Of a DNA stretch of 64,000 bases, positions 1 through 64,000 are shown one piece after another (the first letter of the stretch is position 1; each line of letters opens with the position of its first letter). The notes below the pieces were generated by a model, which worked only from the letters and a program-made list of their open reading frames with translations, ran no database searches and was not told where the DNA came from. The position numbers and the translations under genes were made by a program. Source of the DNA: Candidatus Azobacteroides sp. (GTDB lineage Bacteria > Bacteroidota > Bacteroidia > Bacteroidales > WRGA01); assembly GCA_021201815.1 (NCBI GenBank), contig JAJQEC010000051.1:1-64000 (forward strand). Direction: 5' to 3'.

Positions 1-203
1 ATATGAAAATTATAAAACGAAAATATTCTTAATACACATCTAAAATTAAAATAAAAACTGTTTTTAGGAAATATTTATTAAAAAAGAAGGTTAATAAGTG
101 ACTATTTTGTAAATATTATTTTAATAAATACATGAACTTTCTTTTCCGACAGGCAAAAATAAGCCTTACGAATCATCTCTTTCTGCCTTCCAAAAAGAAA
201 ATA

Positions 204-357
204 ATGACTGAATACTTATTTTCGAATGACATAATATGGGATTTCAGATGACGCAGCGCCATTTTTCAAACGACGCTACGTCGTTTTTTGAATGACGCTA
301 CGTCGTTTTCGGGACGACGTAGCGTCATCCGAAAACTCACGCAGCGTCGTTTTCTAT
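204..357. repeat. Phased dyad array A, 22-bp period
   Basis: Seven units start at 204, 226, 248, 270, 292, 314 and 336, exactly 22 bp apart. Each is a 15-bp word plus a 7-bp T-rich spacer. The best units are ATGACGCTACGTCGT (292) and its exact reverse complement (314), so one unit is flipped without losing register. Unit 270, ACGACG-CTA-CGTCGT, is a perfect 6-3-6 dyad. The first two units keep only the ATGAC start and a similar spacer, so they look decayed. No gene overlaps it. It is not CRISPR-like: the words are too short and the spacers are alike. Function unknown. Confidence 0.8.
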
Positions 358-452
358 ATTTTATACGGAAAAAAGGAATAATTAGCAGGAAGATACCATG
401 GAAAAAAGGATAATAATCTATCCATTCATTTTTAAAGCAAAAAAGAAAGGAA

Positions 453-725
453 TTACGTTTCCATAAACGAAAAAAGAAGGACAGGAAGATGTCTCAAGGC
501 AAATATCCTTTGTACGATCAGATTGCAACACAGTTTTTTCTTCCAGATAAAAAGCTGTGTAATTTTTATTTCATTAAAAAGTAAGAGAAAGCTTTCTTTT
601 TCACTACCAGTAATCGATTGTGAAGTTATTTTATTCATTTTCTCATGAAAAGGAATAAGCATAGGCACAAACAACCGGAAGATGATCAGGCAGCAGATAA
701 TAATTAAAAAATATATTTGTTCCAT
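453..725 (-). CDS. Small hypothetical membrane-anchored protein (90 aa)
   Basis: I do not recognise this protein. It starts with a hydrophobic stretch (residues 4-25) that would act as a signal anchor, followed by a Ser/Glu segment and a Lys-, Leu- and Phe-rich tail. A longer reading could begin at 761, but a well-formed promoter (TTG at 778-776, 20 bp, TATATTTG at 755-748) would start transcription near 741, downstream of that codon. That favours the ATG at 725, about 16 nt into the message. Nothing nearby suggests a role. The promoter is the main reason to believe the ORF; codon use alone is not convincing. Confidence 0.4.
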   Translation of the reverse strand: MEQIYFLIIICCLIIFRLFVPMLIPFHEKMNKITSQSITGSEKESFLLLFNEIKITQLFIWKKKLCCNLIVQRIFALRHLPVLLFSFMET

Positions 726-747
726 TTTATTTTTTCCTTTAGCTATG

Positions 748-778
748 CAAATATACAACATTCACCTCCATGTTCCAA
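748..778 (-). promoter_or_regulatory. Bacteroidetes-type promoter for the 453-725 ORF
   Basis: On the minus strand TTG (778-776), a 20-bp spacer and TATATTTG (755-748) match the Bacteroidetes TTG / TAnnTTTG consensus. The start site would lie near 741. Confidence 0.5.
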
Positions 779-793
779 TTATTTTGCTTGTGA

Positions 794-894
794 TGTCTAA
801 GCTTTAGACAGGTACCGAGAATAAAATAACACCCCTCTTCCCTTCCTCGAAGGGAAGTACCTTTTGACATAGTCAAAAGGGGAAGGGTTAACCC
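794..894. repeat. Cluster of perfect triloop hairpins
   Basis: Three perfect inverted repeats, each with a 3-nt loop, follow one another: TGTCTAA-GCT-TTAGACA (794-810), CTTCCCTTC-CTC-GAAGGGAAG (837-857) and CCTTTTGAC-ATA-GTCAAAAGG (860-880). The palindrome GGGTTAACCC (885-894) follows. The two 9-3-9 hairpins are 21 nt each and start 23 bp apart. No T-run follows, so these are not ordinary terminators; they look like a small mobile or REP-like palindromic element. Confidence 0.6.
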
Positions 895-938
895 ATGGTT
901 GATAAGTATACAAATACAAAATAAAACACCCCCTTTCC

Positions 939-970
939 TTTTGCAAAAATGTTAAATAATTTTACCTTTG
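939..970 (+). promoter_or_regulatory. Promoter upstream of folC
   Basis: TTTTG (939-943), 19 bp, then TACCTTTG (963-970) matches the Bacteroidetes consensus. The predicted start near 977 leaves a leader of about 140 nt before folC. It argues against the opposing 60-codon frame at 888-1070 being a gene. Confidence 0.5.
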
Positions 971-1118
971 TTTGATAAACAAAAGCCCGGCAGAGTAGAA
1001 TATTTAATTTAAACGGTAAAAGTACCTGTTCCTTTTTAATTTCTACTTTTACAGGAGTAACATTAACCATCTATATATCAATAAAAATCCGCATTAATAG
1101 AAAATAATTTAATTGAAA

Positions 1119-2435
1119 ATGAATTATACGGAAACTATTGATTTCTTATATTCGCAGTTGCCTGTTTATCAGAAAACAGGAGGAAGTGCTTATAAGGAAG
1201 GGCTGGATAACAGCCTGTATCTGGATAAAGTACTTGACTATCCCCATAAGAAATATAAAACAATCCATGTAGCAGGAACAAACGGAAAAGGTTCTGTCTC
1301 TCATCTGCTGGCTGCTGTATTACAATCAGCCGGGTATAAAACCGGGCTGTATACCTCTCCGCATTTACTGGATTTCAGAGAACGGATTCGTATCAACGGA
1401 AAAATGATTGATCAGGAATATGTGGTTAGTTTTGTGGAGAGAGTAAAACCTGTGATTCCGGAAATTCATCCGTCCTTTTTTGAATTAACGATGATGATGG
1501 CCTTTTCCTGGTTTGCCGACCAGGAAGTAGATGTGGCCATAATCGAAGTCGGCCTGGGTGGGCGTCTGGATAGTACGAATATCATTACGCCGGATCTCTC
1601 GGTCATTACAAATATCAGTTTTGACCACATGCAATTTCTGGGAAATACGTTACCCTCCATCGCTACGGAAAAAGCAGGCATTATAAAGCCTCAGGTCCCT
1701 GTTGTAATAGGAGAAGCCGGAAATGAAGAAATACGAAAGGTATTTGAAGAAAAGGCATCACAGACAAAGAGCCGGATCGTATTTGCGGAAGAAGAACCGG
1801 TTATACGGGAAGCTTCTATTGATAAAGACGGGAATTGGGTCTTTCAGGTGACAGGATGTACTGATCTTATATTAGAATTAGGAGGGTGGTATCAGAAAAA
1901 AAACGCCAATACTGTTTTGAAAGCCATAGAAATACTACAATCTCTTGCATACGAAATTTCTCCGGATGCAATCTCCCGGGGCTTCCGGCATGTCCGGGAA
2001 CTAACAGGATTAAACGGAAGATGGCAGGTGATCGGTCATGCTCCCGAAATAGTTTGCGACACCGCTCATAACGAAGCAGGGATTTCCCGTATCGTAGAAC
2101 AACTACGGGCTGAAAAATTCCGACAATTGAGAATCGTTTTCGGAATGGTAAATGACAAAGAAATTGACCACATTTTGTCATTGATGCCTCCGGATGCTGT
2201 TTATTACTTTACCAAAGCATCGATTATGCGTGCATTGGATGAAAACGAATTAAAAGAAAAAGCATCCGTATATGGGATAAAAGGAAACTCCTACCCGGAT
2301 GTCGGTCAGGCGATCCAAAAAGCATTACAGGAATCCGCCCCTGCGGATATGATTTATATCGGAGGAAGCACATTTGTTGTAGCTGATGCGTTGGCATATT
2401 TTGAAAAGAATAAAAAAGAAAAATTAATATACTAA
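1119..2435 (+). CDS. folC: Bifunctional folylpolyglutamate synthase / dihydrofolate synthase
   Basis: Cytosolic Mur-ligase-family enzyme that adds L-glutamate to dihydropteroate and then to folates, using ATP. The P-loop HVAGTNGKGS lies at about residues 50-59, and the segment SNITPDLSVITNISFDH-like region with LGNTL and EKAGIIK follows at about 165-190, as expected for FolC. DTAHN near residue 315 marks the C-terminal glutamate-ligase domain. Length (438 aa) is normal for the family. A TTG at 1113 could extend it by two residues; the ATG at 1119 is preferred. The next gene begins on the base after the TAA, so the two are probably translationally coupled. Confidence 0.93.
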   Translation: MNYTETIDFLYSQLPVYQKTGGSAYKEGLDNSLYLDKVLDYPHKKYKTIHVAGTNGKGSVSHLLAAVLQSAGYKTGLYTSPHLLDFRERIRINGKMIDQEYVVSFVERVKPVIPEIHPSFFELTMMMAFSWFADQEVDVAIIEVGLGGRLDSTNIITPDLSVITNISFDHMQFLGNTLPSIATEKAGIIKPQVPVVIGEAGNEEIRKVFEEKASQTKSRIVFAEEEPVIREASIDKDGNWVFQVTGCTDLILELGGWYQKKNANTVLKAIEILQSLAYEISPDAISRGFRHVRELTGLNGRWQVIGHAPEIVCDTAHNEAGISRIVEQLRAEKFRQLRIVFGMVNDKEIDHILSLMPPDAVYYFTKASIMRALDENELKEKASVYGIKGNSYPDVGQAIQKALQESAPADMIYIGGSTFVVADALAYFEKNKKEKLIY

Positions 2436-3032
2436 ATGTTTATACTTTGGGGATCCCGGCTTGTGAGAATCGGAAAGCATTTCGATCCACATATCAGATG
2501 CGAAAATTGCGGTAATTTCTCACAAAACTTTTTCGTATTCCGAAAATATATTCATTTCTTTTTTATTCCTCTTTTCCCAATCGGACAAAAGATAATAAAC
2601 TCTGAATGTGTTTATTGCAAAGATACTTTTAATGGAGAAAAGAAAACTCATTATTTACATATAACAAAAACACCGGTATATTTCTATACAGGAATCATTC
2701 TTTTTATCACCCTTATTCTTTATCTTATCGCAGCCAACATTCATACGCAAAAACAAAAAAAAGAATATATAGAAAATCCGCAAAAAGGAGATATCTATTT
2801 AATAAGAGAAGACAAAGAAAAACAGGCAACTTATTATTATGTGAAAATAAAATCCATCGAAGAAAATTCCGTCGAATTAATAAGGAACAGGTTTACGTAT
2901 GATTCTTTTGTTTCTTCCATGAATAATAAGGATTATTTTATAGAAGAACAAAGCATTTTTATTCCTGCGGATGCACTAAAAGAAATGCTGGGTAAAGGGC
3001 GTATTATTTCTGTAGAAAGAGGAAGTCAGTAG
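2436..3032 (+). CDS. Zinc-ribbon single-pass membrane protein
   Basis: A 198-residue protein with an N-terminal zinc ribbon: Cys pairs at C22/C25 (RCENCGN) and C58/C61 (SECVYC), separated by a hydrophobic aromatic stretch ending in PLFPIG. This arrangement is familiar from the small zinc-ribbon membrane proteins of Bacteroidetes and Firmicutes. One transmembrane helix follows at about 80-102, then a charged soluble domain of about 95 residues that I do not recognise. The start codon immediately follows the folC stop, so it is almost certainly co-transcribed, but no functional link to folate is evident. Molecular role unknown. Confidence 0.7.
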   Translation: MFILWGSRLVRIGKHFDPHIRCENCGNFSQNFFVFRKYIHFFFIPLFPIGQKIINSECVYCKDTFNGEKKTHYLHITKTPVYFYTGIILFITLILYLIAANIHTQKQKKEYIENPQKGDIYLIREDKEKQATYYYVKIKSIEENSVELIRNRFTYDSFVSSMNNKDYFIEEQSIFIPADALKEMLGKGRIISVERGSQ

Positions 3033-3055
3033 AGGGAATTACTTCTCTAAAAAAT

Positions 3056-3097
3056 AAAAAGTAAAAACAGCATATTTACTTTTTATGGATTTTTTTA
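3056..3097 (+). terminator. Hairpin terminator after the folC operon
   Basis: AAAAAGTAAA (3056-3065) pairs with TTTACTTTTT (3075-3084), and a second T-run follows at 3091-3097. The stem is AT-only, so termination is likely but not strong. The same words recur at 6699-6740, 51150-51235 and 63010-63040. Confidence 0.5.
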
Positions 3098-3145
3098 CTT
3101 TTCGCATCTAATTAAATATAAATCAATTCAGTTAAACATTCTACT

Positions 3146-6100
3146 ATGGAAAAGAGAGTACACATCCTTCTTTTAATCTGCCTTTTGACAGGATTTGCCG
3201 GAATATTAAACGCACAACCGATGATAATAACCGGTACTGTTACGGATACATCAGGCTATCCGGTTATCGGCTGCAATGTGATAATTAAAGGGACTGCTAC
3301 AGGAACAATAACTGACTTTGACGGAAAGTTTACTCTTACAGCTTCTCCGGAAGAAACACTGGTGTTTTCTTACATAGGCATGCAATCCAAAGAAGTAAAG
3401 GTAACAGAAAGGCAAAAGGTTTACAATATTGTACTGGAAGATGATGTGATATTGATGGAATCCGTAGTTATCGGTTATGGAGTTACCTCTTCGGCACAAA
3501 TACCTCAGGAATCTGTCTTATCCCTGAATCACAGATCGTATGATGCTCTTTCCGAAGAAGAATATACATCTTTCGGTGAAAATAAATTTTTATCCCCGCT
3601 GGAAGTCCCTCTTTCTACTTTCTCTGCTGATGTAGACGCAGCGTCTTACACCAATGTACGCCGTTTTATTAACCAGGGATTGCTTCCTCCGAAAGACGCG
3701 GTACGGACAGAAGAGCTCATCAATTATTTTTCTTATGAATACAACCAGCCTACTGATAAAGAACCGATTGCCATCCGGACAGAAACAGGAAAATGTCCCT
3801 GGAATCCGAACCACCTGATTTTTAGCATCGGACTAAAGACTAAGGAAATACTCAATAAAGATCTGCCAGCAATGAACCTGGTATTTCTGATTGATACCTC
3901 CGGTTCCATGCAGGGGCCGACCCGACTGGATCTGGTAAAGGCTTCCCTCAAACTGCTCGTAGATAACCTCCGGCCGATTGATAAAGTATCTATCGTAGTA
4001 TATGCAGGGACTACCGGTGTGGCCTTACCGGCGACCAGTGGCAGGGAAAAAGATAAGATTATGGAAGTGATCAATCTTCTTGAGGCTTCCGGTTCAACAG
4101 CCGGAGGAGCCGGTATCCAACAAGCCTATAAAATTGCACAGGAAAACTTTATTACCGGTGGTAATAACCGGATTATCCTGTGTACGGACGGAGATTTCAA
4201 TGTAGGTATTTCCTCGGTGGAAGAGCTCGGTAACTTAATTGCAGCAAAAAGAAAAACAGGAGTTTTCCTGTCCGTATTAGGATATGGCATGGGAAATTAT
4301 AAAGATAACCGGATGCAGGTCCTGGCTCAGAAGGGAAACGGAAACCATGCTTATATTGACGATATCAACGAAGCAAAGCGGGTATTGGTAAATGAATCTG
4401 CCGGAACACTCTACACGGTTGCAAAAGACGTAAAATTACAATTGGAGTTTAATCCGGCAAAAGTAAATGCTTACCGGTTGATCGGTTATGAAACAAGGCT
4501 GATGAACCCGGAAGATTTCAACAACGACCTGGAAGATGCCGGAGATATGGGTGCCGGTCACTCGGTAACCGCATTGTACGAAATTATTCCTATGGGAACA
4601 GACTCCGATTTCTTATTGACCATCCCGGATAAATCTGTCACATTAACCGATTCGGATGAATTGCTTACCGTGAAATTACGTTATAAACTTCCGGACGAAG
4701 AGGAAAGTAAATTAATAACTATTCCAGTACATGAAAACATAACGGATCAGACAAGTACTGATTTCCGGTTTTCTTCTGCTGTAGCGATGTATGCCCAGTT
4801 ATTGAGAAATTCCGAATTTACCGGAAATGCTTCTTATCAGAAGGTAATCGACCTGGCAAACGGAGCCAAAGGCAAAGATAAATTCGGTTACAGGAAAGAA
4901 TTCATCAATCTGGTAAAAAAAACAGAACAACTGGTCCGGCAAAGCCACAGGCAAGGAAAATCACTTTTATATGGAAATGTAAACTTTGAGCTATCGCTTT
5001 TCGAAGAGTTTTCGGAAATGGTAAATGGTAAAAAGAAATACGGGGTCAAAGATATTCGTGAAAATGTGGTTATTCCGGTTCAATACGATAAGATAAATAT
5101 CATTTCCGGTGGACTGGCTATTGTAGAACAGAATAATAAATACGGACTTTACCAGCTTTATTCCCAGGAAATCACACCTGTGATATATGATAAAATAAAA
5201 GAACTGAACCCTACCACATTCTTGGTAGAAAAAAACGATTTAAAAGGTCTTATTGATTCGTATGGCAATGTGAGAATCCCGGTAAAATATGAAGAAATTA
5301 AAGAAACGGGATATAATTTATACCTGGTAGAAAAAAATGAAAAATACGGAATCTTCAATAAAAACGGAAAAAAGATTATTCCTATTGTATATGATGATAT
5401 TGAAATAAATAATCGGAATTTTATAGTTGAGAAAAACGAAAAATACGGAGTGTATAATATCAAGGGAAAGGGTATGCTTCCGGTTGCTTACGATGAAATC
5501 TCCGGTTATGACTGGCTGACATTGAAAGCAAAAGACAAATACGGACTGGCGACTCCGGAAGGTAAAATGATATTGCCTCCTGTATATGATAGCAAAATAG
5601 AAAGACTCGATAACAACTTTTTTGTTTTTGAACAAAATGATAAATATGGCCTTCTCCACTCTTCCGGCAGAATAATTGCGCCTGCAAAATATGAAGACAT
5701 CGATGATCTGAGCGGACTGGTATGCATTGTAGAAAATAAAAAAGAAAAAATGGGAGCTTATAACTCCACTGGTAAAAAGATTCTGAAAGAAAAATATGAT
5801 GATATTGATTTTTTAGATGAAGGAGAGTATGTTGTCAATTCAGATCAGTCTATCGGCTGCCTGATAGTAGAAATTGATGATAAATACGGTGTATGGACTA
5901 CAAAAGGAAATAAATTACTGGAAATAGAATTTGATGATATCGAATTATTGAACTTTCAGGGAACAGACTATTCGCCGGAATTTGTCTTTTTACTGGAAAA
6001 GAATGACCAGTACGGAGTAGCTGATAAAGATGGCAGTATCATTCTGCATACGGCTTACGATGATATCGAATTAATTGAAGAAACCACTCATTTCCGGAAT

Positions 6101-6685
6101 CAGGATAACTCATTCGGTCATCTTCTTGTAGAGTTAAATGATCAGTATGGAGTATGGACTTCCGGTGGAAAAAAACTATTTGATATTCGATATGATGATA
6201 TCGAAGTATTAGAACCCGATGATGATAATAAGATATATGGAGATTTTGTCTTTCTCCTTGAGCGGGAAAATAAGTACGGACTGGCTGACAAAGATGGAAA
6301 TATGCTCCTTCCCATGGAATATGACGATATTCGCTATCCGTATAATGGTGATAACCTGATAAATACAGATGGATCGCTGGGATGTCTGAAAGTAGAAAAA
6401 AATAAATTATCAGGCATTTACACATCAGGAGGACAAAAAATTCTGGATTGCGTGTATGAAGATATTGAAATAATCCATCTAAGCGAAGAAGAAGACTATA
6501 TTACTGATTTTGCGTTTGAGCTGGATATAGATGATAAATACGGACTGGCAGACAAGAACGGAAACCTCATCATCCCGGTTCAATATGAATACCTAAAGGT
6601 TATTGTCAAACAGGAAAGAATAGAAGTAGAAGCCGATGACAACTATTATTATTTTGATTATAAACTAAATCCCATTGGCAACTAA
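3146..6685 (+). CDS. YfbK-type von Willebrand A protein fused to WG repeats
   Basis: Exported 1179-residue protein. Order: signal peptide (1-23); CarboxypepD_reg-like beta-sandwich (about 26-105, ending IGYG); a linker typical of YfbK proteins (about 140-235, FSADVDAASYTNVRRFI); a von Willebrand A domain with a complete MIDAS start DTSGS at 250-254 and a TDGDFNVG strand; a C-terminal YfbK domain to about residue 620; then 14 WG-type repeats (about 628-1165), each with a K/QYG turn and a YDDI-like end. YfbK proteins usually stop before the WG part, so the repeat tail is an extra module of about 540 residues, probably a protein- or glycan-binding solenoid at the cell surface. No T9SS sorting domain is visible. 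Substrate or partner unknown. Confidence 0.8.
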   Translation: MEKRVHILLLICLLTGFAGILNAQPMIITGTVTDTSGYPVIGCNVIIKGTATGTITDFDGKFTLTASPEETLVFSYIGMQSKEVKVTERQKVYNIVLEDDVILMESVVIGYGVTSSAQIPQESVLSLNHRSYDALSEEEYTSFGENKFLSPLEVPLSTFSADVDAASYTNVRRFINQGLLPPKDAVRTEELINYFSYEYNQPTDKEPIAIRTETGKCPWNPNHLIFSIGLKTKEILNKDLPAMNLVFLIDTSGSMQGPTRLDLVKASLKLLVDNLRPIDKVSIVVYAGTTGVALPATSGREKDKIMEVINLLEASGSTAGGAGIQQAYKIAQENFITGGNNRIILCTDGDFNVGISSVEELGNLIAAKRKTGVFLSVLGYGMGNYKDNRMQVLAQKGNGNHAYIDDINEAKRVLVNESAGTLYTVAKDVKLQLEFNPAKVNAYRLIGYETRLMNPEDFNNDLEDAGDMGAGHSVTALYEIIPMGTDSDFLLTIPDKSVTLTDSDELLTVKLRYKLPDEEESKLITIPVHENITDQTSTDFRFSSAVAMYAQLLRNSEFTGNASYQKVIDLANGAKGKDKFGYRKEFINLVKKTEQLVRQSHRQGKSLLYGNVNFELSLFEEFSEMVNGKKKYGVKDIRENVVIPVQYDKINIISGGLAIVEQNNKYGLYQLYSQEITPVIYDKIKELNPTTFLVEKNDLKGLIDSYGNVRIPVKYEEIKETGYNLYLVEKNEKYGIFNKNGKKIIPIVYDDIEINNRNFIVEKNEKYGVYNIKGKGMLPVAYDEISGYDWLTLKAKDKYGLATPEGKMILPPVYDSKIERLDNNFFVFEQNDKYGLLHSSGRIIAPAKYEDIDDLSGLVCIVENKKEKMGAYNSTGKKILKEKYDDIDFLDEGEYVVNSDQSIGCLIVEIDDKYGVWTTKGNKLLEIEFDDIELLNFQGTDYSPEFVFLLEKNDQYGVADKDGSIILHTAYDDIELIEETTHFRNQDNSFGHLLVELNDQYGVWTSGGKKLFDIRYDDIEVLEPDDDNKIYGDFVFLLERENKYGLADKDGNMLLPMEYDDIRYPYNGDNLINTDGSLGCLKVEKNKLSGIYTSGGQKILDCVYEDIEIIHLSEEEDYITDFAFELDIDDKYGLADKNGNLIIPVQYEYLKVIVKQERIEVEADDNYYYFDYKLNPIGN

Positions 6686-6698
6686 AGAAATAAAAGGT

Positions 6699-6740
6699 AA
6701 AAGGTAAAAAGTAAGTTCCTTCATTTACTTTTTACCTTTT
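6699..6740. terminator. Perfect 16-bp hairpin terminator
   Basis: AAAAGGTAAAAAGTAA (6699-6714) and its exact complement (6725-6740) enclose a 10-nt loop. It follows the vWA/WG gene by 13 bases. A partial extra copy of the left arm (6692-6698) precedes it. Confidence 0.55.
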
Positions 6741-6759
6741 ACTTTTTATAAAAAGTGTC

Positions 6760-6826
6760 TCCGTCAATTTAACGCCTATTTCCGTCAATTTTTCCCCCTC
6801 TTTTCTTCCCATCCGCCCTATTTTTG
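6760..6826 (+). promoter_or_regulatory. Direct-repeat operator and promoter of the pectate lyase operon
   Basis: TCCGTCAATTT occurs at 6760-6770 and again at 6781-6791, exactly 21 bp apart (two helical turns). A Bacteroidetes -7 element TATTTTTG lies at 6819-6826, 27 bp after the second copy. A same-face direct repeat just upstream of the promoter is what one expects for a dimeric activator, such as a two-component or Y_Y_Y-type regulator sensing pectin fragments. The transcript start near 6833 leaves a leader of about 100 nt. Confidence 0.6.
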
Positions 6827-6937
6827 TAAAACCTAATCCAAGAAACTTCTGTTTTTAACTTACAGCAGGAAAAGGCTTTATTCCCTTTGCCTTTGATTCA
6901 TTTTGATTTTTATGATTTTTAATTAAATACCATGATA

Positions 6938-8911
6938 ATGAAAAAGATTTTTTTACTCACCTTATTAGTAAGCTTCACTTTAACAGGATTTACACAACGC
7001 CCGGATTTTTCCATGGTAGGATTTGCTACCATGAACGGAGGAACAACCGGAGGAGCCGGTGCAACAGAAATTATTGACGTATATAATGCCGATGAACTGG
7101 AAGCAGCCATCGGAACAAGAAAAGAAGGAGGACAAGACCCCAGAATCATAAGAATTAATGGCGTAATTAAAAAAAGCAGCAGCCAGATCGAAATAAAGGA
7201 GTGCTCCAACATTACGATCTTCGGCGCTGATGAAAATGCCGGATTTGAACAGACACCGTTAATAATAAATATGTCCAGTAATATTATCATTCGTAATCTT
7301 TATTTTACAATGGTAGGCCGTACAGGAGGAAAAGACCTGATTGAAATTACAACAAACGGAAGTGGCAGTACCAAATCACAGAATATATGGATCGACCATT
7401 GCGAATTTTACAATGAGACCCCAACGGCCGCGGGAGCGGAAACCAGCTTAAAAGACAGATACGATGGGTTATTGGATATCAAAAGATATAGTGAATACAT
7501 TACTGTCTCCTGGTGTTACTTCCATGACCACTACAAAGCGATCCTGATCGGATACACCGCAAGTGATACCCTTGACCGTAAAATTACCATGCATCATAAC
7601 CGCTTTGTACGCATTAATTCACGAATTCCGTCCTTACGTGGCGGAACTGCTCACATCTACAATAATTATTTTGAAGGTTGGATAGAAAATGGTGTTTCTT
7701 ACGGAAACTGCATCCATACCCGTGAAGGTTGTAATGCTTTAGTAGAGAATAATTATTTTACCAAACTGAACAGAGCAGTGTACTGGGAACCAAAAGATGC
7801 CACTGAAGGATTTGCTTATGGAACCGGAAACTATTTTACTCCGGATGTGACCAGCGGTTTTACATCCCAGCCTGCTGCCAGTCCTTTTGTCCCTCCTTAT
7901 GGGGAAGTGGACCAGAATATCGCGGAAGAACTGCCTTTATTATTGGAGGAATATGCAGGAACAGGTAAAATTACTTCCTATGATGATTACGGAGAGCCGG
8001 CCGGAGATAATAAAGCTCCTTCCATAATCATTACCTCTCCGGAAACAGGGGATACATACGACAGCCCGGCGACTATTACACTCAGTGCGGACGTTACCGA
8101 TGAAGACGGTTATATTTCAAAAGTAGAATTGTTTAAAGACAATGAATTGATTACCACTTTGGATGCCACTCCTTATTCTTACACATTCACTGATTTAATG
8201 GTAGGAGCTTATACATTTACGATACGAGCATTCGATGATAAAAGTAAATTTTCTTCAAAATCAGTTTCTGTCATAGTAAAAGCACCGACATTAGAAATAG
8301 GCGAATCCATATTCGGAGATTCCGCGCCTGAAAATAACTTTTTCTGGTTCGGAGAAAATACGGATAATGTAAGTGCATTACTGAGCAATAATACCATCAC
8401 AGGTTCCGCTACCCTTTCCAAAGATAAAGAAGATGACGTAAACGGACATAACGGAGCGTTAGTCGTTCCACAAAACGGAGATATTATTTTCACACTGCCC
8501 AGTTGTACTGTTTTTAAACTTTATATGACTAGAACCGGAGATTTCGCAGGAAGTGTATATGCAAGTACGGACGGAGTAAACTGGGGAAATCCGGTAGCAG
8601 GAATATCCGGCAGAAAAGGAGCCCAGGAAGTAGACTACAGTGAATATGTTACCAGTGCTTCCCCGATCTATGTAAGAATAGTAAATACATCCAGTGGAGG
8701 ATTGAACATTCATGGAGCAAATATCCGGCTTGCACAAAAAACGGAAACTGGTATTCCGGGAGCAACAGAAGAGAATAAGACCATCTCAACAATCAACTAT
8801 TTCAGCATTTCAGGCCTTAAAGTAAAAGACCTGAAAGAAAATACAATTTACATAAAAGAAACTATCTACGACGATGGTTCTATAGAACGGATAAAAATAT
8901 TCAATTATTAA
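6938..8911 (+). CDS. Secreted pectate lyase, polysaccharide lyase family 1
   Basis: Cleaves polygalacturonate by calcium-dependent beta-elimination, outside the cytoplasm. A signal peptide covers about 1-20. The parallel beta-helix catalytic domain (about 25-330) carries the PL1 landmarks NIWIDHCEF (about 152), the DGLLDIKRYSEYITVSW calcium-site region, and RINSRIPSLRGG (about 228), which holds the catalytic Arg of the RxPxxR motif. An Ig-like domain (about 365-450) and a discoidin-like domain (about 460-600) follow. The C-terminus (ISGLKVKDL onward) resembles a short T9SS sorting end but is weaker than in the neighbours. The ATG at 6932 adds two residues; the second ATG gives a better signal peptide (MKKIFLL). 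The PL9 gene starts 38 bp downstream, so they form an operon. Confidence 0.88.
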   Translation: MKKIFLLTLLVSFTLTGFTQRPDFSMVGFATMNGGTTGGAGATEIIDVYNADELEAAIGTRKEGGQDPRIIRINGVIKKSSSQIEIKECSNITIFGADENAGFEQTPLIINMSSNIIIRNLYFTMVGRTGGKDLIEITTNGSGSTKSQNIWIDHCEFYNETPTAAGAETSLKDRYDGLLDIKRYSEYITVSWCYFHDHYKAILIGYTASDTLDRKITMHHNRFVRINSRIPSLRGGTAHIYNNYFEGWIENGVSYGNCIHTREGCNALVENNYFTKLNRAVYWEPKDATEGFAYGTGNYFTPDVTSGFTSQPAASPFVPPYGEVDQNIAEELPLLLEEYAGTGKITSYDDYGEPAGDNKAPSIIITSPETGDTYDSPATITLSADVTDEDGYISKVELFKDNELITTLDATPYSYTFTDLMVGAYTFTIRAFDDKSKFSSKSVSVIVKAPTLEIGESIFGDSAPENNFFWFGENTDNVSALLSNNTITGSATLSKDKEDDVNGHNGALVVPQNGDIIFTLPSCTVFKLYMTRTGDFAGSVYASTDGVNWGNPVAGISGRKGAQEVDYSEYVTSASPIYVRIVNTSSGGLNIHGANIRLAQKTETGIPGATEENKTISTINYFSISGLKVKDLKENTIYIKETIYDDGSIERIKIFNY

Positions 8912-8949
8912 TTTATCCGGTCAATAACATAATATAACAACATAATACG

Positions 8950-11163
8950 ATGAAAAGAAAACTTTTACTGGCTGCAACCTTTTTATTAATCATAGTTGGG
9001 CACTTATCTGCCAGGCAATTATTCTTAGCTGTTGACGGAGACGATCAGAACAACGGAAGCATGGAATCACCCTGGGGAACGTTAAAATATTCTTTTGCTC
9101 AGTTAGGAGCAGGCGATACATTATGGGTACGTTGCGGAACGTATATGCAGACAGAACGGATATATGCAAAGGCCTGTGGAGCTAAAGACGCCAGAATCTG
9201 CGTTTTTGCTTATGAAAATGAGAAACCGGTATTCAACTGGAGCAACGGACCGCAGACCTTAGATAACGACGGAAGAGGAATCGAACATAGTATCGGAGCA
9301 AATTACTGGCATTACAGAGGGCTGGAAATTTGTTATTGTGGAGACAACGGTATGAAAATGGAAGGAAGCTTCTGTGTGATTGAATCCTGTGTATTTCATC
9401 ATAATAGAGATTCCGGATTACAAATCGGTTTCGGAAAAGGCAATAAGGGAGAAAACACCCGCAATCCTGATTTCATATACGGACGATACAATATCGTTAT
9501 CAATTGTGACTCTCATGATAACTATGATCTTAAGCCCGGAGCAACCAGTGGAGGAGGAGGGGACGCCGATGGATTCGCAGTGAAACTTTTCCCCGGTCCC
9601 GGTACGGAATTTCACGGTTGTCGTTCTTGGATGAACTCCGATGACGGATGGGATTTTTATTATACCACTTTTCCTATTGTCGTACATAACTGCTGGAGCA
9701 TGAAAAACGGATATGATGACGGAAACGGGAACGGATTTAAAATGGGAGGATATAATGACGGAGATACTCCCTCCTACGGTGCCCACATCTTTATGAACTG
9801 TGTCTCTACCGATAACCTGAAAAAGGGTTTTGACCAGAATAACCATGGAGAAGGCTGTTATATGTTAAATTGTATTGCGGCAAGAAATAATTCGAATTAC
9901 CAGTTCGACAGCACCAGAAAAGGCCTGGAAGAGTTTATAGGAGAAAGTAAATGGGTATTACGCAACTGCGTAGGAATGCTGGTAACAGAAAGAAATCATA
10001 AGTTCCTGAGCGAAGAAAGTTGCGATATTGGTTTTTGCAGCTGGAATCTTTTTGATAATAATCATACCTTTACGGATGCCAATAATCGCATACGAACAGA
10101 TTATACCGGCGAGTATGAAAGCATGGTATATGAAGATGCCCTCGCTGAAAGGCAGGCAGACGGAAGTTTACCTCTGAAATTTGCCCGTTTAAAAGAAGAT
10201 AGTAAATTCCGGAATGTCGGAACTCCGATTACCGATTTTTTCTGTGAAAATTATTCGGATAATTTTTATTCTTCTTCTGTTTCTATCTCCTATAATGGTT
10301 CCGCGCCGGATCTGGGAGCTTTTGAATATGGAATTCCTAATAATATTGATTACGAATTTACCTATCCGGTAAATGACGGTTCCGTAGAAGATCCCGAACC
10401 TACCGATCCTCTTGCTGAATTCCGGGATGAAGACGGAAATATCGCCTACACTGAAAATGTAATTGCAAACTGGTATCCGTTCCAGGATAATACGTTGCCT
10501 GCTGATTTACCTATTTCCTTACATACAGGCACAGCAGAAACAGATATAAGTATAAATCCTGATTACACAGGAAGCGCTGATGCTTCTCATCCGGAATATC
10601 TGCAATCAGCCGGTGCTATCATCATGCCTAAAAACGGATCTTATATAGAATTCACTTTACCTTCTGTGCGTTCTTTACAGGTAAAGTTATATAATACAGG
10701 AGGTCGGGAGCTTAAATTCCAGTATGGCAATCCCAATGAATCGGAAAGCAACTGGAAAACCATTGAAACAAAGAGATACGAAAAGGGTAATTTTACCATT
10801 GACATTACTTCCCTGGCAAGTGATATCAAACGAAAAGCCCCTGTCACAGTACGGATGTTCAATCATAAATCCGATGGAAATATTCAGGTGACAGATACTT
10901 ATATTTCCGTATATGAAAGGATTCTTCCTACGGATATGAAAGAAATACATACTCCGGAAATAGATATGTACCAAACCGAAACCATGCTGATTGTATATGG
11001 AGAAAACACTTCCTTAAAAGTATACGATCTTTCCGGAAACCTGGTGAGCCGGTCTTTCGGTATGCAAGGAGTAGATATTGCAGGACTTTCGAAAGGTGTA
11101 TATATTGTAGTAGTGCAGGATAAAGCGGGTAAAACTACTCCTGTAAAGTTTATGAAGAGATAA
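8950..11163 (+). CDS. Secreted pectate lyase, polysaccharide lyase family 9, T9SS cargo
   Basis: A 737-residue extracellular endo-pectate lyase. A signal peptide (1-21) is followed by a right-handed parallel beta-helix (about 25-450). PL9 landmarks are GDNGMKMEGS, SGGGGDADGFAVK (about 200-212) and NSDDGWDFY (about 229-237); in characterised PL9 enzymes the Asp clusters bind calcium and a Lys acts as the base. A galactose-binding-like region (about 490-650) follows. The end (about 665-737) is a type A T9SS sorting domain: a YDLSGNLVS strand, LSKGVYIVVV and a basic final strand ending MKR. It is the second gene of the PL1 operon and is followed by a strong terminator. Confidence 0.9.
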   Translation: MKRKLLLAATFLLIIVGHLSARQLFLAVDGDDQNNGSMESPWGTLKYSFAQLGAGDTLWVRCGTYMQTERIYAKACGAKDARICVFAYENEKPVFNWSNGPQTLDNDGRGIEHSIGANYWHYRGLEICYCGDNGMKMEGSFCVIESCVFHHNRDSGLQIGFGKGNKGENTRNPDFIYGRYNIVINCDSHDNYDLKPGATSGGGGDADGFAVKLFPGPGTEFHGCRSWMNSDDGWDFYYTTFPIVVHNCWSMKNGYDDGNGNGFKMGGYNDGDTPSYGAHIFMNCVSTDNLKKGFDQNNHGEGCYMLNCIAARNNSNYQFDSTRKGLEEFIGESKWVLRNCVGMLVTERNHKFLSEESCDIGFCSWNLFDNNHTFTDANNRIRTDYTGEYESMVYEDALAERQADGSLPLKFARLKEDSKFRNVGTPITDFFCENYSDNFYSSSVSISYNGSAPDLGAFEYGIPNNIDYEFTYPVNDGSVEDPEPTDPLAEFRDEDGNIAYTENVIANWYPFQDNTLPADLPISLHTGTAETDISINPDYTGSADASHPEYLQSAGAIIMPKNGSYIEFTLPSVRSLQVKLYNTGGRELKFQYGNPNESESNWKTIETKRYEKGNFTIDITSLASDIKRKAPVTVRMFNHKSDGNIQVTDTYISVYERILPTDMKEIHTPEIDMYQTETMLIVYGENTSLKVYDLSGNLVSRSFGMQGVDIAGLSKGVYIVVVQDKAGKTTPVKFMKR

Positions 11164-11227
11164 ACGCAATTTAATGACCAATCCTGTGTAAACAGTACAA
11201 ATTTATATAACAAAAATAATTCCTTAT

Positions 11228-11268
11228 CAGCGTATACAAAGGCCCGTCCTGGTATACGCTGTTTTTTT
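11228..11268 (+). terminator. Strong intrinsic terminator of the pectate lyase operon
   Basis: CAGCGTATAC (11228-11237) pairs perfectly with GTATACGCTG (11252-11261), followed by seven T (11262-11268). It ends the PL1-PL9 transcript. Confidence 0.85.
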
Positions 11269-11304
11269 ATAAGAGGATAATCACTAAAAGAAATCCTAAA
11301 AGTG

Positions 11305-11325
11305 CCATGTGCTGAAGCAGCACGG
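11305..11325. repeat. Isolated copy of the 21-bp A hairpin (REP-like)
   Basis: The core GTGCTGAAGCAGCAC (11309-11323) sits between CCAT and GG. It has the same 21-bp length and frame as the A hairpins at 26294, 26534, 26789, 30238 and 30416, but lacks the companion B hairpin. Confidence 0.5.
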
Positions 11326-11416
11326 TAATTGAACAATAGCAATTGAGCACGCCAACCTTCTCATTGTTTTTTCTCCCTAGAAAACCTGAGATTATTCTTC
11401 ACACTCTTTATCATAT

Positions 11417-11455
11417 AAAAAAGAGGATGCCTAAAATTAAACAGACATCCTCTTT
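11417..11455 (-). terminator. Terminator of the beta-helix gene
   Basis: Read on the minus strand, AAAGAGGATG (11455-11446) pairs with CATCCTCTTT and runs into a T-tract (to 11417). It lies 30 bp after the stop of the minus-strand gene at 11486. Confidence 0.7.
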
Positions 11456-11485
11456 CATAAACATTAAATCAATTATTGCTACACA

Positions 11486-14400
11486 TTAATTTTTCTTGAC
11501 TTTATAAGAAAAGGTATCTTTTCCGGTAATCACTTTAATAAGGTATGTATCCGGCATTAAAGATTCCACATCTAACCTCTGACCTTCTGGTATAGATGTT
11601 ACTTTCCGTCCCAATACAGTATAGACCTCTATTTGCAACACATCTTCTGTTCCGGCAATTACTTCCTGAATGTCTGTCACGGACAATGCATTTTTCGTAC
11701 TGAACCAACCCCAGCCCCATGCATCCTCCACATGCAATGGCAACCTGTCAACCACAAATGCGCCCGGAGTACGTTCAATAATATTTCCGTTATTATCCAC
11801 AGGGACTAATATATATTCCCCGGATAATACGTCGGAAATTTTACAGGCGAAAGCATACTCATTCTGAGCGGTCACAGTAACCGGTACCTGAACAGGGAAA
11901 CCTGCTGTATTAAACAAACCGATCGTTGTATTTTCCAGTTCGTTGCGTCTTACGTTTACCTGAAACTGCTCATTCGTATCCACCGTAAATGAATAATTAC
12001 CGCCGGAAGTACGTAATTGCAGATGATCCGTCATATAAATATCCGGACTTGCACTTGCTGTCGCTCCAAACGAACCGAAAGGAATATTCACTTTCAAAGG
12101 CAATTTATCAATGTAGTGAGAACCGGCAGGACGTTCAATTATCTTTATGGAACCACTTTCTTCATAATAAGGAGCAATAACATATTCCCCTGATAAACCG
12201 GCCGATATCGTACAATTGTACACATTTCCATTTTGAGAAACCACTATGTTAGTTAAGAAATTACCTTGTTGAGTAAACAAACCGATCGGAACTTCTTCCA
12301 TATCGGCAACAATAATGTATAGCTGTATATTATCGCCGGCATTCACTTCATAAGAATAATTTTTCACATTCATTGTCAGGTGACTCTCAAGTTTCGGGGC
12401 AGCAGTTTCTTCAAAGATAATTTCTTCAAAAGCACCGATGTTTATACCCTTTCCGGCAATGCGTAGGGCTTTTTTACCGGAGTACTGATCTTCCGGATAC
12501 CAACCTCCGAAATATTCTCCGTCGCCACCATGCCACTGAATATACGGAGGAGGAGTAAGGGCATATTCATTTTCCCAGCCCTGAAAATCACTACCGCAGG
12601 CTTCCAGATATAAATCCGGATTTCCCATATCTATACAGGGACTTTCCAATTGTAAGGTGAAAGATCCGGCCGCACCGTTCCGGTCATCGGACGGAGGAGA
12701 AATAAACATCGGATCAAAACCGGCCACTGTGGCATCCAGCCCGCCTGTTGCCGATAAATCAGCTCCCTGCAATAAACTATAATTATAAGTCGCCCGGCAT
12801 GCCTCCGTATAATCCACGACATTCGAGATATTTGTATTTTCCGCCCGGTTATTCCATACAATAGTATTATTAAGCACAGGAAAAGCATTATAATAATTTA
12901 ATATCCCGGCACCATAAGAACCTCCATAATTTCCGATGATAGTAGCATTCGTCAGAACCGGACTGGCTCTTTCCACCTGCATTCCGGCACCATATCCGTA
13001 CCAGACTACAAAATTCCTGTGGAAAAGAGCATTGATAAAATGAGGCTGGGTGCCACTACTCTCTACCTCTCCGGCAACCGATACTCCGCCTCCGACTTTT
13101 GACCAGTTTTCCATAAATATGATATTTTTAAATTTTGGACTGTGATTTACATACATGCCACCACCCTGGTCCGCAATATTTTTATAAAATATCAGATTTT
13201 CACCTCTTAATTCAGAAGAAGTTATACAGTACATTCCACCCCCTTCGAAAGCTGCGTTGCCACGAATTTCCAGATTTCTGACAGTAGCAGCAGAAGCCCT
13301 TGCATACAAACCACCTCCCCGATGCGTATAAATATTTACTCCGTTCACATTTACGGCATACGCATCGGGGAACTGTTCCCGATGATGATTTCCTCCGGAA
13401 ATAGTGAAACCATCCAGCTCGGTTCCTTTTGTATTATTTGCCGAAATAACCACATGATAAGTATTTTCCGAAGAATTGGAAGTCGTAGGATTATCCTGTG
13501 GGTCATTCTGATCATAATCCCCGCTTAGAATCACCCGGTTTTCGATCCAGTTGCGCTGGCTGAGCTCCGTTTCATTTCCGGCAAAACCACCATATACCTT
13601 TACACCTGATTTCAGAATAAAAGCATTGTGTTTATCTCTAAGATTAGTATTTACCGGCGTAGGAGAAGCATCTGTCCAACCTTGCGCACTGTGAGAAGGA
13701 AAGTACAGACCGGCAGCTACCCACACCTGATCTCCCTCAGAAGAAATATTGATCATTTCCTGAATATCGTCGGAAGCATTTTCCTAGGAAGTACCGTCTT
13801 TCAGGCCGCTTCCTTCGGGTGTCACATACCGGATAACGCTGTCAACAGGTTCTGTTACTCCGATTACCTCTTCAAATGCTCCTATATTTATTCCTTCCCC
13901 TGCTATACGAAGGGCCTTTTTTCCGGAATACTGATCTCTCGGATACCAGGCTCCGAAGAAATCATCATAGCTATCTCCTGAAATTGTATAAGGAGGAGGG
14001 GTAAGGGTATATTCATTCTCCCAACCGTCAAAATAATCTCCGCATGCATCCAGATATAACTCCTTGTTTCCTTTATCAATACATGGGCTTCCTTCGAGTA
14101 AGGTAAACGAACCGATTCCTCCCCAGTATGCATAGGCAGGAGGAGAAATCCACATCGGGTCAAAATCCTCAGAAGTAGCATCCAGCCCACCGACAGAAGT
14201 CAGATCCATTCCCTCTACCAGGCTGTTGTTATATGTTATCGGCGTACTACCCCAGTTTATGATATTTTCGACACTTACATTGGTAAACCACCAGGTGTTC
14301 CAGTCATATTCTGCTGCCATATTATTCCAGACAATGGAATTATTTATAACCAGCTTAGAACTTGTATAGATAAATATCCCGGCCGCTTTCCCTCCGAAAT

Positions 14401-15385
14401 TTCCGATAATGGTTGAATTGGTGATAACAGGTCCACCGCCTTCAATCTGCATGCCTGCTCCATATCCATCGTGGGGAGAGCCCAGATTACTATGAATAAC
14501 CGTATTAATAAAATGAGGAGATGCGCCGGCACTGGATACACCTGCCCCTATTCCGCTTTCATTTTCAGAAATGATAAGACTCTTAAACTTAGGGCTTCCT
14601 CCCCCGATATACATTCCTCCTCCCTGAGATGCCAAATTTTTAAAGAAATATAAGTTTTCTCCCCTCAATTCTGAAGAATTACTGCAATAAATACCACCAC
14701 CATTTACAGGTGCCGCATTCCTCCGAATCTCAAGATTCCGGAGATAAACTGCTGTATTTAACGCGTAAATACCACCGCCATGGCTATTATGTACAGTTTC
14801 TCCATTAACATTTACAGACAATACAGTCGCACTTCCATAATAGTTTCCTCCTCAAATGGTAAAACCATCGAGGACAGTCCCTTTCTCATTACCAACTGAA
14901 ATAATTATGTGGTAGGCATTTTCGGAAGAAGCCGGATCCGAAGCATTATTTCCGACATCATTTCCGTTAAAATCTCCACTGAGGATTGTCCTGTTGGTTA
15001 TCCAGTTGCGTTGACCCACTTCCGTTTCATTTCCTATAAATCCACCGTATACTTTTACTCCTGATTTCAGGACAAAAGCATTGTTCTGGTCTTTAAGGTT
15101 AGGGTTTACGCCGGTGGGTGCATCTTCTGTCCATCCGGCTGCAGTATGGGTAGGCAGATACGTACCTTTAGCCACCCACACTTCATCTCCGGAAGCAGAC
15201 ATATTAATCATTGCCTGCGGATCGTCAGAGGCATTTGCCCAGGAAGAGCCATCTTTCAGGCCATTTCCCTCCGGCGTTACGTAACGCGTAGCTGCATTTC
15301 CTGCTACAACAGCAAGCAGCCACAGGAAGATTACCCAACATCTCTTTCGTCCGATAATCCTGTCGTGTGTTAAATTTACATTCAT
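11486..15385 (-). pseudogene. Giant beta-helix T9SS surface protein, tandem duplication, two in-frame stops
   Basis: One continuous frame of 1299 codons is interrupted by TGA at codon 178 (14854-14852) and TAG at codon 534 (13786-13784), with no frameshift. A signal peptide (about 10-32) is followed by two homologous modules, about 33-518 and 519-980. Each begins RYVTPEG, contains VKVYGGF.GNE, LDGFTI, GGGIYC/GGGMYC beta-helix rungs and SPCIDxGN, and ends GAFEE (a choice-of-anchor/Pmp-like right-handed beta-helix). Two beta-sandwich units and a type A T9SS sorting domain (about 1225-1299) end it. Module alignment shows the TAG replaces Trp (DGSSWANASDD against DGTS-stop-ENASDD) and the TGA sits at a Ser position (ISGGN in module 2). 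Without readthrough only 177 residues are made and nothing is anchored. Likely a recent pseudogene; a downstream restart could make fragments without signal peptides. Confidence 0.8.
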
Positions 15386-16058
15386 AAAAATTTAAATTAA
15401 TGATAATTAGTAAAAAAATTATATTCTCAGGACAAATAGTAGGTGCAGGATAAATAAAAAATAGAATGAAACCTCTTTCGGATGTATCCGGATAATTATA
15501 AACGAATATGTATTTTTAATTTATATTAAGAATGAGGCACAAGTTAAAAATATTAATTAATATTTACAAAAAATACATTATATTATTATATAAATTTTTA
15601 TTACAAAAAGGATTTATAGGGGATTAATATTTTAATTATTAACTGGATATAAATGAAAAACTATGGAAGGATAATTCGTATCATATATACTATTTATTAA
15701 ATAAAACCTTTTTCCGGGAATGTTTCATATTAATATTAAAGAATATAGATGAACAATTATTTCTTATTTATTATCAATTAAAATTATCCTTCCATTCAAA
15801 TCGCATAGCATTTAAAACTTATGCCTCATGGTTCAATAATTTTCCTTTAATTTTTTAATCCATAAGTGTATTAGAAATACAAAAAGTGAGAGAAAAATCT
15901 TCGCAATATATTTAAATAAGAAGACAAATCCTTTTCATAGTTTTCATATATATGATCTTTTTTTCAATAAGAATATCCTCTTTTCTAACAAGAATAAGTT
16001 TTAATCCAATGGAATCCATCCACAAAAGAATAACCGTAAAAATCGCTATTATTAGTGA
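15386..16058. other. AT-rich intergenic region
   Basis: This stretch of about 670 bp lies between the divergent beta-helix gene and the flavodoxin promoter. It is very AT-rich, with scattered ATTA and TATA tracts. I see no ORF with coding character, no RNA-like hairpin series and no repeat array. A promoter for the beta-helix gene is expected here, but no TTG / TAnnTTTG match on the minus strand is clear. Confidence 0.6.
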
Positions 16059-16090
16059 TTGACAGATTGTATATCAAACGCTTACCTTTG
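16059..16090 (+). promoter_or_regulatory. Flavodoxin promoter
   Basis: TTG (16059-16061), 21 bp, then TACCTTTG (16083-16090) matches the Bacteroidetes consensus. The start site would be near 16097, giving a leader of about 40 nt. Confidence 0.6.
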
Positions 16091-16134
16091 CAGGGCTATT
16101 TTAATTGAATGTAAAATCATATAAAATAAAACCA

Positions 16135-16641
16135 ATGAAAAAAGTAATAATAGTTTATGGCTCCTCGACGGATAATACAAAACGCGTAGCAGAACAGATA
16201 GCAAAAGAATTATCAGGAGAAGAAGTGACAGTAATGGATGTATCCGGATTAAAAACTGGCACCTTGGATAATTATACGAATATTATCCTGGGAACTTCCA
16301 CCTGGGGACTGGGGGATTTACAGGATGATTGGGACGGACAGTTGCCTGTTTTAAGCAACAGCAGGCTGGAAGGGAAAACAATCGCATTCTTCGGTCTTGG
16401 AGATTCTTCCTCTTATCCGGATACTTTTGTAGACGGAATGGGTATCTTATATGAAGCAGTCCGGGACAAAGGAGCAACCCTGGTGGGTGAATTTCCAACC
16501 GACGGATACGAATACGATGATTCAAAAGCAGTGGTAGATGGAAAATTCGTCGGAGTAGCCCTGGATGAGGATAACGAAGACGAGAAAACAGAAGGACGCC
16601 TGAAAGAATGGTTGAGCCTTATTACCCCGGCATTTCAATAA
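16135..16641 (+). CDS. fldA: Flavodoxin (long-chain)
   Basis: Small cytosolic FMN electron carrier of 168 residues. The phosphate-binding loop YGSSTDNTKRVAEQ (about 7-20) matches the T/S-x-T-x-x-T flavodoxin motif. GTSTWGLGDLQDDW (about 53-66) and FFGLGDSSSYPDTFVDG (about 86-102) are the flavin-binding loops, and the 20-residue insertion of long-chain flavodoxins is present (DGYEYDDSKAV). The frame opens upstream with a TTG at 16105, but the ATG at 16135 starts the conserved beta strand MKKVIIVYG and is chosen. DUF2023 follows 12 bp later in the same transcript. Confidence 0.93.
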   Translation: MKKVIIVYGSSTDNTKRVAEQIAKELSGEEVTVMDVSGLKTGTLDNYTNIILGTSTWGLGDLQDDWDGQLPVLSNSRLEGKTIAFFGLGDSSSYPDTFVDGMGILYEAVRDKGATLVGEFPTDGYEYDDSKAVVDGKFVGVALDEDNEDEKTEGRLKEWLSLITPAFQ

Positions 16642-16653
16642 TTTATTATTTCT

Positions 16654-17013
16654 ATGAAAGTATTATGTCATCATATCTATGAGTACAAGAAAGGTCTTCG
16701 TCACCTAGTCCTTCATACACTGGATTCTTCTTTCCGTTATGATGCGGAATGGAAGTTAAAACAACAAGGAATAGAGTATGTCGTCCGGGAAGTGAGTGCC
16801 TCAAAAATTAATTTATTTTTCGGAAATAAAGAATGTATAGACATTATCCGGGAAATAGGAGACAAGAAATTAAATGAATTTACTCCGGAAGAAGACTTTA
16901 TGTTAGGTACAATGCTCGGATATAATCCTTTGCAGCAATGCAAAAGGTACCTGAACAAAAAAGAAAAAGAGCGGAATTTTCTTTTTAAATACCTGACACC
17001 GAATATTGCCTGA
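16654..17013 (+). CDS. DUF2023 family protein, flavodoxin partner
   Basis: A 119-residue soluble protein with the DUF2023 hallmarks HHIYEYKKGLRHLVLHT at the start, FFGNKECIDI in the middle and FTPEEDFMLGTMLGYNPLQQCKRY near the end. This family is repeatedly seen beside flavodoxin genes in Bacteroidetes and other anaerobes; its biochemical role is not established. Here it lies 12 bp after fldA in the same direction, which supports a role in flavodoxin loading, redox partnering or its regulation (inference). It has no signal peptide and a basic C-terminus. Confidence 0.85.
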   Translation: MKVLCHHIYEYKKGLRHLVLHTLDSSFRYDAEWKLKQQGIEYVVREVSASKINLFFGNKECIDIIREIGDKKLNEFTPEEDFMLGTMLGYNPLQQCKRYLNKKEKERNFLFKYLTPNIA

Positions 17014-17040
17014 TAAAAAGGTAATTGCATCTAAAAGTAC

Positions 17041-17092
17041 AGCCAGATAAAATAGCTTGCTCATGAAAAAACGAACAACTATTTATCTGGCT
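17041..17092. terminator. Hairpin terminator between convergent genes
   Basis: AGCCAGATAAAATAG (17041-17055) pairs with CTATTTATCTGGCT (17079-17092) with one bulged A. It ends the fldA-DUF2023 transcript and may serve purM from the other side. The right arm overlaps the end of a possible 24-codon ORF. Confidence 0.6.
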
Positions 17093-17157
17093 TTATATTT
17101 CCGAATAAGTTCCTTCTTCTCAGCCGCTATTTTTTCCTTCTTTTTTCTTCTTTCCAT
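17083..17157 (-). CDS. Possible 24-aa basic peptide
   Basis: A minus-strand frame begins ATG at 17157 (MERRKKKEKIAAEKKELI) and ends at a TAA inside the terminator hairpin. It is strongly basic and helical in character. The frame stays open upstream (DPDVIYIT precedes the ATG) across most of the 80 bp after the purM stop, so a longer product from a non-ATG start is possible. It could equally be chance in A-rich DNA. No family recognised. Confidence 0.2.
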   Translation of the reverse strand: MERRKKKEKIAAEKKELIRKYKAR

Positions 17158-17234
17158 TGTTATATAAATAACATCCGGATCTTTTTCATAATATAGAAAC
17201 AAGATCCGGGATGCCTTTAAAAAAGATTTTATCT

Positions 17235-18401
17235 TTAATAGATGAATTGTCCATAAGGACTTTCAATAACCAATTCCTTTTTTTCGGAAGCTTCCACACG
17301 TCCGACAATTTGCGCATCGATATTAAACGACCGGGAGATATCGATTACTTCCCGGGCATATTCTTCCGGTAAGTATATTTCCATCCGGTGCCCCATATTA
17401 AATACTTTATACATTTCTTTCCAGTCCGTGTTACTTTCCTTCTGAATAATTTCAAATAACGGTGGCACAGGAAATAAGTTATCTTTTATTATTTTCAGGT
17501 TGTCGACAAAATGCAGGATTTTAGTCTGCGCACCTCCACTACAATGTACCATTCCATGAACAGATGGCCTGAGGGCATCAAGTATTTTCTTTATCACCGG
17601 AGCATACGTACGGGTAGGAGAGAGGACCAGCTTTCCGGCATCCGTTCCTAATCCGTCAATAGTTTGTGTCAGCGAATAGCTTCCGGAATATACAAGGTCT
17701 TCCGGCACATTATTATCATAACTTTCCGGATACTTTTCTGCCAGGTACTTAGAAAATACATCATGACGGGCAGAGGTTAATCCGTTACTACCCATGCCTC
17801 CATTATAAGAAGTTTCATACGTAGCTTTTCCGGAGGAAGATAAACCGACAATCACATCTCCGGGACGTATCCGGTCGTTGGAAATCACATCCTTTCTTTT
17901 CATTCGGCAGGTCACCGTACTGTCTACAATAATAGTACGCACCAGGTCGCCTACATCTGCAGTCTCTCCACCGGTAGAATAAGCATTGACCCCCATGGAA
18001 CGCAGATCGGAAAGTAACTCATCGGTACCATTGATAATGGCAGAAATCACTTCTCCCGGTATCAGCAGTTTATTTCTTCCGATCGTGGAAGAAACCAGAA
18101 TATTATCTGTAGCCCCTACACATAAAAGATCATCGATATTCATGATCAAAGCATCCTGGGCAATCCCCTTCCAGACAGAAATATCTCCGGTTTCGCGCCA
18201 ATAAAGATAAGCCAGGGAAGATTTTGTTCCGGCTCCGTCAGCATGCATAATATTACAATAAGCCTCATCTCCTCCTAAAATATCCGGGATAATTTTACAG
18301 AATGCTTTCGGGAAAATACCTTTATCAATATTTTTTATAGCATTATGAACATCTTCCTTTGATGCGGAAACTCCCCGTCTGTTGTATCTTTGATCACTCA
18401 T
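17235..18401 (-). CDS. purM: Phosphoribosylformylglycinamidine cyclo-ligase (AIR synthase)
   Basis: Step five of purine synthesis: FGAM plus ATP to AIR. The protein is 388 residues, the longer Bacteroidetes form. The N-terminus RYNRRGVSASKEDVHNAIK and the segment MHADGAGTKSSLAY, with LIMNIDDLLCVGA, are typical PurM ATP-binding features; GLSSSGKATYETSYNGGMGSNGL is the Gly-rich substrate loop, and HCSGGAQTKILHF is the C-terminal domain signature. An upstream ATG at 18437 would add 12 residues, but the promoter -7 box covers it, so the ATG at 18401 (MSDQRYNRRG) is chosen. Divergent from recR. Confidence 0.92.
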   Translation of the reverse strand: MSDQRYNRRGVSASKEDVHNAIKNIDKGIFPKAFCKIIPDILGGDEAYCNIMHADGAGTKSSLAYLYWRETGDISVWKGIAQDALIMNIDDLLCVGATDNILVSSTIGRNKLLIPGEVISAIINGTDELLSDLRSMGVNAYSTGGETADVGDLVRTIIVDSTVTCRMKRKDVISNDRIRPGDVIVGLSSSGKATYETSYNGGMGSNGLTSARHDVFSKYLAEKYPESYDNNVPEDLVYSGSYSLTQTIDGLGTDAGKLVLSPTRTYAPVIKKILDALRPSVHGMVHCSGGAQTKILHFVDNLKIIKDNLFPVPPLFEIIQKESNTDWKEMYKVFNMGHRMEIYLPEEYAREVIDISRSFNIDAQIVGRVEASEKKELVIESPYGQFIY

Positions 18402-18434
18402 AAAGTAAATAAATAGGTTGCGTTTTAAAAATGG

Positions 18435-18466
18435 CAAAATTAACTCAAAAAACTCCTTATAACAAA
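18435..18466 (-). promoter_or_regulatory. purM promoter
   Basis: On the minus strand TTTG (18466-18463), 20 bp, then TAATTTTG (18442-18435). The start near 18428 gives a leader of about 27 nt and decides the purM start codon. Confidence 0.6.
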
Positions 18467-18540
18467 TAAAAGTAAAAGAGCCGCCCCTGTTTTTTGCATT
18501 TATTGTGAAAGAAAATAAGCTTTTGCTGTCGGTTTTTTAT

Positions 18541-18548
18541 TATATTTG
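18541..18548 (+). promoter_or_regulatory. recR promoter -7 element
   Basis: TATATTTG fits the TAnnTTTG consensus 22 bp before the recR start. The only nearby TTG (18523-18525) is 15 bp away, shorter than ideal. Confidence 0.4.
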
Positions 18549-18570
18549 TAATATAAAATAAAGCAAGTTC

Positions 18571-19200
18571 ATGAATCAAACATATCCTTCCCAGCTATTG
18601 GAAAATGCTGTCAATGAATTTTCCAAGCTCCCGGGAATTGGTCGTAAAACGGCCTTAAGGCTTGTTCTGCATCTGCTAAGACAGGAAGAGAACGAAGTCT
18701 TTGATTTTTCAGAAGCCATTGTAAAATTAAAAAACGAAGTAAAATATTGCAAAGTATGCCATAATATCTCGGATACGGAAATATGCTCTATATGTGCGCA
18801 TCCGGCAAGAGACAGGCAAACAGTTTGTGTGGTTGAAAACATAAAAGACGTCATGGTGATTGAAAATACCCTGCAGTTTAAGGGATTATACCATGTATTG
18901 GGCGGAATTATTTCCCCGATGGATGGAATCGGACCCGGCAATCTTGAAATTGATAGTCTTGTGAAGCGCATTCCGGAAGAAAATATCAAAGAAGTAATCC
19001 TGGCATTAAGCGCCACGATGGAAGGCGATACGACCAACTTTTATATCTTCCGGAAATTAGCAGCATTCAAAGATCTGAAAATAAGTGTAATTGCCCGTGG
19101 TGTATCCATAGGAGACGAATTGGAATATGCGGATGAAATTACCTTAGGAAGATCCATTATTAACCGGACGTTATTTAATGAATCTTTTAAATCTAATTAA
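18571..19200 (+). CDS. recR: Recombination mediator protein RecR
   Basis: Works with RecF and RecO to load RecA on gapped DNA. The N-terminal helix-hairpin-helix is [17 protein letters not shown] (about 20-36). A four-Cys zinc finger follows with CKVCHNI and [10 protein letters not shown] (about 58-80), then a Toprim domain with [14 protein letters not shown] and the [13 protein letters not shown] segment. Length (209 aa) is standard. It opens a four-gene run (membrane protein, HAD hydrolase, GNAT) with gaps of 43, 8 and 25 bp. No other recombination gene is adjacent. Confidence 0.95.
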
Positions 19201-19243
19201 ATAAAGATCCGGATATCATCACATCAAAAGACACATTATTTCC

Positions 19244-19690
19244 ATGGAGCAAACAGAGAGGATAAGAAAAAGGTTAAGGAATATTTACATAAAGTGCTGG
19301 TTGATAGTTATCCTGATAGGAATTGCTTTGATAAAACTTTCTTTTCCTTCTACAAATAAAGAAATAAATGTATCTTTGGAGTCTATTTCCGTGTGCGGGA
19401 CACTACTGGGAATATGGGGAGTGTACACATATTATAAAAAACAAATAAAAAATTTATTATCCCGGACAAATAAAAATAAGTATGCAGAGAATTATAAAAG
19501 ACTTTTTATAACCTGTATCCTTATTTTATTCGGTATCCTGCTGATTGATATATTTGCATTCAGTATACTGAGAACAATCTCCGGCATGTTTGCCATATTA
19601 ATGACAAGTGTAGCCATCCTGCTTTCCTATCCCGGAAAATACAGGGTAACAAGTGATCTGGAAAATAATGACATTAACAACGAAAAATAA
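19244..19690 (+). CDS. Hypothetical four-helix membrane protein
   Basis: A 148-residue protein I do not recognise. The N-terminus is basic (KRLRNIYIK), followed by predicted transmembrane helices at about 17-33, 48-64, 86-104 and 106-128, a charged linker between helices 2 and 3, and an acidic Asn-rich tail. It stops 8 bp before the HAD hydrolase, so it is probably in the recR operon. The basic N-terminus and linker suggest that both ends face the cytoplasm. No motif points to transport or catalysis. Confidence 0.6.
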   Translation: MEQTERIRKRLRNIYIKCWLIVILIGIALIKLSFPSTNKEINVSLESISVCGTLLGIWGVYTYYKKQIKNLLSRTNKNKYAENYKRLFITCILILFGILLIDIFAFSILRTISGMFAILMTSVAILLSYPGKYRVTSDLENNDINNEK

Positions 19691-19698
19691 AGGACTAT

Positions 19699-20145
19699 AT
19701 GATTATTGCAGTAGATTTTGATGGAACCATTGTGGAACACCAGTATCCGGCTATCGGTCCGGAAATACCCTTTGCAATAGAAACGTTAAAACGCCTCCAG
19801 AAAGAAGACCGTCATCAGTTGATATTATGGAGCGTCAGAGAAGGAACCCTATTGGATGAAGCTGTGGAATTTTGTCGTAAAAGAGGCCTGGAATTTTATG
19901 CGGTAAATAAAAATTTTCCTGAGGAAGAAATGAAAAGTGATGGCAGATGCCACAAAGTAAATGCCGAATTATTTATTGATGACCGTAACCTGGGCGGAAT
20001 ACCGGACTGGGGGGTGATCTATAAATTAATCAAGCACCATGGAGAAACCTTTTCTTCTCTCGATGAAATCATCAGTTCTGTCCATGCAAATAGAAAAAAG
20101 AATTTCTTTATCCGGTTAGGAGAAAGCCTGCAAAAAGGAAAATAA
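19699..20145 (+). CDS. HAD-superfamily hydrolase (BT0820-like)
   Basis: Small 148-residue cytosolic phosphatase-like protein. The HAD nucleophile motif DFDGT is at residues 6-10; motif II is the LILWSVREG stretch (about 48-56), with Ser in place of the usual T/S; the acidic motif IV is LFIDDRNLGG (about 94-103). There is no large cap domain, so the substrate may be a small phosphoester or a macromolecule. It matches a Bacteroides family of small HAD proteins known structurally but not functionally. It overlaps neither neighbour. Confidence 0.75.
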   Translation: MIIAVDFDGTIVEHQYPAIGPEIPFAIETLKRLQKEDRHQLILWSVREGTLLDEAVEFCRKRGLEFYAVNKNFPEEEMKSDGRCHKVNAELFIDDRNLGGIPDWGVIYKLIKHHGETFSSLDEIISSVHANRKKNFFIRLGESLQKGK

Positions 20146-20170
20146 TCTGTTCATTAAATCTTCTGAGGAA

Positions 20171-20686
20171 ATGCTGGAAAATGAAAAAATACGATTAAGA
20201 GCGTTGGAACCGGAAGATATAGAAATCCTCTATCGCTGGGAGAATGATACTTCCTTATGGCAGAATGGAAACACATTGGCTCCATGGTCCAGATTTTCCC
20301 TGAGAAAATATATCGAAGAATCATTTCTCAGCATTTATGAAATAAAACAGGTAAGATTAATCATTGTCCTGCAGGAAACAAATGAAGCAGTAGGAGCAGT
20401 TGATCTGTTTAATTTTGACCCTTATCATCAGAGAGCAGAAACAGGAATTCTGATTGATAAGAATTTCCGTAAACGGGGACTGGGAGAGCAAACCTTGCAT
20501 TTAATTCGAGAATATGCATTTGACTTTCTGAAAATTAAACAATTATATGCTCATATTCCGGAAAATAATGAAATAAGCCTTCGTCTGTTTCAACGATGCG
20601 GATATAAGATTTCCGGCAAATTACAGGCATGGCTGAAATCCGGACCTGCTTTCGAAAATGTATATATCCTCCAATTAATTGAATGA
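20171..20686 (+). CDS. GNAT-family N-acetyltransferase
   Basis: A 171-residue acetyltransferase of the RimJ/SpeG-like type. The start (IRLRALEPEDIEILYRWEND) and the acetyl-CoA-binding region (DKNFRKRGLGEQTLHLI, with the R-x-x-G-x-G/A core) are clear, followed by LYAHIPENNEISLRLFQRCGY, typical of the last part of the fold. The substrate, either a polyamine or a protein N-terminus, cannot be read from sequence. Last gene of the run starting with recR. Confidence 0.8.
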   Translation: MLENEKIRLRALEPEDIEILYRWENDTSLWQNGNTLAPWSRFSLRKYIEESFLSIYEIKQVRLIIVLQETNEAVGAVDLFNFDPYHQRAETGILIDKNFRKRGLGEQTLHLIREYAFDFLKIKQLYAHIPENNEISLRLFQRCGYKISGKLQAWLKSGPAFENVYILQLIE

Positions 20687-20832
20687 ATACATCTTCTTGT
20701 GAGAATACATATTCCGGTATGTCCGAAAGGATACTACCGGTTTTTTATAGGAAAGATTCTGTTATTTATGATATTATTACAACATTCTATTTCTAATTAT
20801 TATTTCCTATCATTTCGGATAACTACTTCTTT

Positions 20833-22050
20833 CTATTCCTGTCCCACAATAAACCCATTAGCAACGAAACACCCTTTTTCTTCCAGTTTCAGGGTATAAG
20901 TTTGTCTGGTACCCCTGCTGATTTTAATATCTGAAACAGGGACAAACTCCGGATCTCCATGCGGCAAGTAAGATGCTAGGCTGCTTCCTTGTTTATATGT
21001 CTCCACTTCCTTATATAACATCCCGGCACCGGTTGTTTCCGGATAAAAAGACATCCAGCCGGAGACCGAGAGGAAAGGATGATGACCGGTTGTAGTTACT
21101 GTCATTCCATTTTCCAAAGAAAGAGTAATTACTTCTTCATGAAGAGTGTGATGCAGGGAATGTACTTCATTTATAAAAAATGTATTCTTTTCCGTATCAT
21201 AAGAAATTACGTTATCTCCTGCTTTTATTTCTTCAATGGATTTATCACTTCCGTCTGCCATTTTTATTAATGTTCCGGCAACAAAACAATGTACATCTTC
21301 GCCGTCAAAAACCAATTCACTGATAGCCGTATCCTCATACTTATCCCCTTTATATATATCTGTAATGACAAACTTTAAGGTCATGGCACGTTTATCCCGC
21401 CGGTGATTTATAAGCGGAAAAGTCTGGATAGCCCGTGTATCTTTCAAATGAACAATGGATATCAGATTATCATCTTCGTAAATACTAAGCGTTTTTACAC
21501 GGGAATTGTTCTTCCAAGTTTTTTCATCTTTGGAATATCCGGTTACAATCTGACATTCTGTTGCTCTTGGGGAACCTTCCGGAAACGCAAATGTAATATA
21601 TTCCCCGACACCATACCCTTTTACCCCTTCTACCCATGCCGTACGGACATCATCATCCCAGAGATTATCCACACCATACGTATTTTTACCGGAAGAAGCT
21701 AACGTAGAAGAAGCTTCCATACGATAATGGGCTCCGCAGTACCAACTGCATCCGGGACCCATTACCTCCCACGGCACCTCACCGTCTTCCAGTGAAAATT
21801 GTGTATATTTTTCACGAATCTCTTCCATGTATTGCCTTTCTTCCGGAAGCAGGTCTTCCTCGGTTTTTACCTTTTCCCATCTTTCATTAAACATGGAAGA
21901 GTAAATATTCATGTATCGACTGACAGTTCTGAAGTCATCATCATCCGGATAGGTGTCTTCCCGAACATTCGCTTCTATTATCGGTACCGATTGTCCGGAA
22001 CAATAGGATATAAAAAAAGTACATATAAAAAGTACAACCGTTTTTTTCAT
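20833..22050 (-). CDS. Secreted NADase-type glycan-binding domain plus C-terminal Hint domain
   Basis: A 405-residue exported protein. The signal peptide (about 1-20) contains Cys17 but lacks a good lipobox. An N-terminal helical part is followed by a discoidin-like domain (about 100-250: SSTLASSGKNTYGVDNLWDDDVRTAWVEG-type start and a TAISELVFDG end) of the NADase-type glycan-binding kind. A Hint/intein-like domain follows: Cys255 starts CFVAGTLIKMADG, with GDNVISYD, TTGHHPFL (His323/His324) and a terminal CFVANGFIVGQE. Hint domains self-cleave at their N-terminal Cys. Here nothing but GQE follows the last block, so the usual C-terminal cargo or HN dipeptide is missing. Self-cleavage at Cys255 could release or esterify the glycan-binding half (inference). 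Confidence 0.7.
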   Translation of the reverse strand: MKKTVVLFICTFFISYCSGQSVPIIEANVREDTYPDDDDFRTVSRYMNIYSSMFNERWEKVKTEEDLLPEERQYMEEIREKYTQFSLEDGEVPWEVMGPGCSWYCGAHYRMEASSTLASSGKNTYGVDNLWDDDVRTAWVEGVKGYGVGEYITFAFPEGSPRATECQIVTGYSKDEKTWKNNSRVKTLSIYEDDNLISIVHLKDTRAIQTFPLINHRRDKRAMTLKFVITDIYKGDKYEDTAISELVFDGEDVHCFVAGTLIKMADGSDKSIEEIKAGDNVISYDTEKNTFFINEVHSLHHTLHEEVITLSLENGMTVTTTGHHPFLSVSGWMSFYPETTGAGMLYKEVETYKQGSSLASYLPHGDPEFVPVSDIKISRGTRQTYTLKLEEKGCFVANGFIVGQE

Positions 22051-22070
22051 TTTTCATAAATTTTAGAAAG

Positions 22071-22123
22071 CAAATGTATTTATTTTTCCGAATAAATGCA
22101 TTCGGTTCATTTTTTCACTGAAC
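22071..22123. promoter_or_regulatory. Divergent control region, Hint gene and Nramp transporter
   Basis: TACATTTG on the minus strand (22078-22071) is a -7 element for the Hint-domain gene. A short dyad GTTCA-N9-TGAAC (22105-22123) lies between the divergent genes and could be a metalloregulator site for the transporter, but 5-bp arms are weak evidence. Confidence 0.3.
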
Positions 22124-22206
22124 ATTTTTATAGATGCAGGGTTTTATTAATTGATTTCTGATTTATTAGTCTTGTTTTTATAAAAAGATATTTCATTTTA
22201 ACCTGC

Positions 22207-23487
22207 ATGAGGAACTATCTGAAAAATTTAAGAAAAGAATATGGCTCCATTACCCATAACCAATCCTATGGGATATTGGACGTAGTGAAACACATAGGGC
22301 CCGGCCTATTGGTAACAGTCGGTTTTATTGATCCCGGCAACTGGGCTTCTAACTTTGCAGCCGGTTCGGAGTTCGGGTATGCCCTGTTGTGGGTAGTTAC
22401 CCTTTCAACCATTATGCTGATTATACTTCAGCACAATGTGGCACACCTGGGAATCGTAACCGGATTATGCTTATCGGAAGCAGCGAACAAGTACCTGCCC
22501 CGCAAAACTTCCCGGATTGTACTGTGGTCTGCGATGGGAGCTTCCGTATCCACTTCCCTGGCTGAAATACTCGGTGGGGCTATCGCCTTACAAATGTTAT
22601 TCCATATTCCCATTAATATAGGAGCTGTCCTAGTAACTGTTTTTGTGCTGATCATGATGTTTTCCAGTTCCTATAAGAAGTTCGAAAAATACATTATCGC
22701 CTTTGTTTCCCTGATCGGATTATCTTTTATTTATGAATTATTCTTAGTAGATGTAGAATGGGGAGAAGCTGCAAAAGCCTGGGTGGTTCCGTCTGTTCCT
22801 TCGGGAAGCCTGCTGATTATTATGAGTGTGCTGGGAGCAGTGGTCATGCCTCATAATCTGTTTCTCCACTCGGAAGTAGTCCAGAGCCGGCAATGGAACC
22901 AAAACAGTGATGAGGTAATCCGGAAACAATTGAAATATGAATATGCCGATACGATATTTTCCATGGTAATAGGATGGGCTATTAACAGCGCCATGATCCT
23001 GCTGGCAGCTTCTACTTTTTTTAAACAGGGCATTGTGGTCAACGACCTACAACAGGCAAAAGACATGCTGGAACCTTTATTATCGGGGCATGCGGCCCTC
23101 GTATTCGCACTGGCTCTTTTCCTGGCAGGGACTTCTTCTTCCATGACCTCTGCTTTTGCGGCAGGATCTATTTTTGCTGGAATGTATAACGAGCCTTATA
23201 ATATCAAAGACATTCACTCAAAAACCGGAATGTTTATTTCTATCGGATTGGCTTTATTAATCATCTTCATTATCCGGGATCCTTTTAAGGGACTTATTAT
23301 TTCTCAGGCTGTACTGAGTATCCAGTTACCGATTACGGTCTTTCTGCAGGTACGATTGACATCTTCCCGAAAGGTAATGGGAAAATATGCCAACAAACCC
23401 ATCACCAAATTTTTGTTATATAGTATTGCTACGATTGTCACCGGACTTAATATCTGGTTATTATATACATTGTTTGCAGGGAATTAG
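22207..23487 (+). CDS. Nramp-family divalent metal transporter
   Basis: Proton-coupled Mn/Fe importer of the inner membrane, 426 residues, about 11 helices. The metal-binding motif of helix 1, DPGN, is at about 42-45 (FIDPGNWASNF), and helix 6 carries VVMPHNLFLHS with the metal-coordinating Met before PHN, so Mn/Fe transport is expected rather than the Mg or Al variants. FLAGTSSSMTSAFAAG lies near helix 8. The name mntH is often used, but Bacteroidetes members form a separate group, so I leave the symbol empty. Divergent from the Hint gene; a weak dyad upstream may be an operator. Confidence 0.88.
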   Translation: MRNYLKNLRKEYGSITHNQSYGILDVVKHIGPGLLVTVGFIDPGNWASNFAAGSEFGYALLWVVTLSTIMLIILQHNVAHLGIVTGLCLSEAANKYLPRKTSRIVLWSAMGASVSTSLAEILGGAIALQMLFHIPINIGAVLVTVFVLIMMFSSSYKKFEKYIIAFVSLIGLSFIYELFLVDVEWGEAAKAWVVPSVPSGSLLIIMSVLGAVVMPHNLFLHSEVVQSRQWNQNSDEVIRKQLKYEYADTIFSMVIGWAINSAMILLAASTFFKQGIVVNDLQQAKDMLEPLLSGHAALVFALALFLAGTSSSMTSAFAAGSIFAGMYNEPYNIKDIHSKTGMFISIGLALLIIFIIRDPFKGLIISQAVLSIQLPITVFLQVRLTSSRKVMGKYANKPITKFLLYSIATIVTGLNIWLLYTLFAGN

Positions 23488-23500
23488 AAGCATTTATTAT

Positions 23501-24253
23501 TTAATCCGGTTCATAAATCATCTTTTTAGTCATGCCGCCATCTATTGTAAGGTTCTGGCCATTGATAAAATCATTTTCCGGATCTGTCAAATAAAAACAG
23601 GCCTTAATCATGTCTTCCACTTTTCCTACCCGGTTGGAAAAATGTTGCAAATGGTCGGTTTCCCTGAGTGCATCGTATTCTGTGGTCCGGATCCATCCGG
23701 GGCTGATACAATTTACACGAATACGGTCAGAAGAAAAAGAAGCAGCCAGAGCATGGGTTAAAGAAATAATTCCACCCTTGGAGGCAGCATAACATTCGGA
23801 GTCAGGCTCGGACATAAATGCCCGGGTGGAAGCAATGTTCACAATAGTGCCACCCTGGTTATTTTTCCTCATGATTTTTGCAGCTTCCCGGGAACAAAGG
23901 AACGTACCACGTAAATTTGTATTTATCACTTCGTCCCATTCTTCTAAGGTGAGTTCGTAGGGAGATTTCCATATCCCGAAACCGGCATTATTAATCAGGA
24001 TATCGATCTTCCCGAAAAGGGCTTCTGTTTTTTTCATCAACTCTTCCACCTCTTCCGGTTTGCTGATATCTGTCCGGAAAAAAACAGCGTTTCCATGCTG
24101 CATCCGGATTTTCTTCAATGTATCTTCCCCCTGCTCTGTTTCTTTTTCAGCAATCACTACATACGCTTTTGCATCTGCGTATGCTAATGCAAGTCCATGG
24201 CCGATCCCGCTTCCTGCTCCGGTTATTACTATCACTTTTTTCTCAAAGTCCAT
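23501..24253 (-). CDS. Short-chain dehydrogenase/reductase (SDR)
   Basis: A 250-residue classical SDR using NAD(P). The cofactor loop TGAGSGIG is at residues 11-18, NNAG at about 88-91, the catalytic Ser lies in NIASTRAF (about 138), and Tyr/Lys in ECYAASKGG (about 154-158). PGWIRT follows, and DGGM ends the Rossmann fold. The acidic residue after the second strand (AEKE) suggests a preference for NAD. Substrate unknown; members close to 3-oxoacyl-ACP reductase or glucose dehydrogenase have the same outline. It converges with the Nramp gene with a 13-bp gap. Confidence 0.85.
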   Translation of the reverse strand: MDFEKKVIVITGAGSGIGHGLALAYADAKAYVVIAEKETEQGEDTLKKIRMQHGNAVFFRTDISKPEEVEELMKKTEALFGKIDILINNAGFGIWKSPYELTLEEWDEVINTNLRGTFLCSREAAKIMRKNNQGGTIVNIASTRAFMSEPDSECYAASKGGIISLTHALAASFSSDRIRVNCISPGWIRTTEYDALRETDHLQHFSNRVGKVEDMIKACFYLTDPENDFINGQNLTIDGGMTKKMIYEPD

Positions 24254-24270
24254 GTCTGTAAATATTTTCT

Positions 24271-24278
24271 CAAAGATA
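24271..24278 (-). promoter_or_regulatory. SDR gene -7 element
   Basis: On the minus strand TATCTTTG (24278-24271) lies 18 bp before the SDR start codon. No well-spaced TTG was found. Confidence 0.35.
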
Positions 24279-24369
24279 CAATATCCGGAATAAAAAGACC
24301 GTCCTTCAAAGATTTTTTATTATAAATAAAAACTTCTCTTTTCTTTTAATATGTTAATTCTTTCTTCCG

Positions 24370-24377
24370 TATCTTTG
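24370..24377 (+). promoter_or_regulatory. zupT promoter -7 element
   Basis: TATCTTTG followed by CCGG, about 68 bp before the zupT start codon. No TTG at ideal spacing. Confidence 0.4.
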
Positions 24378-24444
24378 CCGGACTTAAAAAATTGAACATA
24401 ATTCTTTTGTAACTGTTTTTTTAACGTCCGGTATAGACATTCAG

Positions 24445-25239
24445 ATGGAAGGATCAAATATACTCCTGGCTTTTTTGCTTACGGCGATTACCGGTTTATC
24501 AACCGGAATCGGCAGTCTTATTGCCCTGATAGCAAAAAAGACCAATACAAATTTCCTTTGTGCGGCCCTGGGATTTTCCGCAGGAATCATGCTTTACGTC
24601 TCCTTTATGGAGATGATGCCACAGGCAAAGGAAGAGCTTGTTTCGGTATATGATGATAAAATAGGAACTCTTTACCTGATAATCGCTTTTTTCTGTGGCA
24701 TTGCTTTTATTAACCTGATTGACTTCCTTGTACCACGTTCTCTGAATCCACACGAAGTACAGGGGGTGGAAGATATGGATAAAGAAAGCTCCCTGAAGCG
24801 AACAGGGATTATTATAGCGTTGTCAATTGCCATTCATAATTTCCCGGAAGGGATTGCCACTTTTACCTCGGCCCTGGGATCGCTGGATGTGGCAATACCT
24901 ATTACGATTGCTATCGCAATACATAATATACCAGAAGGAATTGCCGTTGCTGTTCCTATTTATCATGCAACCGGCAACCGGAAAAAAGCGTTTTGGTATT
25001 CGTTCCTTTCCGGCCTTTCGGAACCGGCGGGAGCATTGATTGCGTATTTTTTCTTACTGGAATTCTGGACACCGGCTATGAATGGAATTGTCCTGGCAGC
25101 CGTATCGGGTATTATGGTATTTATTTCATTGGATGAATTGTTACCTAGTGCCGAGAAATACGGAAAACATCATATTTCCATTATGGGGTTGGTGGCAGGC
25201 ATGCTGGTGATGGCAGTTAGTTTGTTTTTATTTATTTAA
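24445..25239 (+). CDS. zupT: ZIP-family zinc transporter ZupT
   Basis: Inner-membrane importer of Zn and related divalent metals, 264 residues, eight helices. The two metal-site motifs are present: HNFPEGIATF (helix 4, about 131-140) and HNIPEGIAVA (helix 5, about 160-169). The intracellular His-rich loop seen in eukaryotic ZIPs is absent and replaced by an acidic stretch (EVQGVEDMDKESS), as usual in bacterial ZupT. The EamA transporter gene starts 20 bp downstream on the same strand, so the two are likely co-transcribed. Confidence 0.93.
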   Translation: MEGSNILLAFLLTAITGLSTGIGSLIALIAKKTNTNFLCAALGFSAGIMLYVSFMEMMPQAKEELVSVYDDKIGTLYLIIAFFCGIAFINLIDFLVPRSLNPHEVQGVEDMDKESSLKRTGIIIALSIAIHNFPEGIATFTSALGSLDVAIPITIAIAIHNIPEGIAVAVPIYHATGNRKKAFWYSFLSGLSEPAGALIAYFFLLEFWTPAMNGIVLAAVSGIMVFISLDELLPSAEKYGKHHISIMGLVAGMLVMAVSLFLFI

Positions 25240-25259
25240 CAAAGAGATAAGAAACAGGT

Positions 25260-26267
25260 ATGGTAACTGATAAAGATATAAAGGGACATGTGGCAATGTT
25301 TTTTGCCGGCGCATTGTGGGGGTTGAATTCTCCGGTAATGAAATCGATTCTGAATTATGAAGATGGAATGATTACTCCTATGTCCATGTCTCTATTCAGG
25401 ATGGTAGGGGCGGCGGCCTTATTCTGGATCGCGTCCATATTTGCTCCAAGAGAACATGTTAAACCGCACGATATGCTGTTGTTATTTTTCGCATCTTTGT
25501 TTGCCATTGTGCTGAATCAGGGTGTCTTTGCATTCGGATTAAGCCTTACTACTCCGTTGGATGCGTCGATTATTACCACGACAACTCCGATCATCACTAT
25601 GATTCTTGCTGCTATCTTCCTGAAAGAACCTATTACGAATAAAAAAATAGGCGGTGTGTTTATCGGAGCTACAGGGGCATTGCTTCTTATTTTGAGTAGT
25701 CAGCACAGTGTCAATTCTTCTTCGCCCTACAGCGTGTGGGGGGATCTGCTGTGTTTGCTGGCACAGATCAGCTTTTCTATTTACCTGACGGTGTATAAGG
25801 GTCTTATCCAGCGGTATTCGGTAATCACGCTGATGAAATGGATGTTTGTATATGCTTCCGCTTGTTTTATTCCTTTTTCTTTCCGGGATGTTTCCTCTAT
25901 TGATTTTGCGGCCTTATCTCCTGCTATATGGGGCAAAATTGCTTTTGCCGTGGTAGGAGCGACTTTCATCACTTTCCTTTTTCTTTCGTATGCACAAAAG
26001 AAATTACGACCTACCATTGTCAGTATGTATAATTACCTGCAACCTATTGTAGCGGGCATTGTTGCCGTTTATCTCGGGATGGATACTTTCGGTGTGGTAA
26101 AAGGACTTGCAGTGGTGCTTGTTTTCTTAGGGGTATATGTGGTCACACAGAGTAAATCTAAAGCCCGGATGGACGCAGAAGCCCGATCGGAGCATACGGG
26201 GAATTTTTTCCACCGGATGACCCACCCGGGAGGCTTCCATCATCCGACGGACAAAAAAGAAAAATGA
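25260..26267 (+). CDS. EamA/DMT-family transporter
   Basis: Ten-helix inner-membrane transporter of the drug/metabolite superfamily, 335 residues, built from two EamA repeats (about 10-140 and 155-300). The start GALWGLNSPVMKSIL, the centre LTTPLDASIITTTTPIITMILAA (end of the first repeat) and SYAQKKLRPTIVSMYNYLQPIVAGI (second repeat) are diagnostic. A His-rich basic tail (HTGNFFHRMTHPGGFHHPTD) follows the last helix and could bind metal, which is notable beside zupT, but this is speculative. Substrate unknown. Confidence 0.85.
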   Translation: MVTDKDIKGHVAMFFAGALWGLNSPVMKSILNYEDGMITPMSMSLFRMVGAAALFWIASIFAPREHVKPHDMLLLFFASLFAIVLNQGVFAFGLSLTTPLDASIITTTTPIITMILAAIFLKEPITNKKIGGVFIGATGALLLILSSQHSVNSSSPYSVWGDLLCLLAQISFSIYLTVYKGLIQRYSVITLMKWMFVYASACFIPFSFRDVSSIDFAALSPAIWGKIAFAVVGATFITFLFLSYAQKKLRPTIVSMYNYLQPIVAGIVAVYLGMDTFGVVKGLAVVLVFLGVYVVTQSKSKARMDAEARSEHTGNFFHRMTHPGGFHHPTDKKEK

Positions 26268-26293
26268 AGCAAAATTTATTTATATGCATAGCA

Positions 26294-26351
26294 CCGTGTG
26301 CTGAGGCCTCACGGCTAATAATGTGTCGCCACTACGTGGCTTGTGGGTGAG
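26294..26351 (+). repeat. REP-like element copy 1 (A and B hairpins)
   Basis: The A hairpin (26294-26314) has CCGTG and CACGG ends around the palindrome TGAGGCCTCA. It is joined by CTAATAATGTGTC to the B hairpin GCCAC-TAC-GTGGC (26328-26340), then TTGTGGGTGA. Copy 2 lies exactly 240 bp downstream in the same orientation. Confidence 0.7.
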
Positions 26352-26425
26352 ATAGCTATATACAGAGGAGGATATTTCTACATGATCTTATTTTTTTATT
26401 AAATCCATTAACAGAAGGGTATCGC

Positions 26426-26448
26426 TCCCTACTGCTCTGCAGTAGGGA
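26426..26448. repeat. Perfect 10-3-10 hairpin (C element)
   Basis: TCCCTACTGC-TCT-GCAGTAGGGA is a perfect inverted repeat. A weaker relative, ACTGC-TCT-GCAGT, lies at 26655-26667, in the second half of the duplicated 240-bp block. Confidence 0.65.
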
Positions 26449-26533
26449 AGGAGCCAGTCGCGGAAAAGGATTGGATCTTAAGGATAAAAAACAATATCCT
26501 GCCATTAGCCTTTCAGAGCCACGGAGATTAGTA

Positions 26534-26591
26534 CCGTGGGCTGAGGCCTCACGGCTAATGATATGACGCCACTCCGTGGCTTGTTGGTGAT
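26534..26591 (+). repeat. REP-like element copy 2
   Basis: Same design as copy 1: an A hairpin (26534-26554), then a B hairpin GCCAC-TCC-GTGGC (26568-26580), then TTGTTGGTGA. The flanks are only partly conserved, so an old 240-bp tandem duplication has diverged around the conserved hairpins. Confidence 0.7.
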
Positions 26592-26762
26592 ATAAGCATG
26601 CTTATGGTTGTGTATTTTCACATTGTCTTATTGGCTAATGTCTACGAAGTTGTGACTGCTCTGCAGTGGGGAGGGAACAATTGCAGAAAACGCTTGGATA
26701 AAAGCAAAGCATCCTTAAAGGGACGACATTGGGTTTAAATCCATATATAACAACCCACCAGA

Positions 26763-26809
26763 GCCACGGAGTGGCGACATATTACTAGCCGTGCTGCCTC
26801 AGCACACGG
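26763..26809 (-). repeat. REP-like element copy 3, inverted
   Basis: B hairpin GCCAC-GGA-GTGGC (26763-26775) precedes the A hairpin (26789-26809, core GTGCTG-CCT-CAGCAC). It is the reverse orientation of copies 1 and 2, which gives a BIME-like layout. Confidence 0.7.
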
Positions 26810-26968
26810 ATAATGGAATAAATGAAATGTGAAATAAGTATAAAATGATAATTACATAAAGTATCATTTATGATATATATTTACATTTGTTTTATAGGAA
26901 TTATGAATTAAATATTTAAATTTTGTACCCATTAATTAAATAATAATTTAACCCATGCTCTTTTTTAT

Positions 26969-27114
26969 CTTTTTTGATGCCAGTTTCAAAAAAGCAGATG
27001 CGCTTTTGAGAAAAGTCCATCTGCTTTTTTTAAAAGCGCATCCGCTTTGATACCCAATCTCACTCCGCTTTTGAAAAAAGTACATCTGCTTTTGAAAAAA
27101 GCGGATGCACTTTT
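26969..27114. repeat. Phased dyad array B, 21-bp period
   Basis: Units start at 26969 (decayed), 26990, 27011, 27032, 27055, 27076 and 27097; all steps are 21 bp except one of 23. The 18-bp word is AAAAGCAGATGCGCTTTT and variants such as AAAAGCGCATCCGCTTTG and AAAAGTACATCTGCTTTT. Units alternate between the GGATGC and GCATCC orientations while AAAAG...CTTTT arms stay fixed. The design is the same as array A, with an unrelated word. It ends 27 bp before the terminator of the structured RNA candidate. Confidence 0.8.
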
Positions 27115-27129
27115 TTCCCCTCCGGACGC

Positions 27130-27471
27130 CATAAAACAAAGGCGGACAGTATAAGTTCACTCATACTGTCCGCCGGATACAAAGGAAATAAACTTTCCTT
27201 GCAATCAATTATGACATATTACACCATCAGGTTTGCTTATGATTTCTTACTGTTTCCTGCCGAACGTTACGCGGCAGCACATTGATAAATTCCATATCGT
27301 ATGGTTTTTAGTTGTTAGTAATTAAAATACGGTAAAGCTTTCCCGGGCTTTTGTATTCTGCTTATCCATTCTCTTTCCCCATAGAGGCGGTTACCACAGA
27401 TAAGAAAGGAACCTGTCTTTTCTTATCTCATTATTTTATCGAAACGCCGGGGAAAGGTTCTCAATAAAATC
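27130..27471 (-). ncRNA. Candidate structured RNA with own promoter and terminator
   Basis: A minus-strand transcript starting near 27471 would be about 340 nt and carry no clear gene. Visible stems in plus coordinates: CTTTCCCC 27373-27380 with GGGGAAAG 27449-27456, extended by GGCG 27386-27389 with CGCC 27445-27448; inside it the perfect 10-bp hairpin AGATAAGAAA 27398-27407 / TTTCTTATCT 27419-27428; CTGCCG 27257-27262 / CGGCAG 27272-27277; AAGGAAA 27182-27188 / TTTCCTT 27194-27200; and the perfect 12-bp terminator GGCGGACAGTAT 27141-27152 / 27163-27174 followed on the minus strand by TTTGTTTTAT. A 22-codon ORF (MEFINVLPRNVRQ..., 27295-27227) starts in a small CCATA/TATGG hairpin. It lacks signatures of tmRNA, RNase P RNA or SRP RNA. 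An orphan regulatory RNA or a leader-peptide RNA is possible. Confidence 0.5.
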
Positions 27472-27477
27472 GTAGTA

Positions 27478-27509
27478 CAAATATACAACACTAAACTGCA
27501 AAATACAAA
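27478..27509 (-). promoter_or_regulatory. Promoter of the structured RNA candidate
   Basis: On the minus strand TTTG (27509-27506), 20 bp, then TATATTTG (27485-27478). This is one of the best consensus matches in the window, and no protein gene lies downstream. Confidence 0.6.
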
Positions 27510-27719
27510 TATTTAACTAAAAAAATGTAATTTTATTTTTGTATTAACCAGGTAATTTTGTCTGAAATAAGCTTGAAATACCTTCTATAAGTATTCTGCC
27601 ATGCTTCTTTTTGCAGTTTTTCCATGATTTTACAAACATGTATTCTATGTATAGTATTGTATGCCATTCAACAGTATGCAGTGGAGAAGTATGTGTTGTA
27701 TGGAAAATGGAAATTAACA

Positions 27720-27749
27720 CCGGGACAAATGGAACAAACTTTGTCCCGG
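27720..27749 (-). terminator. Hairpin after the Mef-type exporter gene
   Basis: CCGGGACAAA (27720-27729) pairs perfectly with TTTGTCCCGG (27740-27749). It lies 8 bp after the exporter stop on the minus strand. The T-run is short. Confidence 0.55.
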
Positions 27750-27756
27750 CATATTC

Positions 27757-28965
27757 TCATCTTCTTTTATCCAGATTCATGATGGATTTTATAAAAAATG
27801 AAAGTATTCCGACAAAAGTCACAATACAGCCTGCGATAATGAAACCGGAAGTTAATCCGATATGGTCGGAAATGTATCCGGTTCCCAGCAGTCCCAGCAT
27901 GGAGGGAAGAATAGAAAAGCTCATGAAGGTAGAAAAAACTCTTCCTAGCATGGCCGGTTCTATTTTTTCCTGTACCAGTGCGGTAAAGGAACTGTAATAA
28001 AAAGCTCTGGCAACACCGGCTAATGTGGTAAGCAATACAAAGAGTGCGAATGCCTGCGGGGAAAGCAATCCTGAAAACAGAAAAGAGGCTCCGAGTATCA
28101 GATAAGAGAAATTAATAAGAGCCGCTTTATTGAATCTATGTTTCCGAATGCTTAGTAATCCGCCGCCGATCAAACTTCCCACACTCCAGACAATTTCAAC
28201 AAGGCTTACCTGAAAGGCATTTCCCTGAAAATGATTTAATGTCATAAGGGGGAAAAGAACACTGACAGGTACAATGAAGAATGTGCTTATAATGGAAAAT
28301 AAAAAGAGTAGGTTTAATCCTTTTTGCGTAGTAATAATTGTAATTCCTTCTTTTATTTCCTTCCATGCATTTCTTTCCTCATCTTCTTTTTTTACGGGAT
28401 CCGGGATTTTTACGAAAAGCAGGGTGATACAGGCAAAAGCAGCTCCTGCAATATCGAGTATTAATACCTTTCCTATGGGAAAAAGGGTAATGAGTAAGGC
28501 GCCTAATGCCGGGCCGGCAATATTGCTTATGGATTGTATCATCTGATTTATTCCTGCTACGCGTACTAATTCACCTTCCGGCGCCAGCAACGGTACAGAG
28601 GCCTGCATGGCCGGCATATGAAATGCAGAACCTACGGAACGAAGTCCCATTAATAAAAAGATATGCCATGTTTCTATATTTCCGGTGTAAAACAATATGA
28701 CCATGACCAATGTACATATTGCTATAAAAGAATCGGAAAGGATCATAATGATCTTTCTATTGTATCTGTCTACAAAAACTCCTGTGAAAAAGCCGAGAAC
28801 AGATTGAGGCAACAACGCTGCAATGGCTGCAAGAGCAAGCATTCCGGCAGATCCGGTTTCTATGCTTAACCATAATATAATGGCAAAGTTTACAACAGAA
28901 CTGGTAAGGATAGAGGCAAACTGCCCGGTCCATATAATTGCAAAAACTTTTTTCCAGTTTTTCAT
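27757..28965 (-). CDS. MFS efflux transporter, Mef macrolide-exporter type
   Basis: A 402-residue, twelve-helix inner-membrane exporter. The start (MKNWKKVFAIIWTGQFASILTSSVVNFAII-like layout), the loop 2-3 motif FFTGVFVDRYNRKIIMI, and FHMPAMQASVPLLAPE with INQMIQSISNIAGPALGALL match the Mef(A)/Mef(E) family layout closely from memory, so a macrolide or similar amphipathic substrate is plausible. No ABC-F partner of the Mel/Msr type lies beside it; the ABC-F gene at 61076 is far away. The start overlaps the stop of a 40-residue ORF by ATGA, and a hairpin-rich leader precedes both, suggesting attenuation control. Confidence 0.75.
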   Translation of the reverse strand: MKNWKKVFAIIWTGQFASILTSSVVNFAIILWLSIETGSAGMLALAAIAALLPQSVLGFFTGVFVDRYNRKIIMILSDSFIAICTLVMVILFYTGNIETWHIFLLMGLRSVGSAFHMPAMQASVPLLAPEGELVRVAGINQMIQSISNIAGPALGALLITLFPIGKVLILDIAGAAFACITLLFVKIPDPVKKEDEERNAWKEIKEGITIITTQKGLNLLFLFSIISTFFIVPVSVLFPLMTLNHFQGNAFQVSLVEIVWSVGSLIGGGLLSIRKHRFNKAALINFSYLILGASFLFSGLLSPQAFALFVLLTTLAGVARAFYYSSFTALVQEKIEPAMLGRVFSTFMSFSILPSMLGLLGTGYISDHIGLTSGFIIAGCIVTFVGILSFFIKSIMNLDKRR

Positions 28966-29084
28966 TTGTTATTTTTTGTAATAAGTTCGTATGAAACCTG
29001 CTTTTCCGGATCATATCCTTCTATAGGGTACCTCACATTTTTCTTCACCTGAGGAAGTTGCGTGCCGGTTCTTTTTTGTTTCAT
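28962..29084 (-). CDS. 40-aa ORF translationally coupled to the exporter
   Basis: The frame starts at ATG 29084 (MKQKRTGTQLPQVKK), contains YPIEGYDPEKQVSYELI and ends with a TGA that shares ATGA with the exporter start. The composition looks like a real soluble peptide: a basic N-terminus, then a mixed YDPEK segment. ATGA overlap is a hallmark of translational coupling, so this ORF probably controls entry of ribosomes into the exporter gene. Family not recognised; its product may or may not act in its own right. Confidence 0.55.
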   Translation of the reverse strand: MKQKRTGTQLPQVKKNVRYPIEGYDPEKQVSYELITKNNK

Positions 29085-29107
29085 AACGAATCGTTCATAA
29101 AGAAAGA

Positions 29108-29339
29108 AGAAGTTACTTTCCGGATAAAAGTGTACTTCTGCTGTATTCAGACAGGTACTCTTTCCGGTGATGTATAAAAGAGAATGCTTCTGGAAGAAAT
29201 TCCGGATAAAAGAAAAGCCTGTTAAAAGACTTTGGTATGAATGGCAGCCCGTAAAGACACTGCCATTTTAAAGTAAGGACAACTTCATAAAGTGTTTTAA
29301 AAGATAAAGAAGAAATAAACTAAACAAGGTGCAAAGATA
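29108..29339 (-). promoter_or_regulatory. Exporter leader: promoter and alternative hairpins
   Basis: The minus-strand -7 element TATCTTTG (29339-29332) starts a leader of about 360 nt. After the leader-peptide hairpin comes a nested stem at 29108-29139 (AGAAGT with ACTTCT, inner ACTTT with AAAGT). The word CTTTTATCCGGAA occurs twice (near 29210 and 29129), so the two regions could swap pairing partners. This is the layout expected of an antibiotic-sensing attenuator. Confidence 0.4.
29222..29266 (-). CDS. Putative 14-aa leader peptide
   Basis: ATG at 29266 opens MAVSLRAAIHTKVF and stops with TAA. The codons lie inside the 8-bp hairpin AATGGCAG 29240-29247 / CTGCCATT 29260-29267, so the start codon is in the stem. 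The opening M-x-x-S-x-R recalls the macrolide-sensing leader peptides of ermD and mef(E) (known: MTHSMRLR, MTASMRLR), but the second Arg of their R-L-R stalling motif is missing here. Function is inferred from position only. Confidence 0.35.
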   Translation of the reverse strand: MAVSLRAAIHTKVF

Positions 29340-29419
29340 AAGAAGAAACCGGATTAAAAAAAATTTATTTACAATTAAGGCATTTCAGGGTAGGAGAGAA
29401 GAGGTGTAGCAAATTTCCG

Positions 29420-30118
29420 TTAATGGGTTAATACTTCTACATCATATCCGATAAACAAACCGCTTTCGATTACGCCGGTAATTTCTTTTATTTGTTTCTC
29501 CAGGGTATTGGTTATTTCCGTAAAATGGACATCTAAAATATAATTTCCGTTTTCTGTGATCACCGGTCTATCTTTTCCCTGGGCACTTCTGAGGGTACTG
29601 CTTTCTATTCCGAGCTTTTTTATTTCCTGGTCAACATATACCAGTGCCGGAGGAAATACTTCGACTGGCACCGGAAAATTAGTTCCGAGTTTTTCCGTAC
29701 GCTTTGTTTTATCTATCAGGATATACGTTTTATTACTGTTGCGAATAAGGAGTTTTTCTTTGAACATGGCTCCCCCGCGTCCTTTGATAAGGTTATATCC
29801 GGGGTCTACTTCATCTGCTCCGTCAAATGTCCAGTCGGGCTTTTTATCCAGTAAGGTAACCTGGGGAAGGCCCAATTGAACGCAAGTGAAGGAGATTTCC
29901 ATAGAAGTGGGAATTACCCGGATATCCATTTTTTCTTTTTTCACTCTTTCGGCAATAGCCAATAAAGCAAGATAAGAAGTAGAACCGGAACCGACGCCAA
30001 TCACTTCTTTATCTTTTATCCTGGATGCTATCTCCTTCGCCAGTTGTTCTTTTTCTTTTCTGTTTGTTATGGGCACAGGCCATTTTAAGTTATCGATAAT
30101 ATTCTTTTCCCATTTCAT
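29420..30118 (-). CDS. rpiA: Ribose-5-phosphate isomerase A
   Basis: Interconverts ribose-5-phosphate and ribulose-5-phosphate in the cytosolic pentose phosphate pathway. The family motifs are intact: VIGVGSGSTSYLAL (phosphate loop, about 39-52), PTSMEI (about 80), DWTFDGADEVDP (active-site Asp, about 104-115) and KGRGGAMFKEKLL (catalytic Lys and Glu, about 121-133). The C-terminus GLFIGYDVEVL fits. The central loop STLRSAQGKDRPVITENGNYILD is complete. Length 232 aa is normal. It stands alone between the repeat-rich region and the exporter leader. Confidence 0.93.
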   Translation of the reverse strand: MKWEKNIIDNLKWPVPITNRKEKEQLAKEIASRIKDKEVIGVGSGSTSYLALLAIAERVKKEKMDIRVIPTSMEISFTCVQLGLPQVTLLDKKPDWTFDGADEVDPGYNLIKGRGGAMFKEKLLIRNSNKTYILIDKTKRTEKLGTNFPVPVEVFPPALVYVDQEIKKLGIESSTLRSAQGKDRPVITENGNYILDVHFTEITNTLEKQIKEITGVIESGLFIGYDVEVLTH

Positions 30119-30237
30119 TGGTTATGAACTTTATAAAGTTAGTAAAGGTGTTTCTACAGGAACTTTTGATATCCCTCCTGTAAATAAAAACGAATGGAAG
30201 GATATTTAGTTTAAAATAATAAGAAAAATCAGCAATG

Positions 30238-30258
30238 CCGTGAGGCCTCAACACACGG
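30238..30258 (-). repeat. REP-like A hairpin, solo copy
   Basis: A 21-bp A-type element with CCGTG at the start, the palindrome TGAGGCCTCA inside and CACGG at the end, followed by CGCTCAGGTTGACGACATTG. The same tail follows the copy at 30416-30436, so the two copies share a longer ancestor. Confidence 0.6.
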
Positions 30259-30281
30259 CGCTCAGGTTGACGACATTGGCT

Positions 30282-30361
30282 AATGTGCCAATATGCTAAT
30301 ATGTCAATGTGTCAATGTGCCAATAAGATAATGAGATAATGAGATAATAGGGGAATGTAAT
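30282..30361. repeat. Degenerate 8-bp tandem repeat, ten units
   Basis: Ten consecutive 8-mers all begin with AAT: AATGTGCC, AATATGCT, AATATGTC, AATGTGTC, AATGTGCC, AATAAGAT, AATGAGAT, AATGAGAT, AATAGGGG, AATGTAAT. The register is never lost even though the last five bases drift. It lies between two REP-like copies. Confidence 0.75.
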
Positions 30362-30389
30362 ACTATGTGTATGACTCTCCCACCGCCAA

Positions 30390-30436
30390 GCCACGGAGTG
30401 GCGCCATATCACTAACCGTGCTGCCTCAGCCCACGG
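30390..30436 (-). repeat. REP-like element copy, B then A hairpin
   Basis: B hairpin GCCAC-GGA-GTGGC (30390-30402), then an A hairpin (30416-30436, core GCTGCCTCAGC). Same orientation and spacing as the copy at 26763-26809. Confidence 0.65.
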
Positions 30437-30589
30437 CGCTCAGGTTGATGGCATTGGGTTGAAAGGAAATAGAAATCATTGTATTTTCCTGAAAAGAAAG
30501 AGGAGTGGCAGTAAAAAAGATGGCGTTTAAAGATCCGGAGAGGTATTGCTACGGATGGTTATTTTGGACTGGCTTACAGGGTAAAAGTA

Positions 30590-30626
30590 AAAAGAGGGTG
30601 CCAAACTCTTTTGAACACCCTCTTTT
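30590..30626 (-). terminator. Terminator of the GH81 gene
   Basis: AAAAGAGGGTG (30590-30600) pairs with CACCCTCTTTT (30616-30626). On the minus strand it is followed by a T-rich tail, 18 bp after the GH81 stop. Confidence 0.75.
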
Positions 30627-30644
30627 CGTTTGTTAATCTATTTT

Positions 30645-33600
30645 CTAATTTACAGCTTTGAAAACTTTGATTCCTTCTTTAGATACAATTTTTACAATGT
30701 ATACACCGGAAAGATCAGTTAACGACACTGTATGCTGTCCTTTCGAGAATATGGATTTAATTAATCTGCCATTTATGTCGAACAATGAGATTTCGGCATC
30801 CTCGTTCAACCCTGACAGGCAAAGTGTTTTTCCTGATTTGAATATTGAAATATTTTCTACGTACATGTCTTCCAGGCCGGTCGGGTCACAGTTTTCTCCT
30901 ACCGTGTATTTGATTTCTTCCGTGAAATCATCTCCTCCACCCATGTAAATACATTTTATGACAAGAGTAAGCTCGGTCCCATCTTCCACATAATTGTCAA
31001 GCAGCACGCTGTACACATTTCCGGTTTTTTCCATATAGATCTCGCGGAATCCGTCCGTATGGTCGTGCAGGTATACGTGTTCGGTGGTTCTTGTTCCTCC
31101 TGAGTATTCAATATTTACCAGTACGCCTCTTTCTACAGTTTCCAGCGAATAGGTATAATTTGTCAATACAACTCCATCCTCATCTGTAAAAGTACCTTGT
31201 CCTTCACAAGGCCCGGAAGGCGTACCGGAAGGTGTGATAAAGACAGTGATTCCTTCGGAGGTGGCAGACAATCCATCGCTGGCAGTTGCTTTTGCGGTTA
31301 ATACATGGGTACCTTCCAGCGCTCTCCATGTTACTTCGTAAGGAGCAGTCGTAGCTTCTCCTATTTTTTCATTATTCCGGAAAAATTCCACAAACAGAAT
31401 TTCTGCTTCCGTAGATTCTGCCTGAGCCGAAAGGGTAATATTTGTTCTGGCTTCAAAGGTGCTGTTGTCTGCCGGAGCAGTCAGTGTAACCGTCGGCGGA
31501 TTTTCGTTGTAGGCTACTTTGCTCACTTCCATTTTATTGGCAGCTACCGTCATGGTATGTCCATCGGAGAAGTTTACCGTAAGGGGCGCATTGTTATAAT
31601 TATGGACTACATACGTTTTTACACCGTCTTTCAGAAAAACGGCTGTAATAGGATAGTCCGCAGTGATGTTATTATCCAGTCTTCCCAATACGTTCATGGC
31701 GTGCAACCAATAATAGGTCTGTGCTTCGGAGATTCCGAATTTTATATCGTGGTTAAGATAGTCGTAATATAAGTCCACCGCCATTGCAGGGTCGGTAAAA
31801 GCCAGGAATTCCCAATACACGTCATACCACAGGTTGTCATTTTTTTCTTTTCTCAGCACACCGGTATTCGCGACCATGTCATTCCATAATTTTTTCGCAT
31901 ATAGCTGGTTTCTTCCCAGGTAAAAGGAACCGCCATGGATGGGATATAACTCGATGCCATAGGTTGCGGTAATATCTGTTGTCCAGAATGTCTGACGGTC
32001 ATATCCGTTCCCCCATATACGGGATACCAGTGCATACTTATATTCGGGTTGGAACGTACGTTCGTTAACATCCAGCCAGTATTCATTGATGGCAGTTTCT
32101 TCTGTGGTATACAGATAGATTCCGAGATCGCGGATTTCTTTGTTTCCGGTAATGGTTCCCCAGTGAATAAGGGAGGAATTGAACTGCATACTTTCGGAAG
32201 TGGACTCCTGGTCATTTCCGAATGGGAAGGTTGCAAAACCGTTTGCCCAGGAGTGTCCGGCATACGGGCTGAAATTCCTTAAATAAGGAAACATCGGGTC
32301 ATCACGGTCTGTTCCGGCACAATCTCTTATTAACATATCAATCATAGGACCGAACTGAGCTGCCTATCCGGGATTGTATTGTTCAACGAAAGCTGCGGTA
32401 TGAATAAAATATCCCCAATGGAAATGGTGGTCATTCAGATTATCGTCCTGTCCATGTCCGGCAGGATAGCCAAGTAAAGCAGACCAGTCTTCATTGTAAT
32501 AGAACAAGAAAGCCACTTCTCCGGCTTCTGCGGTCAGCCAGTCTTCCAACCGTTCTTTTACTGTTTCCAGTATTTTATCCCGGGCGGTGGTATTTCCTAC
32601 CAAGTCTGCCACTCTTGCGGTCTGTACCAATTGATTGAAAATCTGACCTTCATTATAAGAATCTGTCCATCTTTCCATGATATTGTCTTCATAGAGTGCA
32701 ATTTTCTGATTCATGACATTCAGGTCATACAATTCACTTTCTGATACGACATTCGGCAAGGTGGGTAAAATACCGTAAAACTTATTTTCTACATAGAATG
32801 TATTTCCATCCAGTGTTTTTACTTCTCCTCTTACAGATGGAAAGGAAATGCCTTCCGGTTTCGGAGAATCAGGCGCCAGATAGCCCCATTGGTGTGGCAG
32901 GAGACCTAATAATACATTTGAATTGCTGCCTTCTTTTACATCCGGGGTAACGTTGAAAGTGGTGCGAACCACAGAGGTCTGCTCATTATATTCCCAGGTA
33001 ATTTCGGTATCCGCAGGGAATACATAGGCATATTTCTGATATTCACGGGCAATCTCGGTTACATTGGCGGCAGCCGGGGGAAGAAAAACCATTGACCAGT
33101 AGTTCTTGCCATTCAGGTCGGAAGTGTAAGCATTTCCGTTTTTCTGCCAGGTTGATCCGGCAGGGGCGTATACGGCGTACCTTGCATTATTTTGTCCGTT
33201 TGTGATGATGAGCATTTCATTATCCACGGCTACTGTTCCTACGGAAACATCTACAGATGCGGTTTCGGAACTGGCTTTTGTAAAATAAAGGAACGGCATC
33301 GCCAATCCGATGGTGGCATTGAACTGATCATTCCAGTCTACACTTACGGTCCAGTCAGTATGGTCTGATACGGAAGCCTTGCTGGCATTTAATCCTGTTA
33401 CCCCTACGGTAATAGGGATAATATCACTCATCGGCTCGCGGTATTCTTCCGGACCGGAGTTAGGGACAATATACGCTACCACCAGACCACTTCCCATGGT
33501 GCGGAGAGAAAACGGATAGTTGTAAACGTTATTTACAAAGTTATTTTTTATAAGAGAAGACCACCAGTCATTGGTGGGAACCGGTTTTCCGGCGGCATTA

Positions 33601-33758
33601 CCAGTGAGATTAGGAGTACCTGAAGGGAACTTGTTGCGATTCGCTTCATCTACTCCGGGAAATGTTTTTGTGTAACTTCCTGAACCGGTAGGAATAATCT
33701 GTGCGTGTACCTGCATTCCAAGTAGAAATGCCAATAACATAAAACTAAAATACTTCAT
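30645..33758 (-). pseudogene. GH81 endo-beta-1,3-glucanase, T9SS cargo, one in-frame TAG
   Basis: A single frame of 1037 codons is interrupted only by TAG at codon 465 (32366-32364). Order: signal peptide (1-19); GH81 beta-sandwich and (alpha/alpha)6 catalytic parts (about 25-760); an Ig-like domain (about 755-845); a beta-sandwich module shared with the next gene (about 850-965); a type A T9SS sorting domain (about 968-1037). GH81 catalytic residues fall on both sides of the stop: the acid Asp443 in NDHHFHWGYF before it, and Glu518/Glu522 in GNDQESTSE after it. Family members usually have Trp in this D-P-x-W position, so TGG to TAG is the simplest origin. Without readthrough the product lacks the catalytic Glu and the export domain. 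Otherwise the gene is intact, so inactivation is recent. Confidence 0.82.
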
Positions 33759-33849
33759 GGCAATCGTGATTTTTAAGGGTAAGTAATGTATGTAATTAAT
33801 TGTAAAGGCTAGTTCGGTCAGTAAATTTCAAAAGTGAGAAAGAGAAGGA

Positions 33850-33883
33850 AAATTATCCCTGTAATTCTTTACAGGGATAATTT
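33850..33883 (-). terminator. Perfect 15-bp hairpin between locus genes
   Basis: AAATTATCCCTGTAA (33850-33864) and its exact complement (33869-33883) enclose a TTCT loop. It follows the 33899 gene and precedes GH81, so it may reduce read-through into GH81 rather than end the operon. Confidence 0.65.
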
Positions 33884-33898
33884 AAATAAACTATATGA

Positions 33899-35170
33899 TT
33901 AGTTTAAAACTTTTAAAGCAACAGTTCCGTTTGCTCCTGCTACTTTAACGATATATAAACCTTTTTCTAACGATACGGCAACTACCTCATTCTGAGCAAC
34001 TGTAGCGTTAACTAATTTACCATTGATATCATAAATGGATACCTGGTCACCTGCTGTTACATTTTCTATGAAGATGGTGTTATCTTTTGAATATGCATCT
34101 ACATCAACAGCCACAGACGGAGAAGAAATGTCTGTACTTAAGCAGACTTTACCTACTGTATAAACAAAATCTCTTGTTGTTGTCAATCCACCTGCATAAG
34201 CAAATTTAACTCTGAAAGTGATTTGCTGGCCATTAGTTGTATAGGGCAACACAGTTGTAAAGGCATTTGTACCTTCTATCTGTGCCATTCCTGTTTCAAG
34301 AAAACCTGTTGTTACATCATGCATAAAAGCTATTAAACCTGTTACTGACTCTAATAATTCCACTACTACTACTACTCCTTCATCTGTTGTTTCAAAATTA
34401 TAGGAATAATTATACGGCGTACCTTCAGATACTTCATTGTCTACTCCGGAACATTCGTCGTTTTTTCCCGGATCTACCATAGAAACTGTGAAGTTAATAG
34501 TGTATGTTTTAGAAACACTTGCGTCTTCAGTAGCTGTTACGACTACTGTAGCTGTTCCTGGTAAAGAAGCAGCCTGTGTAATAACAGGAGTATATTCGCT
34601 ATTTGAAGTGGTTGCTGCTACTGTAGGAACTGTAGTAGTACCATAAGGCAGTTCGATATCATAAGAAGTTCTTGCTCCGACAAAGTTAGGAACAGACACT
34701 CCATCCACTGTTAACGTTGCCAGGTTTACATCATATACAGGGGCATCTCCACAAGTTACAGTCCAGTCAATATCAGGTTGCTGGATGTTAAATTGCTTTT
34801 CACCGGCACCTTCATAGATTATAAATAAAACACCTACATACATATCGCCAACTCCATCCGGAGCAGTAAAAGTTGATCTTATGATGTTATTATTGTCGGG
34901 ATCTGCAGTAAAGGTAAGAGCAGTTCCTCCCACACCATTGATATTAATTCCGACATTGGCAAGTGGCACATTTGATATATTTTCATCCGATTCTAGTTTT
35001 ATTTCATACTCACCACCGCCAAGAGACTGGCAACTCATATTGATTGTTTTACTGCCATCACTTGAAGTGACAGGGGTATCACAATACTGAATCTGTGCCG
35101 TAAGGAAAGGAATACTTACCAAAAGGCCCAGGATAAGTGAAAAGCTACGCTTAAGTAAATTAGTTTTCAT
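33899..35170 (-). CDS. Secreted multi-beta-sandwich protein with T9SS sorting domain
   Basis: A 423-residue exported protein, probably a surface glycan-binding partner of GH81. Signal peptide (1-25), an N-terminal beta-sandwich starting at YCDTPVTSSDGSK (about 28-140), a cadherin-like beta-sandwich (about 148-232, NLATLTVDGVSVPNFV to YTINFTV), then the module shared with GH81 (about 238-345: NYSYNFETTDEGVVV to DFVYTVGKVC), and a type A T9SS sorting domain (about 350-423, VSIYDINGKLVN and LEKGLYIVKV). No catalytic residues of a known glycosidase were seen. Binding to beta-1,3-glucan is inferred from the neighbourhood and the shared module. Confidence 0.7.
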   Translation of the reverse strand: MKTNLLKRSFSLILGLLVSIPFLTAQIQYCDTPVTSSDGSKTINMSCQSLGGGEYEIKLESDENISNVPLANVGININGVGGTALTFTADPDNNNIIRSTFTAPDGVGDMYVGVLFIIYEGAGEKQFNIQQPDIDWTVTCGDAPVYDVNLATLTVDGVSVPNFVGARTSYDIELPYGTTTVPTVAATTSNSEYTPVITQAASLPGTATVVVTATEDASVSKTYTINFTVSMVDPGKNDECSGVDNEVSEGTPYNYSYNFETTDEGVVVVVELLESVTGLIAFMHDVTTGFLETGMAQIEGTNAFTTVLPYTTNGQQITFRVKFAYAGGLTTTRDFVYTVGKVCLSTDISSPSVAVDVDAYSKDNTIFIENVTAGDQVSIYDINGKLVNATVAQNEVVAVSLEKGLYIVKVAGANGTVALKVLN

Positions 35171-35191
35171 AAAAATTTGTTTTTTAAAGAA

Positions 35192-35214
35192 GGGGTATTT
35201 GTATAAAATACCCC
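35192..35214 (-). terminator. Hairpin after the 35233 gene
   Basis: GGGGTATTT (35192-35200) pairs with AAATACCCC (35206-35214), 18 bp after the stop of the minus-strand gene at 35233. A modest T-rich tail follows. Like the hairpin at 33850, it sits between genes of the same locus. Confidence 0.55.
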
Positions 35215-35232
35215 TATGGTTAATAGAATTAA

Positions 35233-37242
35233 TTAGTTTATCATCACTTTAGCAACTTTTGAACCGGCTTTAATGATATAAACGCCTTTCAATAAGTCAC
35301 CTACATAAATTTCTTTGTTTGCGGTTCTCTTTACGGTTATTCCATTCAGGTTAATGAGTTCAATCGTTGCGTTTTCATCTGTATTTTCTACATACAGGGT
35401 ATTGCCCATCTGATATACAGAGAATGTTTCTTTTGCAACAGGGTTGCCTCCTTCTTCTATGCCTGTAGTGTTTTCCCCTGTTTTTTCAAAATATACATCA
35501 TCAAAACCGATGGTCGAGTTAGGAACGTTGTTTTCACTGACAATAGAGAAGTAATTTTTATCTTTAACCGGTCCACTCCATCCTAATCCCTGAGCAAAGA
35601 AGTCTTCAAGCGGAATTTCAATGACATGCCATTCTCCATCACGGGGGAAAGCATATTTTCCCTGCAGGTATACGGAACCTGCACCTTGTGCGCCTTCAAG
35701 CTTTACAAATAAAGGCATTTCAGAAGTGGTTTTTATGGCAAAATGCAATTTATAGGTAGAGTATACAAATATATCGTAATCCACAAAAGCCTCACTTACA
35801 AAGCCTAACCCAAACCAGGTATTACCACCTGTTGTAACTTCCGTATAAGAAGCCCCTTCGTACGGTTCCCCGGAAGGATTCGGATTTCCGGTTGCTGTAT
35901 TTTCCCAAATGTACATCTGGCGAATGTTATCATCCGAACGAAGATCCAAATAGGCTGGATTGCCATCAATGTCGGTATGCTCTGCTGCTACAATAATAAA
36001 TTCAGGAGTTACCGGTCTTTCAGGCATACCGCCACCACCATCATAATCTCTTTTTCCGGAATAGAACATGACATGGTCAAATCCGATGATGTCTCCGGGA
36101 TTACAGTCTTCAGAAATAAGAGAAAAGTAATTGTTGTTGGCTATTTCTTTATCCCATACCAGTCCCTGGGCATAAAAAACATTCATGGGTACTTCAATCA
36201 AATGCCATTGGCCATCCCGTGGGAAATCCAGGTGATAAGTACCGGCTCCTGTCGCACCTTCTAATTTTACGAATAAAGGCATATTAGCAGTTGTTTTCAC
36301 AGCAAAATGGAGGATAAAGTCTTTATGGGCAAAAGTGCTGTAATTATCAGGAACAGAACTGGCAAAACCGATCCCGAACCAGTTTGAATCGATTCTCAGG
36401 TTTGTATAGGTAGATCCTTCGAAAGGTTCTCCGGTCGGATCAATGCCGGTAGCTGTTGCTTCCCATACATACATGTTGCTTGTAGAGTTGTTCGGACGTA
36501 AATCCAGGTAGTTCGGATCATCATCTATGGTTACAGGATGTTCTGTGGCAACCAGTACATAATTCGCATAATCTCCGTCGGGACTTTTTTGTTCTACGGT
36601 TTCCGGTTCGTTTTTATAGAAATAGATATAATCCAGGTCGACTACTTCTCCACCCTGTGTGCCTTCCGCGATCAGGGAAAAGAAATTGTTTTTCGAAGGG
36701 ATCATTGTACTCCAGTCGATACCCTGAGAAAGGAAAGCGGACATCGGAATCTCTATCCGGTGCCATTCTCCGTCACGGGCAAACGCGTAACGGTCTGCCA
36801 AATCTACGCGGGCAGCATTAGGAATTCCGGGAGAATAATCCATCTGCAGAAAGAATCCGACCGCAGCTTCGGAACGTATGGCAAAATGCAATATATAGTC
36901 TGCACGTTCGAACATGCTTACATCCAGGTTCTGGAATTCACTGGCAAAGCCTAAACCGAACCAGCCGAATCCTGCATTACCGATAATACGGATAGCCTGT
37001 CCGCCTTCGTATACATCATTCGGATTATCAAGGGTTTCTCCGACACAGGTTCCTTCCCATAAAAATAAATCAATATCTCTACGACCGGGCCGGTAATCAA
37101 GATATTTACCCGGTTCGTCTTCTTCAATAGTAACAGGATGTTCTGCCGCTACAATAATATAGTCGGGATTTTCCTGTCCCCATATCATTAAAGTGGGAAA
37201 CAAACAAAGCAAAAAAGAGAGTAAACGTTTGTTGTTTTTCAT
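35233..37242 (-). CDS. Secreted protein with three tandem carbohydrate-binding-like modules and T9SS domain
   Basis: A 669-residue exported protein. After the signal peptide (1-22) come three copies of a module of about 190 residues (about 24-212, 222-400, 412-600). Each begins with YxIVAAEHPVTI or a close variant, has YLDxR, an F/YxWE strand, a WFGxGFxS turn, LHFAIKT and DGEWHxIEIP, and ends with FDxVxFY. The layout resembles carbohydrate-binding beta-sandwiches such as CBM11-like folds, but I cannot assign a family. A type A T9SS sorting domain (about 610-669) ends it. It is the promoter-proximal gene of the glucan locus and probably a surface glucan binder. Confidence 0.72.
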   Translation of the reverse strand: MKNNKRLLSFLLCLFPTLMIWGQENPDYIIVAAEHPVTIEEDEPGKYLDYRPGRRDIDLFLWEGTCVGETLDNPNDVYEGGQAIRIIGNAGFGWFGLGFASEFQNLDVSMFERADYILHFAIRSEAAVGFFLQMDYSPGIPNAARVDLADRYAFARDGEWHRIEIPMSAFLSQGIDWSTMIPSKNNFFSLIAEGTQGGEVVDLDYIYFYKNEPETVEQKSPDGDYANYVLVATEHPVTIDDDPNYLDLRPNNSTSNMYVWEATATGIDPTGEPFEGSTYTNLRIDSNWFGIGFASSVPDNYSTFAHKDFILHFAVKTTANMPLFVKLEGATGAGTYHLDFPRDGQWHLIEVPMNVFYAQGLVWDKEIANNNYFSLISEDCNPGDIIGFDHVMFYSGKRDYDGGGGMPERPVTPEFIIVAAEHTDIDGNPAYLDLRSDDNIRQMYIWENTATGNPNPSGEPYEGASYTEVTTGGNTWFGLGFVSEAFVDYDIFVYSTYKLHFAIKTTSEMPLFVKLEGAQGAGSVYLQGKYAFPRDGEWHVIEIPLEDFFAQGLGWSGPVKDKNYFSIVSENNVPNSTIGFDDVYFEKTGENTTGIEEGGNPVAKETFSVYQMGNTLYVENTDENATIELINLNGITVKRTANKEIYVGDLLKGVYIIKAGSKVAKVMIN

Positions 37243-37413
37243 AATGGATAAATTAAGTTAGTAAATCTGGTTTTCTTATATAATAATGTGTATCTTGCAG
37301 AATAGTGTACCCAACTCTGTAGAAAATCGATAAGGTAAAGATAGAAGTTATAAATTGTAGAAAGCCTATTTTTTTATACGCAAAATTTCATTTTTACCTT
37401 TCTTCATACTACG

Positions 37414-37421
37414 CAAAAATA
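37414..37421 (-). promoter_or_regulatory. Glucan locus promoter -7 element
   Basis: On the minus strand TATTTTTG (37421-37414), about 170 bp before the start of the 37242 gene. Flanking it, ATACTAC occurs twice 13 bp apart (37406 and 37419). No TTG at ideal spacing, as expected for an activator-dependent promoter. Confidence 0.4.
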
Positions 37422-37539
37422 CTACAATGTTTAGTATAAGCTTTTATTAATCAACATCTTATTATTTTTTATGTTATAAAACATATTTCAATCCTAAATT
37501 CGCATAGAAAAAAACCGTAATATTGAATAAGATTTATTA

Positions 37540-40452
37540 ATGGTTACTATGATGAAAACACATATGCGTATTATATTGTTCTGTATTTTATTTTCATTTT
37601 ATCCTTTTTTTCTGTTTGCTTTTCATCCTTTTGTAAAAAATTTTTCCCGGGACACCTATAAAGCAGGGACACAAAACTGGGATATGGCTCAATATAATAA
37701 TAATGTCATGTATTTTGCCAATAACAATGGCCTGTTAGAATTCGATGGAAAAAACTGGAAATGTTATCCTATAAAAAACACTACTAACGTGCGTTCTGTT
37801 CTATATGACGGAGAAAAAAGAATTTATGCCGGTGCATTTAATGAATTCGGGTATTATGCTTACAACAGAGATGGCAAACTGGAATATTCTTCTCTTGTGG
37901 ACCGGTTGGCAGAAGGACAGGAAAATTTTAATGAAATATGGAATATATATAAAGGAGAAGAATATATTTATTTTCAGTCGGATCATTACATCTTTGAATA
38001 TAATCAGGGAAATATCAGGGAAATCCGTGTTGAAGAGAAGATCGATGCGTCTTCTTATTTATATAATATCCTTTTTATTACTAATACAAAAGACGGTGCA
38101 TTAATGCTGAATGGTAATTTATTTATTCAGTTACCGGGAGCAGATGTGCTTAAAAATAAAAAGGTATGTTCTATTTTACCTTTTCAGGAAGATAAAATAT
38201 TGTTTGTCACCAGTTTTGACGGCTTATATCTTTTTGATGGCCAGCAAATACTACCTTATAGAACACCGGTAGATGAATTTTTAATCCAGAATCAGGTTTT
38301 CTGTGCGACATCCGATGAACAGCGTATTGTATTGGGAACTGTTCAGAAAGGAGTTGTCATTCTGGAAATAGAAAGTGGAAATATTCTTTACCTGAATACT
38401 TTTTCCGGGCTTCAGAACAATACTATTCTCAATGCTTTTTTTGATAATCAGAATAATCTCTGGTTAGGGCTGGATAAAGGAATAGATTATGTCATCCTGA
38501 ATGTTCCTATATATAATATTTTCGGTAGTAATAATTTGTATGGAGCGGGCTATTCTTCTTTGTTGAAGAATACAACTCTCTTCCTGGGTACTAACCAGGG
38601 ACTATATAAGACGACGTATCCACTTAAAAGTACGATTTCTACTTTGCAACTGGACCTGGTTTCCGGTATGGAAGGGCAGGTATGGTTTTTAGATGAAATT
38701 GACCATACGATTTTCTGTGGGAATGACAGAGGTACATTTATTATTTATCCGGACCACATACGAAAAATAGAGGAAGTTTCCGGTACCTGGGTATTAAAAC
38801 CGTTAAAACGTTTTCCGGATAAAATACTGGGTTGTTCCTATCAAGGGTTATTCATATTGAAAAAAGAAAATAAAGAATGGGTATTTTCTCATTTTATAAA
38901 AGGAGACTTTAAGGAAATAAGCAGTATGATTGAGGAAGATGCACAAGGAAAAATCTGGATCAGTCACTGGCAAAAAGGTATTTTTAAGATTCACTTAAAT
39001 GAGAAAGCCGATAGTATTTTAACCGTTGAATTCTATAATGAAAATAAAGGATTTCCTACGAACAGGAATAATACGTTCTATTCTATTGATAAAGAAATTG
39101 TTTTCTCTTCTGAGTATGGCTTTTATTCTTATGATGAAAAACAGGATACCCTGATACCTAACGCAACATGGAATAATTTATTTGTACAGCCACCCAATTC
39201 TATTCGCTTAAAGGAAAGCCCGTCCGGGGATGTGTGGTGTGTTTCCGGAAGTTTTCTTGGAGTAGCAGAAAAAACAGCGGTGAATACTTATCAAATGGAT
39301 TCCCTTACTTATAGAATGCTGCAACCCAAAATGATTGTTGGTTTTGAACATTTTAATTTTATTGACAATGATCATATCATAGTAAGCACAGAAGATGGCT
39401 TTTCATGGATTGACTTAAAACAAAAAAGTAAAAAAGAAAATAATTTTTCTGTCCATATAAAAGATATAATGGTTTATTCGGGAGAAGATTCTTTATTTAC
39501 TTCTTTAGGAACCATTCAGGAAGGAACCGGCAAAAATACGTTTCCTCATTCCCAACGTTCTTTCAGATTTGAATGGATTGCTCCTCTGTTCGAAGATGAA
39601 AATTCGGTATTTTACAGTTATAAGCTCGAAAACTTCGAAGATAAATGGTCTCCTTATACGATTACCAATGTCAAAGAATATACCTCTTTACCTAAGGGCG
39701 AATACATATTCAGAGTAAAGGCCAAAAATATGCTTACGCTGGAAATTGCCGAATGTGAATATGTTTTTACGATTCTCCCGGCTTGGTATGAAACCACGCT
39801 GGCTCGTTTTATATACATTTTGAGTGTGTTAGGATTTGTATTATGGCTTATCTCTTTTATTAACAAACGCTCGGAACGTGGTGCACGGGAAATGGAGAAA
39901 AGAAAAGAGTTGGAATTAAAGGAGCAGGAAAGAAAGTTTGAGGCCGAAGCGATAGAAAAAAAGAAAGAGATTACAGCGCTCAAAAACCAACAATTAAAAC
40001 ATGAATTAAAGCATAAATCCCAAGAACTTGCCAATTCTACCATGAACTTAATAAGGAAGAATGAAATTTTATTGAAAGTAACGGATGACCTTAGCCATGT
40101 AAGTGAATTTATTAAAGAAGGAAAAGATAAAAAGTATATTCTGGAAGGGATACGTGAAATAGAGAAAAAAATAAAACATAATATCGAGCATGATGATGAC
40201 TGGAAAAAGTTCCAGGAACATTTTGATCTTGTATATGAAAACTTCCTTGAAAGATTGAATGAAACGTTTCCGGACCTGAACATCAATGAGAAGAAATTAT
40301 GTGCCTATTTGAAAATGGGGCTTTCTTCAAAAGATATTGCCTCTTTGTTAAATAGTTCTGTAAGAAGTGTGGAAACAAACCGGTATCGTTTAAGGAAAAA
40401 AATGGATTTGGAGCGAAATGTCAATCTTTCGGACTTTCTTCAACGATTCTAA
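37540..40452 (+). CDS. Membrane-spanning Y_Y_Y / LuxR-type transcriptional regulator
   Basis: A 970-residue one-component sensor-regulator. After a signal anchor (about 5-25) comes a two-part beta-propeller of Reg_prop repeats (about 30-680; NNNGLLEFDGKNW, NNLWLGLDKGIDYV), a Y_Y_Y domain (about 685-750; YSYKLENFEDKWSPY), a transmembrane helix (about 756-776), a coiled coil rich in Glu and Lys (about 780-850), and a C-terminal LuxR/GerE helix-turn-helix (about 905-965; GLSSKDIASLLNSSVRSVETNRYRLRKKM). It has no histidine kinase or receiver domain. It is divergent from the glucan locus and so likely senses beta-1,3-glucan fragments in the periplasm and activates that locus (inference). Starts at 37549, 37552 or 37564 are alternatives. 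Confidence 0.85.
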   Translation: MVTMMKTHMRIILFCILFSFYPFFLFAFHPFVKNFSRDTYKAGTQNWDMAQYNNNVMYFANNNGLLEFDGKNWKCYPIKNTTNVRSVLYDGEKRIYAGAFNEFGYYAYNRDGKLEYSSLVDRLAEGQENFNEIWNIYKGEEYIYFQSDHYIFEYNQGNIREIRVEEKIDASSYLYNILFITNTKDGALMLNGNLFIQLPGADVLKNKKVCSILPFQEDKILFVTSFDGLYLFDGQQILPYRTPVDEFLIQNQVFCATSDEQRIVLGTVQKGVVILEIESGNILYLNTFSGLQNNTILNAFFDNQNNLWLGLDKGIDYVILNVPIYNIFGSNNLYGAGYSSLLKNTTLFLGTNQGLYKTTYPLKSTISTLQLDLVSGMEGQVWFLDEIDHTIFCGNDRGTFIIYPDHIRKIEEVSGTWVLKPLKRFPDKILGCSYQGLFILKKENKEWVFSHFIKGDFKEISSMIEEDAQGKIWISHWQKGIFKIHLNEKADSILTVEFYNENKGFPTNRNNTFYSIDKEIVFSSEYGFYSYDEKQDTLIPNATWNNLFVQPPNSIRLKESPSGDVWCVSGSFLGVAEKTAVNTYQMDSLTYRMLQPKMIVGFEHFNFIDNDHIIVSTEDGFSWIDLKQKSKKENNFSVHIKDIMVYSGEDSLFTSLGTIQEGTGKNTFPHSQRSFRFEWIAPLFEDENSVFYSYKLENFEDKWSPYTITNVKEYTSLPKGEYIFRVKAKNMLTLEIAECEYVFTILPAWYETTLARFIYILSVLGFVLWLISFINKRSERGAREMEKRKELELKEQERKFEAEAIEKKKEITALKNQQLKHELKHKSQELANSTMNLIRKNEILLKVTDDLSHVSEFIKEGKDKKYILEGIREIEKKIKHNIEHDDDWKKFQEHFDLVYENFLERLNETFPDLNINEKKLCAYLKMGLSSKDIASLLNSSVRSVETNRYRLRKKMDLERNVNLSDFLQRF

Positions 40453-40478
40453 CCGTCATAAATCCGAATAAAAACATT

Positions 40479-40517
40479 AAAAAAGGAGCTTTCCTGACCC
40501 GGATAAGCTCCTTTTTT
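40479..40517. terminator. Bidirectional terminator
   Basis: AAAAAAGGAGCTT (40479-40491) and AAGCTCCTTTTTT (40505-40517) form a perfect stem with A- and T-tracts on both sides, between the convergent regulator and pit genes. Confidence 0.85.
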
Positions 40518-40541
40518 AATGGATACCTGACAGCATAGGAT

Positions 40542-41558
40542 TTACAGAAAGAAAGAAAAAACGAGATATACCCCGGCTGCCATTGCAGCACTAACCGGTA
40601 TCGTTAATATCCATGCCCATAGTAATTTGGTTGTTACTCCCCACCTGACAGCAGATAGCCTTTTGGTAGCTCCTACGCCAATAATAGCTCCGGTTATAGT
40701 ATGAGTAGTACTTACCGGAATTTTCAGCCATTCGGTCAGGTATAAGGTCAAAGCACCGGCAGTCTCAGCTACCACTCCTTCTAAGGGAGTTACTTTTGTA
40801 ATTCTTGATCCCATGGTTTTCACGATTTTCCAACCACCGGACATCGTTCCGAGGGAGATCATTGAAAAACAGGCAAATGCTACCCAATTAGGGAGATCCG
40901 CTATAGAAGCGATTCCCATTTCTAGCCCTAGAATATTTGCTGCGATCATAGCAGCAGCAATAATCCCCATTACTTTCTGGGAATCATTGAGCCCATGGCC
41001 GATGCTGAATAGAGCGGAAGAAATAAGCTGAAGATGCCTGAACCAGATATTTGCTTTATGCGGATTCGCCTTTTTGCAAATGCGGAAAAGCAATGCTGTC
41101 AGTAGAATAGCCATCACCATTCCGATTAAAGGGGCTAATACAATAAAAGAAGCAATGGTTAAAATAACGCTGGCGTGAATGGCTTTAAACCCGGTTGCCA
41201 TAATCGCAGCCCCGGCAAATCCGCCGATTAAGGTATGAGAGGAAGAAGAAGGAATACCGAACCACCAGGTAATCAGATTCCATATAATGGCAGCTACAAC
41301 ACCTGAAAAAATAATGGGTAGTGTGATATATTCTTCATATACCGTTTTTGATACGGTATTGGCAATACCAAATTCCCCTATTATATATTTAGCAATAAAA
41401 AAGGCTACAAAATTAAAAAATGCAGCCCACAATACAGCCTGAAAAGGTGTCAGTACTTTTGTTGAAACAATAGTCGCTATAGAATTGGCTGCGTCATGAA
41501 ATCCATTGATAAAATCAAAAAGAAGGGCTAATACGATAATCGTTATTAATAAAGTCAT
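40542..41558 (-). CDS. Inorganic phosphate transporter, PitA family
   Basis: Low-affinity phosphate importer of the inner membrane, 338 residues, about ten helices in two inverted repeats. Signatures are DFINGFHDAANSIATIVSTKVL (about 11-32) and the repeat copy GVVAETAGALTLYLTEWLKIPVSTTHTITGAIIGVG (about 258-293). The DUF47 gene starts upstream and ends 11 bp before it; in many bacteria the DUF47 protein modulates Pit, so they work as a pair. A Na- or H-coupled mechanism cannot be told from sequence. Confidence 0.9.
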   Translation of the reverse strand: MTLLITIIVLALLFDFINGFHDAANSIATIVSTKVLTPFQAVLWAAFFNFVAFFIAKYIIGEFGIANTVSKTVYEEYITLPIIFSGVVAAIIWNLITWWFGIPSSSSHTLIGGFAGAAIMATGFKAIHASVILTIASFIVLAPLIGMVMAILLTALLFRICKKANPHKANIWFRHLQLISSALFSIGHGLNDSQKVMGIIAAAMIAANILGLEMGIASIADLPNWVAFACFSMISLGTMSGGWKIVKTMGSRITKVTPLEGVVAETAGALTLYLTEWLKIPVSTTHTITGAIIGVGATKRLSAVRWGVTTKLLWAWILTIPVSAAMAAGVYLVFSFFL

Positions 41559-41569
41559 CTTAGGAGAAA

Positions 41570-42217
41570 TTATGCATACTTAACAATGATCGTCTTAATG
41601 ATTTTACCAACATGTTCAGCCGTATCGGTCGCTTTTTCCAGTTCATACATGATTTCTTTCATTTTGGTAAGCTCAATCCCATCCGGTTCTTTTTCAAAAA
41701 CTTCCGATAAAAACTGATCATATACATCATCTGCTTTATTTTCCAGATTGTGTAATTCATTACAATATTCCGTAATTTTTTTAGCGTTTTTTTTCAACAC
41801 ATCCAGCTCATCCACGGCTTTACCTATATAAACCGCAGAATCTTTCAGGTAATTTGCCAGTTCTACGGCTTTATCAGGAATATACTTCGGATGGTATAAT
41901 GCAATCCGTTTAGCGCAACTATTTATGTTATCAATCACATCATCCAGGCGGCTGGCAAGATGGTGAATATCTTCCCGGTCAAAAGGAGTAATAAAGGTTA
42001 CGTTCAGCGCATCGAAAATCTTGGTTGATACTCCATCTGCTTTTCGTTCCTGTTCTTTAATTAATTTAAAGTAATGAACAGCAGACTCATGATCTTTACT
42101 TTGAACGCACCGGACAATTAAATCCGAAGCAACAAGAAGGATTTCCGTCATTTCTTTTAATAAAGGAAAAAACTTTGGTTCTTTCGGAAGAAAGCGATTA
42201 AAAAAGGTATTGCGCAT
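41570..42217 (-). CDS. DUF47 (PhoU-like) Pit accessory protein
   Basis: A 215-residue all-helical cytosolic protein of the PhoU-like DUF47 family. Characteristic stretches are FITPFDREDIHHLASRLDDVIDNI (about 73-96, metal-binding type motif) and the C-terminal ELEKATDTAEHVGKIIKTI. It is the first gene of the pair with pit (11-bp gap), so it is expected to regulate phosphate import or bind metal-polyphosphate. No promoter of high quality was found; a TAATTTTG at 42422-42415 (minus) is a candidate. Confidence 0.87.
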   Translation of the reverse strand: MRNTFFNRFLPKEPKFFPLLKEMTEILLVASDLIVRCVQSKDHESAVHYFKLIKEQERKADGVSTKIFDALNVTFITPFDREDIHHLASRLDDVIDNINSCAKRIALYHPKYIPDKAVELANYLKDSAVYIGKAVDELDVLKKNAKKITEYCNELHNLENKADDVYDQFLSEVFEKEPDGIELTKMKEIMYELEKATDTAEHVGKIIKTIIVKYA

Positions 42218-42480
42218 ATTGCTTGAATTAAATAAGTTGAATAATCAAAATAAATAAATTTATTTTTCAATCCATTAAATTCAGAGGTATGATTGCATTA
42301 CAATAAAGAAGTCGGAAATGTTTTCGGAAACAATAAAGAAAATATCTTTTTTCTTTATTTTATTGAACCGGGGTTAATGCATTGAATATCCACTCCTTAT
42401 TGACAAATGCCGGACAAAATTAAAAAAAACTCCGGTAAAAAGAAGGGAAAAGCAATCTTTTTTGCTTTCCCTGGTAATAA

Positions 42481-42511
42481 AAAAAGGCAGAAGGTTTTCC
42501 CAACTGCCTTT
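42481..42511 (-). terminator. Terminator of the M16 peptidase gene; rest of the 42218-42545 gap
   Basis: AAAAAGGCAG (42481-42490) pairs with CTGCCTTT (42504-42511) and reads into a T-run on the minus strand. A second, bulged hairpin (AGGGAAAAGCAA / TTGCTTTCCCT, about 42444-42472) precedes it. The remaining 42218-42440 is AT-rich, with only the candidate -7 box of DUF47. Confidence 0.65.
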
Positions 42512-42545
42512 AATGAATAAATTATTTAATAAATACAATTATTAT

Positions 42546-45461
42546 TTAGTAACCGAAAATCTGTTCCAGAGTTAGTTTATTTACTTTGCCGAACTCGTTA
42601 AGTTGGTCAAAATTCAACTCACTTTCTCTACCAAGAATGACATAATTCTTAGGCTGGTATTTAATATATTTTTCATTGAATTCCTGTACATCTTTTAGGG
42701 AAAATCCGGGAACCTCACGGTAAATATCCATCCGGCGGTCATAGGTATATCCCATTTTTTCATTTGCCAGGTAAGTCCATATAATATCCTGTTTCGTGAT
42801 TCGCTGGGTACTGATACCTGATAATATAGATTCTTTTGCCAGTTCAAAAGCATTTTCTGATAAAGGCATATCCTTAAAAAGATCATCGAAGGCGGATAAT
42901 GCATCTATCACTTTGTCGTTCTGCGTGCCAATGACTGCTCTGTTTATATAAAACCCTTCTGCATAGTTGGGTTCTCTGTAAGAAGACCCAGCACTATATG
43001 CTAATGAACGTTTTTCACGCATTTCCTGGAAAACAATAGAATTCATTCCTCCTCCAAAATAACTGTTATACATGGCCACCAGAGGCACTAGTGCCGGAGA
43101 AAAAGGAATACCTTTAAAAGATTCTGATATTAAAGCCTGGTTTGCATCGAAATCTACAATATACATATTATTTTCCATTACATTAACAGGGACATATCTT
43201 TCGGCAGGCATAACAGGCAATAAATTCGGGGAAGTTCTGTGCAAACGGTCTACTACCTTTACAATTTCATTTATATCTTCGGGCCCATAATACAAAATCC
43301 GGTGCTGATAATCTGTCAGCCCTTTTATAATTCCGACTAATTCCTCAGCCGTCACCGCTCTTAATTCTTCTTCACTCAAAATATCCAGGGACGGAGAATT
43401 CTCTCCATAAATACCATAATTCACCAGCGCAGAAAAAATCCTGTTTTGATTAGCTTTGTTATCCTGTCTGCTCTTCAATATATCATCAATATAATTTTCC
43501 AATGCTTCCTGATTCGGCTGAGGATCGGAAAGTAATTCTTCCAGCAAAGTAATTGCCCGTTCCATATTTTCACTTAAACCGGCAATACCGATGTATGTTT
43601 CATCTTCTGATGCGGAAACGCTATAATCACAAGCCAGTTGATAAAATTCCTGATTTATTTCCTGCAATGACTTTTTACTTGTTCCTAAATAACTGAGATA
43701 GCCGGCAGCCAGAGAAAGTTTTTTATTAGCACTACTTCCGGAATTAAAATAATAAAACAAGGAAAAAGTACCATTTTCTTCATTTTTATTATAAAGAATC
43801 TCTAATCCGTTTTTAGTGCTGGCACGTTTTAATTCTTCCTGGTAATTAATGAAAACCGGTTCTATGGATTTCACTTTTGCTTCTATAATAGATTGGAAAA
43901 AATCCGAAGTCTCGTCTCTGTTAATATGAATAGGAGTTATATCGGGTTTTTCAACAGATTGAGTATCAGGAGTACCCTGCTTCTTGTAAACAACAAGATA
44001 ATTATCACGGAAATACTTATTCGCAAAATCTACAATATCCTTTTTGGTTAACTTTTTCAGTTCTTCTTTTTCCTGTAAGGCTTCTCCCCATGTAAGATTG
44101 GACATAAATGCATCTGCCAGCACCATTGCCCGGTCACGGTTATTTTCATACTGATACATTTGCTCCAGTTTGCGGTTGTTTAAAGCAGCTTCAAAAATCC
44201 AGTCCGGGAAATCTCCTTTTTTCAATAATTCAATCTGTTCCAGAAACAAGGCTGTAAGATCTTCCAGCGACTGTCCGCTCTTCGGTCTTCCATTCATCAT
44301 CAGGAAAGAATAATCATTTAAAATCATAGAGCTTCCCCATGCTCCTAATGCCCGTTGCTTCTGATCAATATTCAAATCAAAAAGTCCACATTTCCCATTG
44401 TAAAGAATACTGTTTATCATATCCAGAATAAGAGCTTCCCGACTTCCGTTTCCGGCATCCAGGCGAAAGGCAACACTAGTACTTTCCGCATCCAGTCCGG
44501 TGAATTCTCTGATAACAGGAGCATGGACCGGAGGTTCGGGAATCAATGTAAATTCAGGAACTGCACCTTGTTTAAGAATGCTGAAATTTTCATCAATAAT
44601 CCGGATTGCTTCATCCGGGTCAAAATCTCCCGACATGCAGATCGCCATATTATTGGCAACATAATAAGTATCATAAAATTCCCGGATTAACTTCATGGAA
44701 GGATTCTTCAAATGTTCCGCATCTCCAAGTACCGTATGCTGACCATACGGATGGTTGGGGAAAAAGGTGGAAAGAATTTCCTCTATGATACGCCTGCTGT
44801 CACGGGTCATATACATATTCTTTTCTTCATATACCGTTTCCAGTTCCGTATGAAACAATCGCAAAACAGGGTTGTAAAAACGCTCGGACTGAATCCGTGC
44901 CCAGTTTTCAAGTTCATTAGAAGGAATGTCTTCCACATAAATTGTATAATCATAACTGGTACCAGCATTTGTCCCTTTTGCCCCAATGGCGCTCATTAAT
45001 TTGTCATATTCATTGGGAATGGCCAGCCTGGATGCTTCAAAAGACAAACTATCTATTTGTGCATAGATGGCTTTCCGTTCTATCGGATCGGTTGTATTCC
45101 GGTAGACTTCAAATAAATCTTCTATGGATTGAATAAATGGTTTTTCTTTTTCCCAGTCAACCGTACCGAAATTTTGTGTTCCCTTAAACATCATATGTTC
45201 AAAATAATGCGCCAGTCCGGTTGTTTCTGCCGGGTCATTCTTACTTCCTACCTTTACGGCAACATAAGTCTGGATACGAGAAGCATCCTTATATACAGTC
45301 ATCATAACTGTTAATCCGTTGTCCAGGGTGTATATACGAGCATTCAGCGGATCATTCGGATATGTCTTATAAGTGTACTGCTTTTGTGCGAATACACTTG
45401 TGACCGAAAGGGTAAAAATAAGCAGGAAAAAAGCCAGAAAGTTACGATTCCTATTCATCAT
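42546..45461 (-). CDS. Exported M16-family zinc metallopeptidase
   Basis: A 971-residue periplasmic protease with four pitrilysin-like domains. Signal peptide (1-25). The zinc motif HxxEH is GLAHYFEHMMFKGT (about 82-95), and the second Glu lies further on in ELETVYEEKNMYMTRDSRR (about 208-226). The N- and C-terminal halves both carry LuxS-like peptidase folds, with only the first half active, as usual. The C-terminal REKRSLAYSAGSSYREPNYAEG stretch is the R/Y substrate-binding motif. Likely degrades small peptides or signal peptides. Divergent from the MscS gene. Confidence 0.9.
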   Translation of the reverse strand: MMNRNRNFLAFFLLIFTLSVTSVFAQKQYTYKTYPNDPLNARIYTLDNGLTVMMTVYKDASRIQTYVAVKVGSKNDPAETTGLAHYFEHMMFKGTQNFGTVDWEKEKPFIQSIEDLFEVYRNTTDPIERKAIYAQIDSLSFEASRLAIPNEYDKLMSAIGAKGTNAGTSYDYTIYVEDIPSNELENWARIQSERFYNPVLRLFHTELETVYEEKNMYMTRDSRRIIEEILSTFFPNHPYGQHTVLGDAEHLKNPSMKLIREFYDTYYVANNMAICMSGDFDPDEAIRIIDENFSILKQGAVPEFTLIPEPPVHAPVIREFTGLDAESTSVAFRLDAGNGSREALILDMINSILYNGKCGLFDLNIDQKQRALGAWGSSMILNDYSFLMMNGRPKSGQSLEDLTALFLEQIELLKKGDFPDWIFEAALNNRKLEQMYQYENNRDRAMVLADAFMSNLTWGEALQEKEELKKLTKKDIVDFANKYFRDNYLVVYKKQGTPDTQSVEKPDITPIHINRDETSDFFQSIIEAKVKSIEPVFINYQEELKRASTKNGLEILYNKNEENGTFSLFYYFNSGSSANKKLSLAAGYLSYLGTSKKSLQEINQEFYQLACDYSVSASEDETYIGIAGLSENMERAITLLEELLSDPQPNQEALENYIDDILKSRQDNKANQNRIFSALVNYGIYGENSPSLDILSEEELRAVTAEELVGIIKGLTDYQHRILYYGPEDINEIVKVVDRLHRTSPNLLPVMPAERYVPVNVMENNMYIVDFDANQALISESFKGIPFSPALVPLVAMYNSYFGGGMNSIVFQEMREKRSLAYSAGSSYREPNYAEGFYINRAVIGTQNDKVIDALSAFDDLFKDMPLSENAFELAKESILSGISTQRITKQDIIWTYLANEKMGYTYDRRMDIYREVPGFSLKDVQEFNEKYIKYQPKNYVILGRESELNFDQLNEFGKVNKLTLEQIFGY

Positions 45462-45484
45462 GTTATTATATTAAATTAATATTG

Positions 45485-45552
45485 CAAACTTAAAAAAAAC
45501 TTTCAACCGGAACAGATATTTTATAAATAGACAATAAAGTTGTTTACTTTTG
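45485..45552. promoter_or_regulatory. Divergent -7 elements of the M16 and MscS genes
   Basis: TAAGTTTG on the minus strand (45492-45485) precedes the M16 gene by about 24 bp. TACTTTTG on the plus strand (45545-45552) would start a leader of about 150 nt before the MscS gene. Neither has a TTG at ideal spacing. Confidence 0.4.
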
Positions 45553-45709
45553 CAGGCTTTCTTTATTCTATCAGATAAAGAAGTTGCTTTAAAAGTACTA
45601 TCCGGAAAATCGGACATTATTTTGTTTCCGAAGTTAATTTTAAAAACAAAATAAAACCAAAAGTTGTTTAACATTCGGATTTAATAAAATATCATTAAAA
45701 AACTACAAT

Positions 45710-46825
45710 ATGCTTCATACTGTCTATTATGGAAATACCCTGGAGAACTGGTTAATTTCTCTGTTAATTATTTTTATAGCTCTTGTTGTAAACAAAGTTA
45801 TCGTAAAATTAAATAAGAACCTTATTCAAAAATTAACTGTCAAAAGTAGGACTCCGTTGGATGATATCTTTTTCCAATCGCTGGAAAAACCTATTTTATT
45901 AGGAATTATGCTGCTGGCTATCTGGATAGCCATTAATCGGTTGACTATCACCCCTAAGGCTTATGAAATAATATCTACTTCCTATCAGGTATTGGTCACA
46001 TTAAACATTACCTGGTTCTTTACCCGTCTTGCCAGTGCCCTGCTCGAAGAATACACAACTCCGAAAGGAAATTCCGGTTTTACTTTTTTGCATTTCAGCA
46101 TGCGACTATTACCTCTTATAAAAAGAACAGTGCTTATTCTGATATGGATTATCGGATTGGTAACCGCTCTGAACAATGTCGGGGTAAAAGTAACCACATT
46201 ATTGGGAACACTGGGAATAGGGGGTATTGCTTTTGCACTGGCAGCACAGGATACTATTAAAAATATTTTCGGGAGAATAACCATATTCACAGATCGTCCA
46301 TTCAGTATCGGAGATACGATCAACTTCAACAATATAGAAGGAACCGTAGAAGATATCGGCATAAGAAGTACCCGTATTCGTACCGGCGATAAAAGGCTGG
46401 TGACGATTCCTAATTCAAATATCATGGATGCTGCCGTTACAAATATTTCTCTGGAGCCGGCAAGAAGAGTAACTTCAAAATTAAATCTGACATACAATAC
46501 GGATGATGGTAAAATGCAGCAGGCCCTTACCATATTAAAAGATATCTTTAAGGAAACGGATGGAGTGTCAAATACTGACCAAACCATTCTTTTCTCTGAA
46601 TTTGCAGCGTCCGCTCTTGTTATTTCCTACACTTATTTTATAAAGAAAACAGCAGATATCAATCAGACAACATCTACAGTAAATTTTGAAATTTTAAAAC
46701 GTTTCAAGGAAGCAGGACTTACATTTGCTTTCCCCTCACAGACATTGTATGTAGAAAATATGCAACAACCGGAAAATAAAGAAGCCAATACAGCGAATAA
46801 TCCTTCTTCAAATACAAAAGAGTAA
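45710..46825 (+). CDS. Mechanosensitive ion channel, MscS family
   Basis: A 371-residue inner-membrane channel that opens under membrane tension to release solutes during osmotic downshift. Four helices occupy about 15-160; the pore-lining helix is GVKVTTLLGTLGIGGIAFALAAQDTIKNIFG (about 152-182), rich in Gly and Ala as in MscS TM3. The beta domain IFTDRPFSIGDTINFNNIEGTVEDIGIRSTRIRT (about 185-220) and a C-terminal alpha/beta vestibule follow, with an Asn-rich tail. It stands alone with its own terminator. Confidence 0.88.
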   Translation: MLHTVYYGNTLENWLISLLIIFIALVVNKVIVKLNKNLIQKLTVKSRTPLDDIFFQSLEKPILLGIMLLAIWIAINRLTITPKAYEIISTSYQVLVTLNITWFFTRLASALLEEYTTPKGNSGFTFLHFSMRLLPLIKRTVLILIWIIGLVTALNNVGVKVTTLLGTLGIGGIAFALAAQDTIKNIFGRITIFTDRPFSIGDTINFNNIEGTVEDIGIRSTRIRTGDKRLVTIPNSNIMDAAVTNISLEPARRVTSKLNLTYNTDDGKMQQALTILKDIFKETDGVSNTDQTILFSEFAASALVISYTYFIKKTADINQTTSTVNFEILKRFKEAGLTFAFPSQTLYVENMQQPENKEANTANNPSSNTKE

Positions 46826-46846
46826 AATCATCCTGATTTTACTCTT
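46818..46846. terminator. Terminator with 13-bp stem overlapping the MscS stop
   Basis: AAGAGTAAAATCA (46818-46830) and its exact complement (46834-46846) enclose a TCC triloop. The stem includes the MscS stop codon and lies between convergent genes. Confidence 0.7.
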
Positions 46847-46903
46847 GTATAGTTATTGGTAATTACCAGAACTATTTTTTTTACGACCGTTACAAAATTA
46901 TTA

Positions 46904-49900
46904 TTAATAAAGACTTATTTCTTCCAGAATTCCACAAGCTGTTTCGACACTTTCTACCTGTTGAATGACAATAGATCTTTTTCCGTTCAAATCCCTTAAC
47001 TGACAGATACGGGGATACTTCTGAACAAAAGTCAGCAATTTATCAAAGGCTGCTGACTGGTAATAGGGAGAATCCGGATTCGAGATCAGATAGATAAACA
47101 TCCGACCGGATTTTAACGTTACTTTTTCAATTCCTAATTTTTTAGCCAGTCTTCTTAGCCTTACCACACGAATCAACTCCCGACCTTCGTGGGGAATCTT
47201 TCCGAAACGGTCTTCCAGTCGGGTTACAAAATCCTGAATATCGGTTTCTTTTTCCATCTTATCCAATTCCCGGTAAAGACTGATCCGTTCGGAATCATCC
47301 GGAATGTAAGAAACAGGAAATAACACTTCCAGATCCGATTCGACCTGACTTTCCTGCACGTATTGCTCTCCACTATCCTGTTCTCCTTCTTTTAGTGAAG
47401 GATCTTTGTAAAGATCGGAAAATTCTTCTGTCTTTAATTCCTGCACTGCTTCAGTAAGAATTTTCTGATAGGTTTCATATCCAAGGTCCGCAATGAAGCC
47501 ACTTTGTTCAGCACCCAGCATATTACCGGCTCCCCGGATATCCAGGTCCTGCATGGCGATATGTATCCCGCTTCCTAATTCTGAAAAGTTTTCCAATGCC
47601 TGCAAACGCCGCCGGGATTCGTTCGGTAAGGTACTCAGAGGAGGAGCTAGCAAGTAACAAAATGCCTTTTTATTACTCCTGCCGACCCGGCCCCGAAGCT
47701 GGTGCAGATCACTTAACCCGAAATTCTGTGCATTATTGATAATAATCGTATTCACATTGGAAATATCAATTCCTGACTCCACAATTGTAGTAGCCAGCAA
47801 TACATCATATTCGTAATCTATAAAATCAAGAATCACCTTTTCCAATTGTTTCGGATCCATCTGTCCATGTCCGACTGCCGTACGGGCATCGGGAACCAGT
47901 CGCTTTATCAGGGCCTCCATTTCATAAATATTCTGTACCCGGTTATGGATAAAATATACTTGTCCATTCCGGCTCATCTCAAAATTGATTGCTTCCCGTA
48001 TAAGGTCTTCATTAAAAACATGGACTTCTGTCTGAACGGGGTAACGATTGGGGGGTGGAGTAGAAATAACCGATAAATCACGGGCGCCCAGCAAGGAAAA
48101 CTGTAAGGTCCTGGGAATCGGAGTTGCGGTCATTGTTAATGTATCTACATTCACCTTTAGCTGTTTCAGTTTTTCTTTAACAGACACACCGAATTTCTGT
48201 TCTTCATCAATGATCAGTAAACCCAGGTCTTTAAATACAACCTCTTTCCCAATTAATTTATGTGTACCGATGAGGATATCTATTTTTCCTTCTTTCAACC
48301 GGGATAAGATATCTTTTATTTCCGAAGGTTTACGGGCACGGCTCAGATATTCAATGGTACAGGGAAAATCTTTCAGACGTTCCGAAAAAGTTTTGTAATG
48401 TTGCAAAGCCAATACTGTGGTAGGTACCAGCACAGCTACCTGCTTATCATCAGCCACAGCTTTAAAGGCTGCCCGTATGGCAATTTCCGTTTTTCCGAAA
48501 CCAACATCCCCACAAACAAGACGATCCATCGGAATATCTTTTTCCATATCCTTCTTCACGTCTATCGTTGTTTTCAACTGGTCCGGTGTATCTTCGTAGA
48601 TAAAGGAAGCCTCCAGTTCCTGTTGAAGATAACTGTCCGGCGAAAACTCAAAACCTTTTTCTTCCCTTCTTTTGGAATACAAAGCAATTAAATCCCGGGC
48701 AATATCTTTTACCTTTTTCTTCGTATTATCTTTTAATCTTTCCCAGGCGCCCGATCCCAGTTTATTCACACGGGGAGGTTCTCCTTCTTTTCCACGGTAT
48801 TTTGATAACTTATGCAGGGAATGGATACTGACAAAAATTATATCGTCATTCAAATAACGAAGTTTGATCACCTCCTGCATCTTCCCGTTTATTTCCGTAC
48901 GGACCAGGCCGGCAAAACGTCCGACTCCGTGATCAATATGAACCACATAATCACCTGTGTGAAACTGATTCAATTCTTTCAGTGTTAAACTTATTTTTCC
49001 GGAACGGGCTTTATCCGACTTTAAGCTATATTTATGAAAACGATCAAATATCTGATGGTCTGTAAAACAACAGAGTCTTAACGCATGATCAATGAAACCT
49101 TCATGCAGGGTCTTTTTTACTCCGGTAAACGGAATCGTTTCTCCACGATCTTCAAAAATAGCTTTTATTCTTTCCGTCTGCTTTTCACTGTCACTCAATA
49201 TATAAATCCGGTAATTATCTTCCAGAAGACGTTGAAATGTTTCACTTACCAATTCGAAGTTTTTATGAAAAAGGGGTTGTGAAGAAGAATCAAAATGGAC
49301 AATAGCCTGTTCGGGTTTCCCTGTTTTAATGCCGAATTCTATTTTTTTAAACGATAGCAGGTGTTCTGTAAAAGACCTGTTGTCCACAAGTTTCTTTAAC
49401 AACTTTTCATCCGGTGCTTTTGTCTCCGGATCAAGATGATTTTTTACTTCTTCATATACATACCGGATTCTTTCTACAATCCACAGCATATCCCGGCAGG
49501 CAATAAACGAATTTTCCGGAAGGAAATCCAGCAAAGAAGAAGTACTTCCTATTTCTTTATACTGCATGGTAGGAACCAAGGAAATCGCCTCCAGATTATT
49601 TTTTGAAAGCTGCGTTTCTACATCAAATGTCCGGATTGTCTCTATTGTATCACCGAAAAAATCTATCCGAAAAGGAAATTCATGAGAATAAGAAAAAACA
49701 TCGAATATGCTACCCCGGATAGAAAACTGCCCGGGTTCATATACATAATCCACCTGCTCAAAGCCATACTCGGTCAATAAGTCAGCTACAAACGTGTTTT
49801 CAAGCTGATCACCGACTTTTACGTGCAATGTATTTTCCTGTAACGTTTCCAGGGAAACTACTTTCTCCGCCAATGCATCGGGATAAGTAACGATGTTAAT

Positions 49901-50263
49901 TGGCTGGTCCGGATTTTGTAATCTGCTTAATACCTCTGTACGCAAAATCTCATTAGCCGCATCAAGCTGTCCATATTTTACGGCCCGTCTGTAAGAAGAA
50001 GGAAAGAAAAAAACATTCTCATTTCCATTTATCTGAACAAGATCATTATAAAAATATCCTGCCTCTTCTACATCGTTCAGAATGAATAATTGATTTTTAT
50101 GGAGTTGAGTATACAAAGCTGAAAATATAAGTCCCGGTTCGGAACCCTGCATACCTTGTATAAATATATTCTTTATAGATTGATCGGAAATTAGTTCTTT
50201 AAGAGCAGGCAAATTAGGATGCTTCTCGAAAAGAGCCTGCAATTCATTAATCGAAATAGACAC
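46904..50263 (-). CDS. mfd: Transcription-repair coupling factor
   Basis: A 1119-residue ATP-dependent translocase that removes stalled RNA polymerase and recruits UvrA. Domains in order: UvrB-like N-terminus (about 1-330), RNA-polymerase-interacting CarD-like domain (about 430-500; GDYVVHIDHGVGRFAGL), RecG-like translocase with Walker A DVGFGKTEIAIRAA (about 592), DEEQ box DEEQKFGV (about 690), motif III TMTATPIPRTL (about 712), helicase C-domain with QLRGRVGR (about 860) and the TRCF domain at the C-terminus. Slightly shorter than the E. coli protein (1148 aa). Single gene with a good promoter. Confidence 0.95.
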   Translation of the reverse strand: MSISINELQALFEKHPNLPALKELISDQSIKNIFIQGMQGSEPGLIFSALYTQLHKNQLFILNDVEEAGYFYNDLVQINGNENVFFFPSSYRRAVKYGQLDAANEILRTEVLSRLQNPDQPINIVTYPDALAEKVVSLETLQENTLHVKVGDQLENTFVADLLTEYGFEQVDYVYEPGQFSIRGSIFDVFSYSHEFPFRIDFFGDTIETIRTFDVETQLSKNNLEAISLVPTMQYKEIGSTSSLLDFLPENSFIACRDMLWIVERIRYVYEEVKNHLDPETKAPDEKLLKKLVDNRSFTEHLLSFKKIEFGIKTGKPEQAIVHFDSSSQPLFHKNFELVSETFQRLLEDNYRIYILSDSEKQTERIKAIFEDRGETIPFTGVKKTLHEGFIDHALRLCCFTDHQIFDRFHKYSLKSDKARSGKISLTLKELNQFHTGDYVVHIDHGVGRFAGLVRTEINGKMQEVIKLRYLNDDIIFVSIHSLHKLSKYRGKEGEPPRVNKLGSGAWERLKDNTKKKVKDIARDLIALYSKRREEKGFEFSPDSYLQQELEASFIYEDTPDQLKTTIDVKKDMEKDIPMDRLVCGDVGFGKTEIAIRAAFKAVADDKQVAVLVPTTVLALQHYKTFSERLKDFPCTIEYLSRARKPSEIKDILSRLKEGKIDILIGTHKLIGKEVVFKDLGLLIIDEEQKFGVSVKEKLKQLKVNVDTLTMTATPIPRTLQFSLLGARDLSVISTPPPNRYPVQTEVHVFNEDLIREAINFEMSRNGQVYFIHNRVQNIYEMEALIKRLVPDARTAVGHGQMDPKQLEKVILDFIDYEYDVLLATTIVESGIDISNVNTIIINNAQNFGLSDLHQLRGRVGRSNKKAFCYLLAPPLSTLPNESRRRLQALENFSELGSGIHIAMQDLDIRGAGNMLGAEQSGFIADLGYETYQKILTEAVQELKTEEFSDLYKDPSLKEGEQDSGEQYVQESQVESDLEVLFPVSYIPDDSERISLYRELDKMEKETDIQDFVTRLEDRFGKIPHEGRELIRVVRLRRLAKKLGIEKVTLKSGRMFIYLISNPDSPYYQSAAFDKLLTFVQKYPRICQLRDLNGKRSIVIQQVESVETACGILEEISLY

Positions 50264-50299
50264 GGTAAAATATTGATTTTATTAAAGTTGAATTGAACG

Positions 50300-50332
50300 C
50301 AAAATTAAATATTATTTTTCATTAATTACAAA
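50300..50332 (-). promoter_or_regulatory. mfd promoter
   Basis: On the minus strand TTTG (50332-50329), 21 bp, then TAATTTTG (50307-50300), about 36 bp before the mfd start. The rest of the gap to 50616 is AT-rich; a plus-strand -7 element TACTTTTG at 50540-50547 probably serves the next gene. Confidence 0.55.
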
Positions 50333-50616
50333 ATATGATAACAATGAAAAAAGAAAAGCATCCTTTCAATTTAAAATAAAAGAAACTAAAAAAAGTAAAA
50401 GACGTAAAAATATATGTTCTTTATCGCCTACTTTCCGGTTCCATTTCAAATTTATAATTGTATGATCTGACTTTCAATACCTGAAAGAAGTATTATCGAA
50501 ATTTCATTTTATTTCTTTTCCCTTATAAGATAAATTGATTACTTTTGACCTATTAAAAGAAAAAATCCATTATATACATTATTGTTTTGTAAATAAGACA
50601 AATATATATTTAAGAA

Positions 50617-51078
50617 ATGAAACTATTTTATCTTTTCTTCATTCTGTTAGCAACATGGGCAATACCTGCTTTTTCCCAGGAAGCTTCTCAGCAATGTTCT
50701 TTTCTGAAACATTCCGAACCTGTATGGAATGCAGAATACATGGAGGATCAATGGTTTTTAGTCCGCGGTACAGGAGTTGATAGTATAAAAAATGATATAC
50801 ATGCGCTCGTAGAAGCATGGAACGAATTATCTGATATTGATGTCTCCCTGATAGAAATCAAAACGGAATATGTTCATATTGCCATTCCGGAAAGTGACAG
50901 GTTAACACAGTCTTCGGGTACTTCTGGAGCCATGGTTACATTAGCTACATTAGTATATACCCTCACAGAGCATCCTGTCTGCAATCATTTGTTCCTTGAC
51001 TTTGAGGAAGGAGACCATGCAGAACCGGGAATTTATTCAAGGGCTGATTTTCTGGATTCCTTTGTTATTTGTTATTGA
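50617..51078 (+). CDS. Hypothetical exported protein, possibly GerMN-like
   Basis: A 153-residue protein with a clear signal peptide (MKLFYLFFILLATWAIPAFSQ, 1-21) and a small mature domain. The segment VTLATLVYTLTEHPVCNHLFLDFEEGDHAEPGIYSRADFLDSF resembles the GerMN fold core, in which LVYTLTE is followed by a beta strand ending in G, but I give this only moderate weight. Three Cys remain in the mature part. It is not a lipoprotein. Its promoter -7 box TACTTTTG lies at 50540-50547. No functional context from mfd or the MATE gene. Confidence 0.5.
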   Translation: MKLFYLFFILLATWAIPAFSQEASQQCSFLKHSEPVWNAEYMEDQWFLVRGTGVDSIKNDIHALVEAWNELSDIDVSLIEIKTEYVHIAIPESDRLTQSSGTSGAMVTLATLVYTLTEHPVCNHLFLDFEEGDHAEPGIYSRADFLDSFVICY

Positions 51079-51236
51079 ACAAAACCTTCTTTTATTATAA
51101 AATATCTTACGTAAAATCAGTTCTGACAAGCTGAAGATATAATAATCAAAATAAAAAGTAAAAACAAATAGGCATTTTCTTTCTAAGGAAATGATTGAAG
51201 TGTTTGCTTTTTACTTATCACTTTTTACTTTATAAA

Positions 51237-52559
51237 ATGTATTCCAACAAACATATCGGGAAAGTTGCTTTTCCTGTTTTTCTAAGCCTCTTTGCCCAGA
51301 ATATTATCAATATAACCAATACGGCTTTCCTGGGTCGGGTAGGAGAGGTGGAGCTGGGAGCTTCTGCTATCGGAGGAATATTCTACCTGGCAGTATATAT
51401 GCTGGGATTTGGTTTCAGCACAGGTTCACAGATACTTATTGCCCGTCGTAACGGAGAAAAGAATTACACTGAAATCGGACAGATAATGTTACAGGGAACT
51501 GCTTTTCTATTATCTATTGCCGTGCTGTTATTCTTCCTTACGCATTTTCTATCCGGGATTCTTCTTCCGTTGATGGTAAGCTCCGAAGCTGTTTTTCATG
51601 CCTCCATGGAATACCTGAATTACAGGGTATTCGGTTTTTTCTTTGCATTTATCAATGTGATGTTCCGGGCATTTTATGTCGGAATAACAAAGACAAAAGT
51701 CCTTACGATAAATGCATTTTTCATGATGGCTGTAAATGTTTTATTTGACTATGTACTTATCTTCGGTCGATTCGGATTTCCTGAACTCGGTGTGGCCGGT
51801 GCTGCTATCGGTTCGGTAGCAGCGGAAGCAACTTCTGTGATCTTTTTTATTATTTATACAGGTAAATTTATCAACATCCGCCAATATGGATTCCTGAAAA
51901 AGTTCCGCCTGAAAATAAGTGTGATCAAAAGAATCCTGAATATTTCCGTCTATACGATGATTCAGTCCTTTGTCTCTATCTCTACATGGTTTTTGTTCTT
52001 TATTGCGGTGGAACATCTGGGAGAGCAGGCACTTGCGGTATCCAATATTATCCGTAGCTTTTATATGTTCTTATTTATGCCGGCAAGCGCTTTATCCCTC
52101 ACGGCAAATACCTTGGTCAGCAATTCAATAGGGGAGGGCAGAACAAATGAAGTACTCTCCCTCATTAAAAAAATCGTACGTATAAGTTTTTACCTTATCG
52201 TTCCTTTTATTCTGATTATTTTTATGTTTCCTCGGCTTCTGCTTTCTATTTATACAGATAATATGGCATTGATAGAAGCCTCCGTATCTTCCTTGTATGT
52301 GATTGCCGGAAGCTTTCTGGTATGTGCAGCCGGAAATATTTTATTCAATTCGGTATCAGGAACAGGAAACACACGGGCAGCCCTTATCATTGAAGTCTTT
52401 GCGCTTGCCTTTTATAGCTTATTTATCTTTTTTATTATCCATCATTTGCAAATGCCATTATATATTTGCTGGACAATAGAATTAGTATACTGGGGACTTA
52501 TTTTAATCTGTTGTTATTTCTATTTAAAGAATGGTTCCTGGAAGCGGAAAGTGATCTGA
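51237..52559 (+). CDS. MATE-family efflux transporter
   Basis: Twelve-helix inner-membrane antiporter of the NorM/DinF kind, 440 residues, exporting cationic drugs or metabolites with Na or H. The start IGKVAFPVFLSLFAQNIINITNTAFLGRVGEVELGASAIGG is diagnostic, and the second MatE repeat begins around residue 230 (ISVYTMIQSFVSISTWFLFF). An in-frame TTG at 51195 extends it by 14 residues; the ATG at 51237 starts the conserved part and is chosen. The upstream gap (51079-51236) holds more AAAAAGTAAAA / TTTTTACTT words but no clear terminator. Confidence 0.88.
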   Translation: MYSNKHIGKVAFPVFLSLFAQNIINITNTAFLGRVGEVELGASAIGGIFYLAVYMLGFGFSTGSQILIARRNGEKNYTEIGQIMLQGTAFLLSIAVLLFFLTHFLSGILLPLMVSSEAVFHASMEYLNYRVFGFFFAFINVMFRAFYVGITKTKVLTINAFFMMAVNVLFDYVLIFGRFGFPELGVAGAAIGSVAAEATSVIFFIIYTGKFINIRQYGFLKKFRLKISVIKRILNISVYTMIQSFVSISTWFLFFIAVEHLGEQALAVSNIIRSFYMFLFMPASALSLTANTLVSNSIGEGRTNEVLSLIKKIVRISFYLIVPFILIIFMFPRLLLSIYTDNMALIEASVSSLYVIAGSFLVCAAGNILFNSVSGTGNTRAALIIEVFALAFYSLFIFFIIHHLQMPLYICWTIELVYWGLILICCYFYLKNGSWKRKVI

Positions 52560-52752
52560 AAAAATTATTTTCCCGGACGAAATCTTTCTAATATCCATTA
52601 ATTGAAAAAAGTTCAGGAAAAAGGCCTATTATTTATTATTATTTAAGTTTTTACTGAGTGATTTTACTTAAAAAATTTTAAGGATCGAAAGGAAAATTGT
52701 ATCTTAGCGGGAATTTTTGAATAAGCAAATAATATAACCAATATTTTTCTAA

Positions 52753-55269
52753 ATGGTTGATCAAGATAGAATTATAAAAATAAACATTGAAGATGAAATG
52801 AAATCATCCTACATCGATTATTCGATGTCGGTGATTGTTTCGCGTGCATTACCCGATGTAAGGGATGGTTTTAAACCCGTACACCGCAGGGTACTCTTTG
52901 GAATGAACGAATTAGGCAATACTTCGGATAAACCTTACAAGAAATCTGCCAGAATTGTAGGGGAAGTATTAGGTAAGTATCACCCACACGGGGATAGCTC
53001 TGTTTATTTTGCCATGGTACGTATGGCACAAGAATGGTCTTTACGTTATACCTTGGTGGACGGACAGGGAAACTACGGTTCTGTTGACGGTGACCAACCG
53101 GCGGCAATGCGTTATACGGAAGCAAGATTAAGCAAGATGGCGGAGGAATTATTGAAAGACATCGATAAAGATACGGTTGACTTTCAACTTAATTTCGACG
53201 ATACGCTAAAAGAACCTACTGTTCTACCAACCCGTATTCCGAATTTATTGGTAAACGGAGCATCCGGTATCGCTGTAGGTATGGCTACAAATATGCCTCC
53301 TCATAACCTTTCGGAAGTAATAGATGCCACGATAGCCTATATCGATGACAACGAGATTGATACTGCCGGTTTAATGAAATATGTAAAAGCTCCCGATTTT
53401 CCTACCGGTGGATATATTTATGGGCTGGAAGGAGTAAAAGAGGCTTTTGAAACCGGACGTGGACGTGTGATTGTTCGAGCCAGAGCAGAAATTGAAACAG
53501 ATAATAACCGGGACAAGATTATTGTTTCCGAAATACCATACCTGGTTAATAAAGCGGAATTAATAAAGCACATTGCAGACCTGGTTGAAGACAAACGAAT
53601 TGAAGGAATAACAAATATAAATGACGAATCCGACCGTCAGGGAATGCGGATTGTTATCGACATCCGAAGAGATGCAAACTCAAATGTCGTTTTAAACAAA
53701 CTGTATAAAATGACAGCCCTGCAAAGTTCTTTCAGTGTGAATAATATTGCACTGGTAAACGGCCGGCCTAAAATACTGAATCTGAAAGATATGATTTCGT
53801 GTTTTGTGGCACACCGTCATGATGTTGTAATTCGTCGAACCCAGTTCGAACTAAATGAAGCACAGAAACGTGCCCATATCCTTGAAGGATTAATTATTGC
53901 AAGTGATAATATCGATGAGGTTATTTCGATTATCCGTTCTTCTCAAAATCCGGAGCAGGCACGTGAACGCCTGATTGAAAGATTCGAACTGTCGGAAATT
54001 CAGGCTCGTGCAATTGTAGAAATGCGGTTGAGACAACTTACCGGTCTTGAACAAGACAAGTTAAGAGCCGAATATGACCAGATCATGAAACTGATCGATC
54101 ACCTGAATCAGATCCTTGCGGATGAATCTTTGCGGATGCAGGTAATCAAAGATGAACTGACTGAGGTTAAAGAAAAATACGGAGACGAAAGAAGATCGGA
54201 AATTATTTATGCTTCGGAAGATTTTAATCCGGAAGATTTCTATGCGGATGATGAAATGATCATTACCATCTCCCATCTTGGATATATTAAAAGGACACCA
54301 CTTACCGAATTCCGTTCTCAAAACCGGGGTGGAGTAGGGTCCAAAGGAAGTGAAACAAGGGATGAAGACTTCGTAGAATATATCTATCCTGCTTCCATGC
54401 ACAACACCATGTTGTTTTTTACACAAAAAGGAAGATGTTACTGGCTGAAAGTATACCAGATTCCGGAAGGAGCGAAGAATGCCAAAGGACGTGCTATCCA
54501 GAATATGCTTAATATTGAAGCGGATGATAAAGTAAATGCTTTTATCCGTATTAAGAAACTGAATGATGAAGAATTTATCAATTCCCATTATTTATTATTC
54601 TGTACAAAAAAAGGAGTGATCAAAAAGACTTCTCTTGCTGCTTATTCCCGCCCGAGACAAAATGGTGTAAATGCAATTACCATCCGGGAAGACGATCAGG
54701 TAATCCAGGTACGTATGACAGATGGCAACAACCAGATACTTATGGCAAACCGTAACGGAAGAGCGATCAGATTCCATGAAAGCGCGGTACGGGAAATGGG
54801 AAGAACAGCCACCGGAGTACGGGGTATGACACTGGATGACGACGGAAAAGATGAAGTAGTAGGCATGATTTGTATGAAAGACCTGCAAAAAGAGACCATC
54901 ATGGTAGTTTCTGAAAAGGGATATGGTAAACGCACCCGACTGGTAGATGAAGACGGGGAAGATGTATACCGTATCACAAATCGTGGCGGGAAAGGAGTAA
55001 AAACCATGAACATCACGGAAAAAACAGGAAAACTGGTTGCAATAAAAAGTGTAACGGATGAAAATGATTTGATGATTATTAATAAATCCGGTATTACACT
55101 TCGCCTGAAAGTAGCAGATATGCGAATCATGGGTCGTGCAACACAGGGAGTACGATTAATAAATCTGGAAAAACGGAATGATGAAATAGCGTCTGTTTGT
55201 AAAGTATTATCAGAATCTGTGGAAGATATTGATATTGAAACAGAAACTATTCCCGAAGTAGAAGAATAA
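52753..55269 (+). CDS. gyrA: DNA gyrase subunit A
   Basis: Breakage-reunion subunit of DNA gyrase, 838 residues. The N-terminal winged helix carries [15 protein letters not shown] and the quinolone-determining region [20 protein letters not shown] (about 75-95); the position of E. coli Asp87 is Phe here, which is common in Bacteroidetes and not evidence of selection. The catalytic Tyr is in [10 protein letters not shown] (about 118-127). The GyrA box [10 protein letters not shown] lies near residue 523, inside the C-terminal DNA-wrapping beta-pinwheel. The tail is acidic. A weak -7 match TATCTTAG (52700-52707) precedes it. The TPR gene follows after 48 bp. Confidence 0.96.
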
Positions 55270-55317
55270 TCATACAGCTCAGTTTTAATTTAAATCATTA
55301 ATATAAAAATTAGCGTA

Positions 55318-56529
55318 ATGAAAAAGATTTTTTTATCAGCTATTTTATGCTTAGCCATGGGTACTGCCTTTGCCCAGAAAGACAATCTGAAAGAGGTAAA
55401 AAAGGCATTGGATGCAGTTACTCCCGATTATGAAGCAGTACAAAGCAAAATAAGCAGTATGCTTACAAACCCGGAAACAGCGAATGACCCTGAAGCATGG
55501 TTTGTGGCCGGCTCTTTTGAAGATAAAATATTCAGTACGGAGAACAACAAAACCCTTTTACAGCAGACACCGGATGAACCGCTTATGTATAAGGCATTAT
55601 TCAAATCCTATGACTATTTTGTCAAAGCAATAGAGCTGGAAAAAATTCCTAACGAAAAAGGAAAAGTGAACAACAAATACACAAAACAGATAAAGGCAAT
55701 TCTGAAAATCAATCAGCCTTATTTTGTGAATGCAGGAGCTTATTATTATGATAATGGTGACTATGGAACAGCTTACGAAGCATTTAAGCTTTTCCTGGAT
55801 ATTCAGAACCTGGATATTTTCAAGTCCGAAGCATTAATGGCTGATAGTGTATATAATCAGATAAAATTATATGCTGCTTTATCTTCTTCTTATAATGAAG
55901 ATATCCCTGCGGCAGTTGTATTACTGGAAGATCTGAAGACAAAAGATTACGAAACAGAACAGGTATATACGGCTCTGGCCCAGAATTACCAGATAATGGG
56001 AGATTCCGTAAAGTATGCCGCAACGTTAAAAGAAGGGGTTAGTAAACTTCCTGACAGCCGTTTCTTTCTGGAAAGTATGATTAACATGTATATCAATTCC
56101 GGTCAGATAGACGAAGCAATGAAATACCTGGATGATGCGATTGCAAAAAATCCTACTGTTCCAGAATACTGGCGAGTAAAAGGAGACTTGTATGAAACAG
56201 AAATAAAAGATGTGGACAAAGCGCTTGAAGCTTTTGAACAATCTCTTAATATTGATCCTACTTATGCAAGAGGTATTGCAGGCATAGGTCGTCTTTATTA
56301 TAATCAGGGATTCAATTTACAACAAAAGGCAAACGAACTAAGCTTTAAAGAAGCGCAGGTTGTGCAGGAAGAAGTAAACGAATATTATAAAAAAGCATTG
56401 CCTTACCTGGAAAAAGCACATCAGCTTGACCCGGATGACAGGCAATACATCATGGCATTATATGCTGTTTACTATGCATTGAAAATGCCGGAAGTAGAAG
56501 AGATGGAAAAATTACTGAATGGCGAATAA
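55318..56529 (+). CDS. Exported TPR protein
   Basis: A 403-residue periplasmic protein. Signal peptide (1-19, ending FAQ). Several tetratricopeptide repeats are visible: YYYDNGDYGTAYEAFKLFLDI (about 142-162), YTALAQNYQIMGDSVKYAATL (about 218-238), NMYINSGQIDEAMKYLDDAI (about 259-278) and ALEAFEQSLNIDPTYARGIAG (about 303-323), then a last pair at the C-terminus. Binding partner unknown. It lies 48 bp after gyrA on the same strand, a pairing common in Bacteroidales, and is ended by a strong terminator. Confidence 0.8.
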   Translation: MKKIFLSAILCLAMGTAFAQKDNLKEVKKALDAVTPDYEAVQSKISSMLTNPETANDPEAWFVAGSFEDKIFSTENNKTLLQQTPDEPLMYKALFKSYDYFVKAIELEKIPNEKGKVNNKYTKQIKAILKINQPYFVNAGAYYYDNGDYGTAYEAFKLFLDIQNLDIFKSEALMADSVYNQIKLYAALSSSYNEDIPAAVVLLEDLKTKDYETEQVYTALAQNYQIMGDSVKYAATLKEGVSKLPDSRFFLESMINMYINSGQIDEAMKYLDDAIAKNPTVPEYWRVKGDLYETEIKDVDKALEAFEQSLNIDPTYARGIAGIGRLYYNQGFNLQQKANELSFKEAQVVQEEVNEYYKKALPYLEKAHQLDPDDRQYIMALYAVYYALKMPEVEEMEKLLNGE

Positions 56530-56554
56530 TTGCCTTATATAAATGAACAAAAGG

Positions 56555-56595
56555 GCAGTAAAGTTTTGTTATATGGAAAACTTTACTGCTTTTTT
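56555..56595 (+). terminator. Strong terminator after the gyrA-TPR unit
   Basis: GCAGTAAAGTTTT (56555-56567) and its exact complement (56577-56589) are followed by six T. Confidence 0.85.
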
Positions 56596-56620
56596 ATAGT
56601 GCCTACATAATAAAGAAATA

Positions 56621-57403
56621 ATGAGTCAGAATCTTATTGTAAAAAGAACTAAAATAACTCTCCGAACAATTTTTGGATTAGGCCCGGTACAGGGAGTAAA
56701 AGTACTTTCTAAAATGTTATTTAAAAATACTGATAAAGTCAATTTACCCGGAATTAAATATCCTATCTCTTTACGGCCGGATACTACTGACTATGATGTT
56801 TTTTATCAGTTATTTTCCAAATCGGAATATGATCTTCCCATTCCTATTGATTTTGAACCCAGATTGATCATTGATGCCGGAGCGAATATCGGTCTGACTG
56901 CAGTTTATTTCAAAAATAAATTTCCGGATGCTACTATTATCTCTATTGAACCGGACAATGAGAATTTCGAAATGCTGAAAAAAAACACAGCTCAGTACGA
57001 CAATGTCTATCTGGAAAAAGCCGGCCTATGGAACAAAGAGACCTACATTACCGTAAAAGATACATACGGATTAGGGGCCCATGGCATGATTGTCAAAGAA
57101 AATGACCATCCCGTGGAAAACTCATTGAAAGCTGTAACCATCGACGGATTATTGAAAAAATATAATTTGACAGATCAACGAATTGATATTCTGAAAGTAG
57201 ATATTGAAACATCCGAAAAACATTTTTTCGCTTCCAATTATGAATCCTGGCTTCCGAAAACAAAGTTACTGATTGTCGAATTACATGATATTATTGAAAA
57301 AGGTTGCGCACAAGCCTTTTTTAACGCGATCTGTCGGAGTCTCCCGAACTTTTCGTTTCATATGAAAGGTGAAAATGTAATTGTTATCAACGAAGATATT
57401 TAA
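56621..57403 (+). CDS. FkbM-family methyltransferase
   Basis: A 260-residue SAM-dependent O-methyltransferase. Motif I is LIIDAGANIGLTAVYF (about 86-101), motif II is ISIEPDNENFEMLKKN (about 110-125), and the FkbM-typical VDGLLKKY-like and LKVDIETSEKHFF stretch (about 190-202) follows with a conserved acidic Asp-Ile-Glu. The N-terminal 60 residues are basic. Usual substrates are sugars of surface glycans or lipids. No glycosyltransferase lies beside it, so the substrate is open. It has its own terminator. Confidence 0.83.
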   Translation: MSQNLIVKRTKITLRTIFGLGPVQGVKVLSKMLFKNTDKVNLPGIKYPISLRPDTTDYDVFYQLFSKSEYDLPIPIDFEPRLIIDAGANIGLTAVYFKNKFPDATIISIEPDNENFEMLKKNTAQYDNVYLEKAGLWNKETYITVKDTYGLGAHGMIVKENDHPVENSLKAVTIDGLLKKYNLTDQRIDILKVDIETSEKHFFASNYESWLPKTKLLIVELHDIIEKGCAQAFFNAICRSLPNFSFHMKGENVIVINEDI

Positions 57404-57426
57404 TTTATCGGCTTAAAACTATCATT

Positions 57427-57463
57427 AAAAAGCTTACCGAAAGTAATTTCCGGTGAGCTTTTT
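57427..57463 (+). terminator. Terminator after the FkbM gene
   Basis: AAAAAGCTTACCG (57427-57439) pairs with CGGTGAGCTTTTT (57451-57463), with one G-T pair and a T-rich tail. Confidence 0.75.
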
Positions 57464-57548
57464 CTTTTCTATCCATCGTCCCGTTCCTTCATAAAACTTT
57501 TCAGCAATTCATTTGTTTACATTAATAATGTAAAAAATGGTTTAATGT

Positions 57549-58310
57549 ATGAATAAAGACAGAATTTTTTCCGCCTGGGGGACTTACTTTCTGGCAGTAC
57601 TACTTTTAGTAGCTGCCTGTTCCAAAAAAAGCAAAGAGTTACCTGAAGACGAAATAATGATCGATCAGGAGGAAATTCTTTCAAATCCTGTTCTTTCTCA
57701 GGAAGAACAGGAAAAACTTACCCCACAAGATGTATTACGGATTTTAAAAGCCGGAAACGACGATTTTGTAAACGACAATCTGACAATAAGAAATAATACG
57801 GAAAGAGTAAGAGAAGCCGCCCTGGGACAATATCCTAAAGCAGTTATTCTTTCCTGCCTTGATTCAAGAGTACCGGTGGAAGATGTATTTCACAGGGGAA
57901 TCGGAGATATATTTGTTGCCCGTGTAGCAGGTAATATTGTAAATGAAGATATTCTCGGAAGTCTGGAATACGCCTGTAAAGTCTCCGGATCTAAAGTCAT
58001 TCTTGTATTAGGTCATGAATATTGTGGCGCTATTAAATCAGCAATTGACAGTGTAGAATTAGGAAACATTACCGCTCTTTTAAATAAGATTCATCCGGCA
58101 ATTGAACAAACTTCCGGCAAATTTAACGGAAAAAAGACATCCGGGAATCCGGAATTTGTAGATGCGGTTTGCCGCCAAAATGTAAAGCACTCGATGAATG
58201 AAATAAGGGAAAAAAGTCCGATCCTATCGGAAATGGAAAAGAATAAGGAAATAATGATCGTCGGAGGAATCTACGATATGAAAACCGGAAAAGTAAACTT
58301 TTTTCTTTAA
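57549..58310 (+). CDS. Lipoprotein beta-carbonic anhydrase
   Basis: Interconverts CO2 and bicarbonate. A 253-residue protein with a lipobox (LLVAAC, Cys at about 24) followed by SKKSKELPEDE, so the mature enzyme is membrane-anchored outside the cytoplasm, unlike most beta-class enzymes. The zinc and catalytic motifs are intact: CLDSRVPVE (about 101-109, zinc Cys and the Asp-Arg dyad) and GHEYCGAIK (about 157-165, zinc His and Cys). ARVAGNIVNEDILGSLEYA is the substrate region. The C-terminal MIVGGIYDMKTGKVNFF is typical. Position at the surface suggests a role in CO2 or bicarbonate supply or periplasmic pH. Confidence 0.88.
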   Translation: MNKDRIFSAWGTYFLAVLLLVAACSKKSKELPEDEIMIDQEEILSNPVLSQEEQEKLTPQDVLRILKAGNDDFVNDNLTIRNNTERVREAALGQYPKAVILSCLDSRVPVEDVFHRGIGDIFVARVAGNIVNEDILGSLEYACKVSGSKVILVLGHEYCGAIKSAIDSVELGNITALLNKIHPAIEQTSGKFNGKKTSGNPEFVDAVCRQNVKHSMNEIREKSPILSEMEKNKEIMIVGGIYDMKTGKVNFFL

Positions 58311-58383
58311 AATATTTCAATTATTCTTTTATTCATCAATAGCATATATAAAAGCATTTTTAATCAACTAAAAACAAAAAAGT

Positions 58384-58950
58384 ATGATAAATAATTTAAT
58401 GGAACTGGTTCAACAATTTACCGGAAATACAGTAAATAATAATCCGGATATTCCGCAGGAGAAAAAAGGGACAGTAGTACAGTCAGCTGCAGAAGGAATC
58501 TTCAACGGATTAAGAAATCAGGCAAGCGGAGGAGATCTCGGTCAAATCTTAAACTTATTCGGTTCCAGAGGGAATAATGTAAGTAATTCTCTTTCTCAAA
58601 ATATTCAGTCATCTGTTATTTCTTCACTGATGAGTAAAGCCGGTATCAATAACCAACTGGCGCAAAATCTTGCCGGACAAATCGTACCGAATGTACTTGG
58701 ATTAATGTCAAAAAAAGCAGCCGATCCCAACAACAGCCAATATAATGTAAATGGAATCCTTAGTTCCATCACCGGAGGCAAAACAAATGGAATTGACATT
58801 CAGGGTTTATTAAACAAATATACCGGAGGAGAAGATGGTAAATTCGATATGAACGATATTATGCATCTGATTAGCGGAAATAATAAAGAACAAGGAAACT
58901 CCGACGGAGGTATTTTAAGTTCCTTGGGAGGATTATTAGGGAATAAATAA
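58384..58950 (+). CDS. Hypothetical protein, DUF937/YidB-like outline
   Basis: A 188-residue, Asn- and Gly-rich helical protein without a signal peptide. Repeated hydrophobic helices with NNLMELVQQFTG, GILSSITGGKTNG and GGILSSLGGLLGN give it the look of the DUF937/YidB-like proteins common in Bacteroidetes, in which short amphipathic helices end in Gly-rich loops. An EF-like acidic stretch GGEDGKFDMNDIMHLI (about 150-165) may bind calcium. No catalytic residues seen. It follows the carbonic anhydrase by 73 bp on the same strand, with its own terminator. Confidence 0.55.
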   Translation: MINNLMELVQQFTGNTVNNNPDIPQEKKGTVVQSAAEGIFNGLRNQASGGDLGQILNLFGSRGNNVSNSLSQNIQSSVISSLMSKAGINNQLAQNLAGQIVPNVLGLMSKKAADPNNSQYNVNGILSSITGGKTNGIDIQGLLNKYTGGEDGKFDMNDIMHLISGNNKEQGNSDGGILSSLGGLLGNK

Positions 58951-58967
58951 GTTTATATTTTTGCAAA

Positions 58968-58999
58968 AAAACGGTTTACTTTGATAAGTAAACCGTTTT
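58968..58999. terminator. Bidirectional terminator
   Basis: AAAACGGTTTACTT (58968-58981) and its exact complement (58986-58999) enclose a TGAT loop, between convergent genes. Confidence 0.8.
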
Positions 59000-59019
59000 C
59001 TATTTTTATGGCAATTTTC

Positions 59020-60240
59020 TTATTCGGCAGAAACAACAGCCTGTGGCATTTCTGCAGGAATAACATTATATTTTTTAAAACACTTTTCTACTTTGCCGAT
59101 TGCATAATCCAGCTGTTCCATCGTATGAGTAGCCATTAAAGAAAAACGGATCAACGTATCATCCGGGGACACTGCCGGGGACACAACCGGATTAACGAAT
59201 ATTCCTTCATCCATTAACTCTCTGGTAATACGGAATGTCTTTTCGTTATCCCTGATATAAAGAGGAATAATGGGTGTTTGTGTATTACCGATCTCACAGC
59301 CAAGCTGTCTGAATCCGGTTAATGCGTAATTAGTTAATTTCCACAGATGTTCTATCCGCTCAGGCTCATTGAGCATAATATCCAGTGCTGCAGAAGCTGC
59401 TCCGATAGATGCAGGCGTACAACTGGCACTAAAAATATAAGACCGGGAATTATGCCTAAGATACTCGGTAATGGTTTTGTTTGCAGCAATAAAGCCACCC
59501 AGGGAAGCAAAAGATTTACTAAAAGTACCCATTATCAGGTCGACATCATTTGTCAGACCGAAATGATTGCATGTCCCTCTTCCGTTTCTACCCAATACAC
59601 CGATACCGTGTGCCTCATCTACCATAATGGAAGCGTTGTATTTTTTTGCCAGGTCCACAATAACCGGTAAGTTCGCAATATCACCTTCCATACTGAATAC
59701 TCCATCCATAACAATCAGCTTGACTTTGTCAATATCACAGGATTTCAATACTTTCTCCAGTGATTCCATATCGTTATGTTTGTATTTCAGTGCATTTGAA
59801 AAAGAAAGCCTTCTTCCTTCAATGATAGAAGCATGATCCAGATCGTCCAGTATAATATATTCACCACGACCCGTTAAGCAGGAAACAACTCCTAAATTAA
59901 CCTGAAATCCGGTAGAATAGATGATCGCATCTTCTTTATCTACAAATTCCGCCAACCGGCGTTCTAATTCAACGTGAATATCTAGTGTTCCATTTAAAAA
60001 ACGAGAGCCGGCACATCCGGTACCATATCTTTTGGTAGCTTCGATGGCGGCTTCCTTTACTTTGGGATGGTTGGTTAATCCTAAATAGCTGTTTGAACCG
60101 AACATTAAGACCTTTTTGCCTCCAATGACAACTTCTGTATCCTGTTCGCTTTGAATTTCCCGAAAATAAGGATAAATCCCCATCTCTTTTACAATCCGGG
60201 AATCATCATATTTCGCCAATTTCTGTTCTAATAAATTCAT
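59020..60240 (-). CDS. Serine palmitoyltransferase (alpha-oxoamine synthase)
   Basis: First step of sphingolipid synthesis: serine plus palmitoyl-CoA to 3-ketosphinganine, PLP-dependent, cytosolic. The 406-residue protein has GTGCAGSRFLNGTLDIHVELE (about 73-93), DDLDHASIIEGRRLS, VDEAHGIGVLGRNGRG (about 208-223) and the PLP lysine in GTFSKSFASLGGFIA (about 240-254). It resembles the Bacteroides SPT more than BioF or Kbl, and Bacteroidales make sphingolipids, so SPT is preferred. BioF remains possible, but no other biotin gene is present. A good promoter lies upstream. Confidence 0.82.
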   Translation of the reverse strand: MNLLEQKLAKYDDSRIVKEMGIYPYFREIQSEQDTEVVIGGKKVLMFGSNSYLGLTNHPKVKEAAIEATKRYGTGCAGSRFLNGTLDIHVELERRLAEFVDKEDAIIYSTGFQVNLGVVSCLTGRGEYIILDDLDHASIIEGRRLSFSNALKYKHNDMESLEKVLKSCDIDKVKLIVMDGVFSMEGDIANLPVIVDLAKKYNASIMVDEAHGIGVLGRNGRGTCNHFGLTNDVDLIMGTFSKSFASLGGFIAANKTITEYLRHNSRSYIFSASCTPASIGAASAALDIMLNEPERIEHLWKLTNYALTGFRQLGCEIGNTQTPIIPLYIRDNEKTFRITRELMDEGIFVNPVVSPAVSPDDTLIRFSLMATHTMEQLDYAIGKVEKCFKKYNVIPAEMPQAVVSAE

Positions 60241-60332
60241 ATAATCCTGTTAACTTTTAACAAATTCATTTTCATACGAATGTTTTTCTCTTTTTGCAGT
60301 ATTTGAAAAAACATCACTAAAAAACAGGCTGG

Positions 60333-60366
60333 CAAAAATACTAAAAAAATCTAAACACAAACCAAA
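60333..60366 (-). promoter_or_regulatory. Serine palmitoyltransferase promoter
   Basis: On the minus strand TTTTG (60366-60363), 22 bp, then TATTTTTG (60340-60333), about 92 bp before the start codon. Confidence 0.55.
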
Positions 60367-60600
60367 ATCGATTAAAATGTTTGGTTAAATGCACTTGTTT
60401 TTTGAAATATGTTCTTCCATAGCATTATTTATAGACAAAAATAAACAATTTTATAGTAGAAAGAAACAATTTTAACCAAAACCTGACTTTCAAAACCTGA
60501 TTTTTACCTGATAAATATAATAAAGACTTTAAATTATATGGTCTGGGAATAATGCAAAAATTTTTCCTGAGAGTTTATTATTAAAAAAAAGCAAAAAAAC

Positions 60601-60631
60601 TTGACTTCCGGATAAAAAAGCAGTATCTTTA
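60601..60631 (+). promoter_or_regulatory. Promoter-like site reading into array C
   Basis: TTG (60601-60603), 20 bp, then TATCTTTA (60624-60631) differs from the consensus at the last base. It would transcribe array C. The frame opening at 60633 is built mostly from the array and does not look like a protein. Confidence 0.35.
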
Positions 60632-60749
60632 TATGCAGGGAAGAACTTATTATTTAAGAAATATATTTTGTCACCATATAATCTCTGGCTGCTATTTGAG
60701 GGTGTTCATGTCCTTCTTTCTGCAGGAGGTTCCTCCTATTCCGGATTTC

Positions 60750-60881
60750 ATCGTTCCACCAAGGTCAAACGAACGTCCCACCTTGGTAAGACGATCGCCC
60801 CACCAAGGTGGGACGATAACAAGGAGCGGCCGTTTATACGACATGGACCGCTCGTTTATATAACATTGAACGCCTCTTTAC
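60750..60881. repeat. Phased dyad array C, 22-bp period, two word families
   Basis: Six 22-bp units start at 60750, 60772, 60794, 60816, 60838 and 60860. Units 1-3 centre on ACCAAGGT or its complement ACCTTGGT at 60758, 60780 and 60802, with CGTCCCACC / GGTGGGACG arms; unit 2 is inverted. Units 4-6 carry a different word, GAGCGGCC (60824), inverted as GACCGCTC (60846), and a weak GAACGCCT (60868), with CGTTTAT ends. The period is unbroken across the change of word. The rest of 60241-61075 is AT-rich and holds no gene. Confidence 0.8.
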
Positions 60882-61075
60882 ATGACTTTATTCTCATGTT
60901 TTCCCGGATTGCCCATACTCTTTTCAAAATAATAAAATTATGTGGAAGGAAAACAAAATGACTAAAATGACTGCATTTTATCGAAGCATGATACTGTTTA
61001 TAAAACAAATCATTATTCTTATCGTGTTTACATATATTATAAAGAAGAGCATTATCACTTCTTAAGAGGACTCCT

Positions 61076-62956
61076 TTAGCCTTCTTTTTCACTAAGTTCA
61101 AGCCATCGAAACGTTTTTTCTTCTATCAACTCCATTATTTCGCCCATCCGGGTAGAGGTCCGGATCAATACATCGGAAGACAGATTCCCGGAATTCAGGG
61201 AAACCTCAAGTTCTCTTTTTTCTTTTTCCAGTTCTTCGATTTCTATTCCCAGCGAATCAAACTCTCTTTTTTCTTTAAAGGTTAACTTATTATTAGCTTT
61301 TTCCCTGACGGGTTTTGAATTGTTTTTATCTATATTTTCCGTTTTTACGGATAAGGATTTTTTCTCTTCCTTTTCGCATTCTTCTTTCCAGTCCCTGTAA
61401 TCCGTATAATTACCCGGAAAATCCTTAATCTCCGCGTTCCCTTTAAAAACAAGCAGATGATCCACTACCTTATCCATAAAATACCGGTCGTGGGAAATAA
61501 CAATGACACATCCTTTAAAGTCTTTCAGATATTCTTCCAGCACATTCAATGTAACGATATCCAGGTCATTAGTCGGCTCATCCAGCACAAGAAAATTCGG
61601 ATTCTTAATCAAAATAGAACAGAGATATAACCGGCGCTTTTCTCCTCCACTTAATTTATAAACATAATTATATTGGGTTTCAGGGGTAAAAAGAAAATGC
61701 TGAAGAAACTGGGAAGCAGAAAGTTTTTTACCATTTCCAAGAGATATTTCTTCTGCAATATCCCGGATGACATCAATGACTTTCATTTGTCCATCGAACT
61801 GCAATCCATCCTGACTGTAATATCCGAAACGCACTGTCTCACCTATATCGATAATTCCTTTATCCGGTTGTATTTCGCCAAGTAATATCTTAATAAAGGT
61901 AGACTTTCCGGTACCATTATTTCCGATAATTCCCATTTTTTCATACCGGGAAAAAGTGTAATTAAAATCTTCCAGGATTTTCAGGTCTCCGAAACTTTTA
62001 TATACATGCTCTGCTTCAAATATTTTAGACCCTATGTAGGAAGCCTGCACGCCCAGATTCACCTGTTCGTTTCGGAAAGAAGTTTTCACTTTATCTTCTA
62101 AGTGATAAAATGCATCTTTTCTGGCTTTTGCTTTAGTAGCACGTGCCTGAGGCTGACGACGCATCCATTCCAGTTCTTTTTTATAAAGATTCTGCGCAGT
62201 TTCCATTTCCGCAGCCTGAGACTCCATGCGTTCCTGTTTCTTTTCCAGGTAATAACTATAATTCCCTTTGTATTGATAAAGTTGTTTGTTGTCAATTTCC
62301 AAAATTTCATTACAGACACGGTCCAGAAAATACCGGTCATGAGTTACCATCAATAATGCCCGGTTGTTTTTCTTCAGATAATCCTCTAACCATTCCGTCA
62401 TTTCAAGATCCAGGTGGTTGGTAGGTTCATCCAGAATTAACAAATCCGGTTCCTGTATTAATACATTCGCTAAAGCAACTCTTTTTAATTGTCCTCCGGA
62501 AAGTTCTCTGATCTTTTGATTGAAATCCGTAATCTTAAGCTGAGTAAGGATCTGTTTAATCTTATGTTCGTAATCCCAGGCTTGTAACTGCTCCATCCGG
62601 AGAAAGAGTGATTCCAATTTTTCCTGATCATCGGACGCCATTGCCTTTTCATATTCCGCAATCACACGAACTGTTTCATCTCCGGTGTGAAAACAGGCCT
62701 CCAGCACAGTATGTTCCTGAGGAAACTGAGGGTCCTGTTCCAGATAACCGACACGAATTCCCTGGCGAAAAACAATTTCTCCGTGATCATAGTCCTCTTT
62801 TCCGGAAAGAATATTCAACAATGTGGTTTTCCCGGAACCATTCTGTGCAATTAAGGCAATTCTTTGCCCCTCGGAAATGCCAAAGGATATATTCCGGAAT
62901 AAAATTAAATCTCCAAATGTTTTCGTTAGATTATTTACCTGCAGATAGACGACCAT
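61076..62956 (-). CDS. ABC-F family ATPase
   Basis: A 626-residue cytosolic protein with two ABC cassettes and no membrane part. Cassette 1: Walker A AQNGSGKTTLL (about 37-47), signature LSGGQLKRVALA (about 153), Walker B LLILDEPTNHLD. The linker (about 235-300) contains KELEWMRRQPQARATKAKARK, the P-site tip. Cassette 2: GNNGTGKSTFI (about 345), LSGGEKRRLYL (about 439) and LVLDEPTNDLD. A basic coiled coil (about 540-620) ends it, like Uup. ABC-F proteins act on the ribosome; a housekeeping Uup-like role is more likely than antibiotic resistance because of the C-terminal coiled coil. Confidence 0.88.
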   Translation of the reverse strand: MVVYLQVNNLTKTFGDLILFRNISFGISEGQRIALIAQNGSGKTTLLNILSGKEDYDHGEIVFRQGIRVGYLEQDPQFPQEHTVLEACFHTGDETVRVIAEYEKAMASDDQEKLESLFLRMEQLQAWDYEHKIKQILTQLKITDFNQKIRELSGGQLKRVALANVLIQEPDLLILDEPTNHLDLEMTEWLEDYLKKNNRALLMVTHDRYFLDRVCNEILEIDNKQLYQYKGNYSYYLEKKQERMESQAAEMETAQNLYKKELEWMRRQPQARATKAKARKDAFYHLEDKVKTSFRNEQVNLGVQASYIGSKIFEAEHVYKSFGDLKILEDFNYTFSRYEKMGIIGNNGTGKSTFIKILLGEIQPDKGIIDIGETVRFGYYSQDGLQFDGQMKVIDVIRDIAEEISLGNGKKLSASQFLQHFLFTPETQYNYVYKLSGGEKRRLYLCSILIKNPNFLVLDEPTNDLDIVTLNVLEEYLKDFKGCVIVISHDRYFMDKVVDHLLVFKGNAEIKDFPGNYTDYRDWKEECEKEEKKSLSVKTENIDKNNSKPVREKANNKLTFKEKREFDSLGIEIEELEKEKRELEVSLNSGNLSSDVLIRTSTRMGEIMELIEEKTFRWLELSEKEG

Positions 62957-62973
62957 GATATGTTATTTTGAGA

Positions 62974-62981
62974 CAAAAATA
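62974..62981 (-). promoter_or_regulatory. ABC-F promoter -7 element
   Basis: On the minus strand TATTTTTG (62981-62974), about 18 bp before the start codon, implying a very short leader. Confidence 0.4.
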
Positions 62982-62995
62982 ATTCATTTTAGGAA

Positions 62996-63042
62996 AAAGG
63001 TAGAAAGTGAAAGGTAGAAAGTGAAAAGTAAAAGGTAAAAAA
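62996..63042. repeat. Short A/G-rich tandem words
   Basis: AAAGGTAGAAAGTG occurs twice in a row (62996-63009 and 63010-63023), then AAAAGTAAAAGGTAAAAAA. These are the same words that form hairpins at 6699-6740 and 3056-3084. The rest of 63043-63389 is AT-rich with no gene; GTCACTTTTTACTTTTTACC at 63341-63360 is the complementary version. Confidence 0.5.
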
Positions 63043-63389
63043 CATAATTTTAGCTTATAAATACGAGGAAAATAATATTCAAGACGGCCTGTATGAAAAG
63101 TTGAACAAGCTCCCATGTAGTAAATATAAAGTAAACAACCGGCTTTATTTATTTTTTATCATTATTATCCGGTAAAAATTTTATAGATGAATGCCATTCT
63201 TCCTTCCTGAGTTACTTTGCAGACTACATCAAATATATTTACAAAACAGTTCAGAAGAATTAAAAAAGAAAGCACATATACAATCCACTAATCATTTTGA
63301 AAACGGAACTATCCTTAAAAAAATAACAATAAATTAGCTAGTCACTTTTTACTTTTTACCGATTGTTAAAAAAACATTCTTTTAAATAA

Positions 63390-63419
63390 TTTGTTTTTTA
63401 AATTACTGATGTAACTTTG
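63390..63419 (+). promoter_or_regulatory. Lipid kinase promoter
   Basis: TTTG (63390-63393), 18 bp, then TAACTTTG (63412-63419), 30 bp before the start codon at 63450. Confidence 0.6.
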
Positions 63420-63449
63420 CAGAAAATAAAAACCTATACCCACACTATC

Positions 63450-64000
63450 ATGAGTAAAAAGAAAGTACTTGTTATTATAAATCCTATTTCCGGCACATCC
63501 GGAAAAAAACAATTACCTTCTACTATATATAATCATCCCCTGACTGCTAATTTTGATTTTGACATCCGGACCTCGGAATATAAAGGCCATGCAAAAGAAC
63601 TGGCCCGGGAAGCTGTGGAAAATTTCTATGAGTATGTGCTGGCTGTCGGAGGAGATGGCACAGTAAATGAGATAGCCTGTGAGCTTGTACAAAGTGAAAC
63701 AGCGCTTGGTATTATTCCGCTGGGGTCAGGAAACGGCCTGGCCCGTCATCTGGGAATCCCGATACATACTAAAAAGGCACTGGAAGTATTTCTTTCTGAA
63801 AACGTAACTGCGGTAGATTATTGTAAAGCAAATGATAAATTTTTCTTTGCGACTTTCGGCGTCGGGCTGGATGCGAAAGTAAGTGAAGCCTTTTCCGAGA
63901 GTAAAACCCGGGGACTTATCACCTATGTAGCCAATTCAATTACAGAATTTGCAAAATTAAAACCGGAAAAATATACCATTACCACGTATGAAGGAGAATC
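63450..64000 (+). CDS. Diacylglycerol-kinase-family lipid kinase, truncated by window end
   Basis: The first 183 codons of a YegS/BmrU-type lipid kinase; the gene runs past the window. It opens with MSKKKVLVIINPISGTSGKK (the conserved NP-x-SG), continues with the nucleotide motif AVGGDGTVNEIACEL (about 66-80) and the substrate region IIPLGSGNGLARHLGIP (about 89-105), then FGVGLDAKVSEAF. In an organism with serine palmitoyltransferase this could phosphorylate diacylglycerol, a ceramide-like lipid or undecaprenol; the sequence does not decide. Confidence 0.88.
   Translation, partial: MSKKKVLVIINPISGTSGKKQLPSTIYNHPLTANFDFDIRTSEYKGHAKELAREAVENFYEYVLAVGGDGTVNEIACELVQSETALGIIPLGSGNGLARHLGIPIHTKKALEVFLSENVTAVDYCKANDKFFFATFGVGLDAKVSEAFSESKTRGLITYVANSITEFAKLKPEKYTITTYEGE

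Follow-up and report, generated by a model that had tools for sequence, protein, structure and literature searches.

The window is a 64,000-nucleotide stretch of DNA from Candidatus Azobacteroides sp. (contig JAJQEC010000051.1), and the array described here, array C, lies near its right end in a gap flanked by the genes for a serine palmitoyltransferase (59020-60240) and an ABC-F ATPase (61076-62956), both on the minus strand. Comparison of the array with its copies elsewhere in the genome revealed that it forms the core of a longer element with the following parts:

60582 to 60904, plus strand: the whole C element (promoter, leader, three X units and Y block), as delimited by pairwise BLASTN among copies
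60601 to 60631, plus strand: putative promoter of the sigma-ABfr type, TTG-N20-TATCTTTA, with the letters TTGACTTCCGGATAAAAAAGCAGTATCTTTA; a counterpart is present in 23 of 23 copies
60638 to 60749, plus strand: leader, variable in length and rich in indels between copies in the copy alignment; its GGATTTC end abuts X1
60750 to 60815, plus strand: X block, three 22-bp dyads, ATCGTTCCACCAAGGTCAAACG / AACGTCCCACCTTGGTAAGACG / ATCGCCCCACCAAGGTGGGACG, with the skeleton CG-N4-AC-N4-GT-N4-CG
60816 to 60881, plus strand: Y block, three 22-bp direct repeats, ATAACAAGGAGCGGCCGTTTAT / ACGACATGGACCGCTCGTTTAT / ATAACATTGAACGCCTCTTTAC, in the register of the X block
60882 to 60903, plus strand: Y unit 4 (the seventh unit of the array), degenerate, ATGACTTTATTCTCATGTTTTC; homology between copies stops about here

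Directly 3' of the element we also observed a short open frame (60958-61065, MTKMTAFYRSMILFIKQIIILIVFTYIIKKSIITS) with a purine-rich stretch ahead of its ATG; it looks like a small membrane peptide and had no match in Pfam or NCBIfam.

The initial annotation stated that six unit starts lie exactly 22 bp apart, and this was borne out: the starts fall at 60750, 60772, 60794, 60816, 60838 and 60860, and the identity at lag 22 over 60750-60881 was 0.61, compared with 0.25 +/- 0.04 in 5000 shuffles (maximum 0.40). At the other lags between 10 and 34 the identity never exceeded 0.36. When the array was divided, the lag-22 identity came to 0.73 for units 1-3 and 0.68 for units 4-6; across the switch between them it was at the chance level, 0.23. 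The array had also been described as two halves built of different dyads, and this description held only for the first half. Units 1-3 carry the dyads ACCAAGGT/ACCTTGGT, which are centred on ACC-WW-GGT, but GAGCGG occurs in unit 4 only, its reverse complement CCGCTC in unit 5 only, and unit 6 has neither; units 4-6 are direct repeats (ATAACAT...C...TTTAT) and not dyads. The array is not a CRISPR, as its units abut at 22 bp and no spacers are present.

A DNA search of the genome (4.22 Mb in 151 contigs) with array C gave 37 matches, which resolved into 23 elements, and array C thus belongs to an interspersed intergenic element present in 23 copies. All 23 copies have the same layout of promoter, leader, X units, Y units and tail. 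The promoter-like site that had been proposed to read into the array has its counterpart, as judged by sequence, in every copy, where TTGA-N20-A[TC]CTTT stands 149-164 nt upstream of X1 and is preceded by an A-rich run, AAAAAC. The leader is 115-130 nt long with GATTTC at its end. It is followed by four X units in 22 of the 23 copies, the window copy being the one with three, and then by three or four Y units, or five in the copy on contig C116. The consensus X unit is CG-N4-AC-N4-GT-N4-CG with a 2-bp linker, and the consensus Y unit is A.RACATT..GCTTTC.TTT... The homology spans about 340 bp, from about 18 bp 5' of the promoter to just past Y unit 4; relative to TTGA, its edges are at about -18 and at +285..303 in the window copy or +322..345 in the four-X copies. 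Since the position of the change from X to Y is identical in all 23 copies, and a second family described below has such a change as well, it is a fixed architecture and not, as the initial annotation had supposed, an event within the window array.

All copies are intergenic, and their flanks are unrelated except for three with a common downstream HU-like gene and a few with other common repeats. The flanking genes are mutually unrelated and occur in every orientation, so the view of C as a leader or attenuator of a particular gene was rejected. It was likewise rejected as coding sequence, as stops are present in nearly all frames of all copies. As separate observations, the three copies on contigs C16, C151 and C149 (L052, L066 and L072) precede paralogous HU-like genes (PF18291 HU-HIG), with ATA at the start codon position of the gene in the C149 copy, and a dispersed repeat, CTTCCCTTC..GAAGGGAAGTACCTTTTGAC..GTCAAAAGGGGAAGGGTTAACCC (window 836-893), is also found upstream of many C elements and near contig ends.

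Three further families of arrays were found in the same genome. Family D, with three copies read and about seven by hit count, has the 4X+3Y layout of C in different words: an X block of four units with the word CCACTCCAGTGG is followed by Y-like units, three or four in number, with ATAACTTTACCCTTATTACCAG or a variant of it as their word (lag-22 z 3.0-4.5), and the X-to-Y switch keeps the 22-bp register in both families. A promoter, TTTGG-N-TATATTTG, was present in the D copy tested, and one D copy has a terminator-like hairpin followed by TTTT 3' of the Y block. Array A (window 243-355) consists of ACGACGCTACGTCGTTTT units at 22 bp and has about four copies in the genome, among them copies on contigs C149, C117 and C8. 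Array B (window 26984-27114) consists of AAAAGCGCATCCGCTTTT units at about 21-22 bp and occurs at about nine places, one of which, on contig C131, is 91% identical over 241 bp. Arrays A and B had been grouped with C, and the grouping stands in that both are dispersed families. Some B copies adjoin a second dispersed repeat, GCCGTG...CACGG. We also noted that the word CACTCCAGTGATACG is common to family D (L342, L349 and L351) and the distant genome G257 (L339 and L346), a possible sign of transfer or of a common reader protein.

To compare the array with its leader, we counted gap openings in pairs drawn from 22 paralogous copies. At 40.7 mismatches, the array (X1-Y3, 154 bp) showed 0.30 openings per pair, and the leader of the same copies, at 39.0 mismatches, showed 6.73. 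Thus, at equal divergence the array has about 20 times fewer gaps, and where its length does change, it changes by whole units. Reading frame is not the cause of this deficit because all frames contain stops.

The period was then examined across species by a scan for four dyads at one fixed period with self-similarity, in which the letters were ignored. The sample comprised 80 loci from other species, each surrounding the ABC-F orthologue, and the generic scan also took in 400 kb of own-genome sequence outside the window and 400 kb from Phocaeicola vulgatus. Among 405 locus-period tests, the top nine were all at period 22, nearly every one with a different word, for example TGCCGATATATATCGGCA (Parabacteroides sp. 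52), TTTTGGCGGCCGCCAAAA and CAAGTACTCGAGTACTTG; in a palindrome-only version run over periods 16-30, 22 alone stood out. Four units were present in three of three family D copies, five of five in G257, two of two in genome G205, two of two in P. vulgatus (ATCC 8482, L297 and L301, both within the 400 kb) and also at locus L142. In Parabacteroides sp. 52, which has 40 or more copies of a 4-5-unit array with no leader, most of about 32 copies have four or five units (range 4-6). The quartets outside the own genome were seen without leader or Y block. The X skeleton CG-N4-AC-N4-GT-N4-CG recurs in distant families and was detected in genomes G326, G394, G257 and G408. Among 395 genomes of the class, four carry CAC-N4-GTG arrays with a period of 22; all four are Bacteroidales, and the own genome, G257 and G205 are among them. 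No quartets were found in the 200 kb of E. coli K-12 scanned. Phage association was rejected, as period-22 three-unit CAC-N4-GTG arrays occurred in 13 viral stretches versus 9 for the period-23 control and were not enriched.

Replacement of the word was visible in a close species pair (L143 and L145, ABC-F 96.5% identical), which has different period-22 words in the same gap after ABC-F; a third species (ABC-F 89% identical) has the same gap with no array. At 4861-5130 of L143, 5' of the quartet there, lie fragments like the L145 word (GGGCAAGTTAACG and GGGCAACTTAACA), which by their letters are perhaps the remains of an older array. A DNA search of 40 relatives found the whole C element in none of them, and in G001, the nearest congener, whose neighbouring protein is 75% identical, no quartet was found in the part of the gap after the orthologous ABC-F gene that was read. 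That gap (L186, 3400-4000) holds an unrelated tandem repeat of about 180 bp, AATCTGTGTCATCCGTGTCATCTGTG... Taken together, the indel deficit, the period specificity and the word replacement argue for selection on the spacing with a word that can change freely, as had been proposed from the window alone, and on this comparison of sequences the view that the exact 22-bp spacing is under selection while the letters turn over is well supported.

We next considered whether the units pair with each other as RNA. Compensatory change between the arms had been suggested as a check, and it does exist: the complementarity of X2 and X4 exceeds that with units of other copies (z 7), with 374 Watson-Crick pairs versus 324 expected from cross-copy pairing, and in seven copies the central AA of one unit stands opposite TT in the X2/X4 pair. 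The change is strictly Watson-Crick, however, and lacks the G-U tolerance of an RNA helix. On the promoter strand, G-U pairs (9) are fewer than A-C mismatches (33), in line with composition and with no strand preference, a test that loses force if both strands are transcribed and folded. G-U pairs should be tolerated in an RNA helix that is under selection, so an RNA fold is disfavoured and this reading of X2:X4 was rejected, the Watson-Crick excess itself being real. The partners also vary, with X1:X4 pairing in G394 and one G257 copy and X1:X2 and X3:X4 in family D, so that no single fold is conserved. The complementarity between units therefore points to a DNA-level role of the dyads or to template switching over an RNA fold; template switching during replication could produce such strict complementarity.

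An unlikely reading, although the best surviving of the alternatives, is that C and D are multicopy genes for a structured non-coding RNA of about 280 nt, with the X units as hairpins and the Y units as repeated single-stranded motifs to which mRNAs or an RNA-binding protein attach. The promoter at a fixed distance in every C copy and in the D copy would fit an RNA gene as well, as would the hairpin and T-run after the Y block of D. The edges of the element coincide with the promoter and the tail, no frame is open across copies, and the predicted folding energies are -86 to -124 kcal/mol, many copies having an X2:X4 stem of at least 20 bp. A precedent is given by FopS of B. thetaiotaomicron, an sRNA family of 14 copies with a promoter of this type, which shows that multicopy promoter-bearing RNA genes exist in Bacteroidales (PMC11697453). 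Like FopS/GibS, C consists of multicopy paralogous intergenic putative transcription units with a sigma-ABfr-type promoter, but it differs in form: a FopS RNA contains a terminator hairpin and one seed, which is single-stranded, tandem units being unmentioned in the text of the paper (PMC11697453), whereas C is built of tandem units. Against RNA genes stand the lack of G-U preference in the best-supported stem, pairing partners that vary between copies and genomes, quartets elsewhere that have no promoter, and the lack in family C of a conserved terminator, which was looked for. The window had no Rfam match at the gathering score, and two weak matches elsewhere were below threshold and chance-like. 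Arrays of terminators as a general reading were rejected, since T-runs are present in A, B and the Parabacteroides quartets but not in C or G394.

Slightly less probable still is the proposal that the quartets are non-autonomous mobile or selfish repeats of MITE or REP type with no host function, copied by a transposase or by recombination, with their dyads kept up by template switching. In its favour, there are tens of copies per genome, and their presence is lineage-specific and patchy: G326 has them, and the same-genus G387 and G421, as well as G001 and G002, do not. The Parabacteroides sp. 52 copies have short terminal inverted repeats (GCGGGGAAATAAA...TTTATTTCCCCGC), and the G326 copies (L242-L253) each have three dyads between hairpin inverted repeats (TTGCCTTCAGCCG..CGGCTGAAGGCAA). 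In the complete genome of G326 (3.29 Mb), the 12 copies leave a gap of 1.34 Mb, which 12 randomly placed points would do with a probability of about 4%. However, inspection of the C homology edges by eye revealed no terminal inverted repeats, and inspection of the flanks, with no close-strain empty site for comparison, revealed no obvious target site duplication. REP/BIME and REPINs with RAYT resemble the quartets as grouped short palindromic intergenic units in many copies with species-specific words, but REPs are not arranged in fours at a fixed 22-bp period. The Y1/RAYT transposase gene (PF01797) is present in G000 and G429 but absent from G326, G394, G431 and G432, and it was rejected as the general mover because G326 and G394 are rich in arrays. 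Neutrality would also leave the period of 22 in unrelated words, the number of about four units and the indel deficit unexplained.

The closest published relative in organisation that we found is BrickBuilt of P. gingivalis, 19 transcribed intergenic elements of leader, 23-nt tandem repeats and tail, which were filed as a MITE and had no matches outside P. gingivalis (Klein et al. 2015; PMC4596501). Its repeats number 1 to 22.8 copies of one word, and it has IS5-like terminal inverted repeats resembling ISPg1/ISPg9 (PMC4596501). Both families are lineage-specific Bacteroidales elements of about 20 intergenic copies with leader, repeats, tail and internal promoters, and this multicopy organisation was found in all 23 C copies. 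In contrast to the variable-number 23-nt repeats, C has 22-bp dyads in a fixed 4X + 3-4Y arrangement with two words, the period being 22 in all copies; terminal inverted repeats were not seen in C, and short ones occur in the Parabacteroides quartets only. The proposal of an undescribed element class thus holds in part: we found no description of 22-bp dyad quartets in the open-access literature searched, an absence that is weak evidence, and BrickBuilt is a near relative.

Plain tandem duplication of a minisatellite that is 22 bp by accident is highly improbable and already close to refuted, as it would account for the unit-step changes (three X in the window, five Y on contig C116, 4-6 units in Parabacteroides) but not for the agreement of unrelated words and lineages in period and unit number, the failure of neighbouring periods to give anything, or the in-register X-to-Y switch of both C and D.

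The reading we prefer, with a probability of roughly 0.4, is that the core of C is a phased quartet of 22-bp dyads that acts as DNA, with its spacing selected and its word free. This reading is supported by the single layout of the 23 copies, the number of four across families, the period of 22 alone, the indel deficit, Watson-Crick pairing without G-U, the quartets of other genomes that have neither leader nor Y block, and the recurrence of the skeleton in distant families. Four dyads about two helical turns apart would present sites on nearly one face of the helix, where a dimeric protein, either a host protein or one from a mobile element, may assemble side by side. The word would then follow the specificity of this reader protein, and the spacing would be set by protein-protein contact. 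In C and D, the putative promoter would transcribe across the quartet and the Y block, and a complex or hairpin at the quartet may affect how long the transcript is, or may be a by-product. Protein sites that repeat at about two helical turns are familiar from iteron and parS-like arrays, such as the 22-bp iterons of R6K; iterons, by contrast, are direct repeats at one replication origin, and the quartets are dyads in tens of dispersed copies. Against phased sites, the quartets are intergenic in every orientation, unlike ordinary operators, and two turns of relaxed B-DNA are 21 bp, so that 22 bp is not exact.

A wider proposal, which we offer tentatively, is that 22-bp dyad quartets form an unnamed class across the Bacteroidales, with spacing and number selected and the word specific to the species, read by DNA-binding proteins that rapidly change specificity and serve, for instance, nucleoid organisation or mobile-element control. 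If this is true, the dispersed repeats of a major group of gut and oral bacteria follow a hidden rule of about four mirror-image units 22 bp apart, which similarity searches would miss, as the letters differ between species. Such a rule would predict a reader protein or process, account for the intergenic repeats at which draft assemblies break, and set BrickBuilt of P. gingivalis in a wider context.
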